A stretch of DNA of 35,374 nucleotides from Bacteroidota bacterium (GTDB lineage Bacteria; Bacteroidota; Bacteroidia; AKYH767-A; JABDAW01), in assembly GCA_013288905.1 (NCBI GenBank), contig JABDAW010000011.1:1-35374 (forward strand), given 5' to 3'. A program made the position numbers and the translations under genes. Below the pieces are notes generated by a model that searched no databases, had not been told where the DNA came from, and saw only the letters and a program-made list of their open reading frames with translations. Shown one piece after another: positions 1-35,374 of the stretch (position 1 is the first letter of the stretch; each line of letters starts with the position of its first letter).

Positions 1-809
1 CCTTGATGATCAATCATGGTTCCGAATATTTTCGGATAGACATCTACCGAGAAAAGAAGTTGTAAATAATTCTCATGATACTTCGATTCGCGGATAAGGA
101 AATAGGGAATTACGGTCAGACAGAATAAGGTCAATGACAGAATAATGATTTTGAAATCAGGCTTAAATCCTAAGCCCTTATTAATGATAATTGTTGGAAT
201 GATAAAGAATATCGGGATCAGTCCGACTACTGATTTGGTCATGAATCCCAAGCCTAAAGATAAGGCTAATAGCAGCATCCAGCGTTGCTTTTTCTCAAAG
301 AATATTTTGTGAATGGAGATAAAGGAAAGCAAAATGAAGAAAGTCAGCATGCTTTCATAATCGCCAGAAATGATTCCATGCTGCCCGAAGAAGGCTATTG
401 ATAAGCCTATTCCAAAGGTGCTCATGATTCCAAGAAGATAATTCCTGGTGATGGATACCAGGAAAAAATAGAACAACATTAAGGTGCTTAATCCGAATAG
501 TACGGAAGGCAATCTGCCAGCCCATTCAGAGAAACCAAATACCATGAATGACAAGGCGGAAAGCCAGGTAAACAAAGGTGGTTTGATGTCCCAGTGATCT
601 AAAACTCCATGCCTTGTAATGCCAATCCAGTCACCAGACTTTTGCATTTCCCAGGAACTTAGAAGGTTCAAAGATTCGTCCCATGATTGTAGTGGAAGTC
701 GCATGATTATGGATAAAGCATAACTTGCATAGCAGGCAAGAAGGATAAAGAATATGCCATTGAACAACATGATTGTTTTTCTTGCCGGTATTTTATTTGA
801 GAGCTTCAT
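1..809 (-). CDS. GT-C/ArnT-PMT-like glycosyltransferase family 39 membrane protein, C-terminus cut by window edge
   Basis: Minus-strand frame opens at ATG 809 (MKLSNKIPARKTIMLFNG...MRLPLQSWDESLN...HWDIKPPLFTWLSA...FSEWAGRLPSVLFG) and stays open to position 1; acidic D/E motif followed by KPPL and GRLPS resembles GT39/PMT proteins. Not in the ORF track because it runs off the edge. Confidence 0.8.
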   Translation of the reverse strand, partial: MKLSNKIPARKTIMLFNGIFFILLACYASYALSIIMRLPLQSWDESLNLLSSWEMQKSGDWIGITRHGVLDHWDIKPPLFTWLSALSFMVFGFSEWAGRLPSVLFGLSTLMLFYFFLVSITRNYLLGIMSTFGIGLSIAFFGQHGIISGDYESMLTFFILLSFISIHKIFFEKKQRWMLLLALSLGLGFMTKSVVGLIPIFFIIPTIIINKGLGFKPDFKIIILSLTLFCLTVIPYFLIRESKYHENYLQLLFSVDVYPKIFGTMIDHQ

Positions 810-845
810 CGCGACTTTGAGGCGTTAAAATTAGTATTCATCGAA

Positions 846-2354
846 TCAATCATGGGCATATAAGATTAATGTATTTTCATTGTCCCTAAGCCGCAGATTT
901 TTATTGATTCCCTCGAGCCAATTGGTACTATTTTCCGTGAATTTCGGAATGCTTTGAATCTTCTTTTTGAAATGAAATCTGTCAAATGCATCTTTGCAAG
1001 CGACCGTTTTTAATGTTGCTTCGCTGATTACTAAAAGGATTGTTTTACTGCTATCCGAACTCATAGAATCGAGCTCGCATAATGATTCTATTTTTCTTTC
1101 TTCCATGTTCTTTTCTTCATAGAAATTTGCCTTTAGAAATTGCCAGGGATCATAAGGATTACTTATATTTAAGAATAACAGCCGAATAGATTTATCACCA
1201 TAATTTTCATGAATATATTTTGTGATTTCCATCCTTCCGATTCCTGCTGATCGGGTTGCCATTGCTGCAAGTCCGATACTATTTGCAAGTATAAATATTC
1301 CTAAAATAAAGTAGAATAAATACCGATTAAACATTGACTTAAACAACCTTGATTTAAGGGGTTCTGTTTTCTGATAAGCCATCATCAAAACAATGGGCAG
1401 GTAATAGATTATCGGGAATAAAAATCGTTCTTCTTTATGTGGAATCATGGAATGAACCAGCAGGAATGGCAGGGTGATCCATAGCACAATGCTGCGACGG
1501 TCTTTGATTAATAGGACGACAATGGAAAGCAATATTATTATTCCAAAAATGCCCGTAGAAAAGTTGAAGATATACCGAAAATAATAGTACCAGGATGATG
1601 TCCCGAATTCAGAGGCTTTGTCTTTAATTAAATTGATGTTTAAATAATTCCAAAAGGTGCAAGTCCAGACCCCATAGAACCAATAATCTATCACTAACCC
1701 GACACCTAATATCAGCATCCCGGCACCACAAATTTTTAACAAGTTTATGCGGCTTTCTTTCTTGATAAAGATTAACCAAAGGATTAATCCTAATGATAAA
1801 AAGGCGGATTGAAAGCGGAATAAAAAACTTAATCCCAAGAGGCATCCGACGAAGAAATAAGTTCTTCTTTTTTCATAATCCAATACCAATGATAGTGCCA
1901 GCAAGAAGGTTAATCCTGACCAGCATTCAGATGAAAAACGAACGCTCAGATAGGGGATAAACCATAGCAAATACGACATCGCATAATACATCTTCTGATT
2001 CTTTTCCTCCACAAATCTCTTGGTAGCAATGACAAAGCGATTAATGCAAAACAAGGCAAAGATGGCAGTCATCATTCGCAAGATAAAACATAGAACATAA
2101 GGATCGCGGATAGTAAAGAAATGAGCTATTCTAAAGACCTCATAAGCCATCATAGGCTGCAATGCAGGGCGAATCTTTTCATGATATTCCCAAGGTAAAT
2201 CCTTTGCCTGAACTGCCTCTGACTTGAGGTTTGCAAATTCAATAATCTGATAATGTTCGTCGGCATGAATATACCCGTGACTATTGTATGCAGTGATGGC
2301 AAATACGACCATCGCAACGAACAAAACCGCCTTGTGAAATTTAGAATTTATCAA
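846..2354 (-). CDS. Alg9/GPI-mannosyltransferase-like GT-C glycosyltransferase (GT22-type)
   Basis: 502 aa multi-TM protein with HADEHYQ...EYHEKIRPALQPMMAY near the N-terminus and HKEERFLFPIIYYLP later, typical of GT22 proteins. Confidence 0.7.
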   Translation of the reverse strand: MINSKFHKAVLFVAMVVFAITAYNSHGYIHADEHYQIIEFANLKSEAVQAKDLPWEYHEKIRPALQPMMAYEVFRIAHFFTIRDPYVLCFILRMMTAIFALFCINRFVIATKRFVEEKNQKMYYAMSYLLWFIPYLSVRFSSECWSGLTFLLALSLVLDYEKRRTYFFVGCLLGLSFLFRFQSAFLSLGLILWLIFIKKESRINLLKICGAGMLILGVGLVIDYWFYGVWTCTFWNYLNINLIKDKASEFGTSSWYYYFRYIFNFSTGIFGIIILLSIVVLLIKDRRSIVLWITLPFLLVHSMIPHKEERFLFPIIYYLPIVLMMAYQKTEPLKSRLFKSMFNRYLFYFILGIFILANSIGLAAMATRSAGIGRMEITKYIHENYGDKSIRLLFLNISNPYDPWQFLKANFYEEKNMEERKIESLCELDSMSSDSSKTILLVISEATLKTVACKDAFDRFHFKKKIQSIPKFTENSTNWLEGINKNLRLRDNENTLILYAHD

Positions 2355-2459
2355 TTTATTTACCCCTCTTCATTGGAAGCAAAATTAGGAAATGGAGAAT
2401 CATAAAAACTTCTCGATGATTAATCCTCCTTTTATTCACCACAGCCCTGGTGCATACCC

Positions 2460-2764
2460 GTCAACCTAAGCAATTTTTTGCGCAAAATTCAATCTGTTAT
2501 TTCTTTTATAATAACACCGGTAAATTAACCACAAGAAATGCCATTAGGATTTTGGAATTAAATGGCTATCCCGATAAAATAATTATGGAAGCGAGAAAGC
2601 TTGCCTAACAACCATCTCATAAAGTTTTTATCACCCTTTATCAAAGACAATTTTATGAATTAAAGAAGTACCAAAAGAGGCTACGGCGAATATATTATCA
2701 GAAGGATAGGAAAGAAGAGTTGCCGGAAAGAAACGGGAATACGATACTATTTAAATTTGTTATG
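2460..2764 (+). pseudogene. Possible decayed ORF; upstream part resembles a MutS-family C-terminal segment
   Basis: One frame reads ...SICYFFYNNTGKLTTRNAIRILELNGYPDKIIMEARKLA*QPSHKVFITLYQRQFYELKKYQKRLRRIYYQKDRKEELPERNGNTILFKFVM*, interrupted by a single in-frame TAA at 2606-2608. Confidence 0.3.
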
Positions 2765-2913
2765 TAATTTTATGTAGTTTTGGCGGGTGAAAAGAAAGAT
2801 AAAGGTAATTAATAATTGGGAAATTTTAAATCCGAATTTTATATTTGGCGGCTCCAAAAGGGGATGGGAACGGACGACAAATATCTTTCCATTAATATAA
2901 AATCTTAGTAAAA

Positions 2914-4935
2914 ATGAATAAAAAACCTGTTGCAAAAAACAAACCAAAACAACCGGATGTTAAGCGAAAATCAGCTATTAAAAACAACGCATCGCAGGAA
3001 ACAAGCTGGATCAAGTATATTTTATTAGCAGTTATATTAATAGTTACTTACATCGCCTTTTCTCCTGCCTTCAAAGGCAACTTTGTCAATTGGGATGATC
3101 AAAGATATGTTCTTGATAATACGATGCTCTCAAAGCCATTGCAGGAGTGTGCAAAGTATTATTTCTCTCATTTCTTTTTTAATAATTACCATCCTCTCAC
3201 CATGATGGTTTATGCAATGGAATTCCACAATGCCTTACCGGTTCAGGGATTCATTACCAACCCTGATATTTTCCATGAAGTAAATATCATTATTCATTTG
3301 CTGAATGTGATGCTTGTTTTTTGGTTTGTTTTCTTATTGAGTGAAGGAAAGTTAGAAGTTGCAGTAATTGTTTCTTTACTCTTTGGAATACATCCGATGC
3401 ATGTGGAATCCGTTGCCTGGGTATCCGAATTAAAGGATTGCCTGTATTCATTTTTCTTTATCTTGGGATTAATATTTTACTATAAATATATAAAGGATTC
3501 AAGAGACAATAAGAATAAATCGATGTTTTATTTTCTTGCATTTTTAATGTTCATAATATCAGGCTTATCGAAGCCAGCAGCGGTAACTTTTATATTGGTA
3601 CTTCCGTTGATTGATTATTATTTGAAAAGAAAAATCAACAAATGGATTTTCCTTGAAAAGATACCATTCTTTTTACTTTCATTAGTTCTTGGAATTGTTA
3701 CCATTAAGGCGCAGGAAGGGGCTATTGGGAAGTTTGAATTATATACTTTCTTCCAAAGAATCATGTTAGCATCTTATGCACTGATAAGCTATATCTATAA
3801 GTTATTTTTACCGATAAATCAATCGGCATTATACCCGTTTACGCATCTTTTAGGCGGAAATTTTCCTATCATATTTTACATCGCTCCATTCATAGTCATA
3901 TTGATATTTGCTATAGTACTTTGGAGCACTAAATATACTCGAATCGTGGCATTTGGTTTCTTGTTTTTCGTTTTAAATATTTTCTTGATCCTGCAATTCA
4001 TGTCAGTAGGTATTTCATTAATATCAGAACGATATACTTACATTCCATATATCGGTTTATTCTTTATTGCCGGTATGGGATTTAGCTGGATTTATAGGAA
4101 TAAAAAGAATGAAATTGCTAAATATAAATCATTAGTAATCGGAGTATTTATAGTCATTGGAACAACCTGTGCATTCCTTACTAATGCTCGCTGCAAAGTG
4201 TGGCTGAATGCCGAAACAATGTGGACTGATGTGATAAAACAATTTCCAAATGATCCGGAAGGATACCAGAATCGAGGCTTGTATTTAGTTGAAAAAGCCA
4301 AGTATGGCGGGACTCCGGAGAAGGATGATATGGATAAGGCTTTTCAGGATTTCAATCATTCATTAATCCTCTCATCCAAGGAACCGAAGATATATTCTAA
4401 CCTGGGAAATATCTATGCTTTGAGGGGAAATTACGATTCATCGCTAGCTGCTTATAACAAAGCCGTTGCAATGGATTCAACTGACTATAATGTTTATCTG
4501 AATCGGGGAATTACTTATTCCATCATGCAAAAATACGACAGTTCCTTCGTTGATTGGGATAAGGCTTTGCGGCTTCATGGCCCTGATGTAAAAATCTATC
4601 AAAACAGAGCTTTTGCATATCTCAACAAAGGCAGGTTTAAGGAATCAATTCAGGATTATAAATCTCTAAATGAAATGGGAATTCCTTTGGATGGAAACAT
4701 GTATTTCTTTCTTGCCTGTGATTATTTTCAATTAGGGAATTATGATTCCGCAATTATTGATTTTACAAAGGCAATTGATTTGAATCCAAACAATAAAGAG
4801 GCTTATTTTAACCGATCTCAAACCTATAACAACGTGAAAAAATCAAGAAATGCTTTGGATGATGCGTTAAAAGCCCAGAGCCTTGGATATAATGTGGATC
4901 CAGCTTACTTAGAGAAACTAAGAAAACAATTATAA
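2914..4935 (+). CDS. TMTC-like polytopic membrane protein with C-terminal TPR repeats (putative O-glycosyltransferase)
   Basis: 673 aa; WDDQRYV, HPLTMM, HPMHVESVAWVSELKDCLYSFFF, GLSKPAAVTFILVLPLIDYY, then tandem TPRs (YSNLGNIYALRGNYDSSLAAYNKAVAMDSTD...). Confidence 0.8.
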   Translation: MNKKPVAKNKPKQPDVKRKSAIKNNASQETSWIKYILLAVILIVTYIAFSPAFKGNFVNWDDQRYVLDNTMLSKPLQECAKYYFSHFFFNNYHPLTMMVYAMEFHNALPVQGFITNPDIFHEVNIIIHLLNVMLVFWFVFLLSEGKLEVAVIVSLLFGIHPMHVESVAWVSELKDCLYSFFFILGLIFYYKYIKDSRDNKNKSMFYFLAFLMFIISGLSKPAAVTFILVLPLIDYYLKRKINKWIFLEKIPFFLLSLVLGIVTIKAQEGAIGKFELYTFFQRIMLASYALISYIYKLFLPINQSALYPFTHLLGGNFPIIFYIAPFIVILIFAIVLWSTKYTRIVAFGFLFFVLNIFLILQFMSVGISLISERYTYIPYIGLFFIAGMGFSWIYRNKKNEIAKYKSLVIGVFIVIGTTCAFLTNARCKVWLNAETMWTDVIKQFPNDPEGYQNRGLYLVEKAKYGGTPEKDDMDKAFQDFNHSLILSSKEPKIYSNLGNIYALRGNYDSSLAAYNKAVAMDSTDYNVYLNRGITYSIMQKYDSSFVDWDKALRLHGPDVKIYQNRAFAYLNKGRFKESIQDYKSLNEMGIPLDGNMYFFLACDYFQLGNYDSAIIDFTKAIDLNPNNKEAYFNRSQTYNNVKKSRNALDDALKAQSLGYNVDPAYLEKLRKQL

Positions 4936-4967
4936 GGAATATTTGTTGAATAATTTTATTTCAAAAA

Positions 4968-6098
4968 CTACTTTGAAATACTCACAGGACCAGCAGCTAT
5001 GTGGTAAGATGTCATCTTGTCATTCTTATCATAAGACGGATAAAAAGTAATTCTGTCACCACTTAATTTACCGATTTCAATGCTTGCAATATCCCAAAAC
5101 TTACGACTGCCTTTCTTTTTATCATCAATTAAAATGGTGAGTGCATCATTTTCCACTGCTAATTTTTCTATTTCCTTGCGGGATAATTTTTTAAGATACT
5201 GAGCAGGCTTTATAATAGGATTATCTTCGATTTCATCAGATGCTTCTTGTGAAGAAACATAGGCTTTTTCAATTTTAATATCACGACAATCTCTTGGGGT
5301 AAGTTTCATGTCAGGCACTTCATCGTGAATGAAATTATTAATTGCCAAAGGAATATTTTCAATCTTTTCTAAGTATGGGGAATAAACAATCATTGAAGAA
5401 TTATCATTAGCAATAACTGGTTTTTGAATGACAGGATTTATTGGGATTTTGTTATGAATAAGAGGTTGTGCAGTATTCTTCAAAGTACCTTTAACGGCAG
5501 TGGCAACAGGCATTTCAACAACCTTGTTAGGAGTAGTATCCTTGGTAATCGGTACAGTTGTATAATGAGAATATAAATTAGTATGTTCATCCTTCTTAAA
5601 TTTGTTTGAATAAAAATAAACACCAATAATAATCAAGACTGAAGCTGCCACTGACAGATAGCGATAAAGCATCGGAATAATTCTCTTTTCCTTCTTTTTT
5701 AAAGAAGATTTTCCAAAGTATTGAATGGATTTATCAGGAACCAGTTTAGTCTTCTTCAACATATCCAATTCTCTCTGGAAATATGGATTAGTCTTTAAAA
5801 AATAATTGACTTCTTTAATCTCTCTTTCATTCAAATCCCCTTCAACAAAAGCTATTAAGTAATCCTGACAGTTGGTAGCGGAAATGGTATTTTTTTTTAA
5901 GGAATCTTTCATTGGGAATCCCTCCATAGCAGATTCATTCAATGTTATCAGTTCAAAGCTGTTGAACTCATCAGCAAGGTCTGGATTAGCGTCTAAGAAA
6001 GCAAACAATTCCTCCGTCTCCATCCCTTTAAGATTACCCTCATGGTAATCCAAAAAATACACCTCATAATTATTTCTATTAATCTTCATCCTAATCAA
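4968..6098 (-). CDS. Membrane anti-sigma factor-like protein
   Basis: 376 aa, N-terminal zf/anti-sigma-like acidic region, single TM (YLSVAASVLIIIGVYFY), encoded immediately downstream of an ECF sigma factor. Confidence 0.65.
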   Translation of the reverse strand: MIRMKINRNNYEVYFLDYHEGNLKGMETEELFAFLDANPDLADEFNSFELITLNESAMEGFPMKDSLKKNTISATNCQDYLIAFVEGDLNEREIKEVNYFLKTNPYFQRELDMLKKTKLVPDKSIQYFGKSSLKKKEKRIIPMLYRYLSVAASVLIIIGVYFYSNKFKKDEHTNLYSHYTTVPITKDTTPNKVVEMPVATAVKGTLKNTAQPLIHNKIPINPVIQKPVIANDNSSMIVYSPYLEKIENIPLAINNFIHDEVPDMKLTPRDCRDIKIEKAYVSSQEASDEIEDNPIIKPAQYLKKLSRKEIEKLAVENDALTILIDDKKKGSRKFWDIASIEIGKLSGDRITFYPSYDKNDKMTSYHIAAGPVSISK

Positions 6099-6584
6099 CT
6101 AAATTACATTATCCATACTCCCGATATATTCCCTCAAAGTCACCCTTGCCCTGTAAATATAAACCTTTACTTGTGCTTCATTCAAGCCGGTTATCTGTCC
6201 TATTTCTTCATAAGAATACCCTTCATAATCCCTTAGCAAAACAACTGTCCTTTGTATTTCCGGCAAACGATTTAAGGCTTCATTCAGCACTTCATGCAAA
6301 TCCGAATATTGTTCCGAATGCTGCAAGGAGTTAAAATTCACTTCATTAAAATCACCTTTCTTTTTATCCCTTCTTATTTTATCAATCATGGTATGATAAC
6401 CCGTGGTGAACAAATAGGACTTAGCTTTATCCGCAGCAATTGTATCAACTACCTTCCACATTTTCTCAAAAGAATCTTGCACCACATCACGAGCATCCTC
6501 TTTATCACGCATATTCTTTAAGATAAACCGATAAAGATTATCCGAATATAGATCCACACATTCATTGAACTCGGCGGTAGTCAT
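6099..6584 (-). CDS. ECF-type RNA polymerase sigma-70 factor
   Basis: 161 aa; sigma region 2 (DLYSDNLYRFILKNMRDKEDARDVVQDSFEKMWK) and region 4 (LPEIQRTVVLLRDYEGYSYEEIGQITGLNEAQVKVYIYRARVTLREYI). Confidence 0.93.
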   Translation of the reverse strand: MTTAEFNECVDLYSDNLYRFILKNMRDKEDARDVVQDSFEKMWKVVDTIAADKAKSYLFTTGYHTMIDKIRRDKKKGDFNEVNFNSLQHSEQYSDLHEVLNEALNRLPEIQRTVVLLRDYEGYSYEEIGQITGLNEAQVKVYIYRARVTLREYIGSMDNVI

Positions 6585-6694
6585 TCCTGCAATTTATTGA
6601 TTCAATTATTTGCTTTTATGAATAAGACGAATACCTGAAAGGAAAAGTTACAAAGCGACTTGATTTTATTTCGAAAAACATAAGCATAAAAAAA

Positions 6695-6722
6695 ACAGGA
6701 TAGAACTTTTATTCTATCCTGT
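6695..6722 (-). terminator. Rho-independent terminator downstream of the minus-strand CDS 6748-7938
   Basis: Perfect 11-bp stem acaggatagaa-ctttta-ttctatcctgt followed on the minus strand by an uninterrupted T-tract (plus-strand aaaaaaaa at 6688-6695). Confidence 0.85.
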
Positions 6723-6747
6723 CAATTATTATAAAAATCTTAAAGTC

Positions 6748-7938
6748 TTAGTTTAAAGCTTTTATTGCTGCTGTCAAGGTGGTCAATGTTGTTTGCTGAT
6801 AAGTGATTGTAAAAGTTACACTCTGCACAGTTGAAGTAGCTGAAACCTCAGGGAAATAATTATTACCTTGATTATCGGTTAAGTAATTTGCATAAAGTTG
6901 CTTTCCTGAACTTACATTCCATGCGACAATTTTACCTGTAATATTTAGAGGAACATTATTAAAAACATATTGGGTATTTTGGTTGTTGGGACCTAATACA
7001 GGCACAGCCTTAATAACCGTAACCTTCCACGGTGCATCAGCTACAAAAAAGGCCTGTACATCTGCATAAGAAGGACTGGTCGCATTTTGTAAAGTAATTT
7101 TACCAGTACCTGGATGTTGTCCATTATAAAGCCCTGAATTTCCTACGCCAGCTATATATGCGTTTGAATCAGCAAGATTATACCAACGGTAAATTGATAA
7201 GGAATCCATGATACGGAATGTGTAAAACTGATTTTGATTAGAAGTCGGAGGATAAATAAAATTGAAACTGTCTGTGGGAACAGGGACAGTCCACCAGTTT
7301 AAACCAGGATAGGTTAAAAGATTTGAAGGTGTATTCATACTATCAAGGTCATTTCTATAAACCAACATTTGATTAGTGGATGGCCAATAAGCATTTCGAT
7401 TTAAATTGCCATTGGTTACAGGAACTTTTACACGAAATTGAAAACGTTGTCGCCAATCCCCGGAAGATGGTACAAAGGAGGTTATCGTATCCAAATCCAA
7501 AGTATCACCCGCTTGATAAACAGCAATTGAAAGTGCCCCGAATGATTGAAGCCATCTTCCGCCGGAATCTACTGTTTGCATATTGCTGAATATCCAATCA
7601 CTGTTTTTATATAATTCTTTTATGTAAATGGTTCCATTTCCTAAGGTTCCATCATCCATCGTATTCATCTGATTCATGTAATACACGAATGAACTGTCTT
7701 TAAAGATAATTTGAGTTCCCCCACTAAAAATAACAGATGAGTCATTACTGATATGACTGCTATCTCCTAAATTCCAACCTTTCGATTGAAGGGCGACTTG
7801 ATTACTGTCAAAGACTACTGAGGAACTGTTATAAATTGGGGGATTGCTGGTTGTAGTATTGTTCTTTTTGCAGGCAACAAGAACTACGGCAAGGATGGCT
7901 GCGATTACTAATAACTTTTTAGTATTTTTCATATTCAT
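6748..7938 (-). CDS. Putative lipoprotein of unknown function
   Basis: 396 aa with lipoprotein signal MKNTKKLLVIAAILAVVLVAC|KKN. Confidence 0.75.
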   Translation of the reverse strand: MNMKNTKKLLVIAAILAVVLVACKKNNTTTSNPPIYNSSSVVFDSNQVALQSKGWNLGDSSHISNDSSVIFSGGTQIIFKDSSFVYYMNQMNTMDDGTLGNGTIYIKELYKNSDWIFSNMQTVDSGGRWLQSFGALSIAVYQAGDTLDLDTITSFVPSSGDWRQRFQFRVKVPVTNGNLNRNAYWPSTNQMLVYRNDLDSMNTPSNLLTYPGLNWWTVPVPTDSFNFIYPPTSNQNQFYTFRIMDSLSIYRWYNLADSNAYIAGVGNSGLYNGQHPGTGKITLQNATSPSYADVQAFFVADAPWKVTVIKAVPVLGPNNQNTQYVFNNVPLNITGKIVAWNVSSGKQLYANYLTDNQGNNYFPEVSATSTVQSVTFTITYQQTTLTTLTAAIKALN

Positions 7939-8153
7939 AATTATTTATTTGTTATTTACTGTAAAATTCGTTTTTATTTTCAGAATGTAAAGTTAGCACT
8001 AATTTTTGAATTGACAAAATTTTTGCGAAGATTTTTCCTGTTTCTATCCTCCAAATGGGACTTATTATTAATTTCATTAAAGATGTTCCTTTTTCTTTTT
8101 AACTTTGCAATATTAGAAAAATTTTCAGAAATCAAATCTAAAACCATAAAAAT

Positions 8154-9440
8154 ATGAATACAAATGCCCCCCTTGCCGAGCGCATAAGACCAACAAATTT
8201 GAATGACTATATCGGTCAGGAGCACCTCGTGAGTGAGGGTGCTGTCTTGCGAAATTCTATCCTGTCTCAAAGGATTCCTTCCATGATTCTATGGGGTCCG
8301 CCGGGGGTCGGAAAGACGACGCTGGCATATATAATTTCACAGCAATTGAACCGTCCTTTCTTCACCCTTTCCGCCATTAATTCTGGGGTGAAGGATGTGC
8401 GGGATGTTATTGAGAAATCGGGTAAATATCTCATCGAAAACCCCAATGCGCCGGGCAGTCCGGTCCTGTTTATTGACGAAATCCATCGGTTTAACAAGAG
8501 CCAGCAGGATTCTTTGTTGGGAGCCATCGAGCGGGGTACGATTATTTTGATTGGCGCTACTACCGAGAATCCTTCTTTTGAAGTTATCTCGCCGCTTCTT
8601 TCGAGATGCCAGGTGTATATATTAAAGGAGTTGACGAAGGAGAATCTGATTCAATTGCTCCATCATGCCATTGCAAATGATGTGGTATTAAAGGAGAAAA
8701 AAATTACATTACAAGAGACCGAAGCCCTGTTGAGAATCTCTGGCGGCGATGCCAGAAAGATGCTGAATTTATTCGAGTTGGTCATTAATTCCCTTCCAGA
8801 TGACCCTACTATTACCAATGAAAATGTTATGCAGATTGCTCAACAAAAGATTGCTTTATACGACAAAGGCGGCGAGCAGCATTACGATATTATTTCTGCA
8901 TTCATCAAGTCCATTCGAGGCAGCGATCCTAATGCCGCGATTTATTGGCTGGCGAGGATGATTAAGGGCGGCGAGGAGGTGAAATTCATCGCAAGAAGAT
9001 TGCTGATTTTGGCTTCCGAAGACATCGGCAATGCTAATCCCACAGCATTAATAATGGCGAATAACTGCTTCCAGGCGGTCAATGTCATTGGCTATCCCGA
9101 AAGCCAGATTATCCTCTCCCAATGTGTTGCCTATCTTGCCTCTTCCCCGAAAAGTAATGCCGCTGTCGAAGCCATTGGTTTGGCAAATGAATTAGTCAAT
9201 AAAACAGGAGATTTGCCGGTGCCATTGCACATCAGAAATGCTCCCACAAAATTAATGAAAGACCTCGGCTATGGAAAGAATTACCAATATTCTCACAGCT
9301 ATGAAGGCAATTTCTCGAATCAGGAATATCTGCCCGAACAAATATCGGGCACCAAGATTTATAACCCAGGAAATAATACCCGCGAAAAAGAATTGCGTGC
9401 TTTTTTGAAGTCGCTTTGGGGAGAGAAATATGGGTATTGA
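8154..9440 (+). CDS. rarA: Replication-associated recombination protein A (MgsA/RarA AAA+ ATPase)
   Basis: PLAERIRPTNLNDYIGQEHLV; Walker A GPPGVGKTTLA; Walker B LFIDEIHRFNKSQQD; ATTENPSFEV; C-terminal region typical of RarA. Confidence 0.95.
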   Translation: MNTNAPLAERIRPTNLNDYIGQEHLVSEGAVLRNSILSQRIPSMILWGPPGVGKTTLAYIISQQLNRPFFTLSAINSGVKDVRDVIEKSGKYLIENPNAPGSPVLFIDEIHRFNKSQQDSLLGAIERGTIILIGATTENPSFEVISPLLSRCQVYILKELTKENLIQLLHHAIANDVVLKEKKITLQETEALLRISGGDARKMLNLFELVINSLPDDPTITNENVMQIAQQKIALYDKGGEQHYDIISAFIKSIRGSDPNAAIYWLARMIKGGEEVKFIARRLLILASEDIGNANPTALIMANNCFQAVNVIGYPESQIILSQCVAYLASSPKSNAAVEAIGLANELVNKTGDLPVPLHIRNAPTKLMKDLGYGKNYQYSHSYEGNFSNQEYLPEQISGTKIYNPGNNTREKELRAFLKSLWGEKYGY

Positions 9441-9468
9441 GGGAAAGAAAATTTAATTAATACGATTA

Positions 9469-9678
9469 TCTCGACAATCAACCCTTTGGTCTCGATAACC
9501 GGCTCCTTGATCTCGATAACCAGCCCCATGATCTCGATAATCAGCTCCTTGATCTCGATAATCAGCCCCACGATCTCGATAATCAGCCCCACGATCTCGA
9601 TAACCAGCCCCATGATCTCGATAACCTGCTCCATGATCTCGATAACCTGCTCCATGATCTCGATCTTTAGCTCCATGA
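9469..9678. repeat. Tandem array 1: ten 21-bp units (consensus TCTCGATAAYCAGCYCCATGA)
   Basis: TCTCGA occurs at 9469, 9490, 9511, 9532, 9553, 9574, 9595, 9616, 9637 and 9658, exactly every 21 bp. Confidence 0.95.
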
Positions 9679-9701
9679 TAACGATGTTGGAGCTAAAGAT
9701 C
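9662..9701. repeat. Inverted repeat terminating array 1
   Basis: gatctttagctcca (9662-9675) / tggagctaaagatc (9688-9701), perfect 14-bp arms, 12-nt loop. Confidence 0.85.
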
Positions 9702-9830
9702 TCTCTGGCGTTTTATTTTGTATTGTAAATTGTGATTTTTGTAATCAAATTGGCAGGGAATAATACAAACGGAAGTTGTCCAAAAATCTTAATATTTCAA
9801 CATTTACCCTATATTTCCTAATTTTGTCCC

Positions 9831-10259
9831 ATGAAATTAATGCTTCACTTAATAGCCCTTAGCACTTTTATCCTTTGTTTTTGTTGCAAGGCAAAGGAAA
9901 ATTCCCAAAGCAATAATCAAATTACCACCCCTGTTATTATAGATAAAAGCCTCACCAAGATATTCGATATGTCCCATAAAATTGATACCGCTTTTGTGAA
10001 TGGCGATATTCTTACTTTGAAAATTTCATTCTTTAATGTCTGCAAAACCGACACTTTTGAATTGGTCGGGAATGGGAAATTTGCCAAATCTAATCCTCCA
10101 TTAACAGGTTTATTTATCCGAAGAAAAGCCAGCAATGTGGATTGTAAAACAAATCTTACAAAGGAACTGAAATTTGATGTTAGTGCTTTGAAATATCCTT
10201 TATTGAATAAAGTAATCTTAAACTTAGATGAGCAAAACAAAGTCATATATACTTATTAA
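9831..10259 (+). CDS. Small putative lipoprotein
   Basis: 142 aa with signal MKLMLHLIALSTFILCFCC|K. Confidence 0.6.
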   Translation: MKLMLHLIALSTFILCFCCKAKENSQSNNQITTPVIIDKSLTKIFDMSHKIDTAFVNGDILTLKISFFNVCKTDTFELVGNGKFAKSNPPLTGLFIRRKASNVDCKTNLTKELKFDVSALKYPLLNKVILNLDEQNKVIYTY

Positions 10260-10265
10260 ATAATA

Positions 10266-12782
10266 ATGTTTAGAATGAAAAAGAGTACCCTTATTTTTAT
10301 ACTTCTATTGGCAATGACTGCTCTTAGAAATCCTTCCTTCGCCCAAATCAGTGAAGGAGGCACTCCCCTTGGTTTCCAGGTACCGATCAATCAAAGCAAT
10401 CTCATTGCGGGTGTTGAAATGCCTGTGGTGAACGTAGATTCGCTGCAAAAAGAAGATGCCGTGAATGATAAATTCAAGGAGATTCCCTGGCGATTCGGGT
10501 ATAATCATTTGGTGAATCTGAACCTTGATAATTCAGGCGTCACGACGACTTTGAATAATGGAGATCATTTGTGGCAGTTAGCGATTCATTGTCCCGATGC
10601 CGTTTCTATAAACATTGCATTTAATGAATTTCACATTCCAAAAGGAGCCAGGATGTTTATCTATAATCAGGAAAGAACGCACGTTATTGGAGCCTTCACC
10701 GACAAGACCAATCAAGCGGATCATCAATTAGGTTGCGCCCTTTTGCCAGGTTCTTCAATCATTGTGGAATATTTTGAACCTGCTAATGTTGACTTTCATG
10801 GAACACTTAATATTTTCAGAATCACGCAAGGATACCGCAGTCTGTTCAAGCATTTGAAATTTGGTTTAGGATTTGGAAGCTCTGAATCCTGCGAAAACAA
10901 TGCCATCTGCGACCCTGATTGGTCTAAGGAAAAAAGAGGTATCGCCTGCCTTGTGGAGAATGGAAATGCCAGTTGCTCCTGCTCCTTGCTGAATGATGTT
11001 CCAAATGATGGAACTCCATATATCTTAACCGCTAATCACTGCGGTTCTTCAGGTTTCGGGTCATGGGTATTTCTCTTTAATTGGGACAGCCCTACCTGCA
11101 CTCCTTCCAATCAGGGACCTCAATCCTATTGGCTTTCAGGGGCTACTCAAGTGGCTGTGAATGGGCATTCGGATTTTAATTTGCTTAAGTTATTCCAAAA
11201 TATTCCAGACAGTTTCAATGTCTATTATGAAGGCTGGTCAAATCTATGGGTATTTGCTGATAGCACCGTTGGAATTCATCATCCGGCAGGCGATGTGAAG
11301 AAGATTTCTCATGCATTGGCTCCCACTCATGATGGTTATATGCAAGATGAAGGCAATGGTCCCGCAGATGTCTGGCGAGTAGGGCAATGGACAGATGGCG
11401 TTACCGAAGGAGGCTCTTCCGGCTCACCTATGTTTGACCAGAATCACAGGGTAGTAGGGCAACTTTATGGAGGTCCTTCAGATTGCACGGTACCCACTAT
11501 TGATTTGTATGATGTATATGGGAAGTTTGCCACTTCATGGGATTATGGAAATACTTCCGGAACTCGATTGAAAGACTGGCTCGATCCTGGTAATACAGGG
11601 GCTTTGGTGAATGATGGCTATGATCCGAATGTTACTCCATACTCGCTGGATGCAGGCATTCTGAATATCAATAATCCTACTCAAACCAACTACTGCAATG
11701 ATACCATCACCCCCATTGTTGTGCTTAGGAATTTTGGTTCCGCGACCTTGACATCGGTTACTATTTATTATCAATTGGACAGCCAAACCCCAGTTCCTTT
11801 TAGCTGGACAGGTTCGCTTCCTTTGCATGGAATGGCAACCGTTACATTGCCTGCAATTATTCCCTGGGATGGCACTCATTTGCTGAAGGTTTATACTTCT
11901 ATGCCCAATGGTTCAAATGATATGAACACCGCTAATGACATGGCATCTGTAGTGTTTGTCACTCAATTAAATTCTTTCCCAATCTTTGAAGGATTTGAGC
12001 ACGCTGTTTTCCCTTATCAGACTTGGAGAATCGGCAATCCTGATGGCAATGACACCTGGTATAGAAATAATTCTCTTGGAGGATTCGGCAACAGCTCTGC
12101 ATGTGCAGAATATGATAACTACACCAATAATTCTTATGCCGGACAATACGATACTATCTACTCTCCCCTTGTTGATTTCTCTTATGCGACTGGTCCTATA
12201 AAATTATCATTCAGCGTGGCATATCAACAGGCAAGTCTTACCAACAGCGATTCATTGAATGTCTCGGTTTCCACTGATTGCGGCTCTACATGGTCAACTG
12301 TATATGCGAAAGGGGGGCTAACTTTATCTACTGTTCTTGGTCTGCAAACTAATGCCTTCACACCCACAAACAGTCAATGGAGAAGTGATACGGTACTATT
12401 GAATTCATTGGCGGGACATAAGAACGTGATGTTTGCTTTTGCGAATTATAATGCGAACGGGAATAACATTTATCTTGATGATATAAATATTACTATTGGG
12501 AATACCGGCATCCCTTCATTATCCAAAGGAAATAATGTTTTCGATCTCTATCCGAATCCTACTGACGGCATGTTGAATCTTACTATTTCATTAACCCAAA
12601 GTTCTCCTGTATTGATTCAGGTAATGAATCTTTTGGGCGAAACGGTGGCAACTAAAACCATTGATAATACTATTGGAGGAAGCTATTCGATGAATTTATC
12701 CGATCTCTCTCAAGGTATTTATTTTGTTCAGATAAAGACTTCCACAGAGACCATTGTCAAGAGAATATCTTTACAGAAGTAA
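10266..12782 (+). CDS. Secreted trypsin-like (lysyl endopeptidase-like) serine protease with T9SS type A sorting domain
   Basis: 838 aa; signal peptide; YILTANHCGSSGF (His), HSDFNLLKL (Asp), TEGGSSGSPMFDQNHRVVGQLYGG (Ser); C-terminal FDLYPNPTDGMLNLTI...GIYFVQIKTSTETIVKRISLQK. Confidence 0.85.
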   Translation: MFRMKKSTLIFILLLAMTALRNPSFAQISEGGTPLGFQVPINQSNLIAGVEMPVVNVDSLQKEDAVNDKFKEIPWRFGYNHLVNLNLDNSGVTTTLNNGDHLWQLAIHCPDAVSINIAFNEFHIPKGARMFIYNQERTHVIGAFTDKTNQADHQLGCALLPGSSIIVEYFEPANVDFHGTLNIFRITQGYRSLFKHLKFGLGFGSSESCENNAICDPDWSKEKRGIACLVENGNASCSCSLLNDVPNDGTPYILTANHCGSSGFGSWVFLFNWDSPTCTPSNQGPQSYWLSGATQVAVNGHSDFNLLKLFQNIPDSFNVYYEGWSNLWVFADSTVGIHHPAGDVKKISHALAPTHDGYMQDEGNGPADVWRVGQWTDGVTEGGSSGSPMFDQNHRVVGQLYGGPSDCTVPTIDLYDVYGKFATSWDYGNTSGTRLKDWLDPGNTGALVNDGYDPNVTPYSLDAGILNINNPTQTNYCNDTITPIVVLRNFGSATLTSVTIYYQLDSQTPVPFSWTGSLPLHGMATVTLPAIIPWDGTHLLKVYTSMPNGSNDMNTANDMASVVFVTQLNSFPIFEGFEHAVFPYQTWRIGNPDGNDTWYRNNSLGGFGNSSACAEYDNYTNNSYAGQYDTIYSPLVDFSYATGPIKLSFSVAYQQASLTNSDSLNVSVSTDCGSTWSTVYAKGGLTLSTVLGLQTNAFTPTNSQWRSDTVLLNSLAGHKNVMFAFANYNANGNNIYLDDINITIGNTGIPSLSKGNNVFDLYPNPTDGMLNLTISLTQSSPVLIQVMNLLGETVATKTIDNTIGGSYSMNLSDLSQGIYFVQIKTSTETIVKRISLQK

Positions 12783-12915
12783 AAGCATATATCTTTTAAT
12801 TTTCTTCTTTCATTTTATCCTGTTTCGGGTAGTACAGATATTCATTTAATAACTTTTGCTTTAAGATTAATTAAGATGACTGCCTCATCTTTGCAACGCT
12901 TAAAAAAGGTCTTAA

Positions 12916-13158
12916 ATGAAGAAGAAATACAAACGGTTTATTCACGAAAATATAGGTATTCTGAAGAGTATAAAAATACTCTCTCCAAGAAGAATCAGGT
13001 TCGAGGAGATCAATTACAACAAAGGAATAATGGAAGATGCTGAACAGTTTTCTTTGATAGATCCGGTATTGAATGCAGAACTTAAGGACGCAAGCCGAAG
13101 ACTTCCTTTATTCAAAAAATTAATTTCTAAATTCCCATTTCTGCCTTCTTCAAAATGA
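12916..13158 (+). CDS. Small hypothetical protein
   Basis: 80 aa ORF; its stop overlaps the start of the next ORF (ATGA at 13155-13158). Confidence 0.5.
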   Translation: MKKKYKRFIHENIGILKSIKILSPRRIRFEEINYNKGIMEDAEQFSLIDPVLNAELKDASRRLPLFKKLISKFPFLPSSK

Positions 13159-13454
13159 AAATCGTTACCTATAACTATCAGCATACTGTCATCTATAAGC
13201 TATGCAAAAGTATGCTGATGAAGAGGCGTTACAAAATTATCTCTTCGGATAAAAAGAATGGCGTAATCCATGCCCAGAGCAAGTTTCGGTTGTTTCGTCC
13301 TTCCTTTGATATTCATGTTCAGAGCATGGAAATGGATATTAATCAAACGAAACTTACCGTAGATTTTATTCCCAAAAATACGAATAAACGATCTTCCATA
13401 ATCCAGGAAATTGAAGAAGCCAGGTTCCTGGAAATGGTGAATCATTATCTTTAA
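13155..13454 (+). CDS. Small hypothetical protein
   Basis: 99 aa ORF translationally overlapping the upstream ORF by 4 nt. Confidence 0.5.
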   Translation: MKIVTYNYQHTVIYKLCKSMLMKRRYKIISSDKKNGVIHAQSKFRLFRPSFDIHVQSMEMDINQTKLTVDFIPKNTNKRSSIIQEIEEARFLEMVNHYL

Positions 13455-13581
13455 AAAGAAACCCTTTAATTAGCTAACGAAGCCCTTCCAGGAAACATTG
13501 GTTAATATTCGAGTAACATTAGCTTAATATTAGAATGGTTGCTTTGCCCTTCCTGATAATTCAAGTTAAAATTATTTCAAA

Positions 13582-14568
13582 ATGAAAACTTTCCAGTCTT
13601 TGATCCTGATTCTTGCCGCATTGTCGGTTACTTTCTTTTTAAATGCTTCGCAATATACACCAACGAATTTGAAGGGAGATAATCCGATTAAGTCTGATAC
13701 ATTACCCATCGGCAAAAATAAAAAAGCGATTAACTTTTTAATCGTGGGAGACTGGGGCAGAAGCGGAGATTATAATCAGTATGATGTGGCAGATCAGATG
13801 AATTATTATGCCCATGAATATGAAGCGAAATTTGTTATTTCTACAGGCGATAATTTCTATGAGAATGGTGTGAGAAGCGTGGATGACCCGCAGTGGATGA
13901 CTTCATTTGAGAATGTTTATCATGGCGGTTCTTTGCAGACGGACTGGTATGTGGTGCTTGGGAATCACGACTACAAAGGAAATGTGCAAGCAGAAATTGA
14001 TTATTCAAAAAAGAGCCGCAGGTGGAATATGCCGGCACGATATTATTCCATTACCCAAAAGATTGACAAGAAAGATTCGGCACTTTTTGTGTTCTATGAT
14101 TCATCCCCGTTTATAACTAATTATTACAAAGAGGGCAATCAATATAATGCTGTGATAGGGCAGGATACGATGAAGCAGTTGCATTGGATAGACAGTGTTT
14201 TGGGGCATTCCAAAGCGCAATGGAAATTCGTGGTGGGTCATCATCCCATCTTTTCCGGCAGCCCGAAGAAGGAATCTACCACAGAATTTTTGTCTTACCT
14301 CAAACCTATGCTGGAGACCTATAATGTTCAAACTTATATTTCAGGACATGTGCATGCCCTCGAGCATGTAAAGCCTGCCGGTGAGAAGATAGATTATTTT
14401 ATTTCCGGTGCCGGCTCTGAAACCGAGAATCCCGGCAGCAATGAAAACAATTTGTTTTATAATCCATACCCGGGCTTTGCTTTTTGTTCCCTTACCGCTG
14501 ACAGTTTGAAGACTTTTTTTATCAGCTATCGCGGCGTATTGCTTTATCAATATGCACGGGCGAGGTAA
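13582..14568 (+). CDS. Secreted metallophosphoesterase, purple/tartrate-resistant acid phosphatase-like
   Basis: 328 aa; NFLIVGDWGRSG, STGDNFYENGV, VLGNHDYKGN, VVGHHPIFSGS, YISGHVHALEHV in the expected order. Confidence 0.88.
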   Translation: MKTFQSLILILAALSVTFFLNASQYTPTNLKGDNPIKSDTLPIGKNKKAINFLIVGDWGRSGDYNQYDVADQMNYYAHEYEAKFVISTGDNFYENGVRSVDDPQWMTSFENVYHGGSLQTDWYVVLGNHDYKGNVQAEIDYSKKSRRWNMPARYYSITQKIDKKDSALFVFYDSSPFITNYYKEGNQYNAVIGQDTMKQLHWIDSVLGHSKAQWKFVVGHHPIFSGSPKKESTTEFLSYLKPMLETYNVQTYISGHVHALEHVKPAGEKIDYFISGAGSETENPGSNENNLFYNPYPGFAFCSLTADSLKTFFISYRGVLLYQYARAR

Positions 14569-14589
14569 GATAAGAATTGAAGAAATAGG

Positions 14590-14790
14590 TCACCAAATTC
14601 TTGGCTTAATAATCAGACGAATTCTATAGGCATCTTGAAAGTTCTTCATTTTCTTTAAATTCTTGATTTCTTTTATTGAATCAACATTCTCTATGTTTCT
14701 AATAATATCTTTGATAGATTCCTGAACTTTCTTATCCTTAATTTTAGAAATATCTTTCAAAAATATTCCCCTGAAACGACATTCCATCAA
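14590..14790 (-). pseudogene. RelE/ParE-superfamily toxin, probably 3'-truncated
   Basis: KDISKIKDKKVQESIKDIIRNIENVDSIKEIKNLKKMKNFQDAYRIR matches RelE-type toxins but then diverges into LIIKPRIW*, lacking the usual final C-terminal strands. Confidence 0.6.
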
Positions 14791-14984
14791 GAAGAAAGTT
14801 TCTTCATCACGGCTTCGCGAGATACAAATTTTGTCTTACGACCTTCCAACATTGCTTTGTATAATGCATTGTCTTCTTTCTCCTCTTTGGTAAGGATTTT
14901 GGCAGATAAGCCAAGCCTGGTAGCTAATTCAACAAAGATTTTTAAGTCTTCCTTGTTTTCCGAATTTATAATTACTGTGCTCAT
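14787..14984 (-). CDS. Antitoxin partner of the RelE-like ORF
   Basis: 65 aa acidic ORF overlapping the toxin start by 4 nt; TATCTTTG promoter-like element upstream at 15006-15013 (minus). Confidence 0.55.
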   Translation of the reverse strand: MSTVIINSENKEDLKIFVELATRLGLSAKILTKEEKEDNALYKAMLEGRKTKFVSREAVMKKLSS

Positions 14985-15042
14985 GTTTTTATTTTATTAT
15001 GGCTGCAAAGATACGAATCCTTTTGTCCTTAATAATTCTCAT

Positions 15043-15093
15043 CCTCCTTTTATTGCACCACCGCCAAAAGCGGAGTGGTAGCATAAAAGGAGG
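15043..15093. repeat. Imperfect palindrome of the CCTCCTTTTAT family
   Basis: cctccttttattgcaccaccgccaaaagcggagtggtagcataaaaggagg; related sequences at 2425-2457 and 18303-18348. Confidence 0.7.
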
Positions 15094-15115
15094 AAAGAAA
15101 AAATACAAAATTATA

Positions 15116-15907
15116 TCATTCCAAATTTATTATTTGATGTTTTGTTCCTGTAATTTTTGAAGAAATTTTATTGTAATCTCCATCAGTAATTTCTTGTGAA
15201 TCTATAGTTGTAACAGTAACACTTTTTGATGGATTAATTTGCATTTCTAATTTGGTTATATCATTAATCCTTTTTGAAATAGCATTTTGTTCTACATTAT
15301 ATTCTCTTTGAATACCGACACCATATTGTCCAATATTTTTAATCTTTATTAATTTCCCTGTTTGTGAATAAGTCAAGGCGTATATTTTGGTGTATGCACC
15401 ATTCACCTCACTTATTTTTGATGATGTTTCTATAAATAAATAATCATTTCCATCTGACCTAAATTTAATAAAAGAACTTATTGTAAACCAACCATTATTA
15501 AGAGTAAAAGCCGATGAAGTGTCGTATACAAGGGGTTTTAACCACTCAATTAATTCATTTTTTGGGGAGAAATTAACAGTATCTATTATCCATTTTTTTA
15601 CAATTTTTATAGGAATATTTATATCCCTTTTATGTATTGAATCGGTATTAATATAATAAGGTAATTCTACCTCTTTAAATAAACTTTTAAAGTGTTCAAA
15701 AGTGTTTTCAGAATCAGGGATTACCTTATCTTTTGATGAATCATTGTTCTTATCAGTAGAAATATTATCGCTTATCTTTTTATCAGAATTCACACTATCC
15801 TTTGCTGTCAATTTATTAACATTAGATTCTTCATTACTCTTGGGAGAGTTGCAACTATTCATCAAGGAAATGCAAAAAACTAATGCCGGGATAAACAATA
15901 TTTTCAT
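15116..15907 (-). CDS. Putative lipoprotein of unknown function (start re-assigned from 15967)
   Basis: Internal Met gives a clean lipoprotein signal MKILFIPALVFCISLMNSC|N; the extra 20 upstream codons in the track look non-coding. Confidence 0.6.
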   Translation of the reverse strand: MKILFIPALVFCISLMNSCNSPKSNEESNVNKLTAKDSVNSDKKISDNISTDKNNDSSKDKVIPDSENTFEHFKSLFKEVELPYYINTDSIHKRDINIPIKIVKKWIIDTVNFSPKNELIEWLKPLVYDTSSAFTLNNGWFTISSFIKFRSDGNDYLFIETSSKISEVNGAYTKIYALTYSQTGKLIKIKNIGQYGVGIQREYNVEQNAISKRINDITKLEMQINPSKSVTVTTIDSQEITDGDYNKISSKITGTKHQIINLE

Positions 15908-15981
15908 TGGGCGAAAATAAAAATAATTGTAATTACAAAACATCATTTTAAAAATAATTCTCTCCACTCACATCAATATAT

Positions 15982-16173
15982 CTACCGTGTACCCACATCT
16001 TTTTTCATTGCCGTTGGCTTTAGCCAACGGATAATTTGGCAAACAACAAAGGGCTTTAGCCCCAAATTAATAGGATTTTTGGCTAAAGCCAATTAATATT
16101 TCCTTATCTATCCGTTGGCTAAAGCCAACGGCAATGAATAAACAATTCAAAAAAAGATGTGGGTACACGGTAG
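15982..16173. mobile_element. MITE-like element A (192 bp)
   Basis: 24-bp TIRs ctaccgtgtacccacatctttttt / aaaaaagatgtgggtacacggtag; perfect 10-bp direct repeat atcaatatat at 15972-15981 and 16174-16183; internal perfect 28-bp IR 16006-16033 / 16109-16136 (cattgccgttggctttagccaacggata). Confidence 0.85.
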
Positions 16174-16318
16174 ATCAATATATAGAGCATTCCACATCCA
16201 TACTCTCCCTTCCCAAACCCCCTCCTTCTCCAATTCCTCATACCCCCTTTCCTCTCCCTATAACTTTTGATAGTGAAGTTTTTTCATGTATCCTTCATAA
16301 GATTCTTAACTAAAATAT

Positions 16319-16546
16319 TTTCATAAATCCGAAAGTAGTTGAGAATGTATTTTTGATGACTTTCAGATTTATGAAAGTGGCTGCGAATACATTCTTGATG
16401 ACTTTCATAAATCTGAAAATGGCTGCGAATACATTCTTGATGACTTTCATAAATCTGAAAGTGGCTGCGAATACATTCTTGAAGACTTTCAGATTTATGA
16501 AAGTCATCAAAACAAGAGTTTTGACCACTTTCAGATTTATGAAACC
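16319..16546. repeat. Tandem array 2: six 42-bp-spaced palindrome units
   Basis: TTTCA starts at 16319, 16361, 16403, 16445, 16487 and 16529; core is ctttca-(gattta or taaatc)-tgaaag plus linker tggctgcgaatacattcttgatga. Confidence 0.93.
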
Positions 16547-16780
16547 ATTTGGGACTTTTAATGTACTATTTTCTTATAAAAATGCTTTGGCAGAAACCTA
16601 ACTATTAACCAATAAAGCGAATTATTATCAACTTATTTTACAAATATTATTATATTGAAAATATATTTTTTCATTTTTTTAAATAAGTTATGAACAGGTT
16701 AACTAACTGATATTAGCCTATAGTATATGGTTTTTAAAATTATTTTTTTGGATTTCAAGAAATTATATTTTTAAAAGTTA

Positions 16781-16810
16781 TTGCCATGTCATATTCTTTT
16801 TATATTTTTG
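16781..16810 (+). promoter_or_regulatory. Bacteroidota-type promoter (TTG-N19-TATTTTTG) for 16860-17831
   Basis: TTG 16781-16783, 19-nt spacer, TATTTTTG 16803-16810, matching the TAnnTTTG -7 element. Confidence 0.6.
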
Positions 16811-16859
16811 CAGCCCCGATTCAAAAGATCGGTGTCTAAATAAAAGATGAAATAAACTA

Positions 16860-17831
16860 ATGGCAAAGAAAGCAAATACCGGTTCGAACCTTGCGAAGAA
16901 TCCCTTCAAGACAGCAATGCAAAGTGCTATAAATAATGCCGCCACGATTTCGGCGTATGTCCTTGCAGCCCTGTATTCATTGAGGCTTACTGATATAAGA
17001 ATTCTTGCTTTGTATAATTATTTATTGACTACGGATACTGCCATACAATTGGATACGGTGGAATTAACGGCTGAAACGATTCAGAAAATCGCCGCTACGA
17101 AGGTCATTGCCACGACCCAGAAGGGTTTGCAGCCTTTTGTGAAAGAAATATTCCGACAAATTGATAATGTATATAATGAAGGAACCCCAAATTATAACCG
17201 CCTGCTGATAGGTGGCACCAAGGGGTTTTATGGAGGCTCCAGAAATGCAATCATGACTCGATTTAATGCCCTCGTTACGGCTATCGGAAGCGATGCCTCA
17301 CTGGCAACTACCAAGGTGTTGGCGCAAACGGTGGCGACTAATATTTTGACGAATACATCAGCACAGACAGGTGCAAAAACCACCATGTCAAGCACTGCGG
17401 GCGATGTCAAGACCGATGTTGTTAATTCTACGAAAGCATTATGGTATGTCTATGGCGGCTTAATCCAGATATTTATTAATACTCCGGCGACTATATTGAC
17501 CTTTTTCCCGATGACATTTATTTATTTCGCCTCAAAAATAAGAACCAAGACAGTGGTCGTCCCTAAGGCTACCATCAAGAAGATATTAAAGCACCTTTTC
17601 AAAGTCGGCGAAACGGTAACAATCAAAAATAATGGCACAGGAAATCTGATGGTTGGCTTGGCATTGACAGCCACTTCGGAGGTCTTGATCTGGTATGTGA
17701 TATTGCCTGGCGAAACGGTTACCAATATTAATTATAATCTATTGGGAAATGTGACCTATCCCTTTGTAATGGTGCAGAATGCAAGCCTTACGCTATCGGG
17801 GAATATCACCTTTACGATTAACGGGATATAA
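16860..17831 (+). CDS. Uncharacterised protein with helical N-terminal region and beta-rich C-terminal domain
   Basis: 323 aa ORF with promoter and codon-like composition; C-terminus GETVTIKNNGTGNLMVGLALTATSEVLIWYVILPGETVTNINYNLLGN looks like a beta-sandwich. Confidence 0.8.
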   Translation: MAKKANTGSNLAKNPFKTAMQSAINNAATISAYVLAALYSLRLTDIRILALYNYLLTTDTAIQLDTVELTAETIQKIAATKVIATTQKGLQPFVKEIFRQIDNVYNEGTPNYNRLLIGGTKGFYGGSRNAIMTRFNALVTAIGSDASLATTKVLAQTVATNILTNTSAQTGAKTTMSSTAGDVKTDVVNSTKALWYVYGGLIQIFINTPATILTFFPMTFIYFASKIRTKTVVVPKATIKKILKHLFKVGETVTIKNNGTGNLMVGLALTATSEVLIWYVILPGETVTNINYNLLGNVTYPFVMVQNASLTLSGNITFTINGI

Positions 17832-17900
17832 GATTCGGATCTAAGATTAAGGTTCTACTGGGAATTTTGTGGGAAGCTTAATTTACATTGATTCAATAGG

Positions 17901-17990
17901 ATAAAATTTAACCACAGAGTACACAGATTAACACAGATTTTGGTCGCCAAGAATCTGTGTTAATCTGTGTACTCTGTGGTTAAATTTTAT
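17901..17990. repeat. Long perfect inverted repeat (39-bp arms)
   Basis: ataaaatttaaccacagagtacacagattaacacagatt (17901-17939) and exact reverse complement 17952-17990; 12-nt loop. Confidence 0.95.
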
Positions 17991-18063
17991 TCCTTTAAAT
18001 TTTGGTTAATATCCCGTTATAATCATTTACCCACAAAATTCCCAGTAAAGCCAAGATTAAAGT

Positions 18064-18225
18064 AAATGACTGTCGGTTTGTATAAACCAAATTTTGTCTT
18101 GTCATTCCGACGAAGGAGGAATCCTATCCATATTTCAATAGGATTCCTCCTTCGTCGGAATGACAAGTTTACACAGTTTTTATACTGTAATTATATTGTT
18201 GGTATAAATAACCCGACAGTCATTT
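18064..18225. repeat. Nested palindrome: outer 13-bp IR enclosing a perfect 30-bp IR
   Basis: Outer aaatgactgtcgg (18064-18076) / ccgacagtcattt (18213-18225); inner cttgtcattccgacgaaggaggaatcctat (18098-18127) / exact reverse complement 18138-18167. Confidence 0.9.
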
Positions 18226-18302
18226 TAAAGTAATTAGTCTTATAAATTGAACCAAACTCTCGAAAGGTAATCCATTCCATACTCCCTGCGGATTTTTTCT
18301 TT

Positions 18303-18348
18303 CCTCCTTTTATGATAGCACCATTTTAGGTGCTGCAATAAAAGGATG
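18303..18348. repeat. Imperfect palindrome of the CCTCCTTTTAT family
   Basis: cctccttttatgatagcaccattttaggtgctgcaataaaaggatg. Confidence 0.65.
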
Positions 18349-18387
18349 ATGAATCGCCTTCTTCGGAAATTAACCACAAATATTTTT

Positions 18388-18471
18388 TCACCACAGATTT
18401 CTCGGATTAAGCACAGATTAGGTATAAATATTTAGACAATAATCTGTGCTAATCCGAGAAATCTATGGTGA
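18388..18471. repeat. Near-perfect inverted repeat (33/32-nt arms)
   Basis: tcaccacagatttctcggattaagcacagatta / taatctgtgctaatccgagaaatctatggtga; one mismatch and one indel. Confidence 0.9.
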
Positions 18472-18589
18472 GAAACAAATACCAAATAATAGAAATGGTA
18501 AATTATCGAAGAAGTCTAATGATAACTCAAAATTTCACAAAGCAGTTTTGATTGTGATGATGGTATTTTAATCTCAAATGATCAATCCC

Positions 18590-19270
18590 CTATTTCGCAA
18601 TCTTAGAAGCAGCAATAAGGCTCTTTGGGAATAGATAAAATCGTTCGATAATAAAATCGCTGCCTTTAAATAAATGCCAGAATTCTTTTTTGGTAAGCAT
18701 CCTGTTCTCTTCAAAACCTTGGGTGGCTTTGTCGAAATCATAGTGCTTAAACTTCATTAAAATTTTTGTCTGCATAGTGCGGGGAAGCCAATGAATAAAA
18801 GGAAGAACATAGTGCGGCTCGACGGGGAATCCATAGTTTGGAGTCTGGATAAAATAATATTTTGCGATACGATTGACTTCATTCGCCATCATCTTTATTC
18901 GATTCCAATTGCCCACATGTTCTATCACAGAATTGGAATGAGCTATGTCAAATTGCTTGTCCTTTATAGTATTCATATCACAGGCATCAGCAATCAGGGA
19001 AGAGAATTTTACATTTGGAATAACTACTTCTTTAAAGATTTTATACTCCTCAATATTCGCCAAAGTGATATTGAAAGTAATGCCCGGAAACTTCTCAAAT
19101 GGGAAGATGCTCCAATAGAAATAATTGCCACCGATGTCACAGATACTTATCTCCTTTTTCTTTTCGATACTGATTACTTTTTCAATAAAACCAAGGAGAT
19201 GTTTTATTCTTTTCTTCCTTAATCTTGACCGAAAAGAATTAGGATTTGAGATGTCTATAATACTTGACAT
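18590..19270 (-). CDS. Class I SAM-dependent methyltransferase
   Basis: 226 aa; ISICDIGGNYFYW, FDIAHSNSVIEHVGNW motifs. Confidence 0.75.
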   Translation of the reverse strand: MSSIIDISNPNSFRSRLRKKRIKHLLGFIEKVISIEKKKEISICDIGGNYFYWSIFPFEKFPGITFNITLANIEEYKIFKEVVIPNVKFSSLIADACDMNTIKDKQFDIAHSNSVIEHVGNWNRIKMMANEVNRIAKYYFIQTPNYGFPVEPHYVLPFIHWLPRTMQTKILMKFKHYDFDKATQGFEENRMLTKKEFWHLFKGSDFIIERFYLFPKSLIAASKIAK

Positions 19271-19300
19271 AATTGTGATATTATTGATTAATTTAATGAT

Positions 19301-20167
19301 TTATTTCCACCATAGAGAATTAAAAGCCATGGTCAGATTATCTTTAAAAGATTTCTTTTTATTGATGGACGAAGTCGTTTTCTCCATCACAATTTCAGTC
19401 TTAAGCCGAAGCCTGTTTCCATCAAATAAACAACCTGTTTTTAATGGCGAATAAGATTGAGTAAGACCAATGGAATTCGACAAATCTAAACCTAAAGACT
19501 CTGAAATGCGGGTTAATGTTTTAGCAGGTTCATTAGTAAGCTCTTCGAGAGTAATACTCACTACTTTAGAATCTTTCTTAATTTTTTTGAGAATAAATAC
19601 GCAGAGAAGATTAACACAACACAGATAAAGATTGGCCATCAACCAACTCTTAGGCGGTTGCTCAATGTCCTTCTTGGCAAAGGATTGCACGACATCCACA
19701 GGATTTCTTTTGATATAAACGAAGCTGATATTCTCTTTATATAGTTGAGCCAGATGATAGGCTCTGCAGGGATATTTTGAGGAATCCACAATGTATTCCT
19801 GCTCGACTTGATTTGATAACGTATCAAAAAATACTTGTAGATATTCATGATAATCGTTTAATGATTTATCGGTTTTAGAACCAAACATTATTCTGAAAAT
19901 TCCAAGATGATATTCGAACTTGTTGATAAGATTATTCAAGCCTTTCAAATCATACTTTTTATAGCTGTTCAAAAAAATTGTTTTGAATGTATTCCAAAAT
20001 GAAAACTTAGAATTATCTTTCTCCAACAAAGGCGGGATGCCATTCCTGATAGGGAAACGATTCAATTCACCGGCACTAAACATCTCTGGATTATTACCCA
20101 AAACAATGTCCAAAAGTGTAGTTCCGCTTCTGCCCGCACCTATGATATAAATTATCTTTTTATTCAT
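19301..20167 (-). CDS. Sulfotransferase family protein
   Basis: 288 aa; 5'-PSB-like GAGRSGTTLLDIVLGNNPEMFSAGE and SFVYIKRNPVDVVQSFAKKDI. Confidence 0.82.
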   Translation of the reverse strand: MNKKIIYIIGAGRSGTTLLDIVLGNNPEMFSAGELNRFPIRNGIPPLLEKDNSKFSFWNTFKTIFLNSYKKYDLKGLNNLINKFEYHLGIFRIMFGSKTDKSLNDYHEYLQVFFDTLSNQVEQEYIVDSSKYPCRAYHLAQLYKENISFVYIKRNPVDVVQSFAKKDIEQPPKSWLMANLYLCCVNLLCVFILKKIKKDSKVVSITLEELTNEPAKTLTRISESLGLDLSNSIGLTQSYSPLKTGCLFDGNRLRLKTEIVMEKTTSSINKKKSFKDNLTMAFNSLWWK

Positions 20168-20170
20168 AAT

Positions 20171-20683
20171 CTATTTTCTGCTTTTAATGATTTTTGCAGG
20201 AGTTCCACCCACAATGACATACTCCGGAACATCCTTAGTAACCACAGAACCGGCAGCAATAATACTTCCTTTACCAATCCTTACTCCAGGCATTACTATT
20301 GCATTTCTGCCTATCCATACATCATCTTCAATGATGACTTTATTCCCAACCACCTTTCCCTGTTTGACCATTGGAATATCTGTCCTCTCGAAGTTATGCA
20401 TGTTTGCAATTAAAGAAACATAGGGAGCAATCATAACATAGTCACCAATGACGGCACCTTGAATAAAAACTCTTTCATTAATCTGACAAGACTTCCCGAT
20501 AGTTACACGACCAGGACCGCTGATATATATGTGATCTTCAAAGCGAGTGTTATCGCCCTTTTTCATAATCTTCAAAACATGAATCATATACCATACACGG
20601 ATGGTATTTGAAAACTTAACATATCTGTAATTGGGCAGATAGGTAATGAAAATATAATAGAAAAAGTAAGATAATTTTTTCAT
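20171..20683 (-). CDS. Left-handed beta-helix (hexapeptide) acyltransferase
   Basis: 170 aa; [55 protein letters not shown]. Confidence 0.92.
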
Positions 20684-20686
20684 ACT

Positions 20687-21742
20687 CTAATTTAGTTTTG
20701 AATCCATAGCTATAGATTTATATAGTGTTTCAAGCTCCTTACAAACATTCTGTAATGAAAACTGTTTGTTTGAATTTAATGCATTTTGAGAAAGAAGTTT
20801 ATATTCTTCATTTGAAATCATTGAAGCTTTTTTCATTTCATTTCCTAAGGCTTCAGGAGTATTTTCTTTAAGAATATATCCATTGAAATTATTAATCACC
20901 TGATCTAATAATCCCCCTGTTGGCGCAATAATAACTGGAGTACCGCTATACATACTTTCCGTCACAACCAATCCAAAGGCATCTAATCGAGAAGACATAA
21001 CTAAGAATTTGGCTTTGTTATAAAGATCAACTAATTTATCATGATCAATGTTTAAGAAGATTGAAATATTATATGTCTTTTGCAAATCCTTTATATCATC
21101 CAAATATTCTCCTGAACCCACAAAACAAATCCGAAGATCTTTATCATCCAATAACTTTATGGCATCAATAAATATATCAACACCTTTATGATTATAGAAA
21201 GACCCGATAAACAAAAAATCATACTCCTTAACCGTATCTTTTATTAAATAAAATTTTGTCGCATCAACCCCGGCACACAGGACTTTTGAATCTTTAGGGT
21301 GAATATATTCTTTAATATAGTTCAACTCTTGGTTTCCAACTGCAAGGACGCAATCAATCTTCTCTGACATTGCCCGGTAGATTTTTGAAACAATATTATT
21401 CCCAATAAAATTCTTGTAATCTGAGCCATGAAAAGTAACTATGATTTTAGTCTTACGATGAAAGATTTTATATTGATAGGCAAGAAAAAAATGAGCAGCA
21501 AAAGCGTGAACATGAATCACATCATAGGTATTGAAAATCTTTGGAAGGAATCGAAAGTAAAAGGCAAAATATTTCAATATTGATCCAAACATTCCAGTGA
21601 ATGTTCTTTGCATATAAACCAAATCAATCTTTAAATCAGGAATCGTTTTCAGATATTCATATTGATTCTTAACAAAAATTCCAGCGTAAGGTTTTTCTTC
21701 GGAAGGATACATGTTAGAAATGATAAGTATTCGAGGCATCAA
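20687..21742 (-). CDS. GT4-family glycosyltransferase
   Basis: 351 aa; PYAGIFVKNQYEYL, DVIHVHAFAAHF, FIGSFYNHKGVDIFIDAIKLL, EAFGLV-like DAFGLVVTESMYSGTPVIIAPTGG. Confidence 0.9.
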   Translation of the reverse strand: MMPRILIISNMYPSEEKPYAGIFVKNQYEYLKTIPDLKIDLVYMQRTFTGMFGSILKYFAFYFRFLPKIFNTYDVIHVHAFAAHFFLAYQYKIFHRKTKIIVTFHGSDYKNFIGNNIVSKIYRAMSEKIDCVLAVGNQELNYIKEYIHPKDSKVLCAGVDATKFYLIKDTVKEYDFLFIGSFYNHKGVDIFIDAIKLLDDKDLRICFVGSGEYLDDIKDLQKTYNISIFLNIDHDKLVDLYNKAKFLVMSSRLDAFGLVVTESMYSGTPVIIAPTGGLLDQVINNFNGYILKENTPEALGNEMKKASMISNEEYKLLSQNALNSNKQFSLQNVCKELETLYKSIAMDSKLN

Positions 21743-21748
21743 AAAGAA

Positions 21749-23062
21749 TCATGCAAATTGAGGTGAATTTAAAACTGCAGCTATATGCCGCGCTATTTTT
21801 GGTCGTCTGCTTTGAGCAATAGCATACCTTTCTCTTGATAATTGAATATTTAAGAATACAGCGTAAATCATACATGGGTAGGCATTAATGAAAAGCGGAT
21901 GGACTACAAAATAAACTAATACAGTAAGGAAAATAATGTTGATATAGTGCATTCGTTCGGGATGATAAATTAATGTTCTCCGACAGAATAATCTAATAGT
22001 ATTCAGCAACCAGAAAATCAAAACAATGCCAACAAATCCCATTTCTCCTGCAATGGAAGCGAAGTTACTATCATAAGCTCCACCAGTCATCGTATCAAAT
22101 ACCCCGCGACTTCCAATTTTAATATCATCATAAACTTTACTGCCGATTGACAAAGAAGTTCCGAAGGTAGCCATACCCGTCCCAACAGGAAAATACATGT
22201 ACATAATTTTAAAACCATTATAAATCATAATACCCCGCAAATATTCTGATTGATCCTGCTTTTCGGTAATGGCAGTGAGATTTTTCTTGGTTCTGTCAAT
22301 GATAGATTGCCCCCATAACACCAATGCCACAGTAGATAAAACAGAAATAATAATAATGATAATGGCAGATAATATTTTATCCTTTTTCCCTAACAAAATA
22401 TAAGCAAAAGATAATGGAACAACTACCAAAGGGGTTCGGCTGCCGATTAATAGAATACAAACCATAGCAAATACTCCCGTAGATATTACAATCTTAGTAT
22501 AGCTGGGCATTCCATTAAAAAAATTGATGTAAATAAAAAGCAGCGAAAGCAAGATTCCAAGGTTATTGGGGTGCATCTCAAACCCCATCATCCTTAATTT
22601 CTTATCACGAATCATAATATCCTGGTTAAAGTAATTATTGAATTGTTCTTGCAGAATAAAATTAATAAGGATTCCTAAAGTTGAAAAAGCAAGTGTCATA
22701 AAAAAAAGGCGTTTAAAAAAAACATAATCATTTTTGAATATTTCATAAATGACATAAAATACAAGGAACCATTTCACATGGATAAAGGCACAAAGAATGG
22801 TATTGTTAAGATTGGAATAATACTTGCTGAAAAGGGAGACAATAACAAAAATAAATATGGTCAATAATGGACGTATGGCTAATTTGCTTATCCTCAGTTT
22901 GGTAATGAATTCAATACCGGTAATCATTAGAAAGGAACCCACAAAAAAGATGTCCGTATGGGTAAATATATCATGATTGCCTGTCAATGCATCAAACAGT
23001 TTATTGTATAACATAAACACCACCATCAGGGCATAAAACCAAAGCTTTATTTGTTTAATCAT
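21749..23062 (-). CDS. O-antigen ligase/polymerase-like membrane protein
   Basis: 437 aa multi-TM; ...EMHPNNLGILLSLLFIYINF..., GSRTPLVVVPLSFAYILLG resembling Wzy_C/WaaL proteins; position in glycan operon. Confidence 0.75.
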   Translation of the reverse strand: MIKQIKLWFYALMVVFMLYNKLFDALTGNHDIFTHTDIFFVGSFLMITGIEFITKLRISKLAIRPLLTIFIFVIVSLFSKYYSNLNNTILCAFIHVKWFLVFYVIYEIFKNDYVFFKRLFFMTLAFSTLGILINFILQEQFNNYFNQDIMIRDKKLRMMGFEMHPNNLGILLSLLFIYINFFNGMPSYTKIVISTGVFAMVCILLIGSRTPLVVVPLSFAYILLGKKDKILSAIIIIIISVLSTVALVLWGQSIIDRTKKNLTAITEKQDQSEYLRGIMIYNGFKIMYMYFPVGTGMATFGTSLSIGSKVYDDIKIGSRGVFDTMTGGAYDSNFASIAGEMGFVGIVLIFWLLNTIRLFCRRTLIYHPERMHYINIIFLTVLVYFVVHPLFINAYPCMIYAVFLNIQLSRERYAIAQSRRPKIARHIAAVLNSPQFA

Positions 23063-23960
23063 TTTGAAAACTGATATTTAATTCCTGTTGTAGTTTTTCT
23101 TTATCTTCTTTGAAATAATTAATTATTGATTCATCGGAAAAATTATTTTCCGATCGAGAAGAGACCATTGTTTCCTTCTCAATCGCTTCCTTTGAATTCA
23201 TTCTTCTTAACCTTGGAAGAATTTTTGTCATTACATACAATTTTGCAGGACGTGGAAGTATGGTTCTTAATGTCTTCATGATTAAAGGATTTGTGGTGAT
23301 TAATATTCCTTGAATCAATTTGGAACGAACTTCTACAGCTTCATTATAGTTTTTGGATGTATCAATAACAACATTATTTTCTATTTCTAAGAAATCAAAA
23401 ATTCTGGTAAAAACTTCCTTTGAATTATTCCTGAGTTCTGTATCTTTGATGATGAGAAAATTCTCGTTTGGAAAGTATTCAAACCAGTGCTTGAGATGTT
23501 TATAATATAAGCCATTATAAAAATAGGTAAGATCATAGTTTGGAGCTGCGGAAGCTAATCTTTCATTCTCCTTGTTGAAGGCATCCTTGAATGAATTATT
23601 TTGATCTTCCCAATTATTCTTTAAGGCATAGTTATAAGCTGAAGTTGCTCTCTTTATTGGGTCGCGAAGCATTACGATAAATTTCATTTCAGGATTATAT
23701 GCCTTAACTCTTTCAGGACATTTTGGATTAGGAAGCATGTGCACATACGAGCTGGCGATAACCTTTTGACCTTTGTATTTCGGAAAGAAAGAATGATAAT
23801 ATTTTTCACCTCGTTTGTAATGTTCATCATTGGCAAAATAAATAACTTCTTTGACTTCAGAAAAGTAAATATCAGGATGCTGATTCAAGTAGTGAAACAA
23901 TGAAGTTGTCCCTGCTTTTTGAGTACCGATAATTAAGAGATTTACCTTTTCTTTCATCAA
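23055..23960 (-). CDS. Sulfotransferase domain protein
   Basis: 301 aa; LLIIGTQKAGTTSLFHYLNQHPDIYFSEVKEVIYF and MKFIVMLRDPIKRATSAYNY. Confidence 0.88.
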   Translation of the reverse strand: MMKEKVNLLIIGTQKAGTTSLFHYLNQHPDIYFSEVKEVIYFANDEHYKRGEKYYHSFFPKYKGQKVIASSYVHMLPNPKCPERVKAYNPEMKFIVMLRDPIKRATSAYNYALKNNWEDQNNSFKDAFNKENERLASAAPNYDLTYFYNGLYYKHLKHWFEYFPNENFLIIKDTELRNNSKEVFTRIFDFLEIENNVVIDTSKNYNEAVEVRSKLIQGILITTNPLIMKTLRTILPRPAKLYVMTKILPRLRRMNSKEAIEKETMVSSRSENNFSDESIINYFKEDKEKLQQELNISFQND

Positions 23961-25345
23961 TTATTAACCGCAAAATTTGAATAGTGTTTCCTTAATATAT
24001 TTATTCCCGGAAAGTAAATGGAGATGATATTTAGTTTTCGTTTGATGGCTATTACTGCCATAAAATTCCACAAAACAACAGTAATAGAATTTGCAATGGC
24101 TGCGCCAAGAACTCCCATGATTGGAATAAAGATTATGCATAAAACGATGTTCATCATACTTGTGAAAAGGATGATGTTTTGATAAATTCTTTGGTAGCCG
24201 GTCATGATTAATAAATATCCTACCGATCCGGAAATTATTCCAAGAAATTGTCCGATGGTCATAATAATTAAAGGGGTACTTCCAATGATGAAGGCTTTGC
24301 CAAAGAACTTTAAAAACAATTCCGGGAAGGTACAAAATGCGATCAACACGGGCAGCGAAGAAAAGAATATCATTTGCGTAGATTTTGTAACGAATCTTTG
24401 AAACCCTTCCATATCGCCTTTGGTAAATAATTCAGAAAACTTAGGTGCCGAAATACTATTAATCGCCAGTAGGAAAATACTGGATATGGAGGATATTCTT
24501 TGGATGGTATTAAAGACTCCCACATCTACATCGGTACCATAAATCCCAAGGATAAAAGTGGCTGTCCAGTTTTGAATAAAAAAGATGGAACTCGCCAGTA
24601 GCATGGGCATTGATACATTCAGCAATTCACTATAGGGAATGGTATGTGTGACTTTCACTTTAAAGAACTTACTGGTTCTCAGCCATACAATCATGCTTAA
24701 GAAAAAGGTAATCAGTACAGAAAGATTTTGTGCCATCACTGCTGTCGAATTGCAGTATTTCCTGGGAACAAATTTCCCTCCGAAATAAATCAATACTCCG
24801 AGCATAATCAAGGCACTGAAAAGATAAAGCGATACCGAATTAAAGAACATAAAGGTGCCGACTTTCTTCAATCCTCGAAGGCATTCGAAATTCAAATAAG
24901 TTAAAGCCAGAGGTGTGACCAAAAAACCTTGCACCCTAATAAACTCCTCGAGATAGGGTTTGTGAAAAACGCCATTAGCTAAAATCGGAGCGATAAAATA
25001 AAGCAATATTCCCAAAGGAACTGAAACGGCAAGTATCACCAAAAAAGCCTTCACATAAATTTCCTTAACCAATTCAGGTTTATCTTGGGAATGATATTGG
25101 GCGATAAATTTGAGACTTGCGGTCTCGACACCAACTTTACCTATAATATTTGCAAAATTGAGAATCACAAAGACCAAAGAAGCAACCCCCAAAGCATCTG
25201 CGCCATAATATCGAGTTGTAATTATAGTGGCAAGGAAGGCAATAACAGTTCCGAAGACCTTAACACCAAAAGACATAATGCTTCCGTGCAACAGTTCTTT
25301 AAAATCAATATCGTGCTTTAATAAATGTCTGAATTTTGTAATCAT
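23957..25345 (-). CDS. Wzx/flippase-like polysaccharide exporter
   Basis: 462 aa multi-TM; N-term GSIMSFGVKVFGTVIAFLATIITTRYYGADALGVASL typical of the MATE/MVF flippase superfamily; 4-nt overlap with downstream gene. Confidence 0.85.
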   Translation of the reverse strand: MITKFRHLLKHDIDFKELLHGSIMSFGVKVFGTVIAFLATIITTRYYGADALGVASLVFVILNFANIIGKVGVETASLKFIAQYHSQDKPELVKEIYVKAFLVILAVSVPLGILLYFIAPILANGVFHKPYLEEFIRVQGFLVTPLALTYLNFECLRGLKKVGTFMFFNSVSLYLFSALIMLGVLIYFGGKFVPRKYCNSTAVMAQNLSVLITFFLSMIVWLRTSKFFKVKVTHTIPYSELLNVSMPMLLASSIFFIQNWTATFILGIYGTDVDVGVFNTIQRISSISSIFLLAINSISAPKFSELFTKGDMEGFQRFVTKSTQMIFFSSLPVLIAFCTFPELFLKFFGKAFIIGSTPLIIMTIGQFLGIISGSVGYLLIMTGYQRIYQNIILFTSMMNIVLCIIFIPIMGVLGAAIANSITVVLWNFMAVIAIKRKLNIISIYFPGINILRKHYSNFAVNN

Positions 25346-25376
25346 TCTTCAACTCTCACCGCCTTGTTTCGGGGTG

Positions 25377-25384
25377 CAAAGATA
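25377..25384 (-). promoter_or_regulatory. TATCTTTG -7-like element upstream of the polysaccharide operon
   Basis: Minus-strand TATCTTTGC 32 nt upstream of ATG 25345; no clear -33 element found. Confidence 0.4.
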
Positions 25385-25512
25385 ATATTCTTTTCGGGCT
25401 TGATAATGAGAATAATCTTTATCTTCGTTTTGTTGTTGCTCCTCAAGAAGTCGCAATCACAAAACGGAAAAGTTATGAGTTGTCCGCGAACTCATAACTC
25501 ATACTTAATAAC

Positions 25513-26925
25513 TCATAACTCCTTCACGAACTTCCCGCGTATACTGGAACTATTGCTTCTTACCTCATAGAAATAAAGCCCTGCGTTCCAGGTGGAAATA
25601 GTGATGGTATTATCAATGCCGGTAAGCATTTCTTTATAGACTTCTGTGCCGAGAAGGTCGGTGATTGTCAATTGACAATTAACAATTGACAATTGAGTGT
25701 GGATGTTTAGAACGGTGGTGGCGGGATTGGGATAGACAGTTATTCCATAAGATTTTTCTATCTCAACGATTCCGCTTCCTACATTGGTATTACATGAAAA
25801 TTGATCCTCATTTACGGTCATTCCATCACCAAGTTGCCCTGCCCAATTATTACCTGTAGCACAAATCACATTCGTCGGGGTTTTTATTCCGCAAGTATGT
25901 GTTCCTGGGACCACATTGTTTTGAAGGTATCCCCGAGCAGGTGATACATCAATCCAACTGTGATCTGTACCGATTAATTCCGGAGAATTCTGCTGCGTAG
26001 TTGAGCCGTCTCCCAATTGTCCATAGCCATTATATCCCCAGCCATAGAGCGTGCTATCAGCCTTTATTGCAAAGGCATGACAAGAACCTGCAGCAATTTT
26101 CACCCAGTCAGAATCGGTTCCTATTTGCAATGGAAAATCTTCATTAAAGGTATTTCCAAAACCTAATTGTCCATTCCCGTTAAAGCCCCATGACCAGATA
26201 GTATGGTTCGATTTCAATGCCATGCAATAGGCAAATCCTGCCGAAATTGCTATCCAATCAGTATCTGATTCCACTTGAGTAAATATGGAATCTATTCCAG
26301 AAAAACTACCATTCCCCAATTGCCCTCCTGCATCCTGTCCTGTTGCCCAGATGGTGCCATCTGATTTCAGGGCAAGGCTGTGTTCGCCCCCACCGGCAAC
26401 CTTGAGCCATTTTGAATTGAGACCTACATGTGTTGGAATTAATTTATTCACCGTCGTGCTGTCATCCAATTCTCCATTCCCATTCCAACCCCATGACCAA
26501 AGGCTGCTATCTTTTTGTATGGCAAAAGAAAAGTTCGATCCGCAGGTAATATTTTTCCAATTATTTCCGGTCCCTATACGAATCGGTTCATAAAGACCAG
26601 TTAGAGAATTTATTCCCAACTGACCATCATTATTAGAACCCCAAGACCATAATGAGCCATCTGATTTTAAGGCTAAACAATGAAAAGCTCCGGTGGCAAT
26701 ATCAGCCCAGTTATGGTCCGTCCCGATTTGCATGGGCGAAGATTGGCGAAGGGTATCGCCATGACCTAATTGCCCATTATAATTGTATCCCCATGACCAC
26801 AGCGTACTATCCGAACGCAGACCGACGGAGAAATCGCCGCCGCAAGAAACCTTCAGCCAGGTTTGGGAATAAGTGCTCAGGCTAATTATTGCTAACACGA
26901 TAAGGATTTGGAATGTTCTATTCAT
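25513..26925 (-). CDS. Secreted RCC1-repeat protein with T9SS type A sorting domain
   Basis: 470 aa; repeated WSWGxNxxGQLGxG...xPxxIGTDxxW units; C-terminal YGITVYPNPATTVLNI...GLYFYEVRSNSSSIRGKFVKEL. Confidence 0.9.
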   Translation of the reverse strand: MNRTFQILIVLAIISLSTYSQTWLKVSCGGDFSVGLRSDSTLWSWGYNYNGQLGHGDTLRQSSPMQIGTDHNWADIATGAFHCLALKSDGSLWSWGSNNDGQLGINSLTGLYEPIRIGTGNNWKNITCGSNFSFAIQKDSSLWSWGWNGNGELDDSTTVNKLIPTHVGLNSKWLKVAGGGEHSLALKSDGTIWATGQDAGGQLGNGSFSGIDSIFTQVESDTDWIAISAGFAYCMALKSNHTIWSWGFNGNGQLGFGNTFNEDFPLQIGTDSDWVKIAAGSCHAFAIKADSTLYGWGYNGYGQLGDGSTTQQNSPELIGTDHSWIDVSPARGYLQNNVVPGTHTCGIKTPTNVICATGNNWAGQLGDGMTVNEDQFSCNTNVGSGIVEIEKSYGITVYPNPATTVLNIHTQLSIVNCQLTITDLLGTEVYKEMLTGIDNTITISTWNAGLYFYEVRSNSSSIRGKFVKEL

Positions 26926-27035
26926 ATTATTTATTATTAGTTATACTTTTTAATTTATGGCGACAAAACTATAAAATAAATCTGTATTCCATCCGACCAT
27001 TCCCAAAAACTTCTCAAAATAGCTGCTATATATAA

Positions 27036-27251
27036 CTACCGTGTACCCACATCTTTTAAATTAAAAAAAGCAATAATGAATATTGAACAAGGAATTTTGA
27101 ATATTGATTTAGAAGGTTAAATTTAGAAGAAAAGAAGTCAGCATACAACTATGTTCATAGTTAACGAACTTCAATATTCAAAATTCCTTGTTCAATATTC
27201 ATTATTGTTTTCTTCCTTTTTCCTTAATAAAAAGATGTGGGTACACGGTAG
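27036..27251. mobile_element. MITE-like element B (216 bp)
   Basis: Same TIR as element A (ctaccgtgtacccacatctttt 27036-27057 / aaaagatgtgggtacacggtag 27230-27251); unrelated internal perfect 37-bp IR 27071-27107 / 27171-27207; flanks ctatatataa vs atatatagga match 7/10. Confidence 0.8.
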
Positions 27252-27402
27252 ATATATAGGAGTGTTTTTATTGAGGATAATCGGAAATTATTTTTCATGG
27301 GGCAAAGGTAAGCAATCAGTTCAGTATTAGAAAAACACATCCCTGGATGAATCCTTATAAAGTTTATTTCCTAATAGTATGACATATTGACAAAAATCTT
27401 AA

Positions 27403-27432
27403 TTGATAGTTTAGCGAAATTCCCTATTTTTG
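27403..27432 (+). promoter_or_regulatory. Bacteroidota-type promoter (TTG-N19-TATTTTTG) for rlmH
   Basis: TTG 27403-27405, 19-nt spacer, TATTTTTG 27425-27432, 37 nt before ATG 27470. Confidence 0.6.
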
Positions 27433-27469
27433 CAACCCAGATAAATAATCCAAAATACAGATCATTCCA

Positions 27470-27931
27470 TTGAAGATAAACCTCCTCCTGACTGGAAAAA
27501 CCGAAGGTGATATAATTCTTAGCGGCGTTAAACTCTATCAAAACCGCTTGACGAGATATGCTGATTTCGCGATTACCGAGATATCTGTCCTCAAAAATAC
27601 AGCGAATCTTTCTGAAAAAGAAATCAAAAGAAAAGAAGCTGAATTGATCCTGAAAAAGATCAGTGATAAGGATTTTGTGATTCTTCTTGATGAAAAAGGA
27701 AAGGAATATACATCGGTAGAATTCTCAACTTTTCTTAATAAACAGAATAAACCAATTACCTTCATCGTCGGTGGTGCTTATGGTTTTGATGAAGCGATTT
27801 ATAATAGAGCGAATGGAATGGTTTCACTTTCTAAAATGACCTTCACGCATCAGATGATTCGTTTGATTTTTGTGGAACAACTCTATCGCGCCATGACGAT
27901 TCTTAATGGCGAACCGTACCACCACAGTTAG
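27470..27931 (+). CDS. rlmH: 23S rRNA (pseudouridine1915-N3)-methyltransferase RlmH
   Basis: 153 aa; LLLTGKT, YQNRLTRYADF, LLDEKGKEYTSVEFS, ITFIVGGAYGFDEAIYNRANGMVSLSKMTFTHQMIRLIFVEQLYRAMTILNGEPYHH. Confidence 0.96.
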   Translation: MKINLLLTGKTEGDIILSGVKLYQNRLTRYADFAITEISVLKNTANLSEKEIKRKEAELILKKISDKDFVILLDEKGKEYTSVEFSTFLNKQNKPITFIVGGAYGFDEAIYNRANGMVSLSKMTFTHQMIRLIFVEQLYRAMTILNGEPYHHS

Positions 27932-27973
27932 TGAATAGTAAACCGTGAATAGTGAACAGTACATCATTATTCA

Positions 27974-28106
27974 CTATTTCACGACAATCATCTTCTTAGC
28001 CCCGGTAGCGCTCTATTGGTGAGGAGTTGATAGAAGTAGGTGCCGGAATGCAGGTCGCTGTTGTTGATCAAGTTTTGAAAAGTATTTACTGAATATGATA
28101 TCTTAT
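27974..28106 (-). pseudogene. Orphan T9SS C-terminal sorting domain remnant with frameshift
   Basis: Minus frames read IDKISYSVNTFQNLINNSDLHSGTYFYQLLTNR then, after a frame change, SATGAKKMIVVK* (stop at 27974-27976). Confidence 0.65.
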
Positions 28107-28766
28107 CAATTTATAGGTGCTTTTCTGCCCACTAAAATAAAGTTCTGATTTTATAATTCCAACTTTATATTTTAAATAATAGTAACCACTGTCAGGTGTT
28201 GAAGGTATTCCATTACCTTGAAATCGGAATCTATAAACATTACTGTATGAAACAGTATCAACGAAATAATTCGGATAGAATGTAGTATTGCTATCTACCA
28301 CAATAGTCCCATTATTAGTTGAACACAAATTTATTCCATTCATTCCTCCAAAAGGTGCAAGTAAAGGAGCTTCTATTCTCATATTATTACTCTGCAAAAA
28401 ATATTGATATTGAAGTTTCATATTGTTTGTAGAATTAAATGCAAAGCGCCAATTATATTGACATACATCACCTGGCGAACCTTCATAATAAGTAAAAACA
28501 GACTTTTCCGGTTGTATCATATTACAAGTATCATAAGTGTTATTTAATGAATCATAATAGAACCAATAACTTCCGGTATTAAATAAAAAATTCTGAATCA
28601 AAAAAGTATCAATGTCGAAATAATAAGTCGGTGCACAATCGTGTGGAGGTTGAGTTTGGTTAGTTGGAGAATTAGTGCTTGAAGGATTAGGGGTATTCTC
28701 AGTCTTACATCCAATCATTAGATTAACGACTAAGTTCAAAACGATAAACCATTTCAATGCTTTCAT
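28086..28766 (-). CDS. Putative lipoprotein of unknown function
   Basis: 226 aa; signal MKALKWFIVLNLVVNLMIGC|K. Confidence 0.65.
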   Translation of the reverse strand: MKALKWFIVLNLVVNLMIGCKTENTPNPSSTNSPTNQTQPPHDCAPTYYFDIDTFLIQNFLFNTGSYWFYYDSLNNTYDTCNMIQPEKSVFTYYEGSPGDVCQYNWRFAFNSTNNMKLQYQYFLQSNNMRIEAPLLAPFGGMNGINLCSTNNGTIVVDSNTTFYPNYFVDTVSYSNVYRFRFQGNGIPSTPDSGYYYLKYKVGIIKSELYFSGQKSTYKLIRYHIQ

Positions 28767-28815
28767 TATTTAGATTTTTTTCATTGATGCAAATTTATAA
28801 TTAATTCCAAAACAA

Positions 28816-28843
28816 AAAAGCCCGACATTGCTGCCGGGCTTTT
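28816..28843. terminator. Rho-independent terminator (bidirectional), downstream of 28913-29659
   Basis: aaaagcccg-acattgctgc-cgggctttt; A-tract left and T-tract right. Confidence 0.8.
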
Positions 28844-28912
28844 CTATCAATTAGGAATTAAAAATCAGGATATGCATATTCCTAATTTTTAATTCCTAAT
28901 TCCTAATTAATT

Positions 28913-29659
28913 TTATCCTAGAACATAAACTATGTTCGACAATTCGCTGATAAATTTATTGCCGTTTTTGGTATAAGCAATAATCATATAACCTACACCT
29001 GGTTTCAGGTTATTAAAAGTAATCGTTCTGCCTTTGCCTGTACAATTAATGGTATTAATTTCTGCAGCTGCTGCCAAAATAACTTTGAATTGCCCAAGAG
29101 TAATAGACGGAATAGGATCTGGAGTTACAGGAACAGTAACGGCTGGCATTTCTATCGCCATAAAAAAAGTTTCATCAGGAACATCGTCTCCATGTGGAGT
29201 AACATTTTTAACAGCTACTTTTCCGGTTCCAACATTTTCCGCCTCAATAACCGGAGTAACAGGAGTTCCTTTGGCGGTTTGAGTTAATTTTTGAGGAACC
29301 ATGTTCGCAAGCTTGATGTTCGTAGAAGCTTCCTCGGCAGTGCTGCGGTTAGCATCTGCATTCGCGATAACTTCAACCAGGTCAGCCAGACCATCCATCC
29401 AGATGACTCCCAGAGCCACTTTATCCTGAATAACATCATTATTGGCAGGCGAAGGAGCACCATTATGGACTAATATTGCGGTATTAATCGCACCGGCCAC
29501 AGCAGTTCCTTCAGTATAATAGGCAGTAGGAATGTTTGGATTAATGTACAATTCCGCTATAGAAGCTATGGCAATGGTTTCATTAATCAAATCTCTCATC
29601 ACCTTTCCGTTAGTGATGATGCTATAAGTTGTCCTTAATATTAAGATATATTTTATCAT
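28913..29659 (-). CDS. Uncharacterised protein with helical N-terminal region and FN3-like C-terminus
   Basis: 248 aa; C-term INTINCTGKGRTITFNNLKPGVGYMIIAYTKNGNKFISELSNIVYVLG. Alternative start at 29599 (MRDLINETIA...). Confidence 0.75.
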   Translation of the reverse strand: MIKYILILRTTYSIITNGKVMRDLINETIAIASIAELYINPNIPTAYYTEGTAVAGAINTAILVHNGAPSPANNDVIQDKVALGVIWMDGLADLVEVIANADANRSTAEEASTNIKLANMVPQKLTQTAKGTPVTPVIEAENVGTGKVAVKNVTPHGDDVPDETFFMAIEMPAVTVPVTPDPIPSITLGQFKVILAAAAEINTINCTGKGRTITFNNLKPGVGYMIIAYTKNGNKFISELSNIVYVLG

Positions 29660-29700
29660 TTTTTTATTTATTTATTTTGTCTGTTATAATAAAAGGTATG

Positions 29701-29900
29701 TGTTGGTCGCCATTTAGTTTCTTTTGGTCGCCATTTAGTTTCTTTTGGTCGCCATTTAGTTTCTTTTGGTCACCATTTAGTTTCTTTTGGTCACCATTTA
29801 GTTTCTTTTGGTCACCATTTAGTTTCTTTTGGTCACCATTTAGTTTCTTTTGGTCGCCATTTAGTTTCTTTTGGTCGCCATTTAGTTTCTTTTGGTCGCT
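29701..29900. repeat. Tandem array 3: ten 21-bp units (TTTGGTCRCCATTTAGTTTCT)
   Basis: GGTC at 29705, 29726, 29747, 29768, 29789, 29810, 29831, 29852, 29873, 29894: exactly 21 bp apart. Confidence 0.95.
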
Positions 29901-30045
29901 ACCCGGTATGTTTTGGCTATTCAGACCTTCTGAACCCTTTGCAACTCCATTTTCACTGGAACTTATATGTCTTGAATTCTTCATCATTATTTCAACGCCG
30001 CAAAATAGGTGATAATAAACTTATGAAAAAAATCTTGAATGTTAT

Positions 30046-30077
30046 TAATACCATATTTTGTACAAAATATGGTATTA
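30046..30077. repeat. 32-bp perfect palindrome without loop
   Basis: taataccatattttgt|acaaaatatggtatta; centre at 30061/30062. Confidence 0.95.
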
Positions 30078-30341
30078 TTTATTTTTGAAAACTTTATACG
30101 CCATATATTTATTTAATAAAGTCTTGTATTGTCTGTCATCCAAATGTAAAATTTCCATGATGAATTCTTGTGGAAAACCGAAATTAAAAAGTTCATACAG
30201 GTCTAATGTTTCCATATAATTATCCATCACACTATCTTTCACACCAAGGCTTCCGCCATCCTTTCTATAGGCTCTCCAGGATTCTTTGGTGCAGAAATGT
30301 TTCATGAAAAGCTCGCAATCCAAATCATATTTTGTCATCAT
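30075..30341 (-). CDS. Small hypothetical protein
   Basis: 88 aa ORF; TATCTTTG element on the minus strand at 30383-30390 upstream. Confidence 0.5.
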   Translation of the reverse strand: MMTKYDLDCELFMKHFCTKESWRAYRKDGGSLGVKDSVMDNYMETLDLYELFNFGFPQEFIMEILHLDDRQYKTLLNKYMAYKVFKNK

Positions 30342-30493
30342 AATTTATTAAGATTAATTTATTGCTATATATTAAAGGAGTGCAAAGATAGTTTTTGAGT
30401 TATGAGTTTGTGCAAACTCATGACTCATATTTCATAACTCCTAATTCTTAATTCTTAATTATATTAAATTTGCATCCCTGATTTAATGCTTCA

Positions 30494-31726
30494 ATGATGC
30501 CAAAATATATCCTTTGTCTCCTGTTAATAATGTCCCTTCTTGAAGGCTCTGTTGGGAATAATCCATTGCCCAATAGTATTGATGGTAAAGGAAATAATGA
30601 AACTATAAAGGTTGATCTTGACCTCGTTGCTGATAAAATCCTTGCCCCTGTCGCCATGACAAATGCAGGCGATGGCAGCAACAGATTGTTTATTTGTGAG
30701 CAACCCGGCATCATCAAAATCATTAAGAATAATAAAGTTTTAGCCGAGCCTTTTCTTGATATTCGCAACAAGGTTATTTCGCTGAATCCTATGTATGATG
30801 AGCGCGGGCTGCTGGGTTTGGCGTTCCATCCTCAATATAAAAGTAATGGGCGGTTTTTTATTTATTACAGTGCCCCCGCCGGCAGCGATGATTGGAATCA
30901 TAAGAATATTCTGGCGGAATATAAAGTCGCTCACAACGACCCCGATAAAGCCGACCTCCAGGAAACAATTCTGATGACTTTTGATGAGCCGCAAATGAAT
31001 CATAATGGAGGGCAATTATGCTTCGGTAAGGATGGTTATCTATACATCGGTCTCGGCGATGGGGGCGGCGCGGGCGATGATCATGGCAAGACAGGTAATG
31101 CGCAGAATCTTCATGCTTTATTGGGCAAAATATTGAGGATTGATGTGGATAAAGAAAAGCCTTACAGCATCCCGAATGACAATCCATTTGTGGGCAAAGA
31201 TGGTAAGCCGGAGATCTATTGTTATGGAATGAGAAACCCTTGGAAGTTCAGCTTTGACAAGGCTTCCGGGCAGCTATTCTGTGGCGATGTAGGACAAAAT
31301 AAATATGAAGAAGTGGACATCATTGAGAAGGGAAAGAACTATGGATGGCGCATCATGGAAGGGCTGCATTGCTACAACCCTGCGGAGAATTGCAATCAAT
31401 CAGGTTTGACTTTGCCCATCAATGAATACAGCCATGAGGTTGGGAATTGCATCATCGGTGGCTATGTATATAATGGCAAAAAGATGCCTGAACTTCAGGG
31501 TAAATATATCTTTGGAGATTGGTCAGGGAAATTGTTTTATTTAATTTCCATTAGCTTTGGTTCTTATTTAAGATTTCCTTTGTTAGTGAATACTATCGGC
31601 ACTGAGAATATAGGCATCAACATCAATAGCTTTGGGGAAGATGAGGATGGAGAAATCTATGTCCTTACGCAAAAGACTACTGGTCCTAAGAGCACGTCAG
31701 GAGCGATTTATAAGATTGTGAAATAA
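30494..31726 (+). CDS. PQQ-dependent sugar (glucose/sorbosone) dehydrogenase-like beta-propeller
   Basis: 410 aa; VADKILAPVAMTNAGDGSNRLFICEQPGIIKII, DERGLLGLAFHPQYKSNGRFFIYYS, NHNGGQLCFGKDGYLYIGLGDGGGAGDDHG, YGMRNPWKFSFD. Confidence 0.9.
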   Translation: MMPKYILCLLLIMSLLEGSVGNNPLPNSIDGKGNNETIKVDLDLVADKILAPVAMTNAGDGSNRLFICEQPGIIKIIKNNKVLAEPFLDIRNKVISLNPMYDERGLLGLAFHPQYKSNGRFFIYYSAPAGSDDWNHKNILAEYKVAHNDPDKADLQETILMTFDEPQMNHNGGQLCFGKDGYLYIGLGDGGGAGDDHGKTGNAQNLHALLGKILRIDVDKEKPYSIPNDNPFVGKDGKPEIYCYGMRNPWKFSFDKASGQLFCGDVGQNKYEEVDIIEKGKNYGWRIMEGLHCYNPAENCNQSGLTLPINEYSHEVGNCIIGGYVYNGKKMPELQGKYIFGDWSGKLFYLISISFGSYLRFPLLVNTIGTENIGININSFGEDEDGEIYVLTQKTTGPKSTSGAIYKIVK

Positions 31727-31735
31727 GAGAAGGGG

Positions 31736-32335
31736 ATGAAGAAACGTTTCGAGAAAGAAGACTTCAGCATGTATGCCGAAGAGATTAGAAATTGTATTAA
31801 AGTTCTTCGGGAAGGAGGCACGATATTATATCCGACCGATACTATCTGGGGAATTGGCTGTGATGCTACAAACGAGGTGGCAGTAGCAAAGATATATGCC
31901 TTGAAGAAAAGAAATGAAGAGAAAAGCATGATAGCTTTAGTAGCTAATGAATGGATGCTTGAACAATATGTTCAGGAGGTTCCAAAGGCTGCGTTTGATT
32001 TTATTGAGAATATGGAGAAGCCTTTGACCATCATCTATCCTAATGCAATTAACTTAGCAAAGAATCTTGTCAGTGATGATAGAACTGTTGGTATAAGGAT
32101 TATAAAGGATACTTTCTGTGCTCAATTAATTCGACAATTTAAATACCCTATTGTCTCTACATCTGCGAATATCAGTGGGCTTGCTGCTCCTAATTCTTTT
32201 AATGATATTGATGAAGAGATTGTTTCAGGAGTTGATTATGTTGTGAATCTTCGGCAGCACGAATCAAGTAAAAATACTCCTTCTACAATCATTAAAGTTG
32301 AATTAAACGGGGTGTTTAAGATATTAAGAAAGTAA
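31736..32335 (+). CDS. tsaC: L-threonylcarbamoyladenylate synthase (YrdC/Sua5 family)
   Basis: 199 aa; GGTILYPTDTIWGIGCDATNEVAVAKIYALKKRNEEKSMIALV, VGIRI, PIVSTSANISGLAAP. Confidence 0.92.
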   Translation: MKKRFEKEDFSMYAEEIRNCIKVLREGGTILYPTDTIWGIGCDATNEVAVAKIYALKKRNEEKSMIALVANEWMLEQYVQEVPKAAFDFIENMEKPLTIIYPNAINLAKNLVSDDRTVGIRIIKDTFCAQLIRQFKYPIVSTSANISGLAAPNSFNDIDEEIVSGVDYVVNLRQHESSKNTPSTIIKVELNGVFKILRK

Positions 32336-33760
32336 ATGAAGAAGAAGGATAATTTAAGCAATTCTATATTCGATATTATCTCGAATGTTGCTGATAAGAT
32401 GGATGCAGAAGCTTACGTAATTGGCGGCTATGTAAGGGATTTGATGTTGCAACGACCGAGCAAGGATATTGATATTGTAGTCCTCGGCAGTGGCATTGAC
32501 TTGGCAAAGAATGTAGCTAAGTCTATCGGGGATCATGTGCATGTGAATGTCTTTAAAAACTTTGGCACTGCCATGATGAAGTTTGATGATTTGGAAATAG
32601 AATTCGTTGGAGCAAGAAAGGAAAGTTATCGCAGTGATTCCCGTAAACCTATTGTTGAGAATGGAACGATAGAAGATGATCAGAAGCGTCGTGATTTCAC
32701 AATTAATGCAATGGCAATTAGCCTTAATAAAAAGAACTATGGGGAATTGATTGATCCCTTCGATGGAATGAAAGATTTGGAAAGGAAGATTATCCGAACT
32801 CCTCTCGAACCAGGCATTACTTACTCTGATGATCCTTTAAGAATGATGCGTGCCATTCGCTTTGCCACCCAGCTTGATTTTGTTATTGAAGAGAAATCAC
32901 TCGAAGCTATTCTACAAAACAAAGAACGCATTTCTATAGTCTCTATGGAACGTATTTCAGAGGAGTTGAATAAGATAATCCTTGCACCTCTTCCAAGTAT
33001 TGGATTCAAGTATTTATTTGATACCGGACTCTTGAAACTAATCTTTCCGGAGATGGCAGCGCTTCAAGGAATTGACATTCGGAATGGCATGGCTCACAAG
33101 GATAATTTCTATCATACCCTTCAGGTTCTTGATAATATTTCAGACATGACTAATGATCTCTGGCTAAGGTGGGCTGCCATTCTTCATGACATTGCGAAGC
33201 CTGCTACTAAACGTTTCGATCCTGAAGTGGGCTGGACATTTCATGGGCATGAGGACAGGGGTTCGAGGATGGTGAAAAAGATATTCACGAATCTTAAATT
33301 GCCATTGAATGAGAAGATGAAATATGTAGAGAAACTCGTGCTGCTGCATCTTCGTCCAATCGTTTTGGCGCAGAGTATTGTTACCGATTCTGCTGTGAGG
33401 AGATTGCTGATGGAGGCAGGAGATGACATTGATGATTTGATGACTCTATGCCATGCCGATATTACTTCCAAGAACCAATTAAAGGTGAGGAAATACATCG
33501 CCAACTTTGAATTAGTCAGAGAGAAATTAAAAGAAGTAGAAGAGAAAGATCAACTGCGCAACTGGCAACCTCCCATCACCGGAGAAGATATTATGAAAGC
33601 CTTCGACCTCAAGCCCGGCAGGGAAATCGGCATCATTAAGAACGCTATCCGCGAAGCAATTCTTGAAGGCGAAATTAAAAACGATTACACCGAGGCTTAT
33701 ACTTTTATGATTAAAGAAGGGGAGAGAATAGGACTGAAAGTAGTTGAAGATAATTTGTAG
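32336..33760 (+). CDS. cca: CCA tRNA nucleotidyltransferase with HD domain
   Basis: 474 aa; AYVIGGYVRDLMLQRPSKDIDIVV, RRDFTINAMAISL, DDPLRMMRAIRFATQLDF, HD motif WAAILHDIAKP. Confidence 0.93.
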   Translation: MKKKDNLSNSIFDIISNVADKMDAEAYVIGGYVRDLMLQRPSKDIDIVVLGSGIDLAKNVAKSIGDHVHVNVFKNFGTAMMKFDDLEIEFVGARKESYRSDSRKPIVENGTIEDDQKRRDFTINAMAISLNKKNYGELIDPFDGMKDLERKIIRTPLEPGITYSDDPLRMMRAIRFATQLDFVIEEKSLEAILQNKERISIVSMERISEELNKIILAPLPSIGFKYLFDTGLLKLIFPEMAALQGIDIRNGMAHKDNFYHTLQVLDNISDMTNDLWLRWAAILHDIAKPATKRFDPEVGWTFHGHEDRGSRMVKKIFTNLKLPLNEKMKYVEKLVLLHLRPIVLAQSIVTDSAVRRLLMEAGDDIDDLMTLCHADITSKNQLKVRKYIANFELVREKLKEVEEKDQLRNWQPPITGEDIMKAFDLKPGREIGIIKNAIREAILEGEIKNDYTEAYTFMIKEGERIGLKVVEDNL

Positions 33761-33774
33761 TTTCTTGAGCAGAA

Positions 33775-34752
33775 CTACAGATACATCACCTCCTTTACAG
33801 CCTTAATAACTCTTGTCGGATTTGGTAAATAAGCTTCGATCAAAGTAGGTGCATAAGGCAGCGGAACATCGCCTCCCATAACCCTTTTGATGGGTGCATC
33901 AAGATAATCGAAGGCATCTTTCTGAACTTTAAAAGCAACTTCGGTAGCGATAGAACCAAGGGGCCAGGACTCTTCAACAATCACAAGGCGATTGGTCTTC
34001 CTGACAGATTCAATGATGGTTTTATAATCAATCGGACGAACAGTTCGAAGGTCAATTACTTCAGCATTAATATTTTCTTTAGCAAGTTCTTCAGCAGCTT
34101 TAAGAGCAATTTTCATCATCTTCCCAAAGGAAACAATCGTAACATCGGTGCCCGTCTTCTTAACTTCTGCAACACCTATAGGGAGGAGATATTCGCCATC
34201 AGGAATCATCCCTTTATCGCCATACATCTGCTCGGATTCCATAAAAATAACGGGGTCATTATCCCTTATCGCCGCCTTCAGCAAACCCTTGGCATCAGCG
34301 GGATTGGAGGGCACTATCACTTTAAGTCCGGGACAATTTGCATACCAGCTTTCGAATGCTTGAGAGTGTTGCGAACTCAACATTCCGGCAGATGCAGTAG
34401 GACCTCTGAACACGATAGGAACTGTGAATTGTCCGCCGGACATAGACATCATTTTGGCGGCTCCATTAATGACCTGATCTATCGCCACCAAAGAAAAATT
34501 AAAGGTCATAAATTCAATAATCGGTCTCAAGCCATTCATTGCCGAGCCGATGCCAATTCCGGCAAAGCCCAATTCAGAAATCGGAGTATCAATCACCCGT
34601 CTTGCCCCGAATTCATCCAGCATTCCCTGGCTGGCTTTGTAGGCACCGTTATATTCCGCCACTTCTTCGCCCATCAGATAAACATTTTCATCCCTGCGCA
34701 TTTCCTCTGACATGGCTTCCCGAAGAGCCTCTCTGAACTGTACTTCTCTCAT
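33775..34752 (-). CDS. pdhB: Pyruvate dehydrogenase E1 component subunit beta
   Basis: 325 aa; MREVQFREALREAMSEEMRRDENVYLMGEEVAEYNGAYKASQGMLDEFGARRVIDTPISELGFAGIGIGSAMNGLRPIIEFMTFNFSLVAIDQVINGAAK. Confidence 0.93.
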   Translation of the reverse strand: MREVQFREALREAMSEEMRRDENVYLMGEEVAEYNGAYKASQGMLDEFGARRVIDTPISELGFAGIGIGSAMNGLRPIIEFMTFNFSLVAIDQVINGAAKMMSMSGGQFTVPIVFRGPTASAGMLSSQHSQAFESWYANCPGLKVIVPSNPADAKGLLKAAIRDNDPVIFMESEQMYGDKGMIPDGEYLLPIGVAEVKKTGTDVTIVSFGKMMKIALKAAEELAKENINAEVIDLRTVRPIDYKTIIESVRKTNRLVIVEESWPLGSIATEVAFKVQKDAFDYLDAPIKRVMGGDVPLPYAPTLIEAYLPNPTRVIKAVKEVMYL

Positions 34753-34933
34753 ATTTGCTTTTTATTTAGCGGGCAAAATTATGAAATTATTGAAATTTAT
34801 AAAAGACAGGATATTCATTCCAGAAACTTCCTCATTGAATTCCAAATAGTGATTTGTTCAATTATTTTCTCATTGGCGACTTAAAACCATCAATATTTTT
34901 GTAATATGCCTTCATTGCGAATCTTAAGCAGGC

Positions 34934-35351
34934 TATACACGCGTCGGATGACCTCGTTGCCAAAACCGAAGAGGCTATACACGCGTCGGACGACCTCGTT
35001 GCCAAACTCAAACCGATTATACACGCGTCGGATGACCTCGTTGCCAAACTCAAACCGATTATACACGCGTCGGACGACCTCGTTGCCAAACTCAAACCGA
35101 TTATACACGCGTCGGACGACCTCGTTGCCAAAATTTATGCGATTATACACGTGTACAACCCACTTCTTGAATTTCATTAGTCGATATTACACGTGTATAA
35201 TCGGATAAATTTTCACAACAAGTGGGTTCTACACGTGTATAATCGCATAAATTTTGGCAACGAGGTCGTCCGACGCGTGTATAATCGGTTTGAGTTTGGC
35301 AACGAGGTCGTCCGACGCATGTATAGCCTCTTCGGTTTTGGCAACGAGGTC
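34934..35351. repeat. Tandem array 4: ten 42-bp units arranged as a large inverted repeat
   Basis: tatacacgcg-type motifs at 34934, 34976, 35018, 35060, 35102, 35144; inverted or palindromic motif at each further 42-bp step (35186, 35228, 35270, 35312); dyad at 35192/35193. Confidence 0.95.
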
Positions 35352-35374
35352 ATAATACATAAATTGAGCCTTAT

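Follow-up and report, generated by a model that had tools for sequence, protein, structure and literature searches.

The array at positions 34934–35351 belongs to a population of intergenic tandem arrays that is specific to its genus among the groups sampled, in which each array carries private units with a period of 21n bp, and it consists of near-identical inverted arms with a unit-sized difference in length. This population probably represents satellite-like intergenic arrays with local turnover of whole units on a 21-bp lattice, with a fold-back in the present array and a possible role as phased spacers. Private sequences combined with a common 21-bp step in approximately two-thirds of the longer gaps suggest that the period, and not the sequence, is kept.

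The window spans an entire contig (35374 bp) of the source genome (G000), a Bacteroidota MAG that is 58.7% complete and comprises 209 contigs. The genus sample contained 1.79 Mb of stretches from three species, namely, G000, G001 and G002, with one genome each; approximately one-third of the G000 assembly and one-quarter of the G002 assembly were read. Arrays were accepted at a TRF score of 100 (80–90 in some tests). Genes were called using a simple codon-score caller, which is a non-standard tool, and short open reading frames (ORFs) with most of their length in an array were discarded as spurious, thereby favouring an intergenic verdict. The features of the array and its left edge are as follows:

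34892–34933, + strand: decayed 42-bp unit in array phase at the left edge; 21/42 matches to the unit, where shuffles expect 9.7
34934–35143, + strand: left arm, five 42-bp units with spacers a-b-b-b-c; TRF 42 × 5.2, 91% match
34976–35059, + strand: two whole left-arm units (84 bp) that lack a right-arm partner, from the 84-bp gap in the arm-to-arm alignment; as the b units resemble one another, the gap could equally be placed elsewhere in the a-b-b-b run
35144–35187, + strand: central half-unit d, with core TATACACGTGTA
35188–35197, no strand: palindrome TACACGTGTA on the dyad centre 35192.5, from the dyad score; likely fold-back point
35198–35241, − strand: central half-unit e, the inverted counterpart of d; centre pairs at 36/49
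35242–35353, − strand: right arm, inverted units c', b' and a' (a' truncated), pairing at 42/42, 41/42 and 28/28

The array has a related centre, with five 42-bp units in forward orientation on one side and three reverse-complement units on the other. The forward units start at 34934, 34976, 35018, 35060 and 35102, and the reverse-complement units, read leftward, start at 35325 and 35283, with a third that is truncated at its outer end (35326–35353). The initial annotation had described a giant inverted repeat of 42-bp tandem units, which is borne out by the unit split, TRF and dyad pairing, and its spacer order (a-b-b-b-c, d/e, c'-b'-a') was recovered as claimed. On the dyad at 35192.5, where that annotation had aligned c with c' and b with b', 35102–35143 and 35242–35283 (c/c') pair at 42/42 positions and 35060–35101 and 35284–35325 (b/b') at 41/42; together, 83/84 positions are matched, and the arms are 98–99% identical. 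The central half-units, which had also been called related, pair across the dyad at 36/49 positions. The outer a units of the two arms match at 28/28 positions after a gap of exactly two units in the gapped alignment, in agreement with the two extra left-arm units (84 bp) reported before. The best dyad score in the array is 106, compared with at most 10 in 30 shuffles, thereby excluding chance. The single-strand fold, proposed as a check, is far more stable than that of shuffles (−182.8 kcal/mol vs −57.8 ± 4.3; z −28.8).

Landmarks at 35150.5, 35192.5 and 35234.5, and then at 42n outward, lie on a single lattice through the inversion. The 42-bp step is thus unbroken across the dyad, as previously stated, and no special joining rule is needed for the right arm, because duplication at a self-complementary core suffices. 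Palindromic cores recur every 42 bp; ACGCGT is nevertheless not found everywhere, one right-arm core being ACATGCGT, and the ACGCGT centre is offset by 1 bp from the ACACGTGT centre. The array differs from a CRISPR, with its identical repeats and unique spacers, in that the units are contiguous and the spacers a, b and c recur. Structured-RNA matches were absent in an Rfam search of the window. The right end of the array lies 21–23 bp short of the contig end, so its right flank is almost unseen, and 14 bp of flank alone were comparable for inverted-repeat ends (p 0.012).

While the DNA was being replicated or repaired, the array likely folded back within or close to its self-complementary core TACACGTGTA, and the resulting template switch would have copied the units a-b-c-d inversely to form the right arm, with the 42-bp lattice kept. 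As this core reads identically on both strands, the register would be preserved through the dyad. The left arm may later have acquired two b units, or the right arm may have lost them, and the centre may have diverged. Long perfect palindromes are unstable in bacteria, and central divergence would relieve this instability. The initial annotation had listed a fold-back duplication among its readings, and this one fits well with the arm identity, the difference of two whole units and the diverged centre; its interpretation overall is partly supported.

The array is one of many. Across the 1.79 Mb from three species, the period was exactly 21n bp in 276 of the 311 tandem arrays; their median length was 196 bp, and their densities were 101 (G000), 153 (G001) and 203 (G002) arrays per Mb. 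A 21n period was found in 264 of the 289 intergenic arrays (91%), and most of the others were no more than 1 bp away from it (approximately 8% of intergenic periods are off 21n, mostly by 1 bp). Gaps of 400–1000 bp held an array in 156 of 214 cases (73%), and gaps longer than 250 bp were twice as frequent in the genus as in its relatives. The arrays are located mid-spacer between genes, and the gap census in the three species revealed no clear gene-orientation preference. As tandem arrays of a 10–100-bp unit, they are minisatellites. Contigs of the genus often start or finish in arrays, which explains between-gene assembly breaks. Three further 21n arrays were found in the window:

9468–9679, + strand: second array, 21-bp unit, after rarA
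16331–16544, + strand: third array, 42/84-bp unit, with an internal inverted arm
29703–29899, + strand: fourth array, 21-bp unit × 9.4, 98% match

These three are unrelated in sequence to the array at 34934–35351, the repeat of which was absent from the rest of the assembly and from the 60 relatives searched. In an all-against-all comparison, unit similarity between arrays was close to that between shuffled units, with the exception of a few pairs. Two adjoining arrays with different units occupy one gap at L073 6671–7271, L067 1–287 and L069 14258–14627 in G002; the units of the adjoining arrays at L067 1–287 are related and lie in opposite orientation.

The population is confined to this genus among the groups sampled. 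No 21n array was found in 58 kb of G003, a member of the same family but of another genus. Relatives at the order and class levels (approximately 626 kb) contained one, and 80 named Bacteroidota loci (1.43 Mb) contained one of 2.0 copies; in total, two weak 21n arrays occurred in approximately 2.1 Mb outside the genus (the sister genus and other Bacteroidota). Intergenic autocorrelation peaks at 21, 42, 63, 84 and 105 were likewise seen in this genus alone.

The variation within arrays carries the signature of local turnover. Units within an array are approximately 88–90% alike, neighbours are the most similar and identity drops with unit distance. Unit-to-consensus identity is 0.89 at array edges and 0.93 inside, and in-phase 21-mers past the edge retain identities of 0.51, 0.35 and 0.31, compared with 0.26 at random. 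Edge decay, decayed units in phase and distance-dependent identity together point to a turnover like that of satellite DNA, in which whole units are duplicated in tandem or lost locally. In 42-bp arrays, mean identity at lag 21 is 52% (null, 26%), so this class consists mostly of dimers of 21-mers; the array at 34934–35351 is an exception, with halves that are 23% identical at that lag. Sub-periods of 7 bp or 10.5 bp were not observed inside units at the base level. Significant hairpin potential was found in approximately one-quarter of individual units. Significant inverted arms were detected in 88 of 280 arrays, compared with one in the null set of matched simulations, and the array at 34934–35351 ranked first of the 280 in dyad strength. 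Inverted arms elsewhere occur in dozens of arrays in three separate assemblies, most of them away from contig ends.

Several sites carry arrays in two species with different units. The spacer after rarA contains 21-bp arrays in both G000 (window 9468–9679) and G002 (L199 2888–3060), where both neighbouring genes are conserved, the units are unrelated and both arrays close with an inverted (fold-back) last unit; the G002 array is enclosed by a 16-bp inverted repeat, GAGATTATTTGCGCCA. Arrays are also present after nrdB and before prfA in G000 and G002, with units that differ between the species. The spacers of these species are generally diverged, and differences between units are therefore expected; the persistence of a 21-bp array is the notable part. 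Genome-wide synteny yielded 28 conserved adjacent gene pairs, so this positional conservation rests on few loci. In G001 and G002, the orthologous pdhB-type gene is adjoined by 21n arrays. As a separate observation (L260 7021–7256, L273 1109–1458, L274 and L275), G000 and G002 have 21n arrays and another gene after nrdB, whereas in G001 and G003 nrdB is immediately followed by nrdA, and nuoC by nuoD, with no arrays there; the nuoC–nuoD adjacency separates G000 and G002 from G001 and G003 in the same way as nrdB–nrdA. A global break-up of operons was rejected, because overall operon-like spacing is normal in spite of the different nuoD and nrdB neighbourhoods of G000 and G002.

A length of 21 bp corresponds to two turns of B-DNA, and with less assurance we suggest that this is why the array itself is retained at each locus. 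At a 21-bp step, any sequence would repeat its bends in phase and produce coherent curvature, and the arrays could thus act as sequence-independent phased spacers between genes. In a wedge model, the mean ratio of end-to-end distance to contour length was 0.80 at a 21-bp period, 0.97 when the period was increased by 5 bp and 0.92 in aperiodic shuffles. Real units were no more curved in this model than shuffled units at equal period; curvature would therefore be set by the step, whatever the sequence, and the model gives no selection signal for curvature. A/T steps inside units displayed no phasing of 10–11 bp. The arrays may plausibly serve as phased, curved spacers. A more ambitious proposal, that the genus keeps several hundred sequence-independent arrays on a strict 21-bp ruler as phased curved spacers, with some activity generating or policing them and with fold-back palindromes such as that at 34934–35351 as by-products or stages, is put forward tentatively as possible but not probable. 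The relation of the step to the helical repeat, the bending of this DNA and the maker or maintainer of the arrays are now directly testable questions.

Whole-unit slippage preserves any founding period, and the fixed value of 21 could therefore be inherited instead of selected. The main rival builds on this point: the arrays may be the cores of dispersed miniature inverted-repeat elements, descended from one ancestral 21-bp element that spread and whose copies diverged in concert, with the period inherited and no helical requirement. We consider this origin rather unlikely, although several flanking sequences favour it. A GC-rich 116-bp arm in G001 occurs in 12 copies in 110 kb (85–98% identical), and its inner end faces an array or a contig end in 12/12 copies. 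Inverted flanks occur on 24 of 237 array blocks, compared with 1.3 expected by chance, a family of approximately 150 bp recurs beside arrays in G002, and a few arrays have both units and flanks in common. However, flanking inverted repeats are present on approximately 10% of arrays only, and the G001 arms, up to 98% identical, surround unrelated arrays, which indicates that the core was not simply inherited with the arms. No transposase was found either. No intact RAYT (Y1 transposase) gene was found in the genus; the matches were partial, several had internal stops and all were weaker than the full-length matches of other genera. These results suggest that mobile elements are involved with some arrays without explaining most of them.

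REP/BIME sequences with RAYT were rejected as the machinery, given that no intact RAYT gene was found in the genus. Arrays made by reverse transcriptase were also rejected, because RVT_1 is not common to all carrier genomes (present in G001; not found in G000, at 58.7% completeness, or in G002, at 98%). The genus shows no expansion of HU-type proteins, and no trans factor was identified in that way. Sites of the G001 116-bp arm include L061 3–493, L056 3860–4205, L063 11488–12057 and L200 11–125 and 2769–2867. An interspersed inverted repeat of approximately 90 bp, up to 99% identical, occurs at window 27029–27258 and on another G000 contig (L044 13716–13880), where it adjoins an array. A multi-copy family of proteins of approximately 250 aa is represented at window 28913–29659 (− strand); the three members of the genus gave 6, 8 and 10 matches to it, G003 gave none, and no Pfam model reached its cut-off.

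A sequence-specific function in which the array is a multimeric binding scaffold or a cruciform regulator for the adjoining pyruvate dehydrogenase gene is improbable. The palindromic core every 42 bp, the very stable predicted hairpin and the location of the array 181 bp upstream of the pdhB-type start codon would suit such a function. The hundreds of arrays with unrelated sequences nonetheless speak against the scaffold reading of the initial annotation. Furthermore, the repeat does not occur elsewhere in the assembly or in the 60 relatives, unrelated arrays lie on the opposite side of the pdhB-type gene in G001 and G002, the arrays have no clear gene-orientation preference, and promoter- or terminator-like sites are no more frequent than by chance.

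It is very improbable that the arrays are short genes for heptapeptide-repeat proteins. A step of 21 bp corresponds to seven codons, stop-free frames cross many arrays on one or both strands, and open frames number 2.97 compared with approximately 2.7 in shuffled arrays. A coding origin was rejected, however, because other multiples of 3 are nearly absent (2 of 289 intergenic arrays), variable positions are not enriched at any codon phase (z −1.7) and the ORFs of the arrays tested had no family match over the cut-off; moreover, approximately 8% of periods break the frame. The heptapeptide-repeat ORFs in arrays are likely spurious gene calls. An assembly artefact, in the form of a chimeric inverted join at the contig end, is the least credible explanation: the MAG is fragmented, the array does stop approximately 21–23 bp before its contig runs out and genus contigs often begin or end in arrays, but the centres of the arms differ (36/49), the surplus of 84 bp amounts to exactly two units and many other arrays, from three assemblies, also have inverted arms, which makes a read chimera unlikely.

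Satellite-like turnover on a 21-bp lattice, the reading that we prefer, has partial parallels in known systems. Eukaryotic satellite DNA comprises monomers and higher-order repeats and exhibits edge decay, inversions and within-locus homogenisation. The genus arrays resemble it in their monomers and dimers, edge decay, inversions and local homogenisation, but are approximately 200 bp long and scattered between bacterial genes, each with a private monomer. Bacterial minisatellites are usually few, assorted in period or copies of one element. Literature on bacterial intergenic 21- or 42-bp arrays, and broader literature, yielded no description of unrelated arrays on a fixed 21-bp step.

The closest known system in the independence of units is the tandem repeats of archaeal Borg elements, in which each genome has many arrays with unrelated units, many of them intergenic, an origin from local sequence has been proposed and the hosts are nearly without such arrays (PMC9879509). 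The genus arrays are similarly independent, with unrelated units. Borg repeats, however, are perfect copies, A-rich and extrachromosomal, approximately half lie in ORFs, and only 14–38% of intergenic units have a length that is a multiple of three (PMC9879509), whereas 91% of the intergenic genus arrays are 21n, their units are approximately 88–90% identical, inverted arms are common and the contigs carry chromosomal housekeeping genes. BrickBuilt of Porphyromonas gingivalis, a minisatellite-containing MITE with 19 copies, one 23-nt unit and some terminal inverted repeats (PMC4596501), is also an intergenic tandem array in Bacteroidota, and the inverted flanks of approximately 10% of the genus arrays may be comparable to its ends; the genus arrays differ in that they number hundreds, have unrelated 21n units instead of a shared one and mostly lack common ends. 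The TAACTGA direct repeats of Beggiatoaceae form more than 100 intergenic sets in one genome, with a fixed heptamer that is often near start codons (PMC4679880), whereas the genus arrays have no fixed sequence and lie mid-spacer. A second repeat type was observed in G000 at L036 9659–9721, L053 9488–9582 and L045 11689–11930, where short arrays composed of motifs like GGTATAAG / TATACCTT have periods of 8, 15, 16, 23 and 31.
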